DNA from: Akkermansia muciniphila
Lineage (GTDB): Bacteria > Verrucomicrobiota > Verrucomicrobiia > Verrucomicrobiales > DEV007
Assembly (NCBI GenBank): GCA_945883495.1
Contig: CAMCXS010000027.1
Location: 1-64,000 of the forward strand
Direction of reading: 5' to 3'
DNA length: 64,000 bases
The notes under the pieces were generated by a model. That model was not told the DNA's origin. It saw nothing but the letters and a program-made list of their open reading frames with translations, and searched no databases. Shown here in pieces: positions 1-64,000 of this stretch; the first letter of the stretch is position 1; each line of letters opens with the position of its first letter. Both the position numbers and the translations under genes were made by a program.

Positions 1-23
1 ATTGCTTCATTTGAACAGAGTTC

Positions 24-1049
24 ATGAGGCCGCATCGCATCTTCCAAGCCGTCAACTCGTCCGTCATCAATGTCCACCTTATCTCCCGGGCTTTGGACCG
101 GAAGTTGATCTTCGATGAAGCGGCCAGCGAAAAGTTCCGCAACCTCCTCGCTCAACAGCTCGCCTTCTCCCAGATCCAGCTCGTGACCTTCTGCATCATG
201 GGCAACCACTGGCATCTGCTGGTCACGCTCGACACCGCCGAGCCCAACCAACTCCAGGACGCTCCCGACAGCGCTCTGCTCGATCACCTTGGGCTGATCT
301 ACAGCGACACCGAGGTCCAGAAGATCACTTGGCAACTGGAGAGCTTCCGGGCCGGTGGTTTTGAGGAGGCGGCGACCGCCTTGCGGCAGAAGTATCTGGA
401 CCGGATGCGGGACATTCCGACCTTTGTGAAAGAGCTCAAACAACGCTTCAGCCGCTGGCACAACCGCCGCATGGGCCGCAAGGGCACGGTTTGGGAGGAT
501 CGCTACAAAAGCGTCCAGGTCGAGGATGACGAGACGGCCATGCGCACCGTCGCCGCCTACATCGAGCTCAATCCGGTAAGAGCCAAGCTCGCTGAGGATC
601 CCAAGGATTACCGATGGAGCGGTTATGGCGAAGCGGTGGCTGGCGGAGAGGCCGCCCGCGCGGGCCTGACCCGCTTGGTCAAGACGGAGGTCGGTGACGG
701 TTCCGAAACGGCCACGTGGGCGCAGGTCCAGGCCATTTACCGTTGCTGGCTCTATGAAGAAGGCCAGGAAGTCCGGGATGAGAATGGCCAAGTGATCCGC
801 TGCGGCTTCAGCCCCGAGGACACCGAGGAGGTCATCAACCGCCAGCAAGGCGCCCTCGCCTGGCCGGTGCTCGTCAAGCTGCGCGTCCGGCATTTCACCG
901 AAGGCATGGCCATTGGGCGGAAGACGTTCATCGAAGGGATCTTCCAAGTCAGGCGCAATGCCTTTCCGCCCAAACGCATCGACGGTGCCCGCAAGATCCG
1001 CGGCATCCGCTGGGGCGGATTGATGGCGATGCGAGACTTGCGCGGATAG
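24..1049 (+). CDS. REP-associated tyrosine transposase (RAYT, Y1_Tnp family)
   Basis: Single-strand DNA transposase of the IS200/IS605-like Y1 class that acts on REP palindromes. The HUH motif is seen as MGNHWHLL (His62 and His64), and the nucleophile is Tyr179 in AAYIELNPVRA, the usual Y-x3-NP context. An RW/W-rich middle (FSRWHNRRMGRKGTVWEDRY) is typical of the family. At 341 residues it is longer than minimal RAYTs; the extra part is a C-terminal extension after about residue 215. It stands alone and is followed by a hairpin at 1116-1159 and a duplicated 75-bp repeat at 1236-1402, the kind of sequence such enzymes process. Family assignment is firm; the link to these particular repeats is inference. 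Confidence 0.9.
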   Translation: MRPHRIFQAVNSSVINVHLISRALDRKLIFDEAASEKFRNLLAQQLAFSQIQLVTFCIMGNHWHLLVTLDTAEPNQLQDAPDSALLDHLGLIYSDTEVQKITWQLESFRAGGFEEAATALRQKYLDRMRDIPTFVKELKQRFSRWHNRRMGRKGTVWEDRYKSVQVEDDETAMRTVAAYIELNPVRAKLAEDPKDYRWSGYGEAVAGGEAARAGLTRLVKTEVGDGSETATWAQVQAIYRCWLYEEGQEVRDENGQVIRCGFSPEDTEEVINRQQGALAWPVLVKLRVRHFTEGMAIGRKTFIEGIFQVRRNAFPPKRIDGARKIRGIRWGGLMAMRDLRG

Positions 1050-1115
1050 TGCGCCTAGATTCGCCCGCGACTTCTTAACGACGGCTCCAGGAACCGGGGA
1101 ATTCGCCCTGCCGCA

Positions 1116-1159
1116 GGCGGGAGGCTTCGGCATGCCCGGAACCGGAAGCCACTCCCGCC
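1116..1159. repeat. Imperfect palindrome just downstream of the RAYT gene
   Basis: GGCGGGAG-GCTTC (1116-1128) is complementary to GAAGC-CA-CTCCCGCC (1145-1159): 8 bp plus 5 bp with a two-base bulge and a 16-nt loop. It starts 67 bp after the RAYT stop codon. It may be a REP-type hairpin or a transcription terminator; there is no T-run, which favours the first. Confidence 0.5.
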
Positions 1160-1235
1160 CCCAAGGCGCCGTATTGCCTTGACTAGCCGCGCTCCTTCCG
1201 GGTAGATGCAATTCGGACCGGTTCACTTCGCTTTT

Positions 1236-1402
1236 TGCCAGGCAAAATGGTTCAAAACATTTGTGACTGGTTGATCTTCAGCGCGTAACGAGCCTGGCAC
1301 GATTGGCCGTTGTGCCAAAGGCCATTGTGCCAGGCAAAATGGTTCAAAACATTTGTGACTGATTGATCTTCAGTGCGTAACGAGCCTGGCACGATTGGCC
1401 GT
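1236..1402. repeat. Tandem pair of 75-bp REP/BIME-like repeat units
   Basis: Two direct copies, 1236-1310 and 1328-1402, differ at only two positions and are separated by 17 bp. Each unit opens with TGCCAGGC and carries the complementary GCCTGGCA near its end, so each unit can fold. The spacer (TGTGCCAAAGGCCATTG) also contains complementary GGCC/TGGC-type pieces. Position directly behind a RAYT gene suggests a bacterial interspersed mosaic element. The 3' copy runs towards the end of the convergent VapC gene at 1478. Confidence 0.75.
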
Positions 1403-1477
1403 ATTCTGGAATGGGCGGCGGTGGCGCGGAAGTGGGGGCTTGAGCGGAGGGTGATGAAAGAGGTGCTGAGAGTCCGG

Positions 1478-1906
1478 TCACTCCAGTGGGTGGCGCCACT
1501 TCAGGCCGGGGAAACGGGAAAAGCCGCGGTCGGCGGTGACCCATTCGCATCCCGTCTCAACGGCCAGCGCAGCGTGGTAGGCGTCCGGCACAAGATTGCC
1601 GCGAGCGTCGGCCTTGCCACAGAGGTCGAGGAAAACCTTCCAATGCATCGGCCCCGGAGCAAGCACCTTAACCGAGTCGCGGGAGCGGATGTCCTCGACG
1701 AATTCCAACGCATCCGCCAGAGGGGTGGGCACCCGAAAAATTTTGGGATGGGTGACCAATCGGATGAATCCGCTCAACACCAAATCGGACACCGCGACTC
1801 CGGGAACCCGACCCAAGGCGGACTCCAGCCAAGCCTTGTAGTCGAGATGCCGCTCGGCGTCTTCGCGGTGGGCGTAGACGAGGATGTTCACGTCGACCAA
1901 AATCAT
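1478..1906 (-). CDS. vapC: VapC-type PIN-domain ribonuclease toxin
   Basis: PIN-domain endoribonuclease, the toxin of a type II toxin-antitoxin pair. The acidic metal-binding residues are visible: Asp5 (ILVDVN), Asp41 (VSDLVL), Asp108 (VPDAYHAA) and Asp126 (TADRGF). Length 142 aa is normal for VapC. The start overlaps the end of the upstream antitoxin gene by four bases (ATGA), so the two are translationally coupled. The targets (usually tRNA or rRNA in this family) cannot be read from the sequence. Confidence 0.88.
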   Translation of the reverse strand: MILVDVNILVYAHREDAERHLDYKAWLESALGRVPGVAVSDLVLSGFIRLVTHPKIFRVPTPLADALEFVEDIRSRDSVKVLAPGPMHWKVFLDLCGKADARGNLVPDAYHAALAVETGCEWVTADRGFSRFPGLKWRHPLE

Positions 1907-2145
1907 CGTCCTTCCATGGATTCCAGCAGGGAGGCAGAGGAAGCCAGATCGACTCCCGGCAGAAGACCGTTGCCGCGAAAGGTTTTGAGAGGCATGGACT
2001 TATGCGGCAGCGAAGCCTTCCGATTCTCGGCGAAGCTCACTCGCAAAGCCTCCTCGATCACCTCCCTCAAACTACACGAGCGCTGCCGCGACAACTCGCG
2101 GGCTTGCTCTAGCAGGGAGTCTTCGATAGAGATCGTCGTCCTCAT
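1903..2145 (-). CDS. vapB: VapB-type ribbon-helix-helix antitoxin
   Basis: 80-residue antitoxin. The N-terminus (MRTTISIEDSLLEQARELS) is a classic ribbon-helix-helix DNA-binding strand and helix, followed by REVIEEALRVSF. The C-terminal half, rich in charged residues and glycine, would wrap the toxin. It is the first gene of the pair and overlaps vapC by four bases. A perfect palindrome CATCATGATG at 2168-2177, 22 bp upstream, could be the autoregulatory operator; that role is inference. Confidence 0.82.
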   Translation of the reverse strand: MRTTISIEDSLLEQARELSRQRSCSLREVIEEALRVSFAENRKASLPHKSMPLKTFRGNGLLPGVDLASSASLLESMEGR

Positions 2146-2167
2146 GCATCAACGCATACAGCGCGCG

Positions 2168-2177
2168 CATCATGATG
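2168..2177. promoter_or_regulatory. Candidate VapB operator palindrome
   Basis: The 10-bp perfect palindrome CATCATGATG lies 22 bp upstream of the vapB start and next to an alternating GC run (GCGCGCGC). Ribbon-helix-helix antitoxins bind short palindromes in their own promoters; the assignment rests only on position and symmetry. Confidence 0.3.
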
Positions 2178-2336
2178 TCAATGCACGTCGACTCGCCGCG
2201 AAATTCTCTCAAGGCGCACCGTCCCGGCGGGTGTTTCGGAGTGCGGAGATCCGCGCTGAGCCTTACCCACAAGTTGGTAACTATGGTTGGCTTGGGTACT
2301 CATGATCCACATAGGACCAACGGGCCGGGACATGGT

Positions 2337-2374
2337 AGCCCAGGGCACAGCGAGGAACGAGCGACGCCCTGGGT
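2337..2374. repeat. Inverted repeat in a gene-poor stretch (2146-3052)
   Basis: CCCAGGGC (2339-2346) pairs with GCCCTGGG (2366-2373) around a 19-nt loop. The surrounding 2146-3052 shows no convincing gene. It also holds CTCCGCGTGAGCCCA (2442-2456), repeated exactly at 53894-53908, and a phrase alternating CTCTG and TGTG (about 2580-2612) of the kind dispersed in many bacterial genomes. This looks like accumulated repeat debris rather than coding DNA. Confidence 0.5.
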
Positions 2375-3052
2375 CCTCCACCCGATTTGGGCAAAGCGTT
2401 TTTAGGCCAAAAGTTCTTCCGGTAGGTAACAGCCCCAATCCCTCCGCGTGAGCCCAGGTCATTCCGGTTCGTCGGATCCAACGGATTGACACCCGTAGAC
2501 GAAAAGCACGAAGAAATCATGGGCGCCGATGTAACGAAGACGAGGACAAGCGGCGAATCCGCTCGCTTGGATTCTAGTAGCCTCTGTGAACTCTGCGTCC
2601 TCTGTGGTGAAAAGAGCAAAAGCGGTCGACCCCCGCGAAAACGCCGGGAGATAATTAGGTTTGTGGCGAAAACATATGTCGGCGCCATTTTCATAATTAG
2701 AAAAGCGCTGCCGACACATGAACGTGGGTTTTCGTAATTAGAAAAAGCTGCGCCCCGCCCGGAACGCCATTGCGGTGCTTCCAAAAATGGCCCGCCAAGC
2801 TTTTCGACACGTCATCGGTGGATTCACTTTCGTTCTGCTTTTCACGGGACATCTGACCGGCTCAAGTCCGGCCCTTTCCTTCACCGCTCACCACCTCCGG
2901 GGTTACCCGGAAGCAGCGGAAGGCGATTTGGAACCAGCTCCTGAGCAGCCGGTTCCGAGGGGCCAAACCCTCATCTGGGGTGCAGCTTTCCGCACTATGG
3001 ACGGAAGCCTCACGGCTTTCGTTGTTGTGCGCCCGGGCGCACGGTGCCAGGC

Positions 3053-3186
3053 AAGCAGCGCGGAGATTCACGCGGCGTTGCTGCGGGAGAACATCCACTT
3101 GATGCACCACGCCGGGCCGCATCCGCATCGCGGTGCACGGCTACAACACGGAAGCGGATATCGAACGGGTTTTGGCCGTTTTCTGA
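3053..3186 (+). pseudogene. C-terminal remnant of a class V aminotransferase
   Basis: Two adjoining frames together give the tail of a PLP-dependent class V aminotransferase: AEIHAALLRENIHLMHHAG in one frame, then RIRIAVHGYNTEADIERVL and a stop at 3184-3186 in the next. Dropping one C from the GGGCC at about 3116-3120 joins them without loss. HGYNTEADI is the usual C-terminal helix of this family. No matching upstream portion of the enzyme is visible, so only about 40 codons survive. Recognised by eye, not by a search. Confidence 0.6.
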
Positions 3187-3261
3187 CCCGGAGCAATCCT
3201 CGCACACATCCTGGCAACCGTTGCGAGGATCGCCGCAACGTCCTGTGGCAAAGCTGTTTCC

Positions 3262-3456
3262 ATGAAAGCAAATGTGGGAACGATCGATCGCGTGCTGCGC
3301 ATCGTGATTGGCTTGGGCATCATCGGCTATGGAGTGGTCAATCAAACATGGCTGGGGGCTATTGGCTTGGTGCCAATTCTCACGGCGGTGTTTCGCTTCT
3401 GTCCCGCGTACTGCCCGCTGGGTATCAATACCTCTGGCAAGAACCACGGAGCGTGA
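3262..3456 (+). CDS. YgaP-like DUF2892 inner-membrane protein
   Basis: A 64-residue membrane protein with the DUF2892 pattern: MKANVGTIDRVLRIVIGLG, a first hydrophobic segment, then LGAIGLVPILTAVFRFCPAYCPLGI as the second, with two cysteines near its end. In YgaP and relatives this domain is joined to a rhodanese (sulfur-transfer) domain. Here the next gene, 15 bp downstream, carries a rhodanese domain at its C-terminus, so the two probably form a sulfane-sulfur handling unit. The function of the isolated membrane domain is not established. Confidence 0.85.
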   Translation: MKANVGTIDRVLRIVIGLGIIGYGVVNQTWLGAIGLVPILTAVFRFCPAYCPLGINTSGKNHGA

Positions 3457-3471
3457 GAGACTCTGCGCCAC

Positions 3472-5157
3472 ATGAATCCAGTTTCCAAGCCGAACCGATT
3501 GGTCATCATCGGAGGGGTCGCCGGCGGGGCCAGCGCGGCGGCCCGGGCGCGACGGCTATCCGAAGAATGTGAGATCATTCTCCTGGAACGCGGGCCGCAC
3601 GTCTCCTTTGCGAACTGCGGATTGCCCTACTTCGTCGGCGGGGAAATCCCGGAGGAAGAGGATCTCCTGGTGCAGACGCCGGAGAGTTTGCGCTCCCGGT
3701 TCCGGCTTGATGTGCGCGTCCACCAGGAGGTCACGGCGATCGATCGTGCGAACCGGACGGTGACGGTGCGCCATGTGCTGACCGGGGCCGAGGAACAGTT
3801 GGCTTACGATGGGCTGGTGATTTCCACCGGAGCGGCGCCGCTGCTTCCGCCGATCTCAGGGATTCAAAATCCGGGGCACTTCACGGTGCGGAACGTGCCC
3901 GATGTGGTGCGCATCAAGGCTTGGATCCAAGAGACCAAGGCGACCCGGGCCGTGGTCGTCGGCGGTGGATACATCGGTTTGGAAATGGCGGAACAGCTCG
4001 TTCATCACGGCGGACTTTCCGTGGCGGTGGTGGAGGCGTTGCCTCAAGTCATGGCGCCTTTGGATCCCGAAATGGCGGCTTGGCTCCACCTGGAACTCCA
4101 GGAGCACGGGGTGCAGTTGGTCACCGGAAGCGCGGTGGCCGCGTTTGAACCGCCCAGCCCCGGAGAGACGGCCGGGGCTTCGGTGGTGGTCCTCAAAGAT
4201 GGACAGCGTCTGCCCGCGGACCTGGTCGTTTTGGGGCTCGGCGTCCGGCCGGAAACCGCGTTGGCCAAAGCCGCCGGATTGGAGATCGGCGATCGGGGCG
4301 GAATCCGCGTGAATGAACGGATGCAAACCAGCGATCCCTTGATTTATGCGGTCGGTGACGTGGTCGAGGTGCGCGATGCCGTGACCGGCGCGTGGACCTT
4401 GGTGCCGCTGGCGGGTCCGGCGAATCGTCAGGGGCGAATCGCGGCGGATTGCCTGTTTGGCCGGGAAGCTGCGTATCACGGGACGCAGGGGACGGCAGTG
4501 TTGCGCCTCTTTCGCCTGACCGCAGGTTGCACCGGGTTAAACGAAAAAGCGCTGCGCGCGGCGGGGATCGCGTATCAGGCATTGCACCTGCATCCCTCCT
4601 CTCACGCCAGCTATTTTCCCGGCGCGGAGCCGATCGCGCTGAAGATTCTCTTTGCTCCGGACAGCGGCAAACTGCTCGGCGCGCAAGCGGTGGGCCGGGA
4701 TGGAGTGGACAAACGGATCGACGTCTTGGCCACCGCGCTCAAGGCGGGAATGACGGTAGAAGACCTCGCGGAATTGGAATTGGCTTACGCCCCGCCGTTT
4801 GGATCGGCCAAAGATCCGGTGAACCTAGCGGGGATGGCGGCGCAGAATGTGCTGGCTGGCGACGTGGTCCTGGCGCAGTGGTCGGAAATCGCGAATTTGG
4901 ATCCGGCGAAATCGCTGGTGCTCGATGTGCGGCGGGCGGGGGAGCGAGCCAACGGCGCAATTCCCGGTTCGCTTCACATTCCGTTGGACGACCTGCGGGA
5001 GCGGTTGGGTGAGTTGCCCCGCGGTCGGGAGATCGTGGTGCACTGCCAGAGTGGGCAACGTTCCTATTACGCTTGCCGCATTCTCATGCAGCACGGATTT
5101 GCGGCGCGCAATCTCACCGGCTCTTGGAAGACGTGGCGCACGGCGACGTGTGGATGA
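3472..5157 (+). CDS. CoA-disulfide reductase-like FAD/NAD(P) oxidoreductase with C-terminal rhodanese domain
   Basis: 561 residues. It opens with the FAD dinucleotide fold (VIIGGVAGGASAAARARRL) and the single active cysteine of CoA-disulfide / NADH-polysulfide reductases, Cys49 in SFANCGLPY. A second nucleotide fold (AVVVGGGYIGLEMAEQL, about residues 160-176) binds NAD(P)H, and the dimerisation domain follows to about residue 450. The C-terminal rhodanese domain has Cys525 in VHCQSGQRS. Family members reduce CoA-disulfide, persulfides or polysulfide, with the rhodanese delivering sulfane sulfur. It lies directly behind the DUF2892 membrane gene, which supports a shared sulfur role. Confidence 0.92.
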   Translation: MNPVSKPNRLVIIGGVAGGASAAARARRLSEECEIILLERGPHVSFANCGLPYFVGGEIPEEEDLLVQTPESLRSRFRLDVRVHQEVTAIDRANRTVTVRHVLTGAEEQLAYDGLVISTGAAPLLPPISGIQNPGHFTVRNVPDVVRIKAWIQETKATRAVVVGGGYIGLEMAEQLVHHGGLSVAVVEALPQVMAPLDPEMAAWLHLELQEHGVQLVTGSAVAAFEPPSPGETAGASVVVLKDGQRLPADLVVLGLGVRPETALAKAAGLEIGDRGGIRVNERMQTSDPLIYAVGDVVEVRDAVTGAWTLVPLAGPANRQGRIAADCLFGREAAYHGTQGTAVLRLFRLTAGCTGLNEKALRAAGIAYQALHLHPSSHASYFPGAEPIALKILFAPDSGKLLGAQAVGRDGVDKRIDVLATALKAGMTVEDLAELELAYAPPFGSAKDPVNLAGMAAQNVLAGDVVLAQWSEIANLDPAKSLVLDVRRAGERANGAIPGSLHIPLDDLRERLGELPRGREIVVHCQSGQRSYYACRILMQHGFAARNLTGSWKTWRTATCG

Positions 5158-5228
5158 AACGGACGCATGCGGCGGCTTGATTGCGGGCGCAAGAGACCGG
5201 AGGGCGCGACTTACTTTGGAAAGTCGTT

Positions 5229-5320
5229 CTACTTGCCGATGGGGTTCACGAGCTCATCACGATTGAGCTTCATGTCTCCATCCTGGTCGCGAGCCTGGAA
5301 GCGCTGAACCCCCACCATCC
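5229..5320 (-). pseudogene. Possible EF-hand gene remnant in the 5158-5670 gap
   Basis: On the minus strand the last 30 codons before a TAG at 5229-5231 read GVQRFQARDQDGDMKLNRDE followed by LVNPIGK. The stretch DQDGDMKLNRDE matches the calcium-binding EF-hand loop (D-x-D-x-D-x-x-L-x-x-x-E). Upstream codons of this frame show no recognisable protein, so this looks like the surviving tail of a longer secreted EF-hand protein. The rest of 5158-5670 holds nothing I recognise, apart from the region where a promoter for the sigma factor gene must lie. Confidence 0.35.
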
Positions 5321-5670
5321 CACGGCGACCGGTGACCCGTGGGCGGGCGGAGCGAAAAAGCAAATGTTTATCGTGCCAAGCATTTTGCGCACAAGAACAC
5401 CGGCACTCAAGATGTTCCATTGAAGCGAAGCGTCGATCTTTCTGTTCCGCGACGAACTCACCGCAGTGGCTACGAAGCTCCGGACACCGCCTTCGCATGG
5501 CCAATGAAGAGCGGGAGAAGCACTGGAAGGGCCGGTGCGAATCTGGGGTGGACGGCTTGTTCAGCCTACTACGGTTCTGACGAGGTCCGATCGCATGGCT
5601 TCCCGTCCTGCCTTTCCGCAATCTTTTGTAACACACGCATCCCTTCCTGGAGAGATGGGTTGAATTCTTC

Positions 5671-6201
5671 ATGCTCCCCGACGAACAACAGGAACACTTC
5701 ACCCGCCTCTGGACGGAGGTGCAGCCGTCGGTGTCAGGTTACGTTCATGCGGTGGTGCGGGACACGGCGGTGGCGAAGGACATCGTGCAGGAGACAGCGC
5801 TGGCGCTGCTGCGGAAGTTCGCAGAGTGGGACCGAACCCGCGACTTCCTGCCGTGGGCGCTCGGGACGGCGAAATATGCCATTCTTGCACATCGCCGCGA
5901 CTCGGCGCGGTGCCGGGTGACGTTTGATGACGAGGTTTTGCACGCTATCACGGAGACCTGGAGTGCCGTGGCACCGGAGATCAGCGATGAGCAGGCGGCG
6001 CTGCACGTGTGTCTGCAAAAACTTGCCCCGCATGCCCGCAATGTCGTGCGAATGCGCTATGAGGAGTCACTCGATTCGCCGCAGATCGCTCAAAAGCTCG
6101 GCTCCACCGCGGGTGCGGTGCGCATCTCGCTCCAGCGCATTCGCGAGCAGCTCCGCGCCTGCGTGCAGCATCAACTCACCCTGGAAGGAGGTCTCTCATG
6201 A
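5671..6201 (+). CDS. ECF-type sigma-70 family RNA polymerase sigma factor
   Basis: 176 residues, the usual size for an extracytoplasmic-function sigma factor. Region 2 covers about residues 10-75 (HFTRLWTEVQPSVSGYVHAVV, then DIVQETALALLRKF and LPWALGTAKYAILAHRRD, which would contact the -10 element). Region 4 covers about 110-165 (LPPHA-like LAPHARNVVRMRYEE followed by the helix-turn-helix SPQIAQKLGSTAGAVRISLQRIREQL). The four-base overlap with the next gene, a FecR-type anti-sigma protein, makes this a sigma/anti-sigma pair. The secreted enzymes downstream are likely but unproven targets. Confidence 0.92.
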   Translation: MLPDEQQEHFTRLWTEVQPSVSGYVHAVVRDTAVAKDIVQETALALLRKFAEWDRTRDFLPWALGTAKYAILAHRRDSARCRVTFDDEVLHAITETWSAVAPEISDEQAALHVCLQKLAPHARNVVRMRYEESLDSPQIAQKLGSTAGAVRISLQRIREQLRACVQHQLTLEGGLS

Positions 6202-7685
6202 CGCGCGCCGAGGAACTCCTCACCGCTTATCTCGATGACGCGCTCACGGAGGCCGAGTACGCCGAGCTGAATGCGTGGCTGAAGGCCGATCCGGTGAATG
6301 TGCGGCGCTTTGTCGAAGCCACGGCACGCGAGCATCAGCTCCGCGTCGCGGTGCAGGCCCATCGGGAGTTTCGCAAGCCTGCCCCGCCCAAAATCGTGCG
6401 CTGGCGTTTCGCCGTCGCTTGGGCTGCCGCGGCAGTTCTGGTGCTCAGCGGAGCCTTTAGGATGCTATGGCAACCTTTTGAAGCCCAAGTGCATCTCGCG
6501 GGAGATCTCGACGGGGTGAACATCAAACGCGCCGGAGCCGTTTTGAAGGCTGAAACGGCGTTTCGCCTTCAATCCGGCGATCTGGTCACCTCCACACGAC
6601 CGGGTGCGAAGATCGAGTTTGGGAGCGAAGGCACGCGATTCGTACTCGCGGCGCGTTCCAGCGTGGCGCTTCGGGAGCTTCGCGGTCAAAAACGCTTCGA
6701 ACTGCTCGCAGGTAGTGTTTCCGCCGAAGTCGCCAAGCAACGCGACGGCGCGATGATCTGGCTCACCGAGGATGCGGAAGCGCAGGTGCTCGGCACCAAG
6801 TTTGAGCTTGGCGCCGACGGCCTGCTCACGCGGCTGGATGTGAGCGAAGGCGCAGTGCAGTTCCAGGGGCGCCATGCCGCTGAATCCACTGTTGTGCACG
6901 CGGGACAGCTCGCCGCGACCGACTCACAGAGCTTGATCCGACCTCGTGAAGCAGAACCCTGGTTGGTCTCCAATCGTCGCACCACGGGCTGCGAGCATGT
7001 CTCCTTTCGCAGCCGCGAGATGGATGTGGAGATCGGTGTGAATGTCCTGCTGCCGCCGCAGTATCTCAGCGAGCCAGCACGACGCTTTCCAGTGCTCTAC
7101 TTTCTGCAAGGCCTCACCGGCAATGAGCACACGGAGGCGGCGCGTTTCACCCGATTGTTTACGGAGGCAATGCGGCGCGGTGAACTGCCGCCGTTCATCG
7201 CGGTGTTCCCAAACGGCGGCCCAGGCTACACGCCACGTCCGATGATCGCCGGCCGCATCTTTGCGCAGGAGCTTCCCCGCTTCATCGACAGCCGCTATCG
7301 TACCCGGCCCGATCGATCCTCCCGCATGATTTGCGGCATCGGCTTTGGAGGCAAACGGGCTGTGCTCTACGCTACGCTCGATGCCCATGTGTTCGGCTCC
7401 GGTTGCGCCATCGACGACACCTTCCACGGAGGAACGCCGTCGTTTTTCAGCCTGCTCGATTCCATGCAATCCCGCATCTCCCGGAATCCTCCGCGGCTGC
7501 TCGTCCTTCACGGGCAGCCCTGGGCCACGGATAAGGTAGAGAAGCTCGCCACCTCGCTCCGATCCAAGGCCATCGCGGTCGAGACACGCGCGTTGCCTGC
7601 GCAGCCTCAGTCCGCCCCTGGCTACATGCCCGCTGTGGCAGCTGAGCTGGGCGGCTGGATCTTACAGCAGTGGCGCGACTTGTAA
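6198..7685 (+). CDS. FecR-domain anti-sigma factor fused to an esterase-like domain lacking its catalytic serine
   Basis: 495 residues. Residues 1-60 form a short cytoplasmic helical anti-sigma part (LLTAYLDDALTEAEYAELNAWL). Residues 71-90 are a membrane segment. About 100-250 is a periplasmic FecR domain (GDLVTSTRPGAKIEFGSEGTR, VLGTKFEL, TRLDVSEGAVQF). About 265-495 resembles the esterase D / enterochelin esterase fold (PVLYFLQGLTGNEH, FIAVFPNGGPGY). In that fold the nucleophile elbow is normally G-x-S-x-G; here it is GIGFGG with Gly382 in the serine position, and the C-terminal histidine motif is not recognisable. The domain is therefore probably a ligand sensor, not an enzyme. It overlaps the sigma gene by four bases. 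Confidence 0.85.
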   Translation: MTRAEELLTAYLDDALTEAEYAELNAWLKADPVNVRRFVEATAREHQLRVAVQAHREFRKPAPPKIVRWRFAVAWAAAAVLVLSGAFRMLWQPFEAQVHLAGDLDGVNIKRAGAVLKAETAFRLQSGDLVTSTRPGAKIEFGSEGTRFVLAARSSVALRELRGQKRFELLAGSVSAEVAKQRDGAMIWLTEDAEAQVLGTKFELGADGLLTRLDVSEGAVQFQGRHAAESTVVHAGQLAATDSQSLIRPREAEPWLVSNRRTTGCEHVSFRSREMDVEIGVNVLLPPQYLSEPARRFPVLYFLQGLTGNEHTEAARFTRLFTEAMRRGELPPFIAVFPNGGPGYTPRPMIAGRIFAQELPRFIDSRYRTRPDRSSRMICGIGFGGKRAVLYATLDAHVFGSGCAIDDTFHGGTPSFFSLLDSMQSRISRNPPRLLVLHGQPWATDKVEKLATSLRSKAIAVETRALPAQPQSAPGYMPAVAAELGGWILQQWRDL

Positions 7686-7804
7686 TTCATCAGTCCTGCC
7701 TATCAAAGCGACGCTACTCCTCCTTTTGACGCTTGGTCCCTTTGGTGGACAGAAGAGGGAATGATGCTTGTCCCCCCCCGAAGCCTAGCTTCCACTTTCA
7801 GCCT

Positions 7805-8014
7805 ATGAAAACGCCGATGACACTTATATTATTGTTCGCCTTCATCTGCGGCAGTGAGGCGCAGGAAAAACCAAATATCCTCTTCATTGCCATAGACGAC
7901 CTTCGACCCGAGCTGGGTTGTTACGGCGCGGCACAGGTAAAAACTCCGCACCTGGACAAGCTGGCGGGCCAGGGACCCAACTTTGATGAAAAGCGGTGGT
8001 GGAAGTCGCGTTGA
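7805..8014 (+). pseudogene. Truncated sulfatase (N-terminal remnant)
   Basis: From ATG 7805 the frame reads a signal peptide (MKTPMTLILLFAFICGSEAQ) and the first strand of a type I sulfatase: KPNILFIAIDDLRPELGCYG, then KTPHLDKLA, close to the iduronate-2-sulfatase pattern. It then diverges (NFDEKRWWKSR) and stops at 8014, before the C-x-P-x-R active-site motif, so it cannot be active. It directly precedes and slightly approaches a complete, only distantly similar sulfatase starting at 8049. A deletion that removed the rest of the gene is the simplest explanation. Confidence 0.75.
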
Positions 8015-8048
8015 TGCATTCTGCATCCGAAACCTTTCACCCGTCCGA

Positions 8049-9431
8049 ATGAAGCTACTGCTCACCGCCCTGCTCCTCGCGCCGCTGGCCGCCTTGCACG
8101 CAGCATCGCCACCGCAGCCCGATATCATCTTCCTCCTTGCTGATGATCTCGGCAACGCGGACGTGGGCTGGCACGGCAGCGATATCCGGACCCCGCACCT
8201 CGACCAGCTCGCGGCGAGCGGTGCCAAGCTGGAGCACTTTTATGTCTTGCCCGTATGCACGCCGACGCGGGTGGCCTTTCTTACGGGTCGCTATCCCATC
8301 CGCTCGGGCATGCAATTGAACGTGTTGCGGCCAAACTCAAATTACGGGCTGCCATTGAAGGAGCGCACCATTGCCGATGCGCTGCGCGGTCTCGGCTACA
8401 CGACCGCCATCTGTGGAAAGTGGCACGTCGGGCATTTTGACCCAGCATATTGGCCCAATGCGCGCGGGTTCGATCACTGGCTGGGGCATCTCGAAGGAAT
8501 CGATTACTTCACGCATCACAACTATGTGAAGAACGGCGAGCTCGACTGGCGGCGAAATGGCGAACTGGTTGTCGAGAAAGGCTATGCAACGACGCTCGAA
8601 GCCAACGAAGCCGCCGCTCTCATCAAGAAGCAGCCAGCCGACAAACCGCTCTTTCTCTATGTGCCCTTCACCGGCGTGCACGGCCCATTGCAAGCCCCAA
8701 GCCAAGAGTCCCTCGCTCCCTACCGGCCTGCCATGAACGAGAAACGCGCCACGCTCGCCGCCGCGCTCACCGCGCTCGATGAAGGCTGCGGCAGAATCTT
8801 CAGCGCTCTGGATGAAACAGGCCGTCGCGGGAACACGCTCATTGTCTTTTCCAGTGACAACGGCGGCATGCCGCCAGGGCGCAACCTGCCGTACCGTGCC
8901 TTCAAATCATCCCTCTACGAAGGCGGCATCCGCTCGCCCGCGCTCGCCTCGTGGCCGGGCCGAATCCCGCCCGGAACCGTGGTGACGGAGCCTCTGCACA
9001 TCGTTGATTTGTATGCCACCTTCGTCAAAGCCGCCGGTGGCAGCTTGGAGCAAGAACTCCCGCTCGATGGCCGCGATGTCCTGCCGGTGCTCACCGATGG
9101 CAAGTCCTCGCCGCATGAGGACATCCTGCTCAATGCCATTACGGCCAATGACGGCGCCATCCGCATGGGCGACTGGAAACTCATCCTCAATGGAAAAGAC
9201 GGCGTCTCGCTCGCGATGGATCTCGAAACCGGCGAACGAATCAAGGGGGGTAAGCCATTGAGGAAGGACAGCCGCACTGAGCCCAGGGCCGAACTCTTCA
9301 ACCTGCGCGACGACCCCGGTGAAACGAAAGACCTGGCGGCGGCTCACCCAGAGAAGGTCCAGGAACTGCGTGCGCGTTACGATGCCTATCTGGACGCCGC
9401 CGTTCGCCCTTTGCAGTTTCAGAACAAATGA
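8049..9431 (+). CDS. Type I sulfatase (arylsulfatase-like, secreted)
   Basis: 460 residues from ATG 8049; this start gives a clean signal peptide (MKLLLTALLLAPLAALHAAS), and an upstream in-frame ATG at 7983 does not. Type I sulfatases hydrolyse sulfate esters with a formylglycine made from Cys or Ser in C/S-x-P-x-R; here Cys70 in CTPTR, followed by LTGRYPIRSGM. The metal-binding aspartates are in LLADDLG, and GKWHVGHF is the second sulfatase signature. SSDNGG supplies the late metal ligands. Probable substrate is a sulfated glycan, given the cluster; the exact linkage is not predictable. Confidence 0.93.
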   Translation: MKLLLTALLLAPLAALHAASPPQPDIIFLLADDLGNADVGWHGSDIRTPHLDQLAASGAKLEHFYVLPVCTPTRVAFLTGRYPIRSGMQLNVLRPNSNYGLPLKERTIADALRGLGYTTAICGKWHVGHFDPAYWPNARGFDHWLGHLEGIDYFTHHNYVKNGELDWRRNGELVVEKGYATTLEANEAAALIKKQPADKPLFLYVPFTGVHGPLQAPSQESLAPYRPAMNEKRATLAAALTALDEGCGRIFSALDETGRRGNTLIVFSSDNGGMPPGRNLPYRAFKSSLYEGGIRSPALASWPGRIPPGTVVTEPLHIVDLYATFVKAAGGSLEQELPLDGRDVLPVLTDGKSSPHEDILLNAITANDGAIRMGDWKLILNGKDGVSLAMDLETGERIKGGKPLRKDSRTEPRAELFNLRDDPGETKDLAAAHPEKVQELRARYDAYLDAAVRPLQFQNK

Positions 9432-9477
9432 AGTGGCCAGGATGGAGGGCATCTCACTCCCGTTGCAAAGTCAACTC

Positions 9478-10957
9478 ATGCACCTGCTCATTCTCCTCTC
9501 GACAGCCCTGCTCGTCTCGTTGGCGGCAGCCGAAACCGTCCCGGAGCAGGCTACGCCACTGCCGTTTGACCGGGAGATCATCAATCGCTACAGCCTCGAC
9601 AACCTCCCGAGATCGCTTTCCATCCGGCAGGGGCAGGATGTCTGGCTCGGCTACGACTTGCAGCGGGCGACGCTGCGCAAGGTGTGGCAGGCCACTGAGG
9701 GAAAGCCGGGCTTGATCACCGCCGGATTCACCACGCGTTCCGCGGGCACTACTTGGTTTGAGGATCGGTCCGCAGGGCGCCATTCTCATCACCGACAATC
9801 AGGGCGAATGGCTGCCCGCCGACAAGCTCATCCACGTACAGCCGGAGGCATTCTATAACTTCCGCAGCCGCGCGCCATGGCATCCCTTCGACCGTCCGGA
9901 GCCGACGCCGCCTGCGGTGTGGCTGCCACACGGCGAAATCGCGACCTCACCCAGGCAGCCGATCATGCTGCCGCAAACCTGGGGGCCTTACTCCGGGCAG
10001 GTGATCTTTGGCGATGCCACGTTCGGCGGTTTGCAGCGCGTCTTTCTGGAGAAGGTCGATGGCGTCATGCAGGGCACCGCGTTTTCGTTTTCGCAGGGGC
10101 TCCGGCACATGCTCCACCGCTTTGCGTTCACGGAGAATGGCGAACTGTATGCGGGTGGCATCGCGCGCGGATCGGACAAGGAGTTCATCGATCGTGTCAG
10201 CGGGCTCACCCGGATTCGCTACACCGGAAAGGAAGTCTTCGAGCCACTCGCGGCGCGTCTCCGCTCGAACGGACTGGAGATCGAGTTCACCCTGCCTCTG
10301 GCCGAGGGCACTGGATGGGATCCAGCAGGCTACTACGTCACCCAATGGAGCTACCAAGGCACGCAGACCTATGGTGGAAACAAGGTCCAGCATCGCCTCG
10401 CCGAGGTGCGCTCCGCGACCGTCTCCGCAGACCGTCGCCGCGTCTTCCTGGAACTCCCTGGCCTCAAGACGAGCGAAGTCCTGTATCTGCGCCTGCCGCA
10501 AAACTTGCCTTCGGCCAGCGGACAACCGCTCTGGGCGGGCGAACTCTGGACCAACATCAACCGCATTCCCCAGAACCAGCCAGGCACCGTGCAGGCCGCG
10601 CCGCCCGGAGCACTGGTGAACACGACGCCCTACTTCAAGTTCTCCAAGGGCGATGCCGGGCGCGTGCTATTCCAAAACTTCTGCTCCGCCTGTCACAGCC
10701 TCGACGACACCAAACTCGTCGGGCCAAGCTTCCGGGGACTGGCCGGGGCAAAGCGCCAGGTGCGCGACAAACCCGGTGGCGAGCTGCGCGAAGTGACGGT
10801 CAACGCCACCTATCTCCGCCAGTCCATCCTCGATCCCAACGCCCTCCTCGTGGACGGCTACCCGGAGAATCTGATGCCCCCCATCGGCGCGACCCTCACC
10901 GAGGAGCAGATCGATGCGCTCGTGACCTACATCCTCGGTGCCACCAAGAAGAAATGA
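9478..10957 (+). pseudogene. Secreted cytochrome c / propeller protein with frameshift and probable internal deletion
   Basis: The 5' frame (ATG 9478) gives a signal peptide (MHLLILLSTALLVSLAAAE) and a domain ending ...SAGTTWFEDRS. At about 9755-9775 the homology moves to another frame that begins RIGPQGAILITDNQGEWLP and is open to 10957. The C-terminal 100 residues are a class I cytochrome c with the haem motif CSACH and a distal PPIG methionine region (NLMPPIGA). The family, common in this phylum, is usually much longer between these two parts, so sequence was probably also lost at the junction. The 3' frame could still be translated from TTG 9758 but would lack a signal peptide. Confidence 0.65.
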
Positions 10958-11730
10958 CCCCGCACATGAAACTCCACGCCTCGCTTTTCGCCTTCGTCTT
11001 CCTTTGCCCGTTGCTCGCCCGCGCACTCGATCCCGCCGAGGAACAACTCGGCTTCGTCGCCCTGTCCGATGGCAAAACCTTCGACGGCTGGAAACACGGC
11101 GGCAATTGGGAGATCCAGGATGGCGCATTCGCCCGCGTGCGACCGAGCGGATCGCTGACCTACGAGGCGCAAAAGGTGCCGGACGACTTCGAGCTGCGCT
11201 TCGAGTGGAAGGTTTCGAAGCTCTGCAACAGCGGCGTGTATTACCGCCCGGGCCAGGTGGAGTATCAGGTCCTCGATGACGCTCATCCCGTTTATGGCGA
11301 GAACCCACGTCAAGCGGCGGCGTCCTTGTTTTTCTGCATGGGGCCCCGCAAGCGCGCCACGCGCCCGGTCGGCGAGTGGAACACGGCACGCATCATCTGC
11401 AAAGGATCGGTCATCGAACACTGGCTCAACGAAGAGCGCGTCATCTCCTTTGATTACACCGACCCGAAGTGGGCCAAGGAAGTCGAACTCCTGCGGATCC
11501 GCGGCGGCAATCTCGCCGGGCGCGGCGGGAAAATCTCGCTCCAAGATCACGGCCAGGACGTGGCTTATCGGAACCTGCGCCTGCGAACGATCCCAGCAGA
11601 CGAGCCACTCATCCCTGATCCGACTTTCCAGCCCTTGCCTGTGACGGGGGCATCCTTGGAGAAGGAAAATGCCCGCGTCCGCGGCTTGCTGGAAAAAGCG
11701 AAACAACCGACTGCGTCGCAGACGAAGTAG
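10954..11730 (+). CDS. Secreted DUF1080 (3-keto-disaccharide hydrolase-like) protein
   Basis: 258 residues from ATG 10954, which overlaps the preceding stop (ATGA); ATG 10966 (MKLHASLFAFVFLCPLLARA) is an equally good start for the same signal peptide. The single DUF1080 jelly-roll domain shows LSDGKTFDGWKHGG, then FELRFEWKVSKLCNSGVYYR and WNTARIICKGSVIEHWLNEE. DUF1080 proteins bind or cleave carbohydrates; some are 3-keto-glycoside hydrolases. Its coupling to a cytochrome c gene and closeness to a sulfatase fit extracellular sugar breakdown. Confidence 0.9.
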   Translation: MTPHMKLHASLFAFVFLCPLLARALDPAEEQLGFVALSDGKTFDGWKHGGNWEIQDGAFARVRPSGSLTYEAQKVPDDFELRFEWKVSKLCNSGVYYRPGQVEYQVLDDAHPVYGENPRQAAASLFFCMGPRKRATRPVGEWNTARIICKGSVIEHWLNEERVISFDYTDPKWAKEVELLRIRGGNLAGRGGKISLQDHGQDVAYRNLRLRTIPADEPLIPDPTFQPLPVTGASLEKENARVRGLLEKAKQPTASQTK

Positions 11731-11810
11731 GCGGTGGGACGGCTGTCACGATCAACTTCATGTAACACCGAGCGCCTGCCAGGGAGAGATGAGGTGGAAA
11801 ACCACCTCGC

Positions 11811-14771
11811 ATGAAACAACTGATCTTCGGCGGCCTCGGACTCTTCTTTGCCTCCAGTGCGCTTGCCGTAGCGCCGCTCATCAGTGATGTGGCGGATCAA
11901 AACATCGCGCAGGGAACCTCGACCGGGACGCTCTATTTTGTCGTTGGAGACACGGAGACCACTTTCACCGCACTCACCGTAGCGGCGGTATCCAGTGATC
12001 CGGCGTTGCTGCCCACGCTGACGCTTGGAGGCACGAATGCGCAGCGCACCATTCACATCACGGCAGCAAGCGGCCTCACCGGCACGGCGACAGTCACGCT
12101 CACCGTCACCGATGGCGAGGCACTCACGGCGAGCAGTTCCTTCATTGTCACCGTCACCGCGGCCAACACGAAACCCACGCTCACGGCTTTGCAGGGTTAT
12201 CAAATCGTCAGTCCCGGGCAAACTCCAGCGGCGGTGAGTTTTACGATCGGAGACGCTGAGACGTCAACGGATTCGTTGATTCTCACCGCCACTTCCTCAA
12301 AGACCAGCCTCGTGCCGAATGCGAACATCACGCTCGGTGGCAGCGGGGCGAGCCGCACGGTGCAGGTCACTCCGGTGAGCGGGCAAAAGGGCGCTGCGGT
12401 GATCAAGCTGCGGGTGACGGATGCGCTGGGTGCCTCAGCGGAGAGCGAGTTCATCTTCAGCGTGTTTGATGCGGCCTCGGTGAACAATGGCTTCAAACAG
12501 CCGCGCGGTATCTACCTGCTCGATAGTGTGGCAGGCTCCAGCATCGGCGGGGTATCGATGCGCGACGGCAACGTGCGCGACAAACCCTTTGTCGATGGCT
12601 ATGTGCTGCGCACGGAATGGGCCACCCTGGAGCCGGCCGAGGGCGTCTATGATTTCACCATTATCGACAATATCTTCACCAAGCTGCCCGCGAATCAGAA
12701 GCTCTCCCTCATGCTCGCCAGCGGTGTTCTACCAACGTGGCTAAACAGCGTCCCCGGCGTCGTCACCTACACCGCGGGCTCTCCGAGCGTCACCCGTCCC
12801 CTGCCCTGGGATGCCACTGCCCAAGAGCGCTATCGCCTGCTGCTGGTGGCGCTGGGGAATCATCAGGTCGGTGGGGTTCAGCTCCGGAATCACCCGCGCC
12901 TCGCCGCATTCGATCCATGGATCCCTGGACTCAAGAGCGGGATCCGCGACCCGGATGAGATCAAGATTCGCAATCTGCCCGGCTACACCCGCGCACTCAT
13001 GGAGGGCGGCGTGCTGACCCACCTCGCGAACGTCACCGACAACTTCCCGAACGTGCCGGTCTTCATCGGCCTCTGGGGCTACACGGATACGACGAACAGC
13101 CCCGCCGCATGGGAAGCCTTGCGCCAAGCCATCCTCGCGCGGCACGATGGAGTCGCCCGCCCACGTGTCGGCTTCTGGATGGAAAATCTGGCTGCCAATC
13201 GTGCGGCGGCGGGGAGTGATCCTTGGATCGGCCTCCCGAGCCTGAGCTTCACGGCCCCACTCTACACCTCGCAAGACAGCACCTTCATCACCTATCAAGT
13301 GCTCGGATCATGGTCACGCCCCTTTGCCCCAGACCATGTGGACAACAACCTCAACGGCAGCCCCGAGGACGGCATGGACTACGGCTTCAACGACTTTCAA
13401 TGCCGCTACTACGAGCACTATCAGGCCGATGTCGATTTCGCGGGCTACACGGCGGAGTTTCAGCGCTGGCATGATTTCCTCGCCGCGCTGCCGGGACCAC
13501 CCATCACCGTTGCTTTCGCCAGCAGCCAGGGCGGCACCAGCCTCAGCGCGGCGCATGGGGCCAGCGTAAACATCACCCTCAGCGCCAGCGGCGGCACCGC
13601 ACCGTATGCGTGGGCCATCATCGGCGGGGCTTTGCCCAGTGGCATCACCTTAAGCAGCGGCGGCGTACTCAGCGGCTCCAGCACGCAAACCGGCAGTCAC
13701 AGCCTCACCGTGCAGGTCACGGATGCGACCGGCGGCAGCGCGACGCAGACCTACACGCTGGTGATTGAAGCGCCGCCCAGTGAACCGTGGTGGACGGTGA
13801 ACGCGACCCGAAACAGCGATGGCACCGTCACGCTCGACTGGGCGACGACACCTGGCGCATGGTACCAAATCGAAGTCAGCGAGGATCTCCAGCACTGGAC
13901 GAAGCTCGGCACCTCGGTTCAGGCCACGACTACCTCGATGACCTGGACCGACAATGGCTCCCAGACCGGCACGCATCCGTCTTCCGCCCCTAGACGCTTC
14001 TACCGCGTTCTAAACTGGGGAATTTTCACTGTCAGCTACTCTGGGCCCAACGGCACCAACTTCACCTACTCAGGCGATGACGGCACGGTCACCGGCATCT
14101 TCGTCAAGCCCGCCGGCACCGGACCGTTTCCCGCGCTCATCATCAATCATGGCACCAGTGGCACGGCGGGCGGCTTTGGTCTGCAACGTGCCAACGAAAT
14201 GAGTCCCTGGGGACTCGCCTGCATCGCCGCGAACCTCACCCACATGTCTGGGCAGTCCGAGAATCTAGACACCTGGGGCTACTCGCCCGAGAATTTGGCA
14301 CGCAACCGCGCTTGCTTGGCTGTACTTTCCACGCGCAGCGATGTGAACATCAACAAACTCGCCATGTGGGGGCACAGCCGCGGAGGTTTCGCCAGCATCG
14401 GCATAGCCGCCGCGTTTGGCACGCGTCTCAAAGCGCTGGGATTTACCGCAGCCGGTATCTTGGAAAACACGGGCATCTACGAAGGCACGGGCCAGGCCGA
14501 AGGCAGCTACCCTACGCTGGACGAAGCATCTGGCATCACCGCTCCCACGATCATGTTTCATGGCAGTGGCGACAACGTCGTTTTGCCCACAGGATCACTT
14601 CGCTTGCATACCATGCTCAACACCCGCGGCACCACCAACCAGCGCATCGTCTATACCGTCACTGGAGCCAACGCCCACAACCTCCAGAACACCACCTTTT
14701 ACGCACAGCCCACGACGGGCATCCTGGATCAATGGCGCGCTTGGCTCATCACCCATAGGGTCCTGGACTGA
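11811..14771 (+). CDS. Large secreted multidomain protein: Ig-like repeats, glycosidase-like barrel, C-terminal alpha/beta-hydrolase
   Basis: 986 residues with a signal peptide (MKQLIFGGLGLFFASSALA). About 20-225: two cadherin/Ig-like repeats (ATVTLTVTDGEALTASSSF and VIKLRVTDALGASAESEF). About 230-565: a region resembling a TIM-barrel glycoside hydrolase (GYVLRTEWATLEPAEGVYDF, KLSLMLASGVLPTWL). About 566-650: a putative-Ig (He_PIG) repeat (LPSGITLSSGGVLSGSSTQ). About 655-735: the WYQIEVSEDLQHWTKLG...RFYRVL module frequent in Verrucomicrobia. About 740-986: a dienelactone-hydrolase-like domain with Ser856 in GHSRG, Asp in GSGDNVV and His in GANAHNL. The esterase triad looks intact. It is last in the sigma/anti-sigma/sulfatase block. 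Confidence 0.8.
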   Translation: MKQLIFGGLGLFFASSALAVAPLISDVADQNIAQGTSTGTLYFVVGDTETTFTALTVAAVSSDPALLPTLTLGGTNAQRTIHITAASGLTGTATVTLTVTDGEALTASSSFIVTVTAANTKPTLTALQGYQIVSPGQTPAAVSFTIGDAETSTDSLILTATSSKTSLVPNANITLGGSGASRTVQVTPVSGQKGAAVIKLRVTDALGASAESEFIFSVFDAASVNNGFKQPRGIYLLDSVAGSSIGGVSMRDGNVRDKPFVDGYVLRTEWATLEPAEGVYDFTIIDNIFTKLPANQKLSLMLASGVLPTWLNSVPGVVTYTAGSPSVTRPLPWDATAQERYRLLLVALGNHQVGGVQLRNHPRLAAFDPWIPGLKSGIRDPDEIKIRNLPGYTRALMEGGVLTHLANVTDNFPNVPVFIGLWGYTDTTNSPAAWEALRQAILARHDGVARPRVGFWMENLAANRAAAGSDPWIGLPSLSFTAPLYTSQDSTFITYQVLGSWSRPFAPDHVDNNLNGSPEDGMDYGFNDFQCRYYEHYQADVDFAGYTAEFQRWHDFLAALPGPPITVAFASSQGGTSLSAAHGASVNITLSASGGTAPYAWAIIGGALPSGITLSSGGVLSGSSTQTGSHSLTVQVTDATGGSATQTYTLVIEAPPSEPWWTVNATRNSDGTVTLDWATTPGAWYQIEVSEDLQHWTKLGTSVQATTTSMTWTDNGSQTGTHPSSAPRRFYRVLNWGIFTVSYSGPNGTNFTYSGDDGTVTGIFVKPAGTGPFPALIINHGTSGTAGGFGLQRANEMSPWGLACIAANLTHMSGQSENLDTWGYSPENLARNRACLAVLSTRSDVNINKLAMWGHSRGGFASIGIAAAFGTRLKALGFTAAGILENTGIYEGTGQAEGSYPTLDEASGITAPTIMFHGSGDNVVLPTGSLRLHTMLNTRGTTNQRIVYTVTGANAHNLQNTTFYAQPTTGILDQWRAWLITHRVLD

Positions 14772-15111
14772 GTCATTGCGGCCGAAGCCTCCACGGCACG
14801 CTTCCATTCATTTCGGCCGGTTTGCCGGTCGAGATCCACTTTGATCTTCACCGGGCCCATGATCGATGAATCGCTTCATGCGGTTGGCGCTGCGCCGGGT
14901 AACGATGAGGTCGATGATGGCCGAACCACTCCTACGCTGTGCTTTTTGGGGTCGCGTGCGTGGTTTGGGCCAATGTTTGGACGCCTGACCGCCGTATCCA
15001 CCTCGGACTAGTTTAGCCGGCGAAGGGATCGCTGCCCTAGTTCTCGAATTCTTTCCCGAATCCCTTCGCGCAGGATTGTTTTTCAGCTAGGGTGGCGGGA
15101 CGGAACTTGGA
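14772..15111. other. Intergenic region without a recognisable gene
   Basis: About 340 bp between the secreted fusion protein and the SIR2-like gene. No open frame with family features on either strand and no strong hairpin. It must contain the promoter of the SIR2-like gene, but I cannot assign one with confidence. Confidence 0.5.
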
Positions 15112-16659
15112 ATGAAATTGGGACTCTTCTTTGGCGCGGGTGCGGAGATGGGCTACGGCCTGCCCTCTGGGGGGAAGTTCGCGATTGAGCTTTTTCGGCT
15201 GGACCCTAGCGAGGAGAAGCAGGAACTGCGCAGGCAACTGCAGGAGAAAATCAACCGGCGCTCTGCTTACGGAACCCGTTGGCTGCCGCCCCAGTTTTGG
15301 GAGAAGAATATCCATGCATTCGGCAAGGGCGAATTCACCTGCCTGATCGAGTCGTCGATCGAGAACCGGAAGGATGACTTAATCCGGCGACTCGGGGCGT
15401 TTGACGAGTTGGTGGAGGCGCAATTCCCGCATTTGCCGTTCGGGGAGGATGAAGTGGCCCGCGCCTACCAAGAGCGATTCGACCGCGAGCTTGGAGGGGA
15501 AGTCTACAGCCAAGTGATTCGCCTAAACCAGTTGCTGGGGGACCACGGGGATCTCTTCGGCTCGCGCTACTATTCGGCGATGCTCGATGTGGTTCGGGCA
15601 CACCCGGAGGCCTCGTTGTTGCGCCGCTTTGTCATCGCATTTCTTCAGCTGCTGGTCGGATCATGCGGCCATGACCTGATCAGCAGGCTGAATCAGGAGA
15701 TCTTTACCCAGGCGCCAGACGATTTGCCGATTTTCGACGATGTTTCGGGCTTGTTTCGCGTGGAGATGAGCAAAGGAGGTTTGGATGCCATTGACCTCCT
15801 GGTGACCGAAAAAACGGCGGCGGCTGATGCGTCGATCAGCTTGCAAAGTATGCTGATCGATCTGGCCAGCGGCGCCCTGGAGAGTTTGTTCGATGGGATT
15901 TTGGACTACCAAGCACTGATCGACAGCCATTTTCGCTATCTCTATTCTCCGCGGACCGAGTGGGCAAAGTTCACCAAGATGGTCATCTTTATGCGGGTGG
16001 CGCGCCGCTATATTGTGTCGCAGATGCCGGGCCCGGAGGCGTTGCCGAAAGCAGGATATTACCACGACTTGGCCAAGGCTGCGAAGGTTGGCATTACCCT
16101 CCGTGTGATTGGCACCTCGAACTACAACAGCCTGTTGGAGCGTCTAGCTCGTGAACTGGGGTTTGCGGCTGCGCCGACCTATCATCTCAATGGCGGGGCC
16201 GCGGACTACTACAATCCGTTCACCAACGACGTGATCACCGTGCCGGATCCAGAAGACGTTCCTCTGGATCAGCTGCATGTCCCCTTCATCTTGACTCAGA
16301 GCGGCATCAAGCCTCTGACCTCGGTCAGCATGTCGCGCCGCTACGTGGAGCTGTTCGACCACTACCGGGACTGCGATGCCATCGCTTCGGTGGGATTCGG
16401 CTTCAACCGGGACGACAGCCACATCAATGGGCTTTTTCGCAAACTGATTGAGGAGTACCGCAAGCCCTTCTATTGCGTGGGACTCAAGGGGCGCAGCCAA
16501 GGGGAGACCAAAGGGGAACTGCTTGAGAAATTACGTCTTCCGGAGACCTGCCGGGGGTTGCTTCATCCGGTTCCGGTGGATCGGAACACGAGGGAAGTGG
16601 ACGGGACGCTTTGGATCGAGCATCTGGGTGCGGCGGCGGCAACGGTTGTCGCGACATGA
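15112..16659 (+). CDS. SIR2-like (predicted NAD-consuming) protein, probable antiphage effector
   Basis: 515 residues. The Rossmann-type SIR2 motifs are split over the protein as in SIR2_2 defence proteins: GAGAEMGYGLPSG (8-20), TSNYNSLLE (335-343, the T-x-NYD-like motif), YHLNGG (357-362, where sirtuins have HG) and VGFGFNRDDSHING (427-440). A large helical insertion fills residues 40-320. Related bacterial SIR2 proteins deplete NAD during phage infection. The catalytic NYD aspartate is replaced by Asn338 and the catalytic His position by Asn, so activity needs testing. It is a stand-alone gene in a toxin-rich stretch. Not a deacetylase by architecture. Confidence 0.75.
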   Translation: MKLGLFFGAGAEMGYGLPSGGKFAIELFRLDPSEEKQELRRQLQEKINRRSAYGTRWLPPQFWEKNIHAFGKGEFTCLIESSIENRKDDLIRRLGAFDELVEAQFPHLPFGEDEVARAYQERFDRELGGEVYSQVIRLNQLLGDHGDLFGSRYYSAMLDVVRAHPEASLLRRFVIAFLQLLVGSCGHDLISRLNQEIFTQAPDDLPIFDDVSGLFRVEMSKGGLDAIDLLVTEKTAAADASISLQSMLIDLASGALESLFDGILDYQALIDSHFRYLYSPRTEWAKFTKMVIFMRVARRYIVSQMPGPEALPKAGYYHDLAKAAKVGITLRVIGTSNYNSLLERLARELGFAAAPTYHLNGGAADYYNPFTNDVITVPDPEDVPLDQLHVPFILTQSGIKPLTSVSMSRRYVELFDHYRDCDAIASVGFGFNRDDSHINGLFRKLIEEYRKPFYCVGLKGRSQGETKGELLEKLRLPETCRGLLHPVPVDRNTREVDGTLWIEHLGAAAATVVAT

Positions 16660-16894
16660 TCCTTCCCGCAATCAACCTGGTTGATCGTTGTTCCATTCCA
16701 CCCAACGGTGGCGAATCATTCCGGCCGCTTGAAGACGAGCTGGGTCTTGCACGAGGCCGAGCCGAGCCGAGCCGCATGGTTTCTCTTTTCACAGATGAGC
16801 GCGAATGGAAAGAATGACACCTAGGGAGAAACGCCCCTCCCCTGCTTACCCGTTCATCTTGACAGCCCCCCCCCGCTTTTACAACGAAGGTTCT

Positions 16895-17569
16895 ATGTGG
16901 CGTTGCGCCTTGTGCCGGGCAGACAATGACGAAGATGATTGGCTGACTTGTTGGTCCTGCTCCAGTGAGCGCTCGACTCCTGCTGATCCGATCCTGGAAC
17001 CGCCATCTCGTCCGGAGGTGCGTCCCCGGGGTCCCAGCGGCAGCGGACTAATCCGGGCGCATATCTTCCGCGCACTCGTCTTTCAAGCCCTCCTTATGGC
17101 CAGCTTCCTCGCACTCGGGCTCTGGACTTCGCCTTCGTTCCGAAAGCTACTGCTTGAGGATGCGACCTGGCTCGTCACGCTCTTATTCATTGTCTTCATG
17201 GCAGTCCATGTTCTCTTCTCGCCTCGTGCCATTGCCTGGAACGCTGAGTCCCTAACCTTGGTCGGCTGGGCGGGAAATCTTCAGAAAGTGCGCTGGTCCG
17301 CGCTTGAGGGATTCTGGTTTTCGCCATGGGGCTCGCACGCGTGCCTCAAGTTTGCGGGGGCGATGAGTATTGATCTGCTCTTATCGGGATTTCGACAGGC
17401 GGACCGGCTCCAGTTCCAAGAGATTTTCAAGGAGCACTTCCGGGATCACGAGACTTGGTTTTGGATCTGCGGGGAGCCTGCATTCTTAAACAGGCTGTTT
17501 GGGCGAGGAAGAGCGATTGAAGTCCCGAAAGCCAGGAGCACAACCGCGGCTGATTCCACTCAGCCTTGA
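16895..17569 (+). CDS. Zinc-ribbon membrane protein, function unknown
   Basis: 224 residues from ATG 16895, chosen because GAAGG sits five bases upstream and the zinc ribbon then begins at residue 4; an ATG at 16805 would only add an unlikely leader. Four cysteines form CxxC pairs (C4, C7, C19, C22) in a RanBP2-like knuckle. Two membrane helices follow (about 56-78 and 92-110), then a soluble PH-like or unclassified tail (WSALEGFWFSPWG). It is transcribed towards, and ends 134 bp from, the convergent PIN-like gene. I do not recognise a named family. Confidence 0.65.
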   Translation: MWRCALCRADNDEDDWLTCWSCSSERSTPADPILEPPSRPEVRPRGPSGSGLIRAHIFRALVFQALLMASFLALGLWTSPSFRKLLLEDATWLVTLLFIVFMAVHVLFSPRAIAWNAESLTLVGWAGNLQKVRWSALEGFWFSPWGSHACLKFAGAMSIDLLLSGFRQADRLQFQEIFKEHFRDHETWFWICGEPAFLNRLFGRGRAIEVPKARSTTAADSTQP

Positions 17570-17703
17570 GTGCGCAAGACCAAGCTACGCGACACTCCGC
17601 CTGGTTCCAAGGAGTCAGAGGCAGACTTGGCGCCGATTGTACGGACCGGATTGTTAGAGTACTTGGAGGTCACACGGAGCCATGGGATTGCTCGGATAGC
17701 GGC

Positions 17704-19365
17704 TCATGCCCCCTGATTCACCGTAAGGATCTGATCCTCAGACCAAGCCAGACAACCATGGGGGCCGAATACGCCAACTCTCCATCTCAGGTCGTGCCTG
17801 CCAGGGGCCAAGTGCCATTCAGAGTAGGGAATGTGGAGTTCCGTCACCCCGACGACCACCGGGTCGTGGGAGGGAACAAAATCGCACCCAACGGCCACTT
17901 CTCCCCACGCATTCACGAAACCGCCGTTCTGGTCGAGAAGCGGGCGGCCGTCCGAGGTGGTAAACAGAACCAACACGGAGCAAGGGAGACCCCGGCAGCC
18001 CGCGATGCAGAGCTCCACGGAGATTTGAAATCCGGTGACCCCATCCCGTTCCACCTGGGGCAGTGCGGCGACCCGCTCGATGTGCGCGGTCATGCCTTGG
18101 GCGCGATCCAGAAAGGCGTTGATGGCGCCGGTTTGATTAGCATCGCGCGGATCTGAAACGCAAAAGAGGGCGCGGCCGGACTGCTGCCGGTAACGGATGA
18201 CCAAGTCACGGATGCCACCGTCCAAGGAGGCAATCACCACCGCCCGGAAGCGATCGTGGTCGAGAAGGTATTTGCCAAACTCCATGAGTAGGCTATCGAC
18301 GGAAGAGATCGAGCCGATTGAGTCGGGATACTCTCGGGGCCTTACCCAGTCCGCCAAACGGACGTCGCGGACTTCGTGGTGGAAGTCCCGGCGCTCGCGG
18401 AGCATGGTCATCCGGCTTCTTGCCTTGGAAGCGAGGAGCGCTTTGGCGCCGTCGGCATCCTCGAAAAGATGGCGCACCTCCTCGATGGCCTCTTGGGAAA
18501 GAAAGCTCACGAGTTTGGTCGCATGGATCTTCGAGAGTGCACTGAGGAGCTCCCGGCGTCCCTCCGCGAGGTAGCTCGTATCGTAAATCACAGCCAACGT
18601 CCGCCCTGGACTGCTCTCAAGAAGTTTCCGGCGCAAATCGGCGGCTGCGCTCTTGTCCCGTGCCGCAGCGGCGGCGGCTTCCCGCTCTTGCTGATTCTGC
18701 TCCTCTTGAGCCCGCAGGGCTGCCTGGATCCGTTCCTCGCGGGCACGTCGCCGCTCGAACGACTGTGGGGGCGCGGGGTGGGCCTGAAGGAGTGCGTTGA
18801 TGCGCTCCATGAGAAAGGTTGCGGCCTCCACCGTGGCCTCGGTGGGACCGGCAGAAGTCTCCCGGATTCCGATGACAAAACTGGTTTCAAAGTCTCCCAT
18901 CTCCGGGTAGGACCAAGTCAGATTGGAGACCTCCAGGAAGACCCCTGGGCGGGTGACGGCGGTCTTGCCTGGATCCGCCAGATGCTCCTCGACGACCCGG
19001 AAGTATTCGACCCAAAGGCTGGTCGTCCCCGTGGCACCTTCGTAGTAGCCTTGAGGGGGGGCTGATCGAGCCGGATTGCGATCCCACGGCCGTGTGCTGA
19101 GCAATTCCGGAGCCAGACCCGCTCCGCTCCGTCCGTAGTGCAACCGGAAGGACCGCAACACCAATTTGGGGGAGAGGAATCCGGTTGGCTTGCGGAACTC
19201 CTTGACGAATCTCAGAGCCGCTTCCCTCACGTCACACGGACCGTGGGGGAACTGATGCTGTTCCCACCGGTCCGCGTGGCTCATCCCGCGGGTGAGCCAA
19301 AGCGGATGTCCGCCTTCGCCAATTGGCTGGTCTCCTACTCCTACCTGACGCCAATCCATGCCCAA
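17704..19365 (-). CDS. Unrecognised protein with coiled coil, PIN-like nuclease domain and C-terminal beta-sandwich
   Basis: 553 residues. About 1-195: no recognised fold. About 200-250: a charged, alanine-rich coiled coil (ERRRAREERIQAALRAQ). About 255-405: a PIN-like nuclease pattern with acidic residues in order: Asp262 (AVIYDTSYL), Glu292/Glu295 (SQEAIEEVRHL), Asp357 (SSVDSLLMEF) and Asp382 (VIASLDGGIRDLV). About 445-553: a beta-rich domain (GFQISVELCIAGCRGLP, LHIPYSEWHLAPGRHDLRWR). It starts three bases after the stop of the 193-aa gene, so they form an operon. RNA cleavage is predicted from the acidic residues only; the biological role is unknown. Confidence 0.65.
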   Translation of the reverse strand: MGMDWRQVGVGDQPIGEGGHPLWLTRGMSHADRWEQHQFPHGPCDVREAALRFVKEFRKPTGFLSPKLVLRSFRLHYGRSGAGLAPELLSTRPWDRNPARSAPPQGYYEGATGTTSLWVEYFRVVEEHLADPGKTAVTRPGVFLEVSNLTWSYPEMGDFETSFVIGIRETSAGPTEATVEAATFLMERINALLQAHPAPPQSFERRRAREERIQAALRAQEEQNQQEREAAAAAARDKSAAADLRRKLLESSPGRTLAVIYDTSYLAEGRRELLSALSKIHATKLVSFLSQEAIEEVRHLFEDADGAKALLASKARSRMTMLRERRDFHHEVRDVRLADWVRPREYPDSIGSISSVDSLLMEFGKYLLDHDRFRAVVIASLDGGIRDLVIRYRQQSGRALFCVSDPRDANQTGAINAFLDRAQGMTAHIERVAALPQVERDGVTGFQISVELCIAGCRGLPCSVLVLFTTSDGRPLLDQNGGFVNAWGEVAVGCDFVPSHDPVVVGVTELHIPYSEWHLAPGRHDLRWRVGVFGPHGCLAWSEDQILTVNQGA

Positions 19366-19367
19366 GT

Positions 19368-19949
19368 TCAGTTCGATTGTATTTCCTGACGCAATCGATC
19401 CAAAAACCTTCCGATTTCGGCTTCCGGACCCCGGCCAAAGCTGGCATGCACGCCGTTTGCAGCCACTCCCCGCAGAGTCATTCCCCCGCCGGCAGCTTCG
19501 CCCAAGACGTAACAGCGGCGTTCGCCCCGCTCCCGGTGATTCAAGAACGCGGCAAAGAACGGAGCTAAGACTGGGATGCCGTCTCCGGAAACCAAAGTGC
19601 GCAACCGGGAAAGATCTGGAATTCCCAGAGGATCATCCGGCCGGGACTGCGGTGGCTCTCCAGGGAATTGCAGCACGTAATAGTCGCATCCCGTTACCAG
19701 TTCCCCATCAAAAAGGCGGAAAACGGGCTCCTCGGTCGGTTGCTGAACCTGGCGCAGCAGACAACCATACTCAAACAGGCTTTCCGCAAAGGAGGGGACG
19801 GTGCTGCGCCAGTCTCGGCAAAACGTCTCGAAGTGGTCGTAACCATACCGCGGGAAAAGGACGTAGGCGATGTCGTAACAGACCTGAACCACCATTTCCG
19901 GGGTAGCGACGGCGAGATCTGGGGAGATTCTGGGATTGTTTGTTTCCAT
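19368..19949 (-). CDS. Hypothetical protein, first gene of a two-gene operon with a PIN-like nuclease
   Basis: 193 residues, soluble, no signal peptide or membrane helix. The N-terminal half is helical with aromatic content (MVVQVCYDIAYVLFPRYGYD, HFETFCRDWRSTVPSFAESL); the C-terminal half looks alpha/beta (YVLGEAAGGGMTLRGVAANG). I recognise no family. Its stop is three bases upstream of the next gene's start on the same strand, which implies coupled expression. It could be a regulator, adaptor or immunity partner of the PIN-like protein; nothing in the sequence decides between these. Confidence 0.6.
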   Translation of the reverse strand: METNNPRISPDLAVATPEMVVQVCYDIAYVLFPRYGYDHFETFCRDWRSTVPSFAESLFEYGCLLRQVQQPTEEPVFRLFDGELVTGCDYYVLQFPGEPPQSRPDDPLGIPDLSRLRTLVSGDGIPVLAPFFAAFLNHRERGERRCYVLGEAAGGGMTLRGVAANGVHASFGRGPEAEIGRFLDRLRQEIQSN

Positions 19950-20319
19950 CCGGCCGTCTGCATAATCTCATTCAGCGGACTGGCTTATTGTCAAGGAGCG
20001 CCCTCAAAATCGCAACATGACCCGAGGCCGAGGCATCAACGAATTCCCCGATCCCACCACCGGCATAGCCGATCACGGGCATGTCAACCCGGGCCGACGA
20101 TCTCGCTTCTTCGTTTCGCCAATGCGGCTCCGGTTTCCCCAAACGACGCTCGTCGATGGGACAAAACGGCTCTGTTGTCGCCGATCGACGACGCGCAGCG
20201 AGTTAGACCTGGGAAACGACCAGATGAAAAGGCGGCCGTGAAACCGTGCGCCCGGCCTCCGCGGAAGCTTCGCGAGAACGCCGGGCTACTCAGGACGGAG
20301 TGTAGGAAAATGCGCGAGA

Positions 20320-20350
20320 TTGCTGCAAGTGCCCATTGTAAGTGCAGCAA
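20320..20350. promoter_or_regulatory. Inverted repeat upstream of the second VapB, candidate operator
   Basis: TTGCTGCA (20320-20327) and TGCAGCAA (20343-20350) form an 8-bp perfect inverted repeat with 15 bp between; the interval also has two AAGTGC-type direct copies. It ends 21 bp before the antitoxin start. VapBC complexes normally bind such repeats to repress their operon. The remainder of 19950-20319 shows no gene. Confidence 0.4.
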
Positions 20351-20371
20351 ATTCATGCAAAAGATCTCCTC

Positions 20372-20608
20372 GTGAGAATCAGTGTGGACGTAGATGACAG
20401 GATTCTGGCGGAGGTCATGGCCTTAACTGGTGAGAGCCAGAAGAGTCCAGCCTTGTCGAAAGCCATCGTGGAATTCGTCTATCGCCGCAGGGCTCAGGAG
20501 TTCGGGCGGTTGATCCGCGAGGGTGCCTTCGATTATCCGTCGCCGGTCCCATCGCGGGTCGCGGAGGCGGATCCGGCCAATCCCATCCCATCTCTAGCGT
20601 CTGACTGA
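20372..20608 (+). CDS. vapB: VapB-type ribbon-helix-helix antitoxin
   Basis: 78 residues from GTG 20372; a second in-frame GTG at 20342 would add ten residues but would fall inside the candidate operator. The N-terminus (RISVDVDDRILAEVMALTG) is the ribbon-helix-helix strand and helix, and AIVEFVYRRRAQEFGRLI resembles the DUF2191/VapB helix. The tail is proline-rich and acidic, typical of a toxin-wrapping segment. It lies three bases upstream of the PIN toxin gene. Confidence 0.8.
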   Translation: MRISVDVDDRILAEVMALTGESQKSPALSKAIVEFVYRRRAQEFGRLIREGAFDYPSPVPSRVAEADPANPIPSLASD

Positions 20609-20611
20609 GTC

Positions 20612-21031
20612 GTGGTTCTGGTCGACTCTGCTGCTTGGATCGAGGGTTTGCGCCGCCGGGGTGACATTCAAGTCAAGCTTGCCCTGGAAGCCCTCCTGGA
20701 AGTCTACGAAGCTCAATGGTGCACGCCCGTCCGCCTCGAAGTCCTCGGCGGAGCGCGCCAAGAGGAAAGGACCCGACTCAGTCATCACTTTTCCATGATC
20801 TCCTACCGCCCCGCGCGGGAAGACGATTTTGAACGCGCCATTTCTCTGGCTTGGCGGCTCCGCGACCAGGGGTTGACGGTGCCCTGGCTCGATGTTCTCA
20901 TCGCGGCCATTGCCATCGAGGATGACGTCAGGCTCTACGCCATCGACGGGCATTTTCAGAAAATCGCCCAGCTGTCGGGACTACGACTCTACGAACCCGG
21001 ATACGGAGGCGTTTTCCAGCCGGACCGGTGA
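20612..21031 (+). CDS. vapC: VapC-type PIN-domain ribonuclease toxin
   Basis: 139 residues from GTG 20612. Acidic active-site residues: Asp5 (VLVDSAAWI), Glu43 (RLEVLGG), Asp94 (PWLDVLIAA) and Asp112 (YAIDGHF). This DSS/DSA-W start with WLDVLIAA is the common VapC pattern. It is only distantly similar to the VapC at 1478-1906, so this is an independent module, not a duplication. Directly downstream is another toxin-antitoxin-like pair. Confidence 0.87.
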   Translation: MVLVDSAAWIEGLRRRGDIQVKLALEALLEVYEAQWCTPVRLEVLGGARQEERTRLSHHFSMISYRPAREDDFERAISLAWRLRDQGLTVPWLDVLIAAIAIEDDVRLYAIDGHFQKIAQLSGLRLYEPGYGGVFQPDR

Positions 21032-21071
21032 ATGGAGGTGCGATCGCGGGCAGATCGGATATCATGAGTTC

Positions 21072-21299
21072 ATGATGACTGCCCCCAGGCATCCGCCGGT
21101 AAACTTGCAGGAGCCGATCCAGAAGACGGTCGGCCGACGAGTGCCGCCGACCGCGACCGCCGGACTGCAACGGACGATCAATGAAGTGTTCGCCAGTCAA
21201 GGGCATCAGCTCTGGCCGCGCGGAGTCTACCGTTTTGCCACCCACGAAGAGGCCAACGAATGGAAGATGAAAATGATCCGCCCGCGGACGGCGAGCTGA
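21072..21299 (+). CDS. Small protein upstream of a nucleotidyltransferase toxin (probable antitoxin partner)
   Basis: 75 residues from ATG 21072 (ATG 21075 is also possible). It contains GLQRTINEVFASQGHQLWPRG and ends in YRFATHEEANEWKMKM, a pattern I associate with small genes sitting before AbiEii-like nucleotidyltransferases. It overlaps the next gene by 40 bp in a different frame, a tight coupling usual in toxin-antitoxin pairs. The antitoxin role is inferred from this arrangement only. Confidence 0.6.
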   Translation: MMTAPRHPPVNLQEPIQKTVGRRVPPTATAGLQRTINEVFASQGHQLWPRGVYRFATHEEANEWKMKMIRPRTAS

Positions 21300-21775
21300 C
21301 TTCCCGCGCCCCGACGGAAGACGATCTGGTGATGCTCTGCCGAAGGTTGAATGAGCTTGGGGCCCAATACCTGATTGTCGGTGGCTTCGCGATCATTTAC
21401 GCCGGCTACGCAAGAACGACAACCGACGTCGATCTCCTCATTGCCGCCGACTTGGAGAACGAAGCCAAGGTGTTCCGCGCCCTCGAAATTCTCCAGGACA
21501 AAGCGGTCTTGGAGCTGAAGCCTGGTGAAGTCAATCAATACACCGTGGTGCGGGTAGCGGACGAAATCACCGTGGACTTGATGCAGTCCGCCTCGGGGAT
21601 CGACTTCAGTGCCGCCCGGAATGAGATCATTTACCGCGAAGTGCAAGGAGTGAAGATCCCGTTCGCATCGGCCAACCTTCTCTGGCGAATGAAGAAGAAC
21701 ACGCACCGCGAGAAGGATGTGATCGACCTGCTGTTTCTACGGCAGCACTATCCCGAAGCCACTCGCGACGCCTGA
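21260..21775 (+). CDS. Nucleotidyltransferase, AbiEii/DUF6036-like toxin
   Basis: 171 residues. The minimal nucleotidyltransferase signature is clear: VGGFAIIYAGYARTTTDVDL, with the GG loop and the D-x-D metal pair, followed by a third acidic strand (VADEITVDLMQSA). KEKDVIDL-like REKDVIDLLFLRQ at the end is typical of the AbiEii/DUF6036 group. Such toxins add nucleotides to tRNA or other targets. It overlaps its presumed partner by 40 bp and ends 21 bp before a convergent deacetylase gene. Confidence 0.8.
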   Translation: MEDENDPPADGELTSRAPTEDDLVMLCRRLNELGAQYLIVGGFAIIYAGYARTTTDVDLLIAADLENEAKVFRALEILQDKAVLELKPGEVNQYTVVRVADEITVDLMQSASGIDFSAARNEIIYREVQGVKIPFASANLLWRMKKNTHREKDVIDLLFLRQHYPEATRDA

Positions 21776-21796
21776 TCTTGCACAATTTGCTTACTC

Positions 21797-22477
21797 TTAA
21801 GGCAACCGATCCGGCTCCACGAAAGCCCCACCTTGCCGCTGCACCTCGGCGATGAACCCTTCCACCACCGGCAGGAGCCAGGGACAAGGGCCAGGCTTGA
21901 GCGGTTGGCCTGCGGGAGGAGCCATCATCGGGTAAATCCACTCGTGCAGGATGTAGACTCCCGCGCGCTGCCGCTTCAGGTCATCACGCAACGACGTGGC
22001 GATGCGCCATTGGTTTCCGGGAAATGGGAAGATGTCCCAGGCGAAGCTGGTGATCGGATACACGGATTTTCCGGTCCGCACGAGAACCCGTTCGACCGCT
22101 TGCGTGAGAATGCCGCCGGGCGGCCGGTACCAGCGGGAACGGTAGCCGGGATCATTCAGCGCCGCCCCGATCGCGGCATCGCAGCGCTCGATGTCCGCCA
22201 TGAGTTCGGCTTCGCTCAATGCCATGGGGCTGAGGTGCACGAAACTGTGGTTCACCAGGAGATGACCAGCTTCGTGGATGCGGCGGCAGAGGTCGGGGTG
22301 ACGTTCCACTTGGCGGCCGATCACGCAGAACCCTGCGCGCACGGCGTGCAGTGACAGGAGATCGAGGAGCGCTTCGGTCTTCCCCTCCCCCACTGGACCG
22401 TCGTCGAACGTCAGGATGACGCTTCCGCTCTCCAGGCCAAGGTCTTCCGGGCGTCGCAGGATGGATCCCATCGGCAC
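21797..22477 (-). CDS. Polysaccharide deacetylase (NodB / CE4 family)
   Basis: 226 residues covering the NodB domain. Motif 1 is ILTFDDGP (catalytic base and metal Asp), motif 2 is NHSFVH (metal histidines), motif 3 is RSRWYRPPGG, and ILHEWIYP near the end may supply the late histidine. Enzymes of this family remove N- or O-acetyl groups from chitin-like or peptidoglycan sugars. No signal peptide is seen. It is the last gene of a minus-strand operon, eight bases after the DUF1552 gene; the substrate is unknown. Confidence 0.87.
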   Translation of the reverse strand: MPMGSILRRPEDLGLESGSVILTFDDGPVGEGKTEALLDLLSLHAVRAGFCVIGRQVERHPDLCRRIHEAGHLLVNHSFVHLSPMALSEAELMADIERCDAAIGAALNDPGYRSRWYRPPGGILTQAVERVLVRTGKSVYPITSFAWDIFPFPGNQWRIATSLRDDLKRQRAGVYILHEWIYPMMAPPAGQPLKPGPCPWLLPVVEGFIAEVQRQGGAFVEPDRLP

Positions 22478-22485
22478 ACGTCGCG

Positions 22486-23838
22486 TCAGACGTCCGCCAA
22501 GGGCGCCGTGGCGTCCGCGAAAGCGATCTCCTTGCCGGTCATTTCCCGGAGCAGACGCAGGTGGAGGTTGTTGAGCGGCGTCTTTTGATCCGCCAACACC
22601 ACGTGACTTCCTGGGTTGAGCCGGCCACCGCCTCGTCCCGCGACGACGATCGGCAACTTGTCATGCTGATGCCGGTCGGGATCGCCCAGGCCGGAGCCCC
22701 AGAGGATCATGGAGTTGTCGAGGAGCGTCTTGCCATCGCTGTCCTTGGCGCTCTTCAGCTTCTTCAGGAAGTAAGCGAACTGCTTGACGTAGAACTGATC
22801 GATCTTCGTGAGTTTGTCGAGTTCCGCCTGGCTGCCTTGGTGGTGGGAAATCGTGTGGTGTCCTTGGGTGATTCCGATCTCCGGCATCGTGCGGTTGTTC
22901 CCGTCGTGGGATTGCAGATAGCTGACCACGCGCGTCGAGTCGGTGACAAACGCGAGGTAGATCATGTCGAACATCAGCCGGAGATGTTCCTCGTAGTCGT
23001 CCGGAATGCCTTGCGGCGCGGGAATGCCTGGATCCGGCGGGAGCCCAAACTTTTCCATGTTCTGGATGCGCCGCTCGATTTCGCGCACGCCGCTGAGGTA
23101 CTCGTCTAGCTTCTGCTGATCGTTGCGGCCCAACTGGCCGTGCATTTGTTTGGCGTCCGCCATGACGAAGTCGAGTAAGGAGCGTTGGCGAATTTTGGCG
23201 CGCTCCAAGTTGGCTTTGCGCTGTTCCCCTTGGCCTACGCCGAAGAGTCGCTCGAAGACGAGGCGTGGGTTTGCCTCAGGGGCCATCGGCTGGGTTTCGG
23301 ACCGCCAGGAGAGATTGAACTGATAGGCACAAGAGTAGCCCGAATCACAAACGCCGGAACGCCGCACCGATTCCGTGCCCAGTTCCAAGGAAGCGAACCG
23401 GGTTTGATCGGCCACGGCGTTGGCCATGATCTGGTCCACGGAAATGCCGACTTTGATGTCGGCACCGGCGGTCTTGTAAGCCCGAACGCCCGTGAGGAAG
23501 GTGGCATTGGCCCGGGCGTGGTCCCCTCCCCCATCCTTTTGGCCCCAACCGGCTTTTTGCTCCAGGCCTTTGATGATCTGGATGTCTTGGCGGAACTCGG
23601 ATAGGCCTTCCAAGATCGGGCTCATTTGATATTCCTTGCCCGCCTCGGCGATCTCCCAAGTGGCCAGGTTCACGCCGTTCGGCTTGTAGATGAAGGCAGT
23701 GCGCAACGGTGCCCCTGAAGCGGTCCGTCCGGCGACCGGTCCTTGCAGCGGCTTGGGCGCCCCAAAGCATTCAAACGCGGGCAAGGCCATCAGAGCCCCA
23801 ATGCCGCGGAGGAACTTGCGTCTTTCAATGGTTGTCAT
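22486..23838 (-). CDS. DUF1552 family protein with Tat signal
   Basis: 450 residues. The N-terminus MTTIERRKFLRGIGALMALP has the twin-arginine motif, so it is probably exported folded. The DUF1552 body shows RTAFIYKPNGVNLATWE, GGGDHARANATFLTGVRAYK and SLELGTESVRRSGVCDSGY. DUF1552 proteins occur almost only in Planctomycetes, Verrucomicrobia and a few others, and are usually paired with DUF1592-type cytochromes, as here (the cytochrome gene ends eight bases upstream). Function is not known; a role in extracellular polymer breakdown has been proposed for the pairing. Confidence 0.9.
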   Translation of the reverse strand: MTTIERRKFLRGIGALMALPAFECFGAPKPLQGPVAGRTASGAPLRTAFIYKPNGVNLATWEIAEAGKEYQMSPILEGLSEFRQDIQIIKGLEQKAGWGQKDGGGDHARANATFLTGVRAYKTAGADIKVGISVDQIMANAVADQTRFASLELGTESVRRSGVCDSGYSCAYQFNLSWRSETQPMAPEANPRLVFERLFGVGQGEQRKANLERAKIRQRSLLDFVMADAKQMHGQLGRNDQQKLDEYLSGVREIERRIQNMEKFGLPPDPGIPAPQGIPDDYEEHLRLMFDMIYLAFVTDSTRVVSYLQSHDGNNRTMPEIGITQGHHTISHHQGSQAELDKLTKIDQFYVKQFAYFLKKLKSAKDSDGKTLLDNSMILWGSGLGDPDRHQHDKLPIVVAGRGGGRLNPGSHVVLADQKTPLNNLHLRLLREMTGKEIAFADATAPLADV

Positions 23839-23846
23839 GGGAGAAA

Positions 23847-26204
23847 CTAGTTTTGGGCAATCCGGCTGCCATCGCCGCGCCGCTTTTGGAACGACGGGCT
23901 GGCAATCACTTCGTCGATCACCGCCCGCAAGGTTGCATTCTTGCGTTCCACGGCGCCAACAATTCGTTCCAGCTCCGGCATGTCGTAGTATTCCAAGCCG
24001 CGGCCGAGGGCATAAATCATGACTTTCTCGACCATGGCGCGATGCACGTCATGCTTTCTTGAGGTGGCCAAAATCTTCACGAGGTCATCCACGTTCTTGA
24101 AGGCCTCACCGGTGATCAGTTTGCCAGCGGTATCGATCGGCTTGCCGTTCTCGTCGCTGCGCCATTGCCCGAGCGCGTTGTAGTTCTCGAAGGCTAGCCC
24201 GAGCGGATCCATCCGGGCGTGACACGAAGCGCAGAGCGCATCCTGGCGGTGCACCTCCATGAGTTCGCGGACCGTCGGGTTCTTGAGTCCGGGCTTCTTC
24301 GCGGATTCCAGGGCCGGCACATTGGGCGGTGCGGGCGGCGCCGGTGTGCCCAGAATGTTTTCCAAGACAAAGAGTCCCCGCTTTACGGGCGAGGTTCGCG
24401 CGGGATTCGAGGTCACCACGTGAAAGTTCGCCTGACGCAGCACGCCGCCGCGTTGCCCGTTGGGCAAATCGATCTTGCGCATCTCCCGGCCCTCAATTCC
24501 TTCGATGCCGTAAAAGCCGGCCAGCTTCTCGGAGACGAAAGTATAATTCGCCGTAAGCAATTCGGTCACCGGACGGTTCTCCCGAAGCACGTTCGCGAAC
24601 AGCATTTCCGCCTCGCGCTGCATGTCGCGACGGAGTTCGTAGCTGAAGACCTTGAAGGAATCCTCGAGCAGCTTGGTCTTCAGAATCGCTTGGGCGTTCA
24701 CATTGATCGTGGTCACGTCCCGCGCCTGGAGCCATTGGCCGACAAAGCTGTTGATGAAGCGGTTGGATTTGGAATCCTTGAGCATCCGATCCACTTCAGA
24801 GCCCAGTTTGGAGCGCAGCTCGCCTTTCCGGGCCAGATTGAGAAGCTGCGGATCCGGCAGCGAACTCCACAGGAAGTAGGAGATTCGCGAAGCCAAGGCG
24901 AACTCGTCCAGTTCAACGACCTTACCCGGGTCATTCGGCTGCGGCTGGGTTTCGGCCCGGAACAGGAACCGCGGCGAGACCAAAATCGCGGCGATGGCCT
25001 GCTGGATGCCTTCTTCGAAGCTGGTATCCGGTAGATCGTCCGTGGTTAGGGCGATCTTCACCAGCTGGTCGATGGTGGCGGCAGCCACCGGTCTGCGGAA
25101 CGCACGCTCCGCCACCGTTCCCAGGATTTTGCGAGCGTAAGCGCGGCGGCCCTCGCGGTCCTCCCAACTCGGCGGCGGACCATCGACCATGATCCGCTTG
25201 TATTCATTTGAGTACTCCTTGACCGAGCCATCCAGCGGCCCATCAAACCGAAGCCATTCCACGCGGGCCACCAGCGGGCTCTCGCCTTCCTTCGGCGGCT
25301 TGACCGGAACGAGCTCAATCCCGAAATTGCGGTGCCCTTTTTCGAGCTTGGTCTTTCCGGAAATTACGATCCGGTCCCGGCTGTCCCATCCGATTTCATC
25401 TTCACGAACGAGCTTGTCGTCGATCTTCACCCGGAGGATCGCGGTATTCTCGGTGGCCGCGATGGAACCGGTCACCTTGAAGGCCAAGTCGATCTTGTAG
25501 TCCCCGTTGTGGTTCACCCAACGCTTCGAGCTGACGGTGAGTGGGTTTGCGAACGGCATGTAGGCGGCCGTGGTCTTGGAACCTTCCTCCTTCTTGAACT
25601 CCTCGCTCTTGACCCAGCGCTGCGGAATCCGGCCTCCATCCAACGGCACCGCGGCCGCGACGATCTCCTGCGCCGCCGTCATGTATTTCTCCAGCAGCAA
25701 CGGCGAAAGGCTCAACACATCGCCGATCGTATCGAACCCGTAGCCGGTATCGTCCGGCGGAAAGCTGTCATCGACCCGGAAATCGACGCCGAGCAAATCC
25801 TTAATCGAGTAACGATACTCTTCCCGGTTCAAGCGCCGGATCGTCACCCGGCCCGGATCCGGGTTCTTGGGGTCGAGCTTGAAGACGTCCCGCTCAATCC
25901 ATTGCGCCAACTCGCGGCGCTCCTCGTTGGTCGGCTGGTCCTTTTCCGCCGGCGGCATGAGGTGGGTCTCGAGGTTGTGCCAAACGCGCTCCCACAACTC
26001 GATCTCCTTCAGCGTCGAAGCGTAGTTCGCGAAGTCGAGCGACACATCGCCTTTGTCGGCTCCGTCACCATGGCAATCGAAGCAATACTCGATTAGGATC
26101 GGCTCAACTCGATCGCGAAAGGCCGCCTCATTCGCGTGTCCGCCCGCAATCGACGCCAAAGCGGCGATCCCGACAATATGCTTGATTCCTGGAAGGCGCG
26201 TCAC
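23847..26204 (-). CDS. Planctomycete-type cytochrome (DUF1587/1592/1588/1585/1595 protein)
   Basis: 785 residues from GTG 26204, which gives a signal peptide (MTRLPGIKHIVGIAALASIA) with AAGG four bases upstream; a GTG at 26309 would add 35 residues of poor signal. Haem motif CFDCH (residues 41-45) opens the planctomycete cytochrome C domain. The DUF1587 (RRLNREEYRYSIKDLLGVDF), DUF1592 (ASRISYFLWSSLPD), DUF1588 (NPARTSPVKRGLFVLENILG, with CASCH) and DUF1585 (C-terminal) domains follow in order. It heads the operon with the DUF1552 protein and the deacetylase. Confidence 0.9.
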   Translation of the reverse strand: MTRLPGIKHIVGIAALASIAGGHANEAAFRDRVEPILIEYCFDCHGDGADKGDVSLDFANYASTLKEIELWERVWHNLETHLMPPAEKDQPTNEERRELAQWIERDVFKLDPKNPDPGRVTIRRLNREEYRYSIKDLLGVDFRVDDSFPPDDTGYGFDTIGDVLSLSPLLLEKYMTAAQEIVAAAVPLDGGRIPQRWVKSEEFKKEEGSKTTAAYMPFANPLTVSSKRWVNHNGDYKIDLAFKVTGSIAATENTAILRVKIDDKLVREDEIGWDSRDRIVISGKTKLEKGHRNFGIELVPVKPPKEGESPLVARVEWLRFDGPLDGSVKEYSNEYKRIMVDGPPPSWEDREGRRAYARKILGTVAERAFRRPVAAATIDQLVKIALTTDDLPDTSFEEGIQQAIAAILVSPRFLFRAETQPQPNDPGKVVELDEFALASRISYFLWSSLPDPQLLNLARKGELRSKLGSEVDRMLKDSKSNRFINSFVGQWLQARDVTTINVNAQAILKTKLLEDSFKVFSYELRRDMQREAEMLFANVLRENRPVTELLTANYTFVSEKLAGFYGIEGIEGREMRKIDLPNGQRGGVLRQANFHVVTSNPARTSPVKRGLFVLENILGTPAPPAPPNVPALESAKKPGLKNPTVRELMEVHRQDALCASCHARMDPLGLAFENYNALGQWRSDENGKPIDTAGKLITGEAFKNVDDLVKILATSRKHDVHRAMVEKVMIYALGRGLEYYDMPELERIVGAVERKNATLRAVIDEVIASPSFQKRRGDGSRIAQN

Positions 26205-26369
26205 GCACCTTGTGACCGTCTCGGCGCGAGACCGCTCGAAATTTTCACGCTTTATCGAGCGGTGAACAACTGGTGAACGGCGGTGAAGAGCTGCGGAAAA
26301 GATCCTCACAAACCCACTTCATCCACCAACTCCCGGCGGATCCCGGCAAGTTCCTCACAGGATCAAAAT

Positions 26370-26405
26370 CCGCGTAAGTGACTCAAGAACAGGGCACTTA
26401 CGCGG
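26370..26405 (-). terminator. Intrinsic terminator-like hairpin behind pdhAB
   Basis: CCGCGTAAGTG (26370-26380) and CACTTACGCGG (26395-26405) are an 11-bp perfect inverted repeat with a 14-nt loop. On the minus strand it is followed by ATTTTGAT, a short T-tract, 95 bp after the pdhB stop. That fits a terminator for the pdhAB transcript. It could also be an operator for the gene starting at 26204. Confidence 0.6.
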
Positions 26406-26499
26406 CGGAATCCACCTTATTCACGTCCATAAGAAGAAGATGGAGAATCGATCCCCAATCTCTCTCTTTATTCAGAGACGGGAATAAGTCCCGAGCATT

Positions 26500-27477
26500 T
26501 CAGCAAATCGAAAGCGCCTTGGTCACCACATCCATGGGGCGAGGCAATTGCACCTCTTCCAAGCGCGGACTGTAGATCGCTGGCGCATCGATGGCCGAAA
26601 CCCGAGCAACCGGCGCATCGAGGTCATCGAACGCCTTCTCCTGGATCATCGCGGCGATCTGAGCACCCACGCCGCAGAACGGCTTGTTCTCCTCGACCAC
26701 AACCACGCGATGCGTCTTGCGGACGGATTCGAGGATCGTGGCCTCGTCGAGCGGACGGATGGAACGGAGATCCACGACCTCGGCCTTGATGTCGTGCTCG
26801 GCTTCCAAGAGCTCGGCGGCCTTGAGGCAGGTGATCACGGCGCGGCCATGAGCGACCAGGGTGAGGTCGGATCCGGTCCGCTTCACGTCGGCCACGCCGA
26901 GCGGGATGGTGTATTCGCCCTCGGGGACGTCCCAGAGTTCACCGTAGAGCTTGGTGTTCTCCATGACGTAAACCGGGTCATTGTCGCGGATCGCGGTCTT
27001 CATGAGGCCCTTGGCGTCGTAGGCGGTGGCCGGGCAGACGACCTTGAGGCCGGGCATGTTCCCGAAGAGGTTTTCCGGCGTGTGGGAGTGGGTCGCGCCG
27101 ACGTTGGTGCCGCCGTTGGCCGGGCCGCGGACGACGATGGGGCAATTCAGCAAACCGCCGGACATGTAACGGACCGTGGCCGCGTTGTTGATCATTTGGT
27201 CGAAGGCCACGTAGGCGAAGCTCCAGAACATCAGCTCCATCACGGGACGCAGGCCAAGCATGCTGGCGCCGACGCCCATGCCGATGAACCCGGCTTCGGA
27301 AATCGGAGCGTCGATGACGCGTTTGTCGCCATACTTGGCCCAAAGGCCCTGCGTGACTTTGTAGGCGCCGTTGTACTGGGCGACTTCTTCACCAATGATG
27401 AAGACGTTGGGGTCGCGTTCGATCTCCTCGGCGAGGGCTTCGCGAACGGCGGTGCGGTAATCGATCTGGCGGCTCAT
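26500..27477 (-). CDS. pdhB: Pyruvate dehydrogenase E1 component, beta subunit
   Basis: 325 residues from ATG 27477 (MSRQIDYRTAVREALAEEI), the family-typical start; it overlaps the pdhA stop by one base. Transketolase pyrimidine-binding domain at about 1-175 (NVFIIGEEVAQYNGAYKVT, ISEAGFIGMGVGASMLGLRP, with Glu in GEEV for thiamine activation) and the C-terminal transketolase domain at about 200-320 (VEENKPFCGVGAQIAAMI). With pdhA it decarboxylates pyruvate and passes acetyl to the E2 lipoyl domain; no E2 or E3 gene is in the window. Confidence 0.95.
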   Translation of the reverse strand: MSRQIDYRTAVREALAEEIERDPNVFIIGEEVAQYNGAYKVTQGLWAKYGDKRVIDAPISEAGFIGMGVGASMLGLRPVMELMFWSFAYVAFDQMINNAATVRYMSGGLLNCPIVVRGPANGGTNVGATHSHTPENLFGNMPGLKVVCPATAYDAKGLMKTAIRDNDPVYVMENTKLYGELWDVPEGEYTIPLGVADVKRTGSDLTLVAHGRAVITCLKAAELLEAEHDIKAEVVDLRSIRPLDEATILESVRKTHRVVVVEENKPFCGVGAQIAAMIQEKAFDDLDAPVARVSAIDAPAIYSPRLEEVQLPRPMDVVTKALSIC

Positions 27478-28565
27478 CAGTCGTTGAAGAAATGTTTTCC
27501 GGTAAGGCCCGACTCGGTCTGGTGATCGACCTCGTGATAAACGTCGGCGGTGATATCGGCCTCGACGGGCCAAGGGGATTGTTCGGCGAATTGGGCGGAA
27601 GCCTCGGCTTCTTCCAAGGCTTCGCGGTTGAGCTGGCGGAAGTCTTCCTCGGTGATCACGCTCTCATCAATGAGCGTGTTCTTCCAGCGGGTGATCGGGT
27701 CGAAGAGGTTTTCGTACTGCTCGATCTCTTCTTTGGTCCGGTAGACCTTGGAATTGGCGTCGGCCACGGAATGGCCGCGATAGCGGTAGGTGGCCACTTC
27801 GAGCATCGTCGGGCGGGATTCGTTGTGGGCCCGTTGCAACGCGCGATGGAATCCGGCGCGGAGTTCGTAAACGTCGAAGCCGTTGAAGGCGTCCCAAGCC
27901 ATGTTGTAGCCCTCGGCGCGCTTGGCGAGATATTCGGGATACGCTGAGGAACGGGCTTGGCTCGTGCCCATGGAATAGCCGTTGTTCTCGATCACGTAGA
28001 TGACCGGGATGTCCCAAAGCGAAGCGATGTTCAGCGACTCGTGGAAGGCGCCTTGGTTGACGGCGCCGTCACCGAGGAAGCACATGCAGCTGCCGGTCTT
28101 GCCTTGGTACTTCAAGGCGAAGGCGATACCCAGGCCGAGCGGGGTTTGACCGCCGACGATGCCGTGGCCGCCCCAGAAATTCTTGTCTGGCGCGAAGTAG
28201 TGCATCGAGCCGCCTTTGCCTTTCGAGCAACCGGTGGCCTTGCCGTAAAGTTCCGCCATGCACTCATTCATCGACATGCCGACCGCCAGGCCGTGGCCGT
28301 GGTCGCGGTAAGCGGTGATCATGTGGTCGTTCGGACCCATGAGGGAAGCGGCGGAGACGGCGACGGATTCCTGACCGATGTAAAGGTGGAGGAATCCACC
28401 GATGCGTCCTTGGGAGTAAGCCTTGTTGGAGCGTTCCTCGAAGTTCCGGATGCGGACCATATCCCTGAGGAGGCGCACCTTGTCCGACGGCTCCAAAATC
28501 TGGTTGATGGGCTCCTGAGCGAACTTTGCGCCGGTGCCGGGTTCGTTTTTCAGTATCGCGGACAT
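27477..28565 (-). CDS. pdhA: Pyruvate dehydrogenase E1 component, alpha subunit
   Basis: 362 residues from ATG 28565; an upstream ATG at 28607 is less likely. It holds the thiamine diphosphate motif GDGAVNQGAFHESLNIAS...NN and the phosphorylation-loop-like YRYRGHSVADANSKVYRTKEE. The substrate-side segment RNFEERSNKAYSQGRIGGFL is typical of bacterial alpha2beta2 E1. Translation of pdhB is coupled through a one-base overlap. It is divergent from mnmG, with 113 bp between the starts. Confidence 0.95.
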   Translation of the reverse strand: MSAILKNEPGTGAKFAQEPINQILEPSDKVRLLRDMVRIRNFEERSNKAYSQGRIGGFLHLYIGQESVAVSAASLMGPNDHMITAYRDHGHGLAVGMSMNECMAELYGKATGCSKGKGGSMHYFAPDKNFWGGHGIVGGQTPLGLGIAFALKYQGKTGSCMCFLGDGAVNQGAFHESLNIASLWDIPVIYVIENNGYSMGTSQARSSAYPEYLAKRAEGYNMAWDAFNGFDVYELRAGFHRALQRAHNESRPTMLEVATYRYRGHSVADANSKVYRTKEEIEQYENLFDPITRWKNTLIDESVITEEDFRQLNREALEEAEASAQFAEQSPWPVEADITADVYHEVDHQTESGLTGKHFFND

Positions 28566-28678
28566 AATGGTGAGATAGTGTCTCCGGTGAGACCCAGGAG
28601 GAACCATTTACGAGGGTTTGGTTCGGCGCAACCGCAAACCCCCAACGGATTCACGGGTTTCTCACACGCAACCACAAG

Positions 28679-30559
28679 ATGTTCACGTTTCCAAAACCGT
28701 ACGACGTTGTCGTCATCGGAGCCGGGCATGCCGGAATCGAGGCCGCCCTAGCTTCCGCCCGCCTTGGCTGTGCCACCGCCGTCATCTCCCAAAACCTCGA
28801 CACCATCGGCCAGATGAGCTGCAATCCGGCGATCGGCGGCTTGGCCAAAGGTCACATGGTCCGGGAGATCGATGCCTTGGGCGGCGCCATGGGCCTGAAC
28901 ACGGACGCCACCGCGATCCAGTTCCGCATGCTCAACTCCGCCAAAGGCCCCAGCGTCCGCGCCCCCCGGGCCCAATGCGACAAGAAGGCCTACCAGTTCC
29001 GCATGAAGTGGCTCCTCGAGCGGACGCCGAACTTGGACCTGCACCAGGGCAACATCGCCGGGATCACGGTGGAGAATGACCGCGTCACGGGAGTCACTAC
29101 GAGCCTCGGGGTTGCGTTCCAGGCCAAAGCCGTCGTCATCACCACCGGCACCTTCATGCGTGGTCTTCTCCACGTCGGCCTGCAGAATCAGAAGGGCGGC
29201 CGGATGGGCGATGCCACCTCGACTCTGAGCGACTCCCTCCGTGACTTAGGGTTCCACGTGGAACGTTTCAAGACCGGAACGCCCGCCCGGCTTAACGGGC
29301 GCTCCCTCGACTTCAGCGTCTGCGAGCGCCAAGACGGCGATGACCCGGCCCCGCTCTTCAGCTACCTCGCGGACAGCTTGACCCGGGACGAAGACGACAT
29401 CTTCACCCTCAATCCCTGGGGCGCTCCCCATTTCCGGATTCGCCAATTGCCCTGCTGGATCACCTACACGAATCCGCGGACCCACGATGTCATCCGGGCG
29501 AATCTCGACAAGTCCCCGATGTATGCCGGCCGGATTGAAGGGATCGGCCCGCGCTATTGCCCGAGCATTGAGGACAAGGTGGTGAAGTTCGCCGAAAAGG
29601 AACGGCACCAAGTCTTCCTCGAACCCGAAGGCCGCCACACCACGGAATACTACGTGAACGGCGTTTCCACGAGCCTGCCGTTCGAGGTGCAGCTCGACTT
29701 CCTCCGCTCCATCAAAGGCATGGAGCAATGCGAAATCATCCGGCCAGGCTACGCGGTGGAATACGATTACTGCGTCCCGACCCAGCTCTATCCGACCCTG
29801 GAAACCAAGCGGGTCGAACATCTCTATTTCGCGGGCCAGATCAACGGCACCTCCGGATACGAAGAAGCCGCTGGCCAAGGCCTCATCGCTGGGGCCAATG
29901 CCGCGCTCAAACTCCGCGGAGAACAACCGCTGATCCTGAAGCGCTCCGAGGCGTATCTCGGCGTCATGGTGGACGATCTTGTCACCAAAGGAACCACCGA
30001 GCCGTATCGCATGTTCACCAGCCGCGCGGAGTTCCGGCTCCTTCTCCGGCAGGACAACGCGGATCTCCGCCTCACGCCCATCGGCGCCGCCCGTGGTCTG
30101 GTCGATCCGATTCGACGAGACCGGGCGGAACAACGAGCGGCCGATCTCGCGGAGGCCCTGCGACTCGCCGAAAAGGAGCGCTTCGGCGAGGTCACCGTTG
30201 GCAAATGGCTGCGACGCCCTGAATCCGCCTGGCGCGATCTTCCGGCGGAACTCCTCGCGCGCTTCTCCGGCGAAATCTGGGAGATGGCCGAGACCGACCT
30301 CAAATACGAAGGCTACATCCGCCGCCAGGAAGGCGAAGTGGAACGCACTGCCCGCCTTGAGGAAAAGACGCTTCCGGCGTGGATCAACTACGACGAGATC
30401 GGGGGGCTGAAGCGCGAGGCCAAGGCAAAGTTCGGCGCCGTCCGTCCCGCGACCTTGGGTCAAGCGTCCCGGATCGAGGGCATCACGCCGGCGGACATCT
30501 CCATCCTCTTGATCTACCTGGAAAAGGGCCGCCGTTCCCGGGCGGAACCGGTCGAGTAA
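28679..30559 (+). CDS. mnmG: tRNA uridine-5-carboxymethylaminomethyl modification enzyme MnmG (GidA)
   Basis: 626 residues, normal length. FAD-binding motif YDVVVIGAGHAGIEAALASA, then SCNPAIGGLAKGHMVREIDA and TGTFMRGLLHVG, all family hallmarks. RFKTGTPARL and PGYAVEYDYCVPTQL hold the conserved cysteine region, and GTSGYEEAAGQGLIAGANAA closes the FAD domain. With MnmE it installs the 5-carboxymethylaminomethyl group at U34 of certain tRNAs. A parS-type palindrome lies inside the gene (29251-29264) and another just after its stop. In many bacteria mnmG neighbours rsmG-parA-parB; here it does not. Confidence 0.97.
   Translation: MFTFPKPYDVVVIGAGHAGIEAALASARLGCATAVISQNLDTIGQMSCNPAIGGLAKGHMVREIDALGGAMGLNTDATAIQFRMLNSAKGPSVRAPRAQCDKKAYQFRMKWLLERTPNLDLHQGNIAGITVENDRVTGVTTSLGVAFQAKAVVITTGTFMRGLLHVGLQNQKGGRMGDATSTLSDSLRDLGFHVERFKTGTPARLNGRSLDFSVCERQDGDDPAPLFSYLADSLTRDEDDIFTLNPWGAPHFRIRQLPCWITYTNPRTHDVIRANLDKSPMYAGRIEGIGPRYCPSIEDKVVKFAEKERHQVFLEPEGRHTTEYYVNGVSTSLPFEVQLDFLRSIKGMEQCEIIRPGYAVEYDYCVPTQLYPTLETKRVEHLYFAGQINGTSGYEEAAGQGLIAGANAALKLRGEQPLILKRSEAYLGVMVDDLVTKGTTEPYRMFTSRAEFRLLLRQDNADLRLTPIGAARGLVDPIRRDRAEQRAADLAEALRLAEKERFGEVTVGKWLRRPESAWRDLPAELLARFSGEIWEMAETDLKYEGYIRRQEGEVERTARLEEKTLPAWINYDEIGGLKREAKAKFGAVRPATLGQASRIEGITPADISILLIYLEKGRRSRAEPVE
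29251..29264. promoter_or_regulatory. parS-type centromere palindrome, copy 1 (inside mnmG)
   Basis: GTTCCACGTGGAAC, a perfect 14-bp palindrome identical to the core of ParB binding sites (TGTTCCACGTGGAACA class). It codes for FHVER-type residues in mnmG, so part of it is constrained by the protein. The outer bases are G and G, not the ideal T and A. Confidence 0.75.
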
Positions 30560-30565
30560 TGAAAA

Positions 30566-30581
30566 TGTTCCACGTGGAACG
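30566..30581. promoter_or_regulatory. parS-type centromere palindrome, copy 2 (after mnmG)
   Basis: TGTTCCACGTGGAACG starts seven bases after the mnmG stop codon, in the 34-bp gap before the convergent HAD gene. Fifteen of sixteen bases match the perfect palindrome at 31404. Being non-coding, its conservation is not explained by a protein. Confidence 0.85.
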
Positions 30582-30593
30582 TTCTTGGGGTTT

Positions 30594-31139
30594 TCAGGAA
30601 GCCACCGGCAGAGGACCGAGAATTTCCCGCAACAACTCACCCACCTGCGCAAGCTCGCGGACTTCGTAATCGGCCGTGACGGTTGCCTGCTTGAGCCCAA
30701 TCACCCGAATCGTATGGGTCACCCCGGCCGCGTCCGCCATGGCAATGTCCCGGTCGGCATCGCCGATCAGCCAGGACCGGCCCAGGTCCAGGTCCAACTC
30801 TTCGGCGGCCGAAAACACCATTTGCGGCTCCGGCTTCGGGAGCACGGGATCGTTCGGGACGCCCGTGTAGACGCGAATCGCATCAAATGCCAAGTCTCCC
30901 AAATCCCGTTGCATGTTCGCGTGGATCGCGTCGAGATCCGTCCGGGTAATCAGGTCCTTGCTCACGCAACGTTGGCTCGTGACGAGGACGGTGGCGAATC
31001 CACGGGCTTTGACCTCGCGCAGCAAATCGAAGATCCCAGGCGTCCACTCCCATTGGTCCCAACTCAGCACGTAAGGCTGTGGGTCGGGATCCACATTGAC
31101 CACGCCATCGCGGTCGAAAAAGAAAGCAGGCCTTTTCAT
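30594..31139 (-). CDS. HAD-IIIA family phosphatase (GmhB / HisB-N-like)
   Basis: 181 residues from ATG 31139, the start that overlaps the ribD stop (ATGA). The HAD motif I is AFFFDRDGVVN (nucleophile and acid aspartates), motif II is TVLVTSQ, and the late motif is LIGDADRDIAMADAAG. The DRDGVVN form and length fit D,D-heptose 1,7-bisphosphate phosphatase or histidinol-phosphatase relatives, but the zinc-ribbon cysteines of GmhB are not evident. The coupling to ribD raises the alternative that it is a phosphatase for the riboflavin pathway (removing phosphate from the RibD product), which is a known gap filled by HAD enzymes. Confidence 0.82.
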   Translation of the reverse strand: MKRPAFFFDRDGVVNVDPDPQPYVLSWDQWEWTPGIFDLLREVKARGFATVLVTSQRCVSKDLITRTDLDAIHANMQRDLGDLAFDAIRVYTGVPNDPVLPKPEPQMVFSAAEELDLDLGRSWLIGDADRDIAMADAAGVTHTIRVIGLKQATVTADYEVRELAQVGELLREILGPLPVAS

Positions 31140-32182
31140 GGTTCGTCTTCTTCGGTGTAATCCACTGTCGCCCGATACCGGACATCTCGCCCAAACCAAG
31201 CAATCTCTGGGGCGAGCAATTTCACCCGAAAGCCTTCCCCCTCGACCGCCCGGCGTGGACCTCCGCCGATCACCGGCGCCACGTAGAATATCACCTCGTC
31301 CACCAACTTGCTCGCGAACGCTTCCCCTAAAAGTCGCCCCCCGCATTCCAGCAAGACGCTGCACACGCCATCCCCACCCAGGGCTTCGAAAACCGGCTCT
31401 AGTTGTTCCACGTGGAACACGCGCGTCCGGTCCCGATGCTCGTCCGTGAAGAGGATCGCATGCTCCGGAACGTTCCCGGACCGCGTCACCACCACCCGAA
31501 GCGGTTGTGTCCTGCCCAGCGCGTGAGGACCCCGCAACGTGAGTCGCGGATTGTCTTGCCGCACGGTTTCGCCCCCCACCAGGACGGCATCGACCTCCGC
31601 CCGCAATCGTTGGACATCGAGCCGCGCGTCCTCGCCGGTGATCCATGACGAACCACCGGGCAACGGCGTGATCCGGCCGTCCAAGGTCATCCCCGTTTTC
31701 GCGATCACATATGGCCTCCCCGTGAGGACGTGTTTGCGGAAGTAGCGAATCAAGGAGTCGCAGGCCGACTCCAGAACGCCAGTCGCGACCTCAATCCCGG
31801 ATCGCCGTAGAGTCTCAAAACCCGCTCCGGCATGGCGGGGGTTCGGATCCGTGGAGCCGACCACTGCCCGGCGCAAGCCTGCTGAAATCAAGGCGTCCAC
31901 GCAGGGAGGCGTCCGGCCCGTTGTGGAGCACGGCTCCAGGGTCACGTAGATCGTGGCCCCGGCGACCTCCGCCCCCGCAGATTGCGCCGCTCGCAAGGCC
32001 AGCACCTCTGCGTGAGGGCCGCCCGCCACTTCATGGTACCCCGCGCCCAACACTTGGCCATCGAGGACGATCACCGCGCCCACCGGCGGGTTCGGACTCG
32101 TCTTTCCCAGGCCCTTCCGAGCCTCTTCCAAAGCGAGCTCCATCCAAGCTTCATCATCTGCGCGATCCTGTTTCGTGGACAT
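31136..32182 (-). CDS. ribD: Bifunctional riboflavin biosynthesis deaminase/reductase RibD
   Basis: 348 residues. Residues about 10-150 are the zinc deaminase (GPHAEVLALRAA and PCSTTGRTPPCVDALI provide His and Cys ligands and the catalytic Glu). Residues about 155-345 are the reductase (KTGMTLDGRI, VDAVLVGGETVRQDNPRLT, LLECGGRLLGEAF). It converts the GTP-derived pyrimidine to 5-amino-6-ribitylamino-uracil phosphate. It is coupled to the HAD phosphatase by an ATGA overlap. A perfect parS palindrome lies within its reading frame (31404-31419). The other rib genes are not in the window. Confidence 0.95.
   Translation of the reverse strand: MSTKQDRADDEAWMELALEEARKGLGKTSPNPPVGAVIVLDGQVLGAGYHEVAGGPHAEVLALRAAQSAGAEVAGATIYVTLEPCSTTGRTPPCVDALISAGLRRAVVGSTDPNPRHAGAGFETLRRSGIEVATGVLESACDSLIRYFRKHVLTGRPYVIAKTGMTLDGRITPLPGGSSWITGEDARLDVQRLRAEVDAVLVGGETVRQDNPRLTLRGPHALGRTQPLRVVVTRSGNVPEHAILFTDEHRDRTRVFHVEQLEPVFEALGGDGVCSVLLECGGRLLGEAFASKLVDEVIFYVAPVIGGGPRRAVEGEGFRVKLLAPEIAWFGRDVRYRATVDYTEEDEP
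31404..31419. promoter_or_regulatory. parS-type centromere palindrome, copy 3 (inside ribD)
   Basis: TGTTCCACGTGGAACA, a perfect 16-bp palindrome matching the consensus ParB site of many bacteria. In ribD it encodes VFHVEQ. Together with copies at 29251 and 30566 it makes three sites within 2.2 kb. Confidence 0.88.
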
Positions 32183-32214
32183 TCGCTACCATTCGTGCTG
32201 AATCATCTCCCCAC

Positions 32215-33210
32215 ATGCAACTTTCCAGCCGCGAGAAGTTTCTCCTCTACGCCGAACTCGCGAAACTGGTCGCCGCCGGTTTTGGCATCGACAAGTCCGC
32301 CGAACTGCTTTCCAGCCAGGCTCCCGGGGGACGCGTCGCCGGTTTCGCCAGAGGCATTCGCGCCGGCTTGGCCCAAGGTTTTTCCTTCGCGGACGCCGTC
32401 GGTCATTCCACCCCCACGCCCTCCGCACTGGAGGTCTCTATCCTGCGCGCCACCGAATCCGGCGGCGTGCTCCCAGAGGGCTTGCGCTACCTGCGCGACT
32501 CGTTCGAGTCGGAATGGAAGCTCTGGCGCAGCGTCCGTGGCCGCCTCATCTACCCTGCGTTTCTCCTGCACCTCGCCGCGTTCGTGCCCGTTATCCCGCC
32601 CTTGGTCACCGGAGGTGCCATGGAGGGAGTGCTGGGGAGGGCGCTCTGGACCCTAGGCGCTGTCTACGCCTCCGGCGCCGGTCTCTTCTGGGCCGGGCAG
32701 ATTTTGGGGCGACTGGCCGAGTCGAGGGAGGACGTCGATCGCTTGCTCCGCCGCCTTCCAATGATCGGCGGCGCCTGGCGATTCATTGGCTTGCAACGCT
32801 TCGCGGGCATCTTCCGGGTCTATCTGCGATGCGGCAGCACGGTCTCCGTGGCGCTCGATGGCGCGGGCGAAGCCACACAAAGTGCGGTCTTAGTAAAGGA
32901 AGCAGCCAAGCTGTCGGACTGCGCCGAGGCGGGCGAAGCGATCGGCCCACATCTAGAAGCCAGCGGCACCTTCCCCTCGGAGTTCTCCCGCTCCTTGGCC
33001 AACGCCGAAAGGATCGGTGGTCTGGAGCAGGACTTGGCTCGATGGGCGGAGCATTATCGCGAAGCCGCAGCGGCTCGGCTGGAACAGATCGGCGTCTGGT
33101 TCCCGAAGGCGATTTACTTTCTGGTGGCGTCCTATGTAGGCTGGCAGGTGATCCGGACCTACGTGGGGATCTACGAAGGTGTGCTGAAGCAGTTGGAGCG
33201 GGGCATGTAA
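32215..33210 (+). CDS. Type II secretion / type IV pilus F-family inner-membrane protein
   Basis: 331 residues from ATG 32215 (MQLSSREKFLLYAELAKLV). It has the GspF/PilC arrangement: an N-terminal helical T2SSF domain (ILRATESGGVLPEGLRYLRD, residues about 5-120), a hydrophobic hairpin (LIYPAFLLHLAAFVPVIPPL, then a second around 150-165), a second T2SSF half (FAGIFRVYLRCGSTVSVALD) and a C-terminal membrane helix (AIYFLVASYVGWQVI). It is shorter than the usual 400. No other secretion or pilus gene is nearby, so it is an orphan here, divergent from ribD. Confidence 0.8.
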   Translation: MQLSSREKFLLYAELAKLVAAGFGIDKSAELLSSQAPGGRVAGFARGIRAGLAQGFSFADAVGHSTPTPSALEVSILRATESGGVLPEGLRYLRDSFESEWKLWRSVRGRLIYPAFLLHLAAFVPVIPPLVTGGAMEGVLGRALWTLGAVYASGAGLFWAGQILGRLAESREDVDRLLRRLPMIGGAWRFIGLQRFAGIFRVYLRCGSTVSVALDGAGEATQSAVLVKEAAKLSDCAEAGEAIGPHLEASGTFPSEFSRSLANAERIGGLEQDLARWAEHYREAAAARLEQIGVWFPKAIYFLVASYVGWQVIRTYVGIYEGVLKQLERGM

Positions 33211-33238
33211 AAATTGTTCAAAATAGCACTCGACGCGC

Positions 33239-33248
33239 GAACATGTTC
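33239..33248. promoter_or_regulatory. Candidate LexA-type operator upstream of recA
   Basis: GAACATGTTC is a perfect palindrome 63 bp before the recA start, and a TGTTC half-site sits at about 33216-33220. Verrucomicrobial LexA is reported to use TGTTC/GAACA half-sites; the spacing here does not match a single ideal TGTTC-N4-GAACA site, so this is only a candidate SOS box. Confidence 0.4.
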
Positions 33249-33311
33249 ATGCGATGTATCAACATCTGCTCAATCCAACTTGCATCCTGATCCCACACCT
33301 ACGAAAGAATC

Positions 33312-34424
33312 ATGACCGCTGTCATCGAACCTCCCGTTATTCCCACCATCGCACCAATCACCATGGCGAATCCGAAAGCCAATCCGCCCGCGGAAGATGC
33401 GAATTCCAAGCGTCTCTTCGAGGCTCGGGCCAAGAATCTCGATCTCGCGATCTCCCAAATCCAAAAGGACTACGGTGAGGGCGCCATCATGCGTCTCGGT
33501 GACGAAAGTCACGCCGACATCGAAGTCATTCCTACCGGTAACGTCCTCATCGACCGCGCTCTCGGCGTCGGTGGTTTCCCCCGGGGACGGATTGTCGAAA
33601 TCTTCGGACCGGAATCGTCCGGGAAAACCACGCTGACCCTCACCGCGATCGCCCAGGCCCAAAAAGCCGGAGGTCTCGCCGGGTTTGTCGATGTCGAACA
33701 CGCCCTCGACCCGACCTATGCCCGCCAACTCGGCGTCAATATGGAGGAACTCCTGGTTTCCCAGCCTAGTTCTGGGGAAGAGGCACTCCGTATCGTCGAA
33801 ACTCTCGTCCGGTCAAATGCCTTGGACATCATCGTGCTCGACTCCGTGGCCGCCCTGGTCACCAAGGCAGAACTCGATGGCGAGATCGGCGATACGACGG
33901 TTGGCGCCCAAGCCCGGCTTATGAGTGCCGCGCTCCGCAAGCTCACGTCGATGATTTCCAAAGCGCGCACCTGCGCCGTGTTCACCAACCAGATCCGGGA
34001 AAAAGTCGGGGTGATGTTCGGCAGCCCTGAGACGACTCCCGGCGGTCGTGCCCTCAAGTTCTATGCCTCGATCCGAGTCGATATCCGGCGCATCGGCAGC
34101 ATCAAGAACTCTGATGGGACCGTGACCGGGAGCCGGACCAAGATCAAGGTGGTGAAGAACAAAGTCGCCGCGCCCTACACGGAAGCGGAGTTCGACATCA
34201 TGTATGCCGAGGGGATTTCCTCGGTCGGGTCGCTCATCGATCTTGCGCTCGAATACGAGATCATCCAAAAGCGTGGCAGCTGGTTCAGCTACAAGGGAAC
34301 TCAAGTCGCCCAGGGGCGCGATGCCGCTAAGGACGCCTTGAAGGCTGATCCTGCGCTCTACGCCGACATCGAAGCCGCCGTGAAGGCTAAGCTCGATGAA
34401 GTGGCAGCTGGCAAGAAGAAGTAA
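33312..34424 (+). CDS. recA: Recombinase RecA
   Basis: 370 residues. Walker A is [10 protein letters not shown]; Walker B and surrounding residues are seen in [12 protein letters not shown]. The DNA-binding loops include [20 protein letters not shown] and [15 protein letters not shown], plus [15 protein letters not shown], all diagnostic. It forms the filament for homologous recombination and SOS signalling. The N-terminus carries a proline-rich extension of about 35 residues before the standard start, and an in-frame ATG at 33363 could be the real start. A candidate LexA palindrome lies upstream. Confidence 0.98.
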
Positions 34425-34468
34425 GCACCTAGGAAAACTTCCGGGACTGCCTTCGAACCGGCACCCAT

Positions 34469-34540
34469 CCAAGGCGCGCACTGAACCTGCGCGATAGGGG
34501 AGGGGGCCGGAGAGAACGGAGTCCCCGAACCCCGCCTTGG
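34469..34540. other. Possible structured element downstream of recA
   Basis: Three nested complementary segments can form a closed multiloop: CCAAGGC (34469-34475) with GCCTTGG (34534-34540); GCGCA (34476-34480) with TGCGC (34488-34492); GGGGA (34497-34501) with TCCCC (34522-34526). It does not match a tRNA (no T-arm), and there is no T-run for a terminator. The rest of the 34425-34717 interval has no recognisable gene. Confidence 0.35.
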
Positions 34541-34717
34541 TGTTGCGCCAAAGCTGGTTACGGGGCCCAGCCACTACAAAAAGAAATCTTCCGTGCTCAT
34601 GGTGAGCGCGATACGCTTGGAATTCCGGCCCTGTCGCTTGGGTGAGTGGCGGGGCCGGGTTCGCGTTGAGCTGAGGCGGGCGCAACGTCGCAGAGGAGCC
34701 AAAAGGGGTTCCATACC

Positions 34718-35632
34718 TCAACTCGCGGAGTGCCAAATGGGGCACTCTTTCCAGTTGGCCGGGAAACCCATTTTCTGGAGCGGAATGTTTGGATGCTTGA
34801 CCTTCCACAGATCTTCGAGTCGCATGGCCCAGCCTGTGTGTGGGGCGATGTAGAAAAGAAGGTACCGGAGGATCGTCAGGAAGGCGAAGTTCTTCCTAGG
34901 CTCGGCATTGACCTGTACGGGTTCTTTCCAGCGGAGATCCTTGTTCGGGATCTTGACGGTGATCCCGTAGCTGCGGTTCCAGATGCGCGAATGGTGGGCG
35001 CACATGTTTCGTACCGTGTTGATGGCGATCAGCCACGATTCCAACACGTTATCGGATACGGCGTAGTTGCTGGCGATCTGTTGCTTGAACCGTTGGCTGC
35101 AGCCCCGAAACAACGTCAGCATACAGCCAAAGTCCATAATTTCGCACGCAAGCCAGATGGGAAGGTGTTCCTCGGAAGAGAAGGCGGAACGCCAGTGCTT
35201 GAGCGTTTTCTCGTCTTGATAGCCCGCCTCTTTCGCGAGCAGTTTATCGACGAATTTCGGATACCGTTCTTCTAACCCGTGGGTCGACCAGTTGCTCGGA
35301 TCGAGGTGGCCGAACGGACCGCTTTGGATGGAAATCGTATTGGAGAGTTGGGCCTTGATCGCCACTTCGATCCGCTCAATGGCATCGAGAATGTGAAGCC
35401 GCAATTGGCGATCGAATACGTAGGCATCCCAGACCGCCTCCAGAGTTGCCCCAGCAACGAATCTGCCGGACTCGTCACCCGGGTGTTCAAACTGGCCGAG
35501 ATAGTTCCTGAGGCGAGTGAATCCGACCTGGTTGAGGATAAAGATAAGTTCTTCCCGCTCGGCAGTGAGACCCCGCTCGATCAACAGGTCGGCTTGCTGA
35601 GAGCGTGAAGTCGGGGGGACGTCGAACTTCAT
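34718..35632 (-). CDS. Abi_2 family (AbiF/AbiD-type) HEPN abortive-infection protein
   Basis: 304 residues spanning the Abi_2 domain. The HEPN ribonuclease motif R-N-x3-H is Arg208-His213 in VRNMCAHHSRIWNR-type sequence, the family's strongest signature. Earlier Abi_2 features are LNQVGFTRLRNYLGQF and FDRQLRLHILDAIERIEVAI. Family members stop growth of infected cells, probably by cutting RNA, and relatives of AbiF have been linked to the ancestry of Cas13 and to RNA antitoxins. Here AAGGGA lies five bases before the ATG, overlapping the end of an intrinsic terminator at 35644-35693, and a non-coding leader precedes it. Confidence 0.88.
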   Translation of the reverse strand: MKFDVPPTSRSQQADLLIERGLTAEREELIFILNQVGFTRLRNYLGQFEHPGDESGRFVAGATLEAVWDAYVFDRQLRLHILDAIERIEVAIKAQLSNTISIQSGPFGHLDPSNWSTHGLEERYPKFVDKLLAKEAGYQDEKTLKHWRSAFSSEEHLPIWLACEIMDFGCMLTLFRGCSQRFKQQIASNYAVSDNVLESWLIAINTVRNMCAHHSRIWNRSYGITVKIPNKDLRWKEPVQVNAEPRKNFAFLTILRYLLFYIAPHTGWAMRLEDLWKVKHPNIPLQKMGFPANWKECPIWHSAS

Positions 35633-35640
35633 GACCGTCC

Positions 35641-35815
35641 CTTAAAAAAGAAAACCCGCCAAAATTGGGCATGCAAGCAGAGGCCTGGCGGGTGTGCTAT
35701 GGAGATGTTCGTTTAGATCAGTGCCGCTTGCAAGAGAAAAATGAGACGTAGCGAACGGCTGCTGCGCCCATGGTGATGAGGACGATCGTCCGGTGGTACG
35801 GATTCCAGACACTGT
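35641..35815 (-). ncRNA. Candidate antitoxin RNA upstream of the Abi_2 gene
   Basis: About 175 nt with no open frame, bounded upstream by a promoter-like site (35821-35850) and downstream by a terminator (35644-35693), with the toxin gene next. A palindrome GGACGATCGTCC lies at 35780-35791. TGCAAGC (35732-35726 on the minus strand) can pair with GCTTGCA (35678-35672), interleaved with the terminator stem, an arrangement that allows an H-type pseudoknot. The layout RNA gene, terminator, HEPN toxin is that of type III toxin-antitoxin loci. No expression evidence exists; limits are estimates. Confidence 0.45.
35644..35693 (-). terminator. Intrinsic terminator between the leader and the Abi_2 start
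   Basis: On the minus strand ACCCGCCA pairs with TGGCGGGT (35686-35693 with 35654-35661, eight perfect base pairs, 24-nt loop) and is followed by TTTTCTTTTTT. It ends 11 bases before the Abi_2 start codon, so it would attenuate toxin expression. Confidence 0.8.
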
Positions 35816-35820
35816 CGCTT

Positions 35821-35850
35821 AGAATTTCCGCGCAACCAAGCAGGGGTCAA
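35821..35850 (-). promoter_or_regulatory. Candidate promoter for the Abi_2 leader RNA
   Basis: On the minus strand TTGACC (35850-35845) is five of six to the -35 consensus, with an AATTCT at 35826-35821 (18-bp spacing) as a weak -10. Transcription would begin near 35815. Confidence 0.4.
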
Positions 35851-35878
35851 GCGGATTGAGTCGGGCCGGAGCCTTCGG

Positions 35879-37987
35879 TCAGGGCGTCTCAACCCACTGC
35901 ACCGCATCGATCACCACATACCCGTCCGCTGCGTCGTTGCTGATCACGACCGCCGCCGGAACAGCTGGATCGAAGGTGAATGTTCCGAGCACCGCGAACG
36001 CGGCGCCCTCTCCGGGAGCCAGTTTTTGGTTGATCCGCTTTGTTTCTTTGCCACCGGCGTGCTCGATGGTCACGGATGCGTTGCTGGCGCGGTTCGTGTT
36101 CGCGGGCCAGGTCAGGCGGACTTCGTAGGTGCCGGTCTTGGGAAGTTTGGCCTCGAACCGGGCAGAGGCGGGGCTGGCGCTGTTTTTGCCTTCGTGCCGG
36201 TATCCGACGGCGACATAGCTCGCGGCGGCTCCGCTTGGTTGCCATTGGCCGGTGAGGATCGCGTCCTCATCATCGATCACGATGCCTGGGAGGGTCTTGG
36301 GATCGAGCCCCGGGCGATGCGCTTCCAGGTCCGCGGCGGTGGGCGTATAGTGCAGGATTTGCCCCTCGGCTTCCAGTTGGGCGCGCAGGTCCGCGTAGGG
36401 GACGTCTTGAACCGCGAGGTCGCCATCCATCGCCATCACGGCGGCGGTTGCGGCGCTGTGGGCCAGGATCATGAAGACCGGCTCCATGCGGATCGAACCG
36501 AAGGCGATGTGGGAACTGGAGAGGCAGACTGGAACGAGCAGGTTGCGGCATTCCTCTCTCTTCGGGACCAAGGCTCCGTAAGCGATCTCGTACGGGCCGT
36601 TGGCGTGGACGCCGATGTCTCCCTCATTTTGCACGTTTCCTTCCGGCGTGATGTAGCGCTGCACATTGTGGGAATCGATGGTGTAGGAGCCCATGCCCAC
36701 GGAGTCCGGCGTGGGTTTCTTTTTGAGCAGCTCATGCTCGGTCATCACGAAAGCGCCGATCATGCGGCGTGCTTCGCGGATGTAGAGCTGGTGCGACCAA
36801 TTTCCGTTTTGGGTGAACTCGTCTTTCGGGAGCCCCCAGCGTTGCATTTCTTCCTGTACGTCCTTGGGCACGCGGGGATCGTTGGCGATGAACCAGAGCC
36901 AGCCTTTTTGATAGGTTTCGTGTTCCCGGATGATTTCGCGGCGTCGTTCGTAGCTGGCTTCCGGGTAGTCGTAGTTGTAGCCGATGTTGTCCGTGCTGAA
37001 CGGGCCGTGGTTGTTCGTGTCCGTCTTGTGATTGGGGAGGGGATCGAACTTCGCGAACGTCTCCCGCCAGTTGGCATTGAAAACCCGGAGGAGGAGTTCG
37101 TATTGCGCGGGATCGTAGCCGTCCGGCTTGGGCAAGGGGATGCGGTTTTCTGGGTGATCCGTGAGGCACATCCGGAAGCAGTAAGCCTGGACGCGCTTGT
37201 CTCCCGCGTGACGCTCGCCGGGCGATTCCGTGGAGACGCGCGCCACGACGCCGCTTGCTGGGTCTCCGGGCGTTTTGTAGGCGCTGATCGGCTGATCGAC
37301 CGCGCCGAAGTGGTGCCGGTGGTGGAGGATACCCACTTGGATGCCGTTCCATTCCTCGCCGTACACGTCTTTTCCTTCGCGGCCGACATGATAGGAGACA
37401 CCGGCGGCGGCCATCAGATCTCCTTCGTAGGTGGCGTCGATGAACATCCGCCCAGCGAAACGCTTGCCGCTCAACACGGTGATCTCCTGAATCTGCCCAT
37501 CCTCGATCCGCACGCCGTTTTCCCGGTCGAGCCACTCATCCCGGAAGACGGGGACTTCGAATTCGCGGACGTAGTCTTCGAAGACCTTTTCAGCGACGCC
37601 GGGCTCGAAAATCCACATCGTGCGGTTCGTGCCATCAATGGCCGGGGTGCCTTGCCCCTTGTTGCCGTATTCTTCCTGTTTCTGCCACTTCCAGGTTTCC
37701 GGCTTTTGATACTCCTTCCAAATCCGGTGGTAGAAGTCCCGGGAGAGCCCGCCAATGACGGCCTTGTTTCCGGTGTCGGTCCAACCGAGCCCGCCGCTGG
37801 AGAGACCGCCGAGATGGCGGTCTGGGCTGACGATCACCGCGGTTTTGCCCATGCGCTTGGCTTGCGCGGCGGCGATGACTCCGGCGGAGGTTCCACCGTA
37901 AACGACGAGGTCAAACGTCTCGGCGGGAGCGGACGAGGCGAGCGCCAACACAAAGGTGGCGATGGTGCGGAAAGGACGGGGTTTCAT
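35879..37987 (-). CDS. Secreted FAD-dependent oxidoreductase with golvesin/xanthan-lyase-like C-terminal domain
   Basis: 702 residues with a signal peptide (MKPRPFRTIATFVLALASSA). The FAD fold opens TFDLVVYGGTSAGVIAAAQA and continues with LGGLSSGGLGWTDTGNKAV, the pattern of the PF12831 group found often in Verrucomicrobia and Planctomycetes. FIDATYEGDLMAAAGVSY and DSHNVQRYITPEGNVQNEGD are further landmarks. About 590-702 is a beta-sandwich (SASPASARFEAKLPKTGTYE, ending DGYVVIDAVQWVE) like those attached to xanthan lyases. Substrate unknown; probably a sugar or polymer fragment. The leader of the Abi_2 gene starts right after its stop. Confidence 0.87.
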   Translation of the reverse strand: MKPRPFRTIATFVLALASSAPAETFDLVVYGGTSAGVIAAAQAKRMGKTAVIVSPDRHLGGLSSGGLGWTDTGNKAVIGGLSRDFYHRIWKEYQKPETWKWQKQEEYGNKGQGTPAIDGTNRTMWIFEPGVAEKVFEDYVREFEVPVFRDEWLDRENGVRIEDGQIQEITVLSGKRFAGRMFIDATYEGDLMAAAGVSYHVGREGKDVYGEEWNGIQVGILHHRHHFGAVDQPISAYKTPGDPASGVVARVSTESPGERHAGDKRVQAYCFRMCLTDHPENRIPLPKPDGYDPAQYELLLRVFNANWRETFAKFDPLPNHKTDTNNHGPFSTDNIGYNYDYPEASYERRREIIREHETYQKGWLWFIANDPRVPKDVQEEMQRWGLPKDEFTQNGNWSHQLYIREARRMIGAFVMTEHELLKKKPTPDSVGMGSYTIDSHNVQRYITPEGNVQNEGDIGVHANGPYEIAYGALVPKREECRNLLVPVCLSSSHIAFGSIRMEPVFMILAHSAATAAVMAMDGDLAVQDVPYADLRAQLEAEGQILHYTPTAADLEAHRPGLDPKTLPGIVIDDEDAILTGQWQPSGAAASYVAVGYRHEGKNSASPASARFEAKLPKTGTYEVRLTWPANTNRASNASVTIEHAGGKETKRINQKLAPGEGAAFAVLGTFTFDPAVPAAVVISNDAADGYVVIDAVQWVETP

Positions 37988-38065
37988 GGGCTGCGGCGGG
38001 CAGCATGAAGGAGTTTGCCGTGGCGGACAACTCTCCGATGGAAGAAAGCGCGGCGAAGCCGCCGC

Positions 38066-38638
38066 CTAAGGCTCGAAACGGATCCCCTCGTAAATCTCCG
38101 CAAGCGGGAGCGAGAAGCCCATGTCAGGGATCGGAATCTCGCTTTCCAGACCGGCGATCACCGAGCGGACGAACCCCGTCGCCGTCCGCCGAAACTCGAC
38201 GACCAGGGGAGATTCCGTTTCCACCATGACGTAGAGATTCAGGGAGGGAATCGTGAGGTAGGCGTCCTTCTTTTCCTCCTCGTCCGTGCGACGGGTGGAT
38301 TCCGAAAGCACTTCCACAATGACCGTGGGCTGGTCCTGGAAGGAGTCGTGGTCCGGATTCGCGTGGCAGACCACCATGGCATCGGGGTAGTAGTAGCGGG
38401 TCCCGGATTGCAACCGGATGCGGACTTTGGTGTCCGAATTGCAAGGTTTGCATGGCGTTCCCCGCAGGTGGGAGCGCAGAGAACTGACGACACTTACGGA
38501 AATATCGTTATGACGATTCGTGGCTCCCGCCATCGCATGTACGATACCGCCCACGTATTCGTGCTTTTGGTCCATGAGTAGCTCGCCCTGGAGGTAATCC
38601 TCCTCCCGGACCAGATCCCATTTTGCCGCCGCCGTCAT
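38066..38638 (-). CDS. Uma2 family endonuclease-like protein
   Basis: 190 residues from ATG 38638; upstream frame is open but unlike the family. The PD-(D/E)XK-like Uma2 pattern is complete: EYVGGIVHAMAGATNRHN, then YYYPDAMVVC with the catalytic Asp and PTVIVEVLSESTRRTDEEEK with the Glu, followed by YLTIPSLNLYVMVE. Uma2 genes are widespread in several copies in Cyanobacteria and the PVC group and their role is unknown. It lies 41 bp downstream of the exonuclease-like gene on the same strand. Confidence 0.88.
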   Translation of the reverse strand: MTAAAKWDLVREEDYLQGELLMDQKHEYVGGIVHAMAGATNRHNDISVSVVSSLRSHLRGTPCKPCNSDTKVRIRLQSGTRYYYPDAMVVCHANPDHDSFQDQPTVIVEVLSESTRRTDEEEKKDAYLTIPSLNLYVMVETESPLVVEFRRTATGFVRSVIAGLESEIPIPDMGFSLPLAEIYEGIRFEP

Positions 38639-38679
38639 GCATTCATCATGCTCGGGCGATGATCGCCGGTCAAATGCCT

Positions 38680-39252
38680 TCAAGAAGCCAGCGCTACGCC
38701 GCCGGCATTGGTTCCCCAATCGACCGGGATCGCCTGCACGCGTCCGAACTTGTCCACGTACTTCACATGGCCGTTCTGGACGCCGTATTCGTGGACCATT
38801 TTGGTGACCTTGACGTCGAAGCAGCAGTAGCGGGCGATGTCCACGAGCTTGCCTTCTTGCCACCAGCGGATCGCTTGCAGGCCATCGGCGGTTTTGCCGA
38901 CGCCGAGGCTGGCCATGGCCACAGCTTCGAGTTTGGGCCGGTGATCGAGGCCGCGCTCCAGTTCGATCATGAGGTCGAGGCTGCGGATTTGCTCCCGGAG
39001 ATCGAGGATCGTGTAGGCCATGAGGACCTCGTAGTCGAAGTAGATCTGGTTAAACCCGACCACGAGGTCCGCGTTGAGAAGCTGCTGCACGAGTGCGTCG
39101 GTGTCCTTTTCCTGGAAAATCCGGTATTTGCCGGTGGCGGTGCTGTAGGTCACGCCGATGGACATTCCCATCTTGGCCTTCCCCGACCATCCGCCGACGT
39201 CTCCCGCCGTCCGCTGGGTTTCCAAGTCAAAATACACGATATCGCGCGCCAT
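38680..39252 (-). CDS. RNase H-like 3'-5' exonuclease family protein
   Basis: 190 residues from ATG 39252 (MARDIVYFDLETQRTAGDVG); the longer upstream frame is not family-like. DEDD-type acidic residues are visible: Asp and Glu in YFDLET, Asp in VGFNQIYFDYEVLMAY, and Asp in RYCCFDVKVTKMVHEYG. The fold resembles the YprB-type RNase_H_2 domain. It would cut single-stranded nucleic acid from the 3' end, but no helicase is attached. Confidence 0.82.
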   Translation of the reverse strand: MARDIVYFDLETQRTAGDVGGWSGKAKMGMSIGVTYSTATGKYRIFQEKDTDALVQQLLNADLVVGFNQIYFDYEVLMAYTILDLREQIRSLDLMIELERGLDHRPKLEAVAMASLGVGKTADGLQAIRWWQEGKLVDIARYCCFDVKVTKMVHEYGVQNGHVKYVDKFGRVQAIPVDWGTNAGGVALAS

Positions 39253-39307
39253 GGGGCGGACCCATATCCTAGCAGGGCTACAAGCGCCACTGAAAATCAC
39301 GCGGCGG

Positions 39308-40504
39308 TCATGGCACCAGCTTCCAACGCGCCTGACGGAGCACGGCCCGGGAGGATTCCGACTCCGGCGCTTTGCGATTCTCGTACCAGACCGTGAGCAG
39401 CGAGCCATCATCCAACTCCACGGTGCTCGGATAGCCGAGATCGCCGCCGGATCCATCCGCGGAGAGGAGCATAGCGTGTCCCCAGGATTTCCCGTGATCC
39501 GCGCTGAGGCGTGCTTGGTTCCCAAACGGCGGACGCCGGTGTCCGTAAGTCATGAGGAGCCGGCCGTCGCGGAGCCTGAGCAAGTGGGACGGCAATCCCC
39601 AGACTCCAATTGAGTGCGGCTCGCCCCACGTCCTGCCACCGTCGCGTGACTCCGTTTGCAACGTTTCGCCCGCGTTGACTGGGTTGTGGTTTCGGACGTG
39701 CGCCAGGATGGTGCCGTCCGCCGCTTCCACGGCATGCAGTTCATGGTAGCTCTTGCCCGCGTCGTCGCCGGTCCGGGCCGGGATTTCCGCGAGCCAACGC
39801 CAGGTTTGGCCGTCGTCGACGGATTCACAAACGCCGATCCGGTGTCCCTCCGTCCAGAGTTCCTTTCCGGCGTAGAGGAGGCGGCCGTCGCTCAGTTGGA
39901 TCGGGCCGTGCGGGCTGTTGACGATCGTCGGCACCCGGGCCGACCAGGTAGTACCGCCATCGGTCGAGCGGATGAGCCATTGGCCGAGTTCGGCTTCCCG
40001 TGCTGCACCGTTGAGGCGATCGTGGGCGGCGTTCCAGCGGGCGAGTTGCTCGTCTGGCATCGTCTTGGTGGTCCAGCCCGTGGAAGTGTGTTCGGCAAAG
40101 GCGCGGGCTTTCTCAAGGTGGCTGGCGTAGGCGAGCGAGGTGAAGGTGGTGACGAGCAAGGAGCCTTTGGCGGTCTCCACCACGCCCGAGTCGCGATCAT
40201 CGATCGGGCTGTCTAGGAGGACGCGCGGCCAACTCCAGGTCTGCCCTTGGTCCCTGGACACCATGGCATGGACCTGACCGAAGGGGCAGACGTGGGACTC
40301 CCTGCCGCCGGACCAGGTCAGCCACAAGTCACCGTTCGATCGACGGGTCACCGTGGGCCATCCGGCGTATAGCTCGGGTTGCCAACTGATCGTTTTGAGC
40401 TCCGAAACCTCGGCGGTGGCGGCGCTGGCCGGCGGGGGCGGGGCAATGAGGAGGGCGCAGGAGAGTTGCGCACAAGCCAAGAAGAGAACGGGGTTGCGGG
40501 GCAT
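39308..40504 (-). CDS. Secreted sialidase-family (BNR/Asp-box) protein
   Basis: 398 residues with a signal peptide (MPRNPVLFLACAQLSCALLI). Five Asp-box repeats, S-x-D-x-G-x-T/S-W, mark the six-bladed propeller: SRDQGQTW, STDGGTTW, SVDDGQTW, SRDGGRTW and SADHGKSW. RIP-like motif residues of true sialidases are not clear, so exo-sialidase activity should not be assumed; many verrucomicrobial members act on other glycans. It begins 29 bp downstream of the GYF-RDD gene. Confidence 0.88.
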   Translation of the reverse strand: MPRNPVLFLACAQLSCALLIAPPPPASAATAEVSELKTISWQPELYAGWPTVTRRSNGDLWLTWSGGRESHVCPFGQVHAMVSRDQGQTWSWPRVLLDSPIDDRDSGVVETAKGSLLVTTFTSLAYASHLEKARAFAEHTSTGWTTKTMPDEQLARWNAAHDRLNGAAREAELGQWLIRSTDGGTTWSARVPTIVNSPHGPIQLSDGRLLYAGKELWTEGHRIGVCESVDDGQTWRWLAEIPARTGDDAGKSYHELHAVEAADGTILAHVRNHNPVNAGETLQTESRDGGRTWGEPHSIGVWGLPSHLLRLRDGRLLMTYGHRRPPFGNQARLSADHGKSWGHAMLLSADGSGGDLGYPSTVELDDGSLLTVWYENRKAPESESSRAVLRQARWKLVP

Positions 40505-40533
40505 GTCCCCAGCACCCGGCGCCGAGGCCTGAT

Positions 40534-41379
40534 TTATCGTGGCAGGAGATAGTCCGCAGCCATGATCGCCACGAGGACAAGGAGAACCAGCAGTGAGCGC
40601 GCGGGCCCGACCGGACCTTGGTCCACTCGGGTATGGGCGAGATCGTCCCAAAATGCGGCGCCAGTGTTTTGCACCCGCACAAAAGAGAAGAAATTTGCGA
40701 CCCAGCGTAACGGTTCGAAACCGCCCCCCATTCCGAACAAGAAAACTAGTAGAGAACGGTAGAGACAGCGGAAGAACCCCGGCTTCCCACCATCCGGACC
40801 GGCGACGCGGATCCGGAAGATCAGCTTGCCAAGGGTGGTCGAGGTCACGGCAAGGAAGATGGGCTCGATGAGATGCCACGCAAAGACGCTGCCGAGTTGG
40901 AAATAGAGCACCTTCCAAGCATACTCCAGCTGCTCCGTATTGTTGACGTCCTGGGAAACCTTCCAAAGAGCGGCGAAGAAGTCGCGGAAGTTCTCGTAAT
41001 CGTCCGGGTTGGGCATGCTTTCCGGGGGCTGCGGGAGCGTCCAGAAGTAACTGAGGACGATTTGGAAAATCAACACATCGATCATCCGGGCACCGAACCG
41101 GGAAATGGCATGCGACGGCAGACGCTGGGGCGGGATCGTTGATTGCGGCGGAAGCGTGGGGCGGCCGGATTTGGCCAGCTCGGCATCGAGCTTCTCTTTT
41201 TCGATCGATTGGATCAAGCTCAGGACCGGTGCCAACTCCCTGAGCGGTTTCCATTCGCCTTCGCCTGGCATCCAACCGAGCGTGCCGCCGTTGACCTCCC
41301 CGGCCTCCAGCATTCCGTGGATCTGCAAAAGGGTGAATGGGCCCTCTTGGCGGCCGTTTCTTCCGACGTAAATCTGCAT
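40534..41379 (-). CDS. GYF-like plus RDD membrane protein
   Basis: 281 residues. The first 55 form a GYF_2-type domain (MQIYVGRNGRQEGPFTLLQI, then GTLGWMPGEGEWKPL). After a proline-rich linker comes an RDD domain with Arg and Asp residues in SRFGARMIDVLIFQIVL and TTLGKLIFRIRVAGPDGGKP. Several membrane helices are present (about 105-120, 160-185, 205-220, 260-278). The combination is common in the PVC group; role unknown, perhaps ion transport or protein-protein docking at the membrane. Confidence 0.85.
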   Translation of the reverse strand: MQIYVGRNGRQEGPFTLLQIHGMLEAGEVNGGTLGWMPGEGEWKPLRELAPVLSLIQSIEKEKLDAELAKSGRPTLPPQSTIPPQRLPSHAISRFGARMIDVLIFQIVLSYFWTLPQPPESMPNPDDYENFRDFFAALWKVSQDVNNTEQLEYAWKVLYFQLGSVFAWHLIEPIFLAVTSTTLGKLIFRIRVAGPDGGKPGFFRCLYRSLLVFLFGMGGGFEPLRWVANFFSFVRVQNTGAAFWDDLAHTRVDQGPVGPARSLLVLLVLVAIMAADYLLPR

Positions 41380-41397
41380 GCGTTTGGAAATGGATCG

Positions 41398-42681
41398 TCA
41401 GACCGAGGACTCGTTGCGCAGAGCCCGGGCGGCATCCAGCCGTGCCGCAAGATACGCTGGAAGCAACGAGGAAAACGCACAGGCGAAAAATGCGCCCCCA
41501 CAAATCACGACCAGGTCGGTGGCGGCGAGGTGGGCGGGGAGGTCGTAAAAGTCGTAAACCTCGGCGGAAAAGATTTCGCGTTGCGTGAGTTGAGCGAGCA
41601 ATTCCCGAAGCGGTTGCCGGAAGGCGAGAAGTGTGATGCCGATGAGCAAACCACCTGCCGTCCCGATGGCTCCGACGGCCAGACCTTGTCCCAAAAAGAC
41701 GTTCACGATCTGGTCCATACGCGCGCCCACCGCTTTGACGATGCCGATTTCGCGCCGCTTCTGCGTGGTCACGGTGATCATCGTGTTCATAATCGAAAAG
41801 CCGGCCGCGACCACGATCATGAACATCAGGAAGTAAATCAGCAGGCGATTTGAGGCGATGAATTCGAATTTGGCCCGGTTGCGATCCATCCAGCTATAGA
41901 TCTCTAGGGGTGGCGGAACGGCCTGGCGCAATTGGTCGCGGACCACACTGACCTCGTAGGGATTCTTGACCTGGGCGATGAGTCCGTGAACCGAGCCCTG
42001 CAGGCTGTAGAGCGTTTGCCCAATCTGCAACGGGATGAATATCGTCTGCGCGTCGTAGCTGTAGCGGCCGGAATCGAAAATGCCAGCCACCGTGAGCTCG
42101 GCCGGGACGATGAGATCTTCCGGTTGGCGGCCTTCGCGTTGTGCATCGAGCATCTGCCGGCCATTCGCCAGGGAATGCAGGATCACGGTATCGCCCACCT
42201 TGATTCCCATTTTGCGGGCGAGCGCCTTGCCGACGACCATCGTATCGCCGGAAAGATCGAATTCGCCGTCGCCTTCCCGAACCAAGCGTTTGAGACGATC
42301 CAAAATCGGTCCTGGCTGCGGTTCCAATCCTTGGACGCGGACGGCGCGCAGTTGGCGATCTACATCCAAAACGAGCTGGCCACGGGTGAACGGAGCGGCG
42401 TCGGTCACCTCCGGATTTTGGCGGACGGCCTTGAGTACTTCGGGCCAGTCCTCCATTGGGCGCGACTGTTGGATATCCAAGTGTGGTTCAAAGCCGAGCA
42501 CCGTTTCCCGCATGCGGGTGTCGTAGCCGGTCATGATCGCGACCACGAAGACGAGAACCTGGACGCCGAGGGCGACGCCGACGATGGACAAAATGGTAAT
42601 TAACGACACGAAGTTCCGCTTCGGCCGGAGGTAACGAAGAGCGAGAAACAGGCTGAAGGGCGGTGACCAGCGGCGAGGCAT
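41398..42681 (-). CDS. LolC/LolE-type ABC transporter permease (second copy)
   Basis: 427 residues. MacB-like N-terminus with a first helix (NFVSLITILSIVGVALGVQV), a periplasmic domain (about 50-270) and three C-terminal FtsX helices (LLIYFLMFMIVVAAGFSIMN, IGTAGGLLIGITLLAF, VVICGGAFFACAFSSLLPAY). Lol permeases extract lipoproteins from the inner membrane. It follows a paralogous permease by six bases, so both probably form a heterodimer. The ATPase LolD is not next to it. Confidence 0.87.
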   Translation of the reverse strand: MPRRWSPPFSLFLALRYLRPKRNFVSLITILSIVGVALGVQVLVFVVAIMTGYDTRMRETVLGFEPHLDIQQSRPMEDWPEVLKAVRQNPEVTDAAPFTRGQLVLDVDRQLRAVRVQGLEPQPGPILDRLKRLVREGDGEFDLSGDTMVVGKALARKMGIKVGDTVILHSLANGRQMLDAQREGRQPEDLIVPAELTVAGIFDSGRYSYDAQTIFIPLQIGQTLYSLQGSVHGLIAQVKNPYEVSVVRDQLRQAVPPPLEIYSWMDRNRAKFEFIASNRLLIYFLMFMIVVAAGFSIMNTMITVTTQKRREIGIVKAVGARMDQIVNVFLGQGLAVGAIGTAGGLLIGITLLAFRQPLRELLAQLTQREIFSAEVYDFYDLPAHLAATDLVVICGGAFFACAFSSLLPAYLAARLDAARALRNESSV

Positions 42682-42687
42682 GGGAAA

Positions 42688-43992
42688 TTAGGCGGTGGTC
42701 TGGTTGCGCAAGGCTGCGGCGGGGTCGAGATTTGCGGCGATCGTTGCGGGCCACAAGGCGGCTACCGCGCTGGCGAGAAACGCTCCCGTGCTGATGACGC
42801 TAAGATCCAAGGCGGTGATTTTGGCAGGCAGGTTCCAGAGGAACGCCAGACTGGGATCGTAGGGATCCATGCCGAACGCCCATCCCAAGCCACGAATGAT
42901 GAATCGCCGGAAGACCAGCGTTCCAAACGCCAGCAGCAATCCTGCGCCAGTGCCGATGAGCCCGACGTAAAATCCCTGGCAGAGGAAAGCCGCGACCACT
43001 TGATTCTTGTTCGCACCAACCGCCCGCATGAGGCCGATCTCGTGTCGCTTTTGCGTGGTCACCGTAATCATCGTGTTGGTAATGCAGAAGGCCGCCACCA
43101 CCATGATCATGAAGAGAAGAAAATACATATTGGTCCGCTCCTGGGCGACGGCGTTGAACTCCGCGGCATTGCGGTCGATCCAGCTGGTCCACTCGTACTC
43201 GGGGAACCGTGCTGCCAAGGCCGCTTTTACCTTTTGCACTTGGTACGGCTGGGTCAGTTCTAGATCGATCCCATTGATCGTGCCCGGGTTCTCGAAGAGC
43301 GGCTGGGCCACTTCCAACGGGACGTAGACCAAAGGGGAGTCCGGCTCCTCGTCGTCGTTCTGGTAAATCCCGGTGACCGACAGTTCCGCCGGAAGAATCA
43401 TCTGCTCCGGCTCGCGCCCTTCGTTGTTGGCGTCCAAGATTTCCCGGCCATTGGCCACCGAGTGCAGGATGATGGTTTCGCCCACCGGGATGCCGATCCC
43501 ATCAGCCAGGAGGCGGCCCAGGATGACGTTGTCGTCCGAGAGATCAAACGCCCCGAAGCTGCGCACCGCTTCCGGCGGCGGAATCAAGGCGTGGAGCTTG
43601 TCTTGAATGGCTCCGGGCCGCGGCGCGACTCCCATGACGCGCACCACCCAGACGATGTTGTGGAAGTCGATCACCGCCTGCCCCTCGACAAACGGCGCCA
43701 CGTCCTTCACTTCTGGAAAGGCCGAGAGCTCCTTGAGCAAGTCCGGCCAAGCTTGGATTGGCGCGCTTTTGGGCAGTTGCGCGGTGAGGTGTGCCTGGGT
43801 GCCCAGGATGCGTTCCCGCATCTGGATGTTGAACCCGGTCATGATCGCGATGACCGTGGTCAGAATCCAAACTCCCAGGGTCACGCCAAGTACCGAGATC
43901 AACGTGATCACGGACACAAACGTCCGCTTCGGCCGCAGATAGCGCAGACTCAGGAAGAGGCTGAACGGGAGCTTGGTGGCGAGAGCTTTCAA
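42688..43992 (-). CDS. LolC/LolE-type ABC transporter permease (first copy)
   Basis: 434 residues with the same plan as the neighbour at 41398-42681: FVSVITLISVLGVTLGVWIL as helix 1, a large periplasmic domain and FtsX-type helices (NMYFLLFMIMVVAAFCITNT, VSVISTGAFLASAVAALWPA). Shared segments such as MITVTTQKRHEIGLMRAVGA mark the two as paralogues. It is the first gene of the minus-strand run 43992-38066, divergent from adk. Cargo assumed to be lipoproteins by family. Confidence 0.87.
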   Translation of the reverse strand: MKALATKLPFSLFLSLRYLRPKRTFVSVITLISVLGVTLGVWILTTVIAIMTGFNIQMRERILGTQAHLTAQLPKSAPIQAWPDLLKELSAFPEVKDVAPFVEGQAVIDFHNIVWVVRVMGVAPRPGAIQDKLHALIPPPEAVRSFGAFDLSDDNVILGRLLADGIGIPVGETIILHSVANGREILDANNEGREPEQMILPAELSVTGIYQNDDEEPDSPLVYVPLEVAQPLFENPGTINGIDLELTQPYQVQKVKAALAARFPEYEWTSWIDRNAAEFNAVAQERTNMYFLLFMIMVVAAFCITNTMITVTTQKRHEIGLMRAVGANKNQVVAAFLCQGFYVGLIGTGAGLLLAFGTLVFRRFIIRGLGWAFGMDPYDPSLAFLWNLPAKITALDLSVISTGAFLASAVAALWPATIAANLDPAAALRNQTTA

Positions 43993-44109
43993 AAGAGACG
44001 GCAGAACAGCATGCTAGCAGGGTTCCAACAAGGCGGAAGTTGAATTCCGCGCGACTTGCGTCGACAGGATCGCGCCCGTCCCGGCCAAGCACCCGGCGGA
44101 AGCTTCGTC

Positions 44110-44730
44110 ATGCGTCCCTCCAAGTATCGCACGTTTCTGATCTTCGGCGCTCCCGGTTGCGGGAAAGGCACCCAAGGTTCCATCATCGCACAAATTCCGC
44201 GGTTTCACTTCTTTTCGTGTGGCGATGCCTTCCGGGCGTTGGAAGCGCGCAGTCCGCTGGGCCAAAAATTCGTGGAATACTCCAGCAAGGGGCAACTGGT
44301 GCCCGACGAATTCACCATCGAACTCTGGAAAAACCAGATCGAGGCGCGCATTTCGAGCACCGCCTTCAAGCCGGACATCGACTTTCTCTGGCTCGACGGC
44401 ATCCCGCGCAATGTGGAGCAGGCGCTACTTCTGGAGCCGTTCTGTGACGTACTGAAAGTGTTTCACCTTTCCTGTCCCAACCGCGACGAATTGGCCCGGC
44501 GGATCCGCAAGCGTGCCCTGAAGCAAAACCGCTTGGACGATGCCAACGAGGCGGTGATCCGGAAGCGCTTCGAAATTTACGATAACGAATCCAAGCCGAT
44601 CCTCGAATACTACGGACAGCGGACCGTCCATCTCGATGCTTCGCAATCGCCAGTGAAGGTCCTCAACGATATCCTCAACGAAATCATGGTGCTGGATTGC
44701 TGGCCTGAGCTGTCCCGCATGGTGGTGTGA
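44110..44730 (+). CDS. adk: Adenylate kinase
   Basis: 206 residues from ATG 44110 (GGAAG upstream); the open frame upstream is not conserved. The P-loop is GAPGCGKGTQG, the AMP-binding part has DEFTIELWKNQI and LWLDGIPRNVEQALLLE (family DGFPR), and the lid region is short (KRALKQNRLDDANEAVIRKR), so this is a short-lid form without zinc cysteines. It catalyses ATP + AMP to 2 ADP. The gene is alone; the usual secY neighbour is absent, so it may be a second, divergent adenylate kinase. Confidence 0.85.
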   Translation: MRPSKYRTFLIFGAPGCGKGTQGSIIAQIPRFHFFSCGDAFRALEARSPLGQKFVEYSSKGQLVPDEFTIELWKNQIEARISSTAFKPDIDFLWLDGIPRNVEQALLLEPFCDVLKVFHLSCPNRDELARRIRKRALKQNRLDDANEAVIRKRFEIYDNESKPILEYYGQRTVHLDASQSPVKVLNDILNEIMVLDCWPELSRMVV

Positions 44731-44821
44731 GCGGATTGGTGGATGCCCTTACAAAGGTGTCGTCTGTTTGTAGTGGCCTTCGTGGGGGCGGCGATGCAAG
44801 GAATGCTGGGGAACGTTCGCC

Positions 44822-45826
44822 ATGGAAACACTCGATCAACTCGCCGTTGGCCTGGGATTCGCCACGCTGGCCGGCATCAATCTTTACTTGGTGACGTTCG
44901 TCACCGGGTTGGCCATCCGCTTTCACTGGGTGATGCTCGATGAGCGCTTCGCCGATCTCCAAGTGCTCGGGAACACTCCAGTCCTCGCCGTGGCGGGAGT
45001 TTGCCTTCTTGCGGAGACCTTTGCGGATAAAGTGCCGTGGGTCGATACGTTTTGGGATGCGGTCCACACCGTGATTCGGCCAGTTGGCGGCGGTCTCCTC
45101 GCTCTTTCGGCGATCGGAACGACGCAGCCCGAGTACGACGTCATCATCGCCCTGGTTGCGGGCGGCGCCACCCTGATGAGTCATGGCTTGAAGGCGGGCA
45201 CTAGGGTCGTGGTAAACGGCGCGCCGGAGCCGGTCAGCAATTTCGTGGTCAGTACCGCCGAGGACATGGCGGTCATCGGTGGCCTTGCCCTCATGAAGGC
45301 GGACCCGAAACTCTTTGCCGGGCTCTGCGTCGTCTTCCTGCTCCTCTGCTTCATCTTGCTGCCCAAGATTTTCCGACGGGTGCATGCTTGTGGCTGGCTC
45401 CTGTGGAAGAACTTCTCTCGGGATTCCGGGGACGGGCTTTCTCCAGCGCAACACTCGGCCTTGATCGCGCAGCTTGCTGATCCTCAAGTTCTCTGGAGCG
45501 TCCCGGTGGTCACGGGCCGGGGCAGGGGACTTGCGAGCGTCCGCTCGTGGCTTGTCGGCCGCTTGGTCGCGGTCCAGGGACCATCGAGCCGCTCCCGGAT
45601 GTTTTTTATTGGGAAATCCTGGGGGCGCACCTTTTGCACGGAGCTGCCTTCGGATCGGCCTCTGGTCCTCCGGCACGAACCCGGGTGGCTTGGGGAAAAA
45701 CTCACGCTGTGTGATCCGGCGGGCACGTTTTCAGCTGAGTTTTGCGTACCCGGGCGTGAAGGCATGGTGCATAGACGCGTTGCCGCCGCGTTGAGCGGCT
45801 CCGTGCAGGGATTACTTTCTGCGTAA
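44822..45826 (+). CDS. DUF4126 family membrane protein
   Basis: 334 residues. Residues about 1-185 form the DUF4126 membrane domain: LGFATLAGINLYLVTFVTGL, LAVAGVCLLAETFADKVPWV and GGGLLALSAIGTTQPEYDVI, with GATLMSHGLKAGTRVVVNGAP as a conserved loop. The C-terminal 120 residues are soluble and unclassified (LASVRSWLVGRLVAVQGPSS). DUF4126 proteins resemble small-solute or phosphate-like permeases but have no proven function. Confidence 0.85.
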   Translation: METLDQLAVGLGFATLAGINLYLVTFVTGLAIRFHWVMLDERFADLQVLGNTPVLAVAGVCLLAETFADKVPWVDTFWDAVHTVIRPVGGGLLALSAIGTTQPEYDVIIALVAGGATLMSHGLKAGTRVVVNGAPEPVSNFVVSTAEDMAVIGGLALMKADPKLFAGLCVVFLLLCFILLPKIFRRVHACGWLLWKNFSRDSGDGLSPAQHSALIAQLADPQVLWSVPVVTGRGRGLASVRSWLVGRLVAVQGPSSRSRMFFIGKSWGRTFCTELPSDRPLVLRHEPGWLGEKLTLCDPAGTFSAEFCVPGREGMVHRRVAAALSGSVQGLLSA

Positions 45827-46040
45827 AGGAACTGGGTGCCAGGCAGTCGTCCGTTGTCGGCACAGCCCCGGGGGACCTTCGATCGCAGGTCTACTCCGCG
45901 AGAGCGGCCGAGCTGGGGTTTGACGTCCGTTGCTCTCGGGTGTCGGCGCCATCGCATCTGAGCAACTGTCTCAATTATGAAAAACATACTAATTTAAAAA
46001 TGCATTTGCGATAATTTCCATATCAAGGGAAGTTTTCCAT
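45827..46040 (+). promoter_or_regulatory. AT-rich promoter region of the surface-glycan locus
   Basis: The stretch 45972-46020 is strikingly AT-rich against the GC-rich surroundings (CAATTATGAAAAACATAC, AATTTAAAAATGCATT), with AAGGGA at 46025-46030 as the ribosome site for the next gene. Exact -35/-10 boxes cannot be fixed. A GTGCCAGGC like that of the 1236-1402 repeats occurs near 45837. Confidence 0.4.
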
Positions 46041-47213
46041 GTGCAGACCGCTTACTCCAACTCCCATGCCGCCACGCCAGTCTCTGAACGCTTCCGCGTA
46101 GCCTGCGTGTTTGGAACCCGCCCTGAGATTATTAAATTTGCTCCAGTTATCCAGGAGCTGAGACGGCGTGACGATCTGACGCCGCTGAATATCTGCACCT
46201 CCCAGCACACCGATCTTGCGCTGCCTTTTCTGAAAGGTTTCGGCCTGGAAGTGCACCACGATCTTCAGGTGATGCGTCCAGGGCAGTCCCTCAACGTGCT
46301 CGCTTCTCGGGTTCTCGCTGGCTTGGATGCGGTGCTTGAGCAAGAGAAGCCAGACTTTCTCCTTGTGCAAGGAGACACAACCAGTGCCGTGGCCGGCGCG
46401 ATGGCTGCCTTCCAGCGGGGGATCCCCGTAGGCCACATCGAGGCAGGTCTTCGATCTGGAGATCTTCATTCCCCGTTTCCCGAGGAGATGAACCGGCAAC
46501 TCATCAGTCGGCTGGCAACCGCCCACTTCGCGGCGACGGATAGGAACCGTGAAGCCCTCTTGTCGGAAGGCGTGGCATGCGATTCGATCTACGTCACCGG
46601 CAATCCGATCGTCGATGCCCTTCAGCAGGTACTCGCGGACGCCGTAGACGGTGAAAACCATCCCATTGTGAAGGCGACTGAGGGCACGCGCCGCATCGTG
46701 CTCACCGCGCATCGCAGGGAGAATTTTGCGTCGAATTTGGAGGGCTATTTCCTGGTGCTTCGCGATTTTGTCGAAAGGCATCCTGACGTTAGTCTGATCT
46801 TTCCGGTTCATCCAAATCCGAATGTGCGCGCCTTGGCCGCGCGGCATTTGGAAGGCAGAGAGCGGATTCACCTGCTTGAGCCGATGCCGTATCCCGGATT
46901 CATGCGGTTGCTTTCGAGGGCGTGGCTTATTGTGAGCGATTCAGGTGGGATCCAAGAGGAGGCACCCACTCTCGGCGTCCCGCTCCTGGTGATCCGCGAA
47001 AACACGGAGCGTCCAGAATCGATCGAATGCGGGGCGGCTCGCCTGATTGGTGAAGATCCGCGGGTGCTGGCTCAGCACCTGGAGCTGTTGGTCTCACCCG
47101 GCCACGGTGAAAATCCTAAAGTTGCCAATCCGTTTGGGGATGGAAAGAGCGCTGCTCGTATCGCAGATGCCGTGACAGCCGTTCTCGCCGCGCAGACGCT
47201 TTCCGTCCGTTGA
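46041..47213 (+). CDS. wecB: UDP-N-acetylglucosamine 2-epimerase (non-hydrolysing)
   Basis: 390 residues from GTG 46041; the ATG at 46039 is out of frame. Family motifs in order: FGTRPEIIKFAPVIQEL, LVQGDTTSAVAGAMAAF, GHIEAGLRSGDLHSPFPEE with catalytic Asp/Glu, VTGNPIVDAL, LTAHRRENF, FPVHPNPNVR and SDSGGIQEEAPTLGVP. It interconverts UDP-GlcNAc and UDP-ManNAc for surface glycans. It opens a locus with a deacetylase, GT2 and an oxidoreductase on the same strand. Confidence 0.95.
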   Translation: MQTAYSNSHAATPVSERFRVACVFGTRPEIIKFAPVIQELRRRDDLTPLNICTSQHTDLALPFLKGFGLEVHHDLQVMRPGQSLNVLASRVLAGLDAVLEQEKPDFLLVQGDTTSAVAGAMAAFQRGIPVGHIEAGLRSGDLHSPFPEEMNRQLISRLATAHFAATDRNREALLSEGVACDSIYVTGNPIVDALQQVLADAVDGENHPIVKATEGTRRIVLTAHRRENFASNLEGYFLVLRDFVERHPDVSLIFPVHPNPNVRALAARHLEGRERIHLLEPMPYPGFMRLLSRAWLIVSDSGGIQEEAPTLGVPLLVIRENTERPESIECGAARLIGEDPRVLAQHLELLVSPGHGENPKVANPFGDGKSAARIADAVTAVLAAQTLSVR

Positions 47214-47240
47214 TTGGATTCGCCCTTTGAGGATACTCGC

Positions 47241-48266
47241 ATGGACCGCCCCGTCGCCACTCTATCTCTCGACTTGGATAACCTATGGTCTTATCTGAAG
47301 ACCCACGGCGATCCAGGGTGGGAGACATTTCCCAGTTTCTTGGATCGCGCTACGGATCGCATCCTTCCGATCCTGTCCGAGCTGGATCTACGCATAACGT
47401 TCTTTATTGTCGGAAAAGATGCGGAGCTGGAAAAGAATGGGGCGGCGTTGCGAGCGATCTCTGATGCCGGGCATGAAATCGCGAGTCATTCGCATTGGCA
47501 CGTGCCACATTTTCACAAATTAGGGCGCCTTGAAACGCAGCAAGAACTTGAACTTGCTGAGAATGCTATCGAAGCCGCTACAGGCCGAAAGCCTAAGGGC
47601 TGGAGAGGTCCTTCATTCAGCTTCAGCAGGACGCTTGTCGAGACCTTGTCCGCCCGTGGATATGAGTACGATGCGACCATTTTTCCCACGTTTTTGGGTC
47701 CTCTAGCCCGCCTTTATTTCTTTGCCACCTCGGGGCTATCGAGCAAACAACGAGAGGAGCGTTCAGACCTTTTCGGTGGGGTTTCAAACGGCTTCCGGCC
47801 CATTCGAGCCTTTCGCTGGCGAATAGAAGATAAGCCCGGCTTTCTAGAGATTCCGGTGACGACCGTTCCAGGAATCAGGACGCCTTTCCACGCCAGCTAC
47901 CTCCATTATCTGGCCACCTTCTCTGAAACAGCGGCAAAGACATATATGGAGTCTGCTCTCCAGCTCTGTAGAATCTCGTCTGTCTCGCCTTCGTTCCTTC
48001 TGCATCCCACTGATTTTCTGGGCGCGGAGGATGCACCAGATCTCAAGTTCTTTCCGGGAATGAACGTCGGCGGAGCCCGGAAAGAGGCCCGAACGAAGGG
48101 CTTTCTTTCTCAGCTGTCCCGGTCATTTGCCGTGCTCTCTATGGGTGCGTATGCTGACTCTTTGCGGAATCAGCCGCTCCGCACCCTCTCTCTTCCAGCT
48201 GCGGCTGAGGATATTCTCGAAAATTCTCCTTTTATCGAAAACACATCAGCGAATCCATCCGCATGA
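47241..48266 (+). CDS. Polysaccharide deacetylase family protein
   Basis: 341 residues from ATG 47241 (GAGG eight bases upstream). The NodB-like fold shows a variant motif 1 (TLSLDLDNLW), a motif 2 with histidines (IASHSHWHVPHFH) and motif 3 in KGWRGPSFSFSRTL, as in exopolysaccharide-locus deacetylases. Residues about 190-341 extend beyond the catalytic domain. It overlaps the GT2 gene by four bases. Likely removes acetyl groups from an HexNAc in the glycan made by its neighbours; the substrate is inferred from the locus. Confidence 0.82.
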   Translation: MDRPVATLSLDLDNLWSYLKTHGDPGWETFPSFLDRATDRILPILSELDLRITFFIVGKDAELEKNGAALRAISDAGHEIASHSHWHVPHFHKLGRLETQQELELAENAIEAATGRKPKGWRGPSFSFSRTLVETLSARGYEYDATIFPTFLGPLARLYFFATSGLSSKQREERSDLFGGVSNGFRPIRAFRWRIEDKPGFLEIPVTTVPGIRTPFHASYLHYLATFSETAAKTYMESALQLCRISSVSPSFLLHPTDFLGAEDAPDLKFFPGMNVGGARKEARTKGFLSQLSRSFAVLSMGAYADSLRNQPLRTLSLPAAAEDILENSPFIENTSANPSA

Positions 48267-49057
48267 ACCAACCAACAAGCCTAACAGGACGCGTCCACGT
48301 CATTCTCCCTGCCTACAACGAGGCCGACTCACTCCCGAGTCTGCTGGAACGTTTCGCGGAACTCAATACTGCTCACCCTGAGCTGCGCTTGCGCGTGCTC
48401 GTTGTCAACGACGGGTCTGCTGATGCGACTGCTGAGGTGGCGTCTCGATCCTACGGCAATCTGGAGGTAACCCTGCATAACCATGAGCGCAATATGGGTC
48501 TGGGGCAGGCGATGCTGACTGGCTTGCAGCGGACGGCCGCGAGCCTGGAAGCGGGTGATGCAATCGTTGCGATGGATGCAGACGATACCCACGACGTCAA
48601 CCTGATCCCGATTATGGCGGACCGCCTTGCCCAAGGTTCCGACGTGGCGATCGCTTCGCGTTTCGTAGCGGGTGGCTGTGACCGCACCGCGCCTCCCTTC
48701 CGCCGCTTGTTGAGCCGCGGTGCCGCAGTGGTCTTCCGGACCATTTTCCCGCTGGAATCGATTGGTGACTTTACCAGTGGATATCGGATGTATCGTGGTT
48801 CGCTGGTGCAGAATGCGGTTCGTCACTGGGGCAACCGTCTGATCGAGGAAGACGGTTTCGCCTGCATGGTGGAGCTTCTCCTGAAGCTCCGCTATTGGGG
48901 CCCGGTGCTCTCCGAAGTTCCCATGATCTTGCGCTATGACCGCAAGATGAGTGTCAGCAAATTGAAGCTTATGCGCACGCTTCGGCAGTACGTTCAACTT
49001 GCCATCCGCAATGCGGTAACTCCAACTCCCCGGGAGCTTCGTTATGTTTCTTGCTGA
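48263..49057 (+). CDS. Family 2 glycosyltransferase (DPM1-like)
   Basis: 264 residues. GT-A fold: HVILPAYNEADSLPSLLERF, then VLVVNDGSADAT and the metal D-x-D-like AIVAMDADDTHDVNLIP. YRMYRGSLVQ and EVPMILRYDRKMSVSKLKL are typical of polyprenyl-phosphate mannose/glucose synthases. No membrane helices, so it probably works at the membrane surface. It starts inside the last codons of the deacetylase gene (ATGA) and overlaps the next gene by 14 bases. Confidence 0.9.
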   Translation: MNQPTSLTGRVHVILPAYNEADSLPSLLERFAELNTAHPELRLRVLVVNDGSADATAEVASRSYGNLEVTLHNHERNMGLGQAMLTGLQRTAASLEAGDAIVAMDADDTHDVNLIPIMADRLAQGSDVAIASRFVAGGCDRTAPPFRRLLSRGAAVVFRTIFPLESIGDFTSGYRMYRGSLVQNAVRHWGNRLIEEDGFACMVELLLKLRYWGPVLSEVPMILRYDRKMSVSKLKLMRTLRQYVQLAIRNAVTPTPRELRYVSC

Positions 49058-50405
49058 ACCGTCGCGCCAACGAATCGCGGTTCTGGGGGGCGGGATTGCC
49101 GGTTTGACCGCAGCTCGTGAACTCGCTCGTCATGGTCATTCCGTGACCATGGTGGAGTCGGGTGATCGATGGGGCGGTCTTGGCACCTGGTTTGACTGGA
49201 ATGGACACTCGCTCGACCAGTTTTACCATTGTCAGATGCCGTCGGATGCGGATCTCTTGGAGCTCATCCGGGACATCGGTCTCGGTGAATCGCTCTATTG
49301 GAAGCCCACTCGCATGGGATTTGTCGTAGGCGGGCGGCGCTATGCCTTCAATGGTCCGATGGACTTGCTACGGTTCTCCCCTTTGACGTTTGCAGAGCGA
49401 ATCCGCTTTGGCGCGGTGAGTCTCTTGCTGCGGCGTCTGGGACTTGGCCGGGACTTGGATCGGACCCGCATCGAAGATTGGCTCGTCTCCTGCTATGGTC
49501 GTCCAGTGTGGGAGAAGATATTGCGGCCTCTGTTTACGAGCAAATTTGGACCGGCGGCAGGCGATATGCCAGCGTTGTACATTTGGGAGCGTCTTGGCCG
49601 GGAAAAGAATACAGTCTCTCGTGGATACTTACGCGGCGGGCTCAAGGCTTTCCTTGATGCGATCGTGCAAGATCTCGAAACCAAAGGTGTTGATCTGCGG
49701 TTGAATACCCGAGTCGGGACCATTCGCGAAGTGACCAATGGCATTGAAATCGACACGGGAAGTGGCACTCTCGACGTAGACTGGTGCATTTCCACGCTCC
49801 CGCTGCCGATTCTGAAAGGTTGCTTGGGTGATAGTAAGCTGGCTCGGCGTATACGGATTCCGGAAGTACGTTACCAGGGCGTGGTGAATGCCATGTTCTT
49901 CCTTCGTCGCCCGCTCGATAACTTCTATTGGGCTCCGGTGGTCGACTCTGGCACGGAGTTTGATGGGATCGTCGAGATGACGGAGCTGGTGGAGACAAGT
50001 CACTATGGCGGCAACCATGTAGTTTATGTGATGAAATACTGTGATCGCTCAAGCGCTCTGTTCCAAGAGGACGCAAAGAGCATTGCGGAGCGCTGGAAGG
50101 GTCAGTTGCTGGCGCTATATCCAGACCTGAATCTCCAGCCGTCGGACATCGTGGATGTGCAGATCTTCAAGGCTCCATTCGTGGAACCTGCCTATCCCCT
50201 CGGCTATTCGGAGATGAAACCCCTGATTCATGACGGTGAATCCCGCCTCTTCTTGGCGACTTCTGCCCAAGTCTATCCGAAAATCACTGCTTGGAACTCA
50301 AGCGTTCGTTTGGCCAAAGAGGTTTCTAGACAGTTGCTTGGTCACATAGCGCAAGTTCCGAAAGGAAAGGCTGTTGTGGAGACTCCGGCTATGGCTCAAG
50401 TCTGA
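49044..50405 (+). CDS. FAD-dependent amine-oxidase-like protein of the glycan locus
   Basis: 453 residues. FAD motif IAVLGGGIAGLTAARELARH, then GGLGTWFDWNGHSLDQFYH and a late FAD segment RLFLATSAQVYP. It belongs to the protoporphyrinogen-oxidase / UDP-galactopyranose-mutase-like superfamily common in polysaccharide clusters. It overlaps the GT2 gene by 14 bases, so it works with it. Probable task is modifying a nucleotide sugar or a lipid-linked intermediate; which one cannot be told. Confidence 0.82.
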   Translation: MFLAEPSRQRIAVLGGGIAGLTAARELARHGHSVTMVESGDRWGGLGTWFDWNGHSLDQFYHCQMPSDADLLELIRDIGLGESLYWKPTRMGFVVGGRRYAFNGPMDLLRFSPLTFAERIRFGAVSLLLRRLGLGRDLDRTRIEDWLVSCYGRPVWEKILRPLFTSKFGPAAGDMPALYIWERLGREKNTVSRGYLRGGLKAFLDAIVQDLETKGVDLRLNTRVGTIREVTNGIEIDTGSGTLDVDWCISTLPLPILKGCLGDSKLARRIRIPEVRYQGVVNAMFFLRRPLDNFYWAPVVDSGTEFDGIVEMTELVETSHYGGNHVVYVMKYCDRSSALFQEDAKSIAERWKGQLLALYPDLNLQPSDIVDVQIFKAPFVEPAYPLGYSEMKPLIHDGESRLFLATSAQVYPKITAWNSSVRLAKEVSRQLLGHIAQVPKGKAVVETPAMAQV

Positions 50406-50418
50406 CAGCTGCGGCGGG

Positions 50419-50438
50419 GGACTCCCGCAAGGGAGTCC
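50419..50438. terminator. Hairpin terminator between convergent genes
   Basis: GGACTCCC-GCAA-GGGAGTCC: an 8-bp perfect stem capped by a GCAA tetraloop, between the end of the oxidoreductase gene (50405) and the convergent GT39 gene (50457). Only a weak TCTGTT tail follows. Confidence 0.65.
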
Positions 50439-50456
50439 TCTGTTGAGCATCGAGAT

Positions 50457-52022
50457 TCAATGCTTCCAATCGAGCAAGTAGACGTCGGAACCGTAGAACG
50501 TTCGCCTTAAGCGGACGTGGAATCGGTTTGCAACCATCTCGTCCAGTCGAAGGAAGCTGGATGTGAGCTCAGGGATTCCACGAATTGGGCCGGTGTCGAT
50601 GACTAGCCAAAGGGAACCATTGCCGGGAATCTCGGCGAGTCTTCGCTCCAACGCATCCTTAGAGGGAAGTCGGGAATTGTCCACATGGTAGACCTGAAAC
50701 GTGGCTTTATTGGGTAGTGACTCGACGCGATTCTGTCCTTTGTAATGATATCGGAAGGCTTCTGCGTCCATCAAATCATAGACAAAAATCGGCTGACCTG
50801 ATGATTCCTGTTGTTCAATCCAGCGGGCGACGCGGATGAAGTCTCCGTTCTTGGCAAAAGGCTCGTAACGAACAGTGAGGCAGGAGACATAGATGGCAAA
50901 TAGGCCAGCGACTCCCCAGATGCGCCGCGAACCTTTCAGTTGCGCGAGCAGCGTAGCCACCGAAAGCACGACGACCGGTACAAAAAGGGTGGCGTGCCGG
51001 AGACCTGAATCACCGATTAGCAGCGCCGCCACCAAGAACCAAGCGACCCAACCAAGGTTCCACATGGATACAGGCTCGCCCCTCAGGGCCTTTCCGGATC
51101 TGCCAGGCCAGAGCAAACAGAGGACCCAGCTCATGAGGGCCAAGAGTCGTGCGGGAATCCATGCGGATGAAGAAGGTGAAGGAAAAAGATGATGCGAGAG
51201 CGAGCCTACCGCCTTCATCACGGCGAACTTCACCTCTGCAACGAAGGTAGTCGGTGGCCGGTACAAGGAATCTTCCGGTGCCGATTCGAGGTGTATCGCA
51301 GCGTCTCGAATCCGCATCTGATCCGGGAGACACAAGGCGAGCGGAACAAAGCACAAGGCAATCCAGGCGGCCTCGCGGACAAGACGGTGGCGGTAGTCCG
51401 ATTTACTGAGGCACCAATCTACAGAGTAGAGCGCGGCTAAAAAGAAGCCGAAAAAATAGTTCGTATAAAGACCTGCCGCCGCTACACCGATCAATTTAGG
51501 GTCGATGTGCCCCCTTGGTTGAGTTTGCCGCCGGTCTGGCCATCGGATCAATAGAGCACCAGCTAGAAGCATGGTTAGCGCATAATTCCGGGTCTCAACC
51601 GCCGACCAAATGACGGAAGGGTGGAGCGCAATCATCCAAGGAAGCAACCCTCGGAGATTCTCTGGGAGCCAGCGCCTTGCCAGCGTCGGGGCCAAGGATA
51701 CTAATCCGGCCGCGCAGGCTACGGAGAACAAACGGGCCCAGAGGATACTATCGGATAGCAATCGCCAGACTGACAGAATGACGAAATAGAGCGGAGCCTG
51801 AATCTCAAACCGGATTGCCTGGGAGAGTGCCCTTGCGGGTCCATGGGCAGTTGTATCTAGTGTGTAGGCTTCATCTAGCCATAAATTGAGACCGGAGGCG
51901 AGCGGCACCGTCAGCGCAAGATGGATCGCGAGTGGCCACCACTGCTGGGTCGACCTTAGAGTCGATCCCCATCTGGCGCGCGGCGAAGGGGACCTTGAGG
52001 CCGAGTTGGGAAGGCCGGTCAT
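50457..52022 (-). CDS. GT39-like (ArnT/PMT-type) membrane glycosyltransferase
   Basis: 521 residues from ATG 52022, which overlaps the GtrA stop (ATGA). About ten membrane helices. After the first helix comes NLWLDEAYTLDTT, carrying the Asp-Glu pair of GT-C enzymes, and FEIQAPLYFVILSVWRLL. The C-terminal soluble part (ERRLAEIPGNGSLWLVIDTG) would be periplasmic. It transfers a sugar from a polyprenyl-phosphate donor; the coupled GtrA-type protein is often the flippase for such donors. Confidence 0.85.
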   Translation of the reverse strand: MTGLPNSASRSPSPRARWGSTLRSTQQWWPLAIHLALTVPLASGLNLWLDEAYTLDTTAHGPARALSQAIRFEIQAPLYFVILSVWRLLSDSILWARLFSVACAAGLVSLAPTLARRWLPENLRGLLPWMIALHPSVIWSAVETRNYALTMLLAGALLIRWPDRRQTQPRGHIDPKLIGVAAAGLYTNYFFGFFLAALYSVDWCLSKSDYRHRLVREAAWIALCFVPLALCLPDQMRIRDAAIHLESAPEDSLYRPPTTFVAEVKFAVMKAVGSLSHHLFPSPSSSAWIPARLLALMSWVLCLLWPGRSGKALRGEPVSMWNLGWVAWFLVAALLIGDSGLRHATLFVPVVVLSVATLLAQLKGSRRIWGVAGLFAIYVSCLTVRYEPFAKNGDFIRVARWIEQQESSGQPIFVYDLMDAEAFRYHYKGQNRVESLPNKATFQVYHVDNSRLPSKDALERRLAEIPGNGSLWLVIDTGPIRGIPELTSSFLRLDEMVANRFHVRLRRTFYGSDVYLLDWKH

Positions 52023-52528
52023 GGGGAAAAGATAAACAATTTGCGGCAAATGAAATTGGCGATGACGGAAACGACGGTCACGACGCTGCTAGCGATCCAA
52101 CTTCCGGCGTGCGCCCCATCGAATGCGAGGTAGCCGGGAATCATAGCGACCACCCAGCCGATCGTGGAGACAATGCTGAAGAGGCAGAACTCGGCAAGTC
52201 GATTGTGACGGCCGCTTTTGAACACCCAAGCGACGTTGGTAAAATACGCGAAACAGTTTGCCGCGGTGAAGCCAAATGCGCTGGCTAGAACAAAGTTCAT
52301 CCTTCTTTCGCTGGGGGAGAGTGTGCCAGTATCGCTAAAATGGGGAAGAACGGAGTGACCCAACAGCCCGAAAATGGACTGGTATACGATCACCGAGCAG
52401 ACGCCAAAGAATCCATATTTCACGAATTGGATAAGTGAGGGCGGTATGTCTCTTGGGATTTGCGACAGCATGCGCGATCTGTCTTCATGATGAAATAGGC
52501 CGCGGATGTTTGAGACGGGGTCTGGCAT
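52019..52528 (-). CDS. GtrA-like membrane protein
   Basis: 169 residues with four hydrophobic segments, the GtrA plan: QFVKYGFFGVCSVIVYQSIF, then NFVLASAFGFTAANCFAYF, FCLFSIVSTIGWVVAMIPGY and WIASSVVTVVSVIANFICRK ending LFIF. RKLFIF at the C-terminus is a family signature. GtrA proteins are thought to flip polyprenyl-linked sugars. ATG 52528 or ATG 52471 (MLSQIPRD) could be the start. Coupled to the GT39 gene by four bases. Confidence 0.87.
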   Translation of the reverse strand: MPDPVSNIRGLFHHEDRSRMLSQIPRDIPPSLIQFVKYGFFGVCSVIVYQSIFGLLGHSVLPHFSDTGTLSPSERRMNFVLASAFGFTAANCFAYFTNVAWVFKSGRHNRLAEFCLFSIVSTIGWVVAMIPGYLAFDGAHAGSWIASSVVTVVSVIANFICRKLFIFSP

Positions 52529-53098
52529 GTTAGAGAAAAGTTCTGTTGACCGGGAGAGGACGCTATGTGAGCTGGTGAGTTTATGCTCATTTGATCTGGC
52601 GGCAAGAAGGTATTTAAGGAGATCTGTGGCCTGATTGCGATGTGAAGGCTTGCGAAATTGTCGTGGGCATGGCCTCGCAGTTGGTTGTGGTTCATGAAAA
52701 CTGTGCAGAGGATATGCGGATCGGCGTTGGGCAGCGCCGCGGTCATGTCGTCCCTTCAGCTTCGCAGTTTGGCGAGTGCCGGATTCCTTTTTGAGTTGCC
52801 CACGTTTTGGGCCTAGGGCGGCCGGTCTTCAAGTGCGTCCCAAAGTCACATCCTTGGTATGGAGGACGAAAGTGGGAGATCGATGATGCTGAATGCCGTC
52901 GGACAAATGCGGGTTCTACCTGCAGAGCGGAAACCACGAGCAGAGCCTAATAACTCCGGCGTACACTCCGGAACTTGCGCCTTGTTTGCGGTTCGAACGG
53001 GGAAATTGAAGGCGGCCGATGAATGGCGTTTTCCTATTGCTAGGGGATTCAATGAATCAAGCAGTTGCCCTGGGGCGCAGCTGGCGCATAGTGGAGCC
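52529..53098. other. Gene-poor region between GtrA and the Cys-rich protein
   Basis: About 570 bp with no frame showing family features on either strand. AT content is locally higher near 52580-52640. It must contain divergent promoters for the GtrA-GT39 operon and for the small Cys-rich gene; I cannot place them with confidence. Confidence 0.5.
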
Positions 53099-53362
53099 AT
53101 GGATCGACGGGTTGAGATCTTTTGTCCAAAGTGTCACTGGGAACCGAGGCAGGAGGACCGCTGGATTTGCCAGCCGGGTTGCTCCTGCCTTTGGAACACC
53201 TTTGATACCTGGGGCGTTTGCCCGGACTGTGGGAAGAAGTACGACTGGACGCAGTGCCTGGATTGCCATGAGCGTTCTCCGCATTCGGAGTGGTATCACC
53301 ACTTCGGCCGCGATCCGATCCGGGAGAAGAAGTCCGACGCCCGGCCGGCCAAGGCGGGGTGA
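53099..53362 (+). CDS. Small Cys-rich zinc-ribbon-like protein
   Basis: 87 residues from ATG 53099. Four CxxC or related cysteine groups: FCPKCHWEP, CQPGCSC, GVCPDCGKKY and CLDCHERSP, with tryptophans between them, suggesting two zinc ribbons. The C-terminus is charged. No RNA- or DNA-binding family is recognised, though such ribbons often bind proteins or nucleic acid. It is alone; upstream is gene-poor and downstream is decayed sequence. Confidence 0.72.
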   Translation: MDRRVEIFCPKCHWEPRQEDRWICQPGCSCLWNTFDTWGVCPDCGKKYDWTQCLDCHERSPHSEWYHHFGRDPIREKKSDARPAKAG

Positions 53363-53441
53363 ACCGAGCCGGTGTGTGGCAGCTGGTGGCTCGTGCCTCG
53401 GCACATCAGGCAAATGCGGACTTGGCACCCCTCGAGTTGCT

Positions 53442-53732
53442 CTAGTTCCAGCAGGTAATTTGCACCCCGAACTCCCGCGAGATGCGGTCCCGGAGGTCTT
53501 CGGTATCGAGCGCGCGATGGCGGTCGGCTTCGCTGACTTCAAAGCGCATTCGCACCATCGGGTTCATTTGGCCGCTAGAGCGACGGGTGATCGGCGAGAT
53601 AGGCGGTCCGGAAAATGCGGGGAAGCGGCGGCCGCTGCTTTGGTGGGACCGGATGTCGATGGCTTGGAGAATGCGGTAGACCTCGGCGTTGACCGCGAGC
53701 GTTTGCGACGGGGTGGAGGAGGCGGCGACGGT
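53442..53732 (-). pseudogene. C-terminal fragment of an unknown gene
   Basis: A 96-codon frame without an early start, cut off upstream by a TAA (53733-53735), reads like real protein: TLAVNAEVYRILQAIDIRSH, later MVRMRFEVSEADRHRALDTE and DLRDRISREFGVQITCWN before the TAG. Codon bias and the amphipathic helices are gene-like, but only one short ATG is available (MNPMVRM). Probably the tail of a gene whose 5' part is lost; no family recognised. Confidence 0.45.
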
Positions 53733-53771
53733 TTACCCTAAATCCGGAAATGGAGTCATCGCACGCAGAGG

Positions 53772-53900
53772 CGCGGAGACGCGGAGAATCAGAGAGGATA
53801 TTGGTTTTGGGGAACTTGAGGCGCTCACTCACCAAGTGGGCGCCGATGGATAAGCCTTCCAGCAGGCAAAATCCCCAGTCCTCCGCGCCGCGTCTCCGCG
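53772..53900. repeat. 13-bp inverted repeat enclosing a short spacer
   Basis: CGCGGAGACGCGG at 53772-53784 is repeated in reverse complement at 53888-53900, 103 bp apart. The right arm runs into CTCCGCGTGAGCCCA (53894-53908), shared with 2442-2456. The left arm sits in GCAGAGGCGCGGAGACGCG, a phrase found in dispersed repeats of many bacteria. It may be a small non-autonomous element. Confidence 0.5.
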
Positions 53901-53928
53901 TGAGCCCATTCCATTCCCGTTTTTAGGT

Positions 53929-54210
53929 TTACTCCTGGAGCTGTTTCGCATCGCCGAGGATCTCGAGGATATCTTCGGACTCATCGCGGGTCTTGGGATC
54001 ACCGGCGCTGTCCCGGGAGGGCTGGAACTTGCGGATGAGTTGGCCGGTCTGGCGCAGATGGGCCCCGCTTTCGGAGCGAGTCGATCAACTCGGTGGCTGC
54101 GGCTTGGCGGGCCGGACTGGGACGAAGTGGACGGGCGACGCTGCCCGCCAGAGGCGAAGGACAAAAACCGTCACCAGGACTCCGGCGGCGGATGGCAGTG
54201 TGACTCTCAT
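53929..54210 (-). pseudogene. Small membrane-anchored protein gene with frameshifts
   Basis: Starts at ATG 54210 with a hydrophobic anchor (MRVTLPSAAGVLVTVFVLRL). Coding sense then shifts to RQAAATELIDSLRKRG (near 54105) and back to AHLRQTGQLIRKFQPSRDSA, ending in SEDILEILGDAKQLQE and TAA at 53929-53931. The joined product looks like a sensible helix-rich protein of about 92 residues. Two compensating shifts suggest decay, though sequencing error cannot be excluded. No family recognised. The stretch 54211-54430 holds nothing certain. Confidence 0.4.
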
Positions 54211-54430
54211 TTCAGGAGACCTCCAGTCCAGGGCAGGCTTGGTGCCAAGCCGCTGCACGGTGTGGCCGGTGTTGTCCGGGTCGGCCTGTCTCGCAATCTG
54301 CACAGTCCCCGGACGGCAAGGCGCACGGCCGGAGAGACGCGGGCGGCTGAATTTGCGAGGCCAGAACCGTCCGGAGAGGCTGGCGCAAAGCCTGCGACGG
54401 GTTAAAACCCCTAGCTATTGATCCGAAACC

Positions 54431-54880
54431 ATGGAAATCGCCGACCCTGTGGGTGCCGTGCTCAACGGCAAGAACCCGGAACTCTGGACGGTGGCGCCCG
54501 ACGCCACCGTGTTCGAAGCCATTGAGCTCATGGCTGCCAAGAACATCGGCGCGCTATTGGTGGTGGACGGGAAACGGCTGCACGGAATCGTGTCGGAGCG
54601 TGATTACACCAGGAAAATTGTGCTTCAGGGACGATCCTCCAAAACCACGCAGGTGCGGTCCATCATGACCAAGGAGGTGATTTGCGCACAGCCATCGGAC
54701 TCCGTGGAGACGTGCATTCATGTGATGTCCCAAAGCGGGATTCGGCACCTGCCGGTGATCGAGGGGGACGACGTTACGGGAATTGTCTCGCTTGGCGATT
54801 TGGTGCGCTGGATCATGTCGGCGCAGAGCGTGAGGATTCATCAATTGGAGCACTACATAGCCGGCACCTATCCCGCGTGA
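54431..54880 (+). CDS. Two-CBS-domain protein
   Basis: 149 residues made of two CBS domains: first DATVFEAIELMAAKNIGALL with VVDGKRLHGIVSERDYTRKI, second SDSVETCIHVMSQSGIRHLP with VIEGDDVTGIVSLGDLVRWI. RDYTRK and GDLVRW are the usual adenosyl-nucleotide-binding segments. The fold senses AMP, ATP or related ligands; partner unknown. It sits alone, 150 bp before the helicase gene. Confidence 0.92.
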   Translation: MEIADPVGAVLNGKNPELWTVAPDATVFEAIELMAAKNIGALLVVDGKRLHGIVSERDYTRKIVLQGRSSKTTQVRSIMTKEVICAQPSDSVETCIHVMSQSGIRHLPVIEGDDVTGIVSLGDLVRWIMSAQSVRIHQLEHYIAGTYPA

Positions 54881-55031
54881 TGGCGCGGTGCGGCTGTTTC
54901 GTCGTGCCGGGGCACCTCCGCTCCCAGCTGCGGGGATGCACAGAGAATGACCGTTGATCGCGCCGCGTCCGGGCGCATGGTGGCCATGAACGGAGGCCTG
55001 GTTGGTCCCGGAACCCCCACCAGACACGCCC

Positions 55032-57596
55032 ATGGCTCAGCTCACACGCGATCTTGTCCCGCTTTCTCCCACTTCGGACGACTGCTTAGGCGCGTTTCTG
55101 GACTACTTGGCAGCGGAGAAGATTGAGCCTTACGGGCATCAGGAGGAGGCGGTGCTCCAGCTGTTTGAGGGCAAAAATGTCATCCTCAACACCCCGACCG
55201 GTTCGGGGAAATCGTTGGTGGCCATGGCGATGCATTTCCGGTCCATCTGCTTGGGGCGCCGGTCGTGGTACACGGTGCCGATCAAGGCGCTCGCCAATGA
55301 GAAATTCCTCTCGTTGTGCCGGACGTTTGGCCCGGACCAAGTTGGGATGATCACCGGCGATGCCACGGTGAACCGGGATGCGCCGGTGATTTGCTGCACG
55401 GCGGAGATTTTGGCGAACGTCGCCTTGGCCGAGGGCGCTCGCGCGCCGGTGGACGACGTGATCATGGACGAGTTCCATTATTACTCGGACAGCGCCCGCG
55501 GTGTGGCTTGGCAGGTACCGCTGTTGGCTTTGCCGCAGGCTCGCTTCCTGCTGATGTCCGCCACGCTGGGGGAAACGGCGTTCTTTGAAAAGGCCCTCAC
55601 GGAGCTGACTCAGGCACCCACCGTGCTCATCCAGTCCTCCGACCGTCCGGTTCCGCTGGAGTTTGAGTATAGCGACATTGCGCTCGAAGAGAAGGTGGCG
55701 GAACTCGTAGGGAAGGGGAGGGCTCCGATTTACCTGGTGCATTTCACCCAACTCGCGTGCGCCACGACCGCACAGAACCTTCTGTCCCAGAATTTCTGCA
55801 CCAAGGAGGAGAAGCAGCAAATCTCCGAAGCGCTCCAGGGAGCCAGCTTCCGGAGTCCATACGGCAAGGAGATCCAGAAACTGCTGCGGCACGGGGTCGG
55901 GATTCACCACGCTGGTTTGTTGCCGAAGTATCGCGTGCTCGTCGAGAAATTGGCGCAACGCGGGTTGCTCAAGGTGGTTTGCGGGACGGACACGCTTGGC
56001 GTGGGCATCAATGTTCCCATCCGCACGGTTCTCTTCACCCAATTATGCAAGTACGACGGCACCGGCACCAAGATCCTCGCGGTGCGGGATTTTCAGCAGA
56101 TCTGCGGGCGGGCGGGACGGCGCGGTTATGACACCGCCGGTTATGTGGTCGCCCAAGCTCCGGAACATGTCATCGAAAACCTGCGCATGGAGCGAAAGGC
56201 GGCGGCGAACCCGGGGAAAAAACACAACTTCGTCAAAAAGAAGCCGCCGGAGAAAGGTTATGTCGCCTGGGATGAGAATACCTTCCGCCGCTTGATCGCC
56301 TCGGCCCCAGAGAAGTTGGCGTCAAGCTTCCGGATCACGCATTCGATGCTGTTGCAGACGTTGTCGCGCCGCGAGGAAGATGGCTGCGCGGTGTTGCGTG
56401 GATTGATCGATCGCTGTCACGAGACACCCGGGCGTCGCAAGCAATTGGGCAAGGAAGCGTTTCGCTACTTCCGCGGCTTGGTCAAAGGACAGATTCTCAC
56501 CATCATTCCGCCCCGCCAACGGACCGGACCGGCCAAGGTCCGCTTGCATGTCGATTTGCAGGAGGATTTTTCGCTGTTCCACGCGCTCGGCTTGTGGTTG
56601 ATCGATACAATCCCGCAATTGGACGTGGAGTCGCCCGAGTATGCGTTGCAAGTGATCACCCTTTGCGAGGCAATCCTTGAGAATCCGGACGTGGTTCTGC
56701 GTCGCCAAGTCGATGCCTTGAAGAACGATTTGATGGCGGAAATGAAGGCCGAAGGCGTCGAGTACGAAGAACGTCTGTTGCGTCTGGAGGAAGTGGAATG
56801 GCCCAAGCCGGGAAAGGAATTTATCTATCACACGTTCAACCGTTTTTGCGAAACGCATCCGTGGGTAGATAAAGAAAACATCCGGCCCAAATCAATCGGA
56901 CGGGAGATGTTCGAGACGTGGTCGTCCTTTGAGGACTATATCAAGCGCTATGGCTTGGAACGGAGCGAGGGCGTTCTCTTGCGGCATCTCGCTGATTTAT
57001 ACAAGGTTCTGGACCAAACCGTGCCCGCCCTGCTAAAGACAGAATCGGTGGACGAAGCGATCGGCTTTTTCGAGGCGATGTTGCGCGGGGTCGATTCCAG
57101 TCTGATCGACGAATGGCAGAAGATGCGCGATCCTGATTATGTGCCGAGCGATTTGGCCAAAGGGGCATCGCAGCCGGAGAGGCTGCCTCCGCTCACCCGG
57201 GACCGGCGTTCGTTCACCCGTTTGGTACGCGCGGACATCTTTGAGCTCTTGAAGGCGCTGGATCGGAAGCAATGGGCGGCGGTGTTGGAGCATCTCGGGA
57301 CGCCAGAAGATCGCGAGGGCGTGGCGTGGACGGCGACCCGTTTCGAGGCGGTGATGACGGACTACCGGTCGGAGCACGAGCGCATCCGGCTCGATCCAGA
57401 GGCGCGCAGTTTGCCCTACACCCGGATTCGCGATGGGGAAGAAGACGAGCGGAACTGTTGGCGGATTGAGCAGATCCTTCTTGATCCCGACGAAGCGAAC
57501 GATTGGTCGATCGAGTTGCTTGTCGATCTCCCGCGTTCGGATGCGGACCGGACTCCGTGGATGCGGTTGCTGTGGATCGGGCCGCTGGGAACGTGA
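55032..57596 (+). CDS. Ski2-like DEAD/DEAH helicase with DUF3516
   Basis: 854 residues from ATG 55032; the TTG at 55002 would add ten unlikely residues. Helicase motifs: [11 protein letters not shown], Ia [17 protein letters not shown] (a DEVH variant), III LMSATLG, IV-V region [32 protein letters not shown]. After about residue 400 comes the DUF3516 C-terminal region ([39 protein letters not shown]). Related proteins resemble RNA exosome helicases and are thought to unwind RNA. Stand-alone gene, convergent with typA. Confidence 0.92.
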
Positions 57597-57858
57597 GGAA
57601 CTGCAGGAATGGCTCAACCGCGCCACCCACCGGCCTTGGGCGACACGGTGGCCCACGCCTGTATCGGGGCTGCGGGCGTCGTCCGGGCACGTAGCGAGCC
57701 ATGGAGTTTGCCTTGACTGCGTGCCCCGGAATCACAGCGCCGCTTTTCCGGCCTGGGACCTGGGTGGATTCATACGGCTTCCCAGAGCGCACCAGGCGGC
57801 TGTTCGGTAAGCCGCCCGAGCCCCCTGGGGGGCCGTGAACGGGTCCTGAGTCTACTTC
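57597..57858. other. Intergenic region between convergent helicase and typA genes
   Basis: About 260 bp, no gene. GGCGGC (57795-57800) and GCCGCC (57811-57816) make a 6-bp hairpin with a 10-nt loop, and GCCCCCTGGGGGG follows. They may end one or both transcripts, but no T-tract is present. Confidence 0.45.
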
Positions 57859-59685
57859 TCAAACTCCCGCCAGATCCTTTTTGGACTGCCGCTTGCGTTC
57901 GTTCATGGAGAGAATCTTCTTCCGGAGGCGAAGGTTCTTCGGAGTCGCTTCCACGAGTTCATCGGGGGCCAAGTATTCGATGGCGCGTTCCAGGGAGAAC
58001 TTGATGGGAGGGCTGAGCTGAATGCCTTTGCCGTCACCGCTGGAGCGGTGGTTGGTGAGCTGCTTGGCCTTGGTCGGATTCACTGGAAGGTCGTCCGTCC
58101 GCGGGTTTTCGCCGACGATCATGCCTTCGTAAACTTCCTCGCCGGGGGCGATGAAGAGCTTGCCGCGGGCTTCCAAGCTGTCGAGGGCGTAAGCCATCGC
58201 CGTGCCTTGTTCCATGGCGACCAAGGTCCCAGTGCTCCGGGTGCGGATTTCTCCGGCGAGCGGTCCGTATTCCTTGAAGAGGTGAGACATGATGCCTTCA
58301 CCGCTGGTCAGGTTGAGCAGTTCAAACTCAAACCCGATGAGACCGCGCGTGGTGCAGGTGGCCTCGATGTAGGTCCGTCCGTGGGCGGATTCCATCTTGT
58401 CGACCCGGCCTTTGCGGTTGGCCAGCCCGCTGATGATCCCGCCGACGGTGGCATCGGGGCACTCGACGTAAACCGTTTCGTAAGGCTCGCAACGTTGGCC
58501 ATCGACGATCCGCTCGATGACGGTCGGCCGGGAGACGAGCACCTCAAAGCCCTCACGCCGCATGCTTTCCACGAGAACCGCGACCTGCATGGCGCCGCGC
58601 GCGCTCACCCGGAAGGTGCCGGCTTCATCGCTGTCTTCGACGGAGATGGAAATGTTCGTGCGCGCCTCGCGGAAGAGACGATCGCGGATTTCCCGGGAGG
58701 TCACCCGAGTGCCCTCGCGTCCGCCGAATGGGCCATCGTTGATGGAGAACGCCATTTGCACGGTCGGGGGATCGATTTCCACGAACGGCACTGGCTCGGC
58801 CGAGTCGCTGCTAGCGAGGGTTTCGCCGATATCCGCGTCCTCAAAGCCCGCGATGCCGACGATGTTTCCGGCGATCCCTTCGGAAGAATCCCGAGTAGAG
58901 AGCGCATTGAACTCGATCAGCTTGGTGACCTTGGCCCGCTCTTTGGTGCCGTCTTTCTTGAGGCGCCAAACCGTGTCGCCGGTTTTGACTTGTCCGCCCA
59001 GAATCTTGCCGATGGCGATTCGTCCGACGTAATCGCTCCAATCGATGTTGGACACGAGCATCCGGAATTGGCCCTCGGGATCGGCATCGGGAGCCGGAAT
59101 GCTCCGCATGATCTCCTCGAACAGCGGGGCGAGGGATTCTCCGGGCTCATCCGGCTTGGTGACGGCGAACCCATTCTTCGCGCTGCCGTAGAGGAAGGGG
59201 CAGCCGAACTGTTCTTCGGTGGCGTGAAGGTCGAGGAACAACTCGAGAACTTTGTCGTGCACCGCCAGAGGGTCGGCGTGCGGGCGGTCGATCTTGTTTA
59301 CGAACACGATCGGGTGAAGCTTCTCAGCCAGTGCCTTGCGGAGGACGAAACGGGTCTGGGCTTGGGGGCCTTCGTAGGCGTCGACCACGAGGAGCACGCC
59401 ATCGACCATCTTCATGACCCGCTCTACCTCGCCGCCGAAGTCGGCGTGTCCGGGGGTGTCGATGATGTTGATGATCTTGTCGTTCCAGCGGACGGACGTG
59501 TTTTTCGCCTTGATCGTGATCCCCCGTTCGCGCTCTTGATCCATGGAGTCCATGGCGCGTTCGCTGACCGCTTGGTTCTCCCGGAAAGCGCCTCCTTGAC
59601 GAAGGAGTTGATCAACGAGCGTGGTTTTGCCATGATCGACGTGGGCGATGATAGCGATGTTGCGGATGTCGGAAGGTTGAACCAT
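57859..59685 (-). CDS. typA: Ribosome-binding GTPase TypA/BipA
   Basis: 608 residues, full length. GTPase motifs: G1 [18 protein letters not shown]2 [15 protein letters not shown]3 [13 protein letters not shown]4 VNKIDRPHA. After the beta-barrel and EF-G-like domains III and V comes the TypA-specific C-terminal domain ([20 protein letters not shown], then [20 protein letters not shown], with [18 protein letters not shown]). It aids ribosome assembly and stress growth. Divergent from zwf, 116 bp between the starts. Confidence 0.97.
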
Positions 59686-59801
59686 GGCGGCGCCAACGAT
59701 AGTCGCACGTCTGAGAATCGCAAATGATGGTTGCGGAACATCTCGGCGCGAAGCGGTATTTGCATTTCGCCCGGGATCGGCAAGGCTTCGGGCCGACTGC
59801 C

Positions 59802-61331
59802 ATGGACAATCCGTTCCGCGAGCTTCTCGTCTCCCGTTCCAGTCCCGAGCCTTGTAGTGTTGTCATCTTCGGCGCCACCGGAGATCTGACGCACCGCAAA
59901 CTCATTCCCGCGCTCTACAACCTCGCCAAGGAGGGCGATCTGCCGCCAGGCTCCCGAGTCATCGGGGTCGCTCGCCGCGAGAAAACGGATGAGGAGTTCC
60001 GCGAAGAACTGCGCGAGATGAACCGCAAGGTTTCCCGGCAAGGCCACGACGAGGCACTCTGGGACCGGTTCGCCGCCAGCATTTCGTATCACCGGAGCGA
60101 GTTCAACGATCCGGAGGGGTATCGGGGGCTCAGTGAGTTGCTCACGAAGCGGGAGACCACGGAACCAGGCAAGCCGAACCGCCTCTTCTATCTCGCCTCC
60201 GCGCCGGAATTTTTCGACGTCATTTTGGATCAGCTGCGCGAGTCCGGGCTGAACGAAGCGCAGGAAGGTGGCTGGACCCGGGCGGTCGTGGAAAAGCCCT
60301 TTGGCACCGATCTGGCCACGGCCCAGCATTTGAACGCGGTGGTGAACGCCACCTTCGCGGAAAAAGATACCTACCGGATCGACCACTATCTGGGCAAGGA
60401 GACGGCGCAGAACATCATGGTGATCCGCTTCGCCAACGCGATTTTCGAGCCGCTCTGGAACAGCCGCTACATTGATCACGTGCAGATCACCTGCGCGGAG
60501 ACTCTCGGGATGGAAGGCGGCCGCGGTGGCTATTATGATACGGCGGGCGCCTTGCGGGACATGGTGCAGAATCACCTGCTCCAACTGCTCTCGCTCATCG
60601 CGATGGAAGCACCCGCCGACCTCACCGCGGATGGCATCCGGGATGAAAAGGTCAAGGTCATCAAGTCCCTGCGCCGTTATCCCGACGCCCGCGCCGTGGC
60701 GGAAAGCGTGGTCCGGGCCCAGTACAAATCCGGATCGATCCTTGGCCAAACCGTCCGTGGATACTTGGAAGAGGATCGCATCAATCCGCGCTCCATGACA
60801 GAGCCGTATGTCGCCTTGAAGATCAACATCGACAACTGGCGCTGGGAAGGCGTTCCCTTTTATATGCGGATGGGCAAACGCCTAGCCAAGAAGGTGACGG
60901 AGATTTCCATTCACTTCAAGGAGCCGCCAGGCGTGCTCTTCAACCGGTTGCCCGTGACCGCGCGCAAAAACGTCCTGGTTTTGCGGATCCAGCCGGACGA
61001 AGGTATGTCCCTGCGCATGCTTTCCAAAATGCCGGGACCCTCCATCCGCATGGAACCGGTGAAAATGGATTTCCAATACAGCACGTCCTTCGGCAAACCG
61101 AGCCCGGAAGCTTACGAACGGCTGCTGCTCGACGCCATGGCCGGCGATGCCACGTTGTTCGCCCGTCGCGACGAGGTCGAACACGCCTGGCGATTCATCG
61201 ACGACATCGAGCACGCGTGGCACAAGTCCAATTCCCCGCCGCCAATGGCGCAATACGAAGCGGGCACCTGGGGACCGGAAGAGGCGGACACTTTGTTGAG
61301 CCGGGACGGACGCGTTTGGCGCCGCCTCTAA
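59802..61331 (+). CDS. zwf: Glucose-6-phosphate 1-dehydrogenase
   Basis: 509 residues from ATG 59802 (MDNPFRELLVSRSS), the family-typical start; ATG 59724 would overextend towards typA. The NAD(P) fold is VVIFGATGDLTHRKLIPALY, the active-site segment is YRIDHYLGKETAQN with catalytic His, and VQITCAETLGMEGGRGGYYD follows. First step of the oxidative pentose phosphate pathway. The gene lies 13 bp upstream of opcA; this pairing is common. Confidence 0.97.
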   Translation: MDNPFRELLVSRSSPEPCSVVIFGATGDLTHRKLIPALYNLAKEGDLPPGSRVIGVARREKTDEEFREELREMNRKVSRQGHDEALWDRFAASISYHRSEFNDPEGYRGLSELLTKRETTEPGKPNRLFYLASAPEFFDVILDQLRESGLNEAQEGGWTRAVVEKPFGTDLATAQHLNAVVNATFAEKDTYRIDHYLGKETAQNIMVIRFANAIFEPLWNSRYIDHVQITCAETLGMEGGRGGYYDTAGALRDMVQNHLLQLLSLIAMEAPADLTADGIRDEKVKVIKSLRRYPDARAVAESVVRAQYKSGSILGQTVRGYLEEDRINPRSMTEPYVALKINIDNWRWEGVPFYMRMGKRLAKKVTEISIHFKEPPGVLFNRLPVTARKNVLVLRIQPDEGMSLRMLSKMPGPSIRMEPVKMDFQYSTSFGKPSPEAYERLLLDAMAGDATLFARRDEVEHAWRFIDDIEHAWHKSNSPPPMAQYEAGTWGPEEADTLLSRDGRVWRRL

Positions 61332-61344
61332 CCGCGACGAACCC

Positions 61345-62445
61345 ATGGAAGACACCATTCCAGCTCCGTTGCGAGTCGCCCTTGATGACGGATTGTTTGG
61401 CGAAGAGACGCCCTTGGCGGAAATCGAGCGCCGGTTGGACCAGTACTTCAGCGTGGAACACGGGGTGACCCGGGCTTCGTTGATGAATTTGGCGATTTAC
61501 ACGGAGCGCCCCGAGACCTTGGCGGCGGATGACGAATCGCTGAACCGGATCACGCAGAACCATGCGTGCCGTGCCTTGCTGCTCGGGGTGCTTCCGGACG
61601 AGGGAGGGCTTTCGGTGCGCTGCTGGATCAAGGCGCGTTGCCAGCTGGGTCCCGATGCCAAGACGAAGCTTTGTTCCGAGCAGGTCACCTTCCTCCTAGG
61701 CGGGGATTGCCAGTCTTGCCTCACCAATTTGGTGTTTTCCCACCTCCGGTCGGATTTGCCGTTGGTGATGTGGTGGCGCGGCGAGCTGTCTCATCACTTT
61801 CAGGAGAGTTTGTACACAGTGATTGACCGGCTCATTCTCGACAGCAGCCGGTGGCCGGATCCGATTCCGCAGTTTGCGAAGATTGCCCAGGCCGTGACCG
61901 CTCCGACGGGGAGGCTTTCGGATCGCCGGGGGCAACTTTTGGTCCATGACTTGGCCTACACGCGCGGCCACCAGCATCGCCGGGCCATCGCCGTGCTTTT
62001 TGATCCTCCTGCCGCCCGCGCTTTTTTGCCGGAGATCAACCGCATAGAAATCGTCCACACCCCGGCGCATCGGCACACCGGCCTGTATTTGGGGGCGTGG
62101 ATCACGCGGCAGCTTGGCGCGGAATTGACCCAACGAGTTGGGGCATCGTACCAGTATCAACGTCCCGGAGGCGGACGGATCGGATTATCGCTCCTGGAGC
62201 AAACGGAAGGGGCGTGCGCCATTCCCTCGATCCTCCTGGAGGGTGGGGGAGCCCGCTTTGAGGTGATTGCGTCCGGGGAATCGCCGCTTCTGGAGATTCG
62301 TTCGCGCTTTGGTCAGCACCAAACCAACGCATTTCTCCCGGGCCCGCGGCTTGGGGATGAAGATTTGGTCAGCGAAATTTTGATGCGTGGCGGCAGCAAC
62401 CTGCTTCTGGCGCAAGTGCTGCCGCGGATGGCGGCGATGCTCTAG
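61345..62445 (+). CDS. opcA: Glucose-6-phosphate dehydrogenase assembly protein OpcA-like
   Basis: 366 residues. Identified by the conserved OpcA layout and by zwf directly upstream: TRASLMNLAIYTERPETLAA, then a central RSDLPLVMWWRGELSHHFQE with DRLILDSSRWPD, and the C-terminal NGAY-like RTSEVGQ is replaced by ESPLLEIRSRFGQHQTNAFL. In cyanobacteria and others OpcA activates or assembles Zwf. The stop codon TAG (62443-62445) is part of the left terminal repeat of a small element. Confidence 0.9.
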   Translation: MEDTIPAPLRVALDDGLFGEETPLAEIERRLDQYFSVEHGVTRASLMNLAIYTERPETLAADDESLNRITQNHACRALLLGVLPDEGGLSVRCWIKARCQLGPDAKTKLCSEQVTFLLGGDCQSCLTNLVFSHLRSDLPLVMWWRGELSHHFQESLYTVIDRLILDSSRWPDPIPQFAKIAQAVTAPTGRLSDRRGQLLVHDLAYTRGHQHRRAIAVLFDPPAARAFLPEINRIEIVHTPAHRHTGLYLGAWITRQLGAELTQRVGASYQYQRPGGGRIGLSLLEQTEGACAIPSILLEGGGARFEVIASGESPLLEIRSRFGQHQTNAFLPGPRLGDEDLVSEILMRGGSNLLLAQVLPRMAAML

Positions 62446-62607
62446 TGGCCCGCCCAGCCTAAACCGACGGCATCTTCCGGTTCTTTTGACCGCCGCCTGC
62501 GTTGCTCGCCGGTCAGTTGTGTCCGCACAGCTTCCCGCCTCCCGCCTTAGCGGCAGCCAAAATTCCGCGGAAGCTGACTCGTCACTTTAGGCTGGGCGGA
62601 CCACTAG
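62442..62607. mobile_element. MITE-like element with 22-bp terminal inverted repeats
   Basis: The left end reads CTAGTGGCCCGCCCAGCCTA plus AA (62442-62463), and the right end (62586-62607) is its reverse complement apart from a single mismatch. Total about 166 bp, no coding capacity. The first bases supply the opcA stop codon. Between the arms are GC-rich stretches (GACCGCCGCC, GCCTCCCGCC) with some self-complementarity. No obvious target duplication beyond the CTAG included in the arms. Confidence 0.75.
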
Positions 62608-62640
62608 CCCGCCGGCATGATCCCATGCCGGGATTCGGGC

Positions 62641-64000
62641 TCAGCCATGAATTGGGCATTGATTCACCAGCCGGAAGAAGTCATTCCCCTTGTCATCCAC
62701 GAGGATAAACGCCGGAAAATTCTCCACGTCGATCTTCCAGACCGCTTCCATGCCTAGTTCCGGCATGTCGAGCACTTCGACTTTGCGGATGTGGTTTTGG
62801 GCGAGAATGGCCGCTGGGCCGCCGATCGATCCCAGATAGAAGCCGCCGTGCTTCTTGCAGGCGTTGGTGACGGCCTCGCCGCGGTTTCCTTTGGCGATCA
62901 TGACCAGGGAAGCGCCGTGGGATTGGAAGAGATCGACATACGGGTCCATGCGGCCGGCGGTGGTGGGACCGAAGGAACCGCTGGCCATGCCGTCTGGTTT
63001 TTTCGCCGGTCCTGCATAGTACACTGGATACTGCTTAAAGTAGTCCGGCAGTTCCTCGCCGCGTTCGATGCGTTCCCGCAGTTTGGCGTGGGCGATGTCC
63101 CGGGCCACAACGATGGTGCCGCTCAGCTCCAGAGCCGTGGTCACGGGATACTTCGTGAGCGTGGCGCGGACGGCGTCCATTCCGGCATTGAGATCCACCT
63201 TGACGCCGTGGAATTGGTGATCCTTCCAGCGCTCTGGGATGTACTGACCCGGATTGGTCTCCAATTGTTCCAGGAAGATGCCATCCCGGGTGATCTTGGC
63301 GCGGGCCTGACGATCCGCGGAACAGCTCACGCCGACACCCACCGGACAACTTGCGCCGTGGCGCGGCAGGCGAATCACCCGGACGTCGAGCGCAAACCAT
63401 TTGCCGCCAAACTGCGCGCCGATACCGATTTTCTGCGCGATCTTGTGCAGCTCGGCTTCCATCTCCAGGTCCCGGAAGGCTTGGCCGCTGGCGTTTCCTT
63501 GAGTGGGCAGGCTGTCGAGCACGCGCGTGGAGGCCAGTTTCACGGTTTTCATGGTCATCTCCGCGCTGGTCCCGCCCACGACGAAGACGAGGTGATACGG
63601 AGGACAGGCCGATGTGCCCAACGAGCGCATCTTCTCCTCCGCCCACTTGAGAAAGCGATCGCGCGTCAGGAGTGACTTGGTTTCTTGGAAAAGAAGCGAT
63701 TTGTTTGCCGAGCCACCGCCCTTGGTGATGAAGAGAAACTCGTAGGTATCGCCATCCGAAGCGTGGATATCGATTTGGGCCGGAAGGTTGTCCTTGGTAT
63801 TCACCTCGTCGAAGAGGTTCAGCGGCGCCAATTGGGAGTAACGCAGGTTTTCTTCCTGATACGTCTTCCAGACCCCGGCCGCGAGCGCCTCTTCATCGCC
63901 GCCGCCAGTCCAAACACAATCGCCCTTCTCGCCGATCACGATCGCCGTTCCCGTGTCTTGGCAGGTCGGCAAAATCCCGCGGGCGCCAATCTCCGCGTTG
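62641..64000 (-). CDS. Class I fumarate hydratase (iron-sulfur), 5' end outside the window
   Basis: About 453 codons in frame, still open at the right edge, so the N-terminus is missing (full enzymes run about 500-550 residues). Recognisable: [12 protein letters not shown] with a 4Fe-4S cysteine, [40 protein letters not shown] with the second cysteine, [14 protein letters not shown] with the third region, and the C-terminal beta-type domain [11 protein letters not shown] through [19 protein letters not shown]. It interconverts fumarate and malate. It could also be a tartrate dehydratase-like relative, but the fused alpha-beta form favours fumarase. Confidence 0.93.

Follow-up and report, generated by a model that had tools for sequence, protein, structure and literature searches.

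Enzyme-derived sensor domains on anti-sigma factors are best known from the RsgI proteins of Clostridium thermocellum. RsgI6, for example, is an anti-sigma-I factor with a GH10 ectodomain that has very low activity and binds both xylan and cellulose, and its sigma factor controls xylanase genes (PMC4711584); a signalling model is also available (PMC12203970). Predicted glycosyl hydrolase or carbohydrate-binding parts also occur in the ECF52 and ECF53 sigma/anti-sigma systems (PMC10766802). In E. coli FecR, Gly181-Thr182 is the presumed self-cleavage bond, and the equivalent cleavage in FoxR proceeds via an N-O acyl rearrangement (PMC9249621).

In the window (the whole 64,000-nucleotide stretch of Akkermansia muciniphila contig CAMCXS010000027.1 that was analysed), a FecR-domain anti-sigma factor is fused to an esterase fold with glycine in place of the catalytic serine (Table 1). 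The closest precedent is RsgI6, as both are anti-sigma factors with an enzyme-derived outer domain. The two differ in their sigma factor (SigI versus an ECF sigma factor of TIGR02989), in their anti-sigma domain and in the fold of the outer domain (glycosidase versus esterase), and RsgI6 keeps very low activity whereas the nucleophile is lost in every member of the window type. E. coli FecR and Pseudomonas FoxR resemble the window protein in having a FecR domain, a single transmembrane helix, an overlapping upstream sigma gene and a Gly-Thr bond, but in those two proteins the C-terminal domain reads an outer-membrane receptor, whereas the window protein has the esterase fold in this position and no adjacent receptor gene. 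FecR-LamG proteins of the same genome also have a FecR backbone with a C-terminal outside domain, but this is a lectin-like LamG domain. In ECF52 and ECF53, it is the sigma factor rather than the anti-sigma factor that carries the fused carbohydrate-related parts, and the portions of the source drawn on here do not mention an esterase. Finally, the CE1 feruloyl esterases (XynZ domain 1jt2 and BT_4077 7xrt) share the fold over 223-226 residues (Z 22) but have a catalytic serine, where the window protein has glycine and no conserved aspartate or histidine.

The reading that we favour, and consider somewhat probable, is that this protein is a membrane-anchored anti-sigma factor with a non-catalytic, esterase-derived ectodomain that detects an acylated glycan and thereby frees the sigma factor. 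Two observations make the dead enzyme a probable sensor for the material digested by the live enzymes: the break in its active site is kept in all five relatives (the window's included), and the switch appears to activate a nearby secreted enzyme gene. Ligand binding, the identity of the ligand, self-cleavage, proteolysis and sigma release are steps that we infer. If the reading is true, it extends the principle of enzyme-derived sensors both to the esterase fold and to ECF/FecR systems in Verrucomicrobia. To our knowledge, the signals of these systems are mostly unknown.

Organization of the sigma/anti-sigma locus

The sigma factor belongs to a Rhodopirellula/Verrucomicrobium ECF subfamily, and the 3' end of its gene overlaps the start of the fusion gene by 4 bp (ATGA). 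A sigma gene lies 5' of the fusion gene at each of the five loci. Two Pfam domains of the fusion protein exceed their cut-offs: FecR (38.2 bits against a cut-off of 24) and Esterase (PF00756, residues 272-401, E 1.9e-13). No RsgI domain was found in a Pfam search of the window protein with E-values up to 1. In a structure model of the full-length, 495-aa protein, the FecR part is of low confidence. An earlier note on this DNA, made from the sequence alone, had described an anti-sigma FecR protein that overlaps its ECF sigma gene and is fused to an esterase fold without the catalytic serine; the Pfam domains, the nucleophile elbow and the five genomes agree with this description.

Table 1. Features of the sigma/anti-sigma locus and its likely target in the window (positions in nucleotides).
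Feature	Position	Strand	Details
Promoter-like element TGTAAC-N16-GGAGAGATG, 5' of sigma gene	5627..5657	+	no-mismatch occurrence
ECF sigma factor, TIGR02989 (Sig-70_gvs1)	5671..6201	+	149.7 bits vs cut-off 124.55
Anti-sigma gene, ATG start, 495 aa	6198..7685	+	N-terminal helical domain / TM helix / FecR / dead CE1 esterase
N-terminal helical domain, presumably sigma-binding, residues 1-66	6198..6395	+	zf-HC2/DUF4880 similarity weak, below cut-off
Predicted transmembrane segment, residues 72-90	6411..6467	+	hydropathy maximum; helix 77-88 in model
FecR domain PF04773, residues 132-221	6591..6860	+	Pfam E 2.1e-9
Gly199-Thr200, predicted self-cleavage bond	6792..6797	+	aligns exactly with Gly181-Thr182 of E. 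coli FecR
Dead CE1 esterase domain, residues 266-495 (~230 residues)	6993..7682	+	Pfam and structure model
Nucleophile elbow GIGFGG	7335..7352	+	Gly382 codon GGC at 7341-7343, serine position
Asp406-Asp407 after strand 6	7413..7418	+	invariant in dead clade, almost absent from live esterases compared
Promoter-like element, second copy, 5' of hydrolase gene	11761..11791	+	no-mismatch occurrence
Likely target: 986-aa secreted protein, Ig-like and GH42-like parts, C-terminal alpha/beta hydrolase (GHSRG)	11811..14771	+	

The Gly-Thr pair is kept in all FecR proteins compared, and a cut at this bond would give a membrane fragment (residues 1-199) and a fragment carrying the dead esterase (residues 200-495). 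As other FecR proteins in the same genome carry LamG ectodomains, varied outer modules on a FecR backbone appear normal in this lineage. No gene for a TonB-dependent receptor or outer-membrane transporter was found among the annotated neighbours of the loci. Because no receptor gene adjoins them, the membership of these proteins is limited to the FecR-domain anti-sigma factors and does not extend to surface signalling of the FecA/FecR type. S2P-family proteases are encoded in the window genome and could act as RseP equivalents.

An esterase fold without its nucleophile

An AlphaFold2 model of residues 247-495, built from five sequences (pLDDT 78.6, pTM 0.82), contains the complete strands and helices of an alpha/beta-hydrolase, through to the last helix. 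Its top structural matches are CE1 feruloyl esterases, namely 1jt2 (Z 22.6, rmsd 3.0, 223 residues) and 7xrt (BT_4077, Z 22.3), with the enterochelin esterase Fes (3c87) a little lower (Z 20.3). The likeness to esterase D/enterochelin esterase that had been suggested for this region thus holds at the level of the PF00756 fold but is refined to CE1. The matches also include 1gkl, 7xrv and 7z2v. Crystallographers swap the CE1 serine for alanine to capture ligands. The serine loss seen here is comparable to the alanine change in those three structures, and seems to have become fixed in a sensor.

In a phmmer alignment to PDB sequences, Gly382 of the elbow (G380-I-G382-F-G-G) shares a column with Ser150 of the BT_4077 feruloyl esterase, which is serine in 7xrt and alanine in the S150A mutant 7xrv; the glycine for serine reported from the letters alone is therefore at the nucleophile position. 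All five fusions have a G-x-G-x-G elbow with glycine at the nucleophile, whereas each of 47 unfused esterase domains taken from the same searches has serine. The question raised in the earlier note, whether the serine is always absent from such fusions, is answered by glycine in 4/4 homologues, and no fusion with an intact G-x-S-x-G motif was found in the approximately 1,300 genomes searched. Chance is excluded because the glycine and the fusion are conserved in five genomes, and a sequencing error at the serine codon is ruled out on the same grounds. The rest of the triad is less uniform. No conserved catalytic aspartate after strand 7 was found among the five fusions. The final histidine had been described as missing, and this is correct for the window protein, which has no histidine in the loop past the last strand (466-475, PAQPQSAPGY), and for three of the five fusions in all; the two distant fusions L025 and L026 keep a histidine in or near the catalytic loop. 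The universal loss is therefore that of the serine only.

Among the residues invariant in the five dead domains and rare in live ones are H311, G382, D406 and D407. In the model, G382 comes after strand 5 and the Asp pair after strand 6, at the active-site end of the sheet, and H311 comes after strand 3. Structure prediction, which had been suggested as a way to look for a ligand pocket, thus yielded the complete fold, and the four residues may share a single pocket. It might be argued instead that the domain is still catalytic, with the Asp pair replacing the serine and the sensor being an enzyme of changed type: the pair is invariant and near the former active site, and two distant members have the histidine mentioned above. 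We consider this very improbable, as the elbow is without serine, cysteine or aspartate in every member and the triad aspartate and histidine are not conserved.

Relatives of the fusion and selection on its parts

Only five members of this type are known, including that of the window, and weak members may be missed because the large searches scored only 3-4 candidates per genome. The four full-length homologues all come from another family of the same order as the window genome and share 75% (G167), 66% (G135), 43% (G171) and 40% (G134) identity with the window fusion. Searches of the class and phylum with the thresholds used gave FecR-only or esterase-only matches and no further fusions, and no FecR-esterase fusion was found in the open-access papers searched. 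The five fused esterase domains form one clade with a support of 100/100 and a long stem. We found no support for the idea that the dead domain arose from the esterase encoded in the same operon: the long-stemmed clade lies outside the downstream esterases, with the root uncertain.

A domain without its nucleophile could serve only as a passive aid to folding or stability, or be a relic nearing loss, with the signal entering via FecR itself. The triad aspartate and histidine lack conservation, and the last 83 residues vary, with 22-34% identity to all but the nearest homologue and dN/dS values of 0.29 and 0.52 when the window is compared with the two homologues nearest to it; these residues are nevertheless part of the fold. 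However, the values for the esterase core (residues 255-412) in the same comparisons are 0.16 and 0.23, with 0.14 for FecR, and between the window and the most distant homologue the core reaches 54% identity where FecR has 42% and the N-terminal domain 31%. The modelled fold is complete, and Gly382 and the Asp pair are invariant. Based on the purifying selection and the complete fold, the dead domain is not a decaying remnant, and we regard a passive role as quite unlikely.

The fusion cassette is patchy in its distribution, being present in the window genome and not found in two genomes of the same genus. The window RecA is 97% identical to those of the same-genus genomes and 77% identical to that of G167, the genome of the nearest fusion, which rules out a misbinned contig. 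As RecA ties the contig to its own genus, horizontal transfer or repeated loss of the cassette is likely. The closest pair in the FecR half of the fusion is L023/L024 (87%), and in the dead-esterase half it is the window and L023 (75% versus 57-61%). Judged from these identities, the two halves of the gene have different histories, possibly through recombination. In a genome of the same genus (G074, L012 520-2355), a single frame encodes tandem PF00756 esterase domains, both with an intact GFSMGG.

Linked hydrolase genes and a shared promoter-like element

Each of the five loci has a gene for a large secreted protein that contains an alpha/beta hydrolase with a GxSxG motif. In the window this gene lies approximately 6 kb downstream of the sigma gene and encodes 986 residues; G167 and G135 have close counterparts near their fusions. 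The large secreted proteins encoded at window 11811-14771, L067 10838-13765 and L068 7087-10161 combine Ig-like repeats, a weakly GH42-like barrel and a C-terminal alpha/beta hydrolase, and are 78-84% identical across the barrel. Outside the window, three of the four loci encode a live PF00756 esterase immediately 3' of the fusion. The one in G167 and in G135 is a secreted protein (GFSMG) encoded a few bases downstream. In G171 the esterase is part of the product of the next gene, which overlaps the fusion by ATGA; this 917-residue protein combines a weakly GH42-like region with a live PF00756 esterase (GFSMG) and a live DLH-type hydrolase (GHSMG). No such esterase is found immediately 3' of the fusion in the window or in G134.

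These neighbours bear on a further explanation, that the dead domain senses a protein rather than a small ligand by docking the co-encoded live esterase or an outer-membrane transporter, gain or loss of contact being the signal. Pseudo-enzymes often bind partners, and live esterases occur in the same operon at three loci. Canonical FecR also receives its signal from an outer-membrane protein, FecA (PMC9249621). This explanation is nonetheless unlikely: a transporter gene is absent among the annotated neighbours, the operon esterase is missing immediately 3' of the fusion in the window and G134, and the residues conserved in the dead clade map to the active-site end of the sheet. The ligand of our preferred sensor is most likely an acylated glycan, which fits the enzymes encoded nearby as well as the CE1 fold. 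A siderophore-like ligand, the other candidate of the earlier note, finds no support in the gene neighbourhood. The proposal in that note of a dead enzyme acting as a sensor that controls the overlapping ECF sigma factor is supported.

A promoter-like element links the sigma gene to the hydrolase gene. TGTAAC-N16-GGAGAGAT occurs without mismatch twice in the 6.46-Mb window genome, 5' of these two genes only, and once each in G167 and G135, 5' of the hydrolase gene. In the other six genomes examined, namely G171, G134 and the non-carriers (two of the same genus among them), no match is better than one mismatch, and two matches were found in 0/100 shuffled controls of the window, even with up to two mismatches. 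The sequence TGTAAC-N16-GGAGA lies 5' of the sigma genes in the window, G167 and G135, and in G171 with two changes. In the window, G167 and G135, the GGAGAGATG form is also found 5' of the large hydrolase gene, where its spacer is unrelated; the two-site element is therefore not a recent duplication. In G134, whose sigma factor is only 30-33% identical to those of the other loci, both sites read TGTAAC-N16-CTCCTAA, a sequence found exactly twice in that genome and not at all in six others tested. Thus, the sigma factor and the second box change together. Because of this covariation and the constant 16-bp spacing, we read GGAGAG as a probable -10 box, while it could alternatively be a ribosome-binding site. 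These sequence data are good evidence that both the sigma operon itself and the hydrolase gene are transcribed by this sigma factor, and the shared element supports the prediction that the overlapping sigma factor controls the secreted hydrolases linked to it. The element also defines a small, directly testable regulon.

The G134 locus differs from the others in its regulatory core. At L066 (3142-5260), a different pair of sigma factor and anti-sigma N-terminal domain accompanies the dead esterase sensor. Compared with approximately 30% identity for the sigma factor and the low value given above for the N-terminal anti-sigma domain, the dead esterase is much better conserved, and the secreted hydrolase target remains. 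From these identities, the core seems to have been swapped and the sensor kept, a pattern that a sensor matched to its target explains better than a passive domain.

Proposed mechanism

We predict that, in the cytoplasm, the N-terminal helices bind and retain the ECF sigma factor encoded with them. Outside the membrane, the FecR domain probably cuts itself at Gly199-Thr200, and the C-terminal piece carrying the pseudo-esterase would stay attached non-covalently. The CE1 (feruloyl/acetyl-xylan esterase) fold, which has lost its catalytic serine, would have been retained as a binding domain, the ligand most likely being an acylated oligosaccharide of the type handled by the linked enzymes. Its binding may displace the periplasmic part or open it to proteolysis, after which an S2P/RseP-type protease would release the sigma factor. 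The freed sigma factor would then transcribe its own operon and the gene for the secreted GH42-like/alpha-beta-hydrolase protein. More tentatively, we suggest as a possible origin that a CE1 fold was converted once, through the serine-to-glycine change and a new Asp-Asp pocket, into a binder of acylated oligosaccharides that triggers a self-cleaved FecR, such that the substrate of the linked enzymes releases their sigma factor.

Other genes near the fusion

Next, 3' of the window fusion, come a truncated sulfatase gene, a full sulfatase gene and genes for a cytochrome c protein and a 3-keto-disaccharide hydrolase. The truncated gene (7803-8040) is a sulfatase gene start that ends after approximately 70 residues, directly before the complete one. 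Upstream of the sigma gene are an IS200-like (Y1_Tnp) transposase gene (24-1049) and a VapB-antitoxin/PIN-domain pair (1478-2145).
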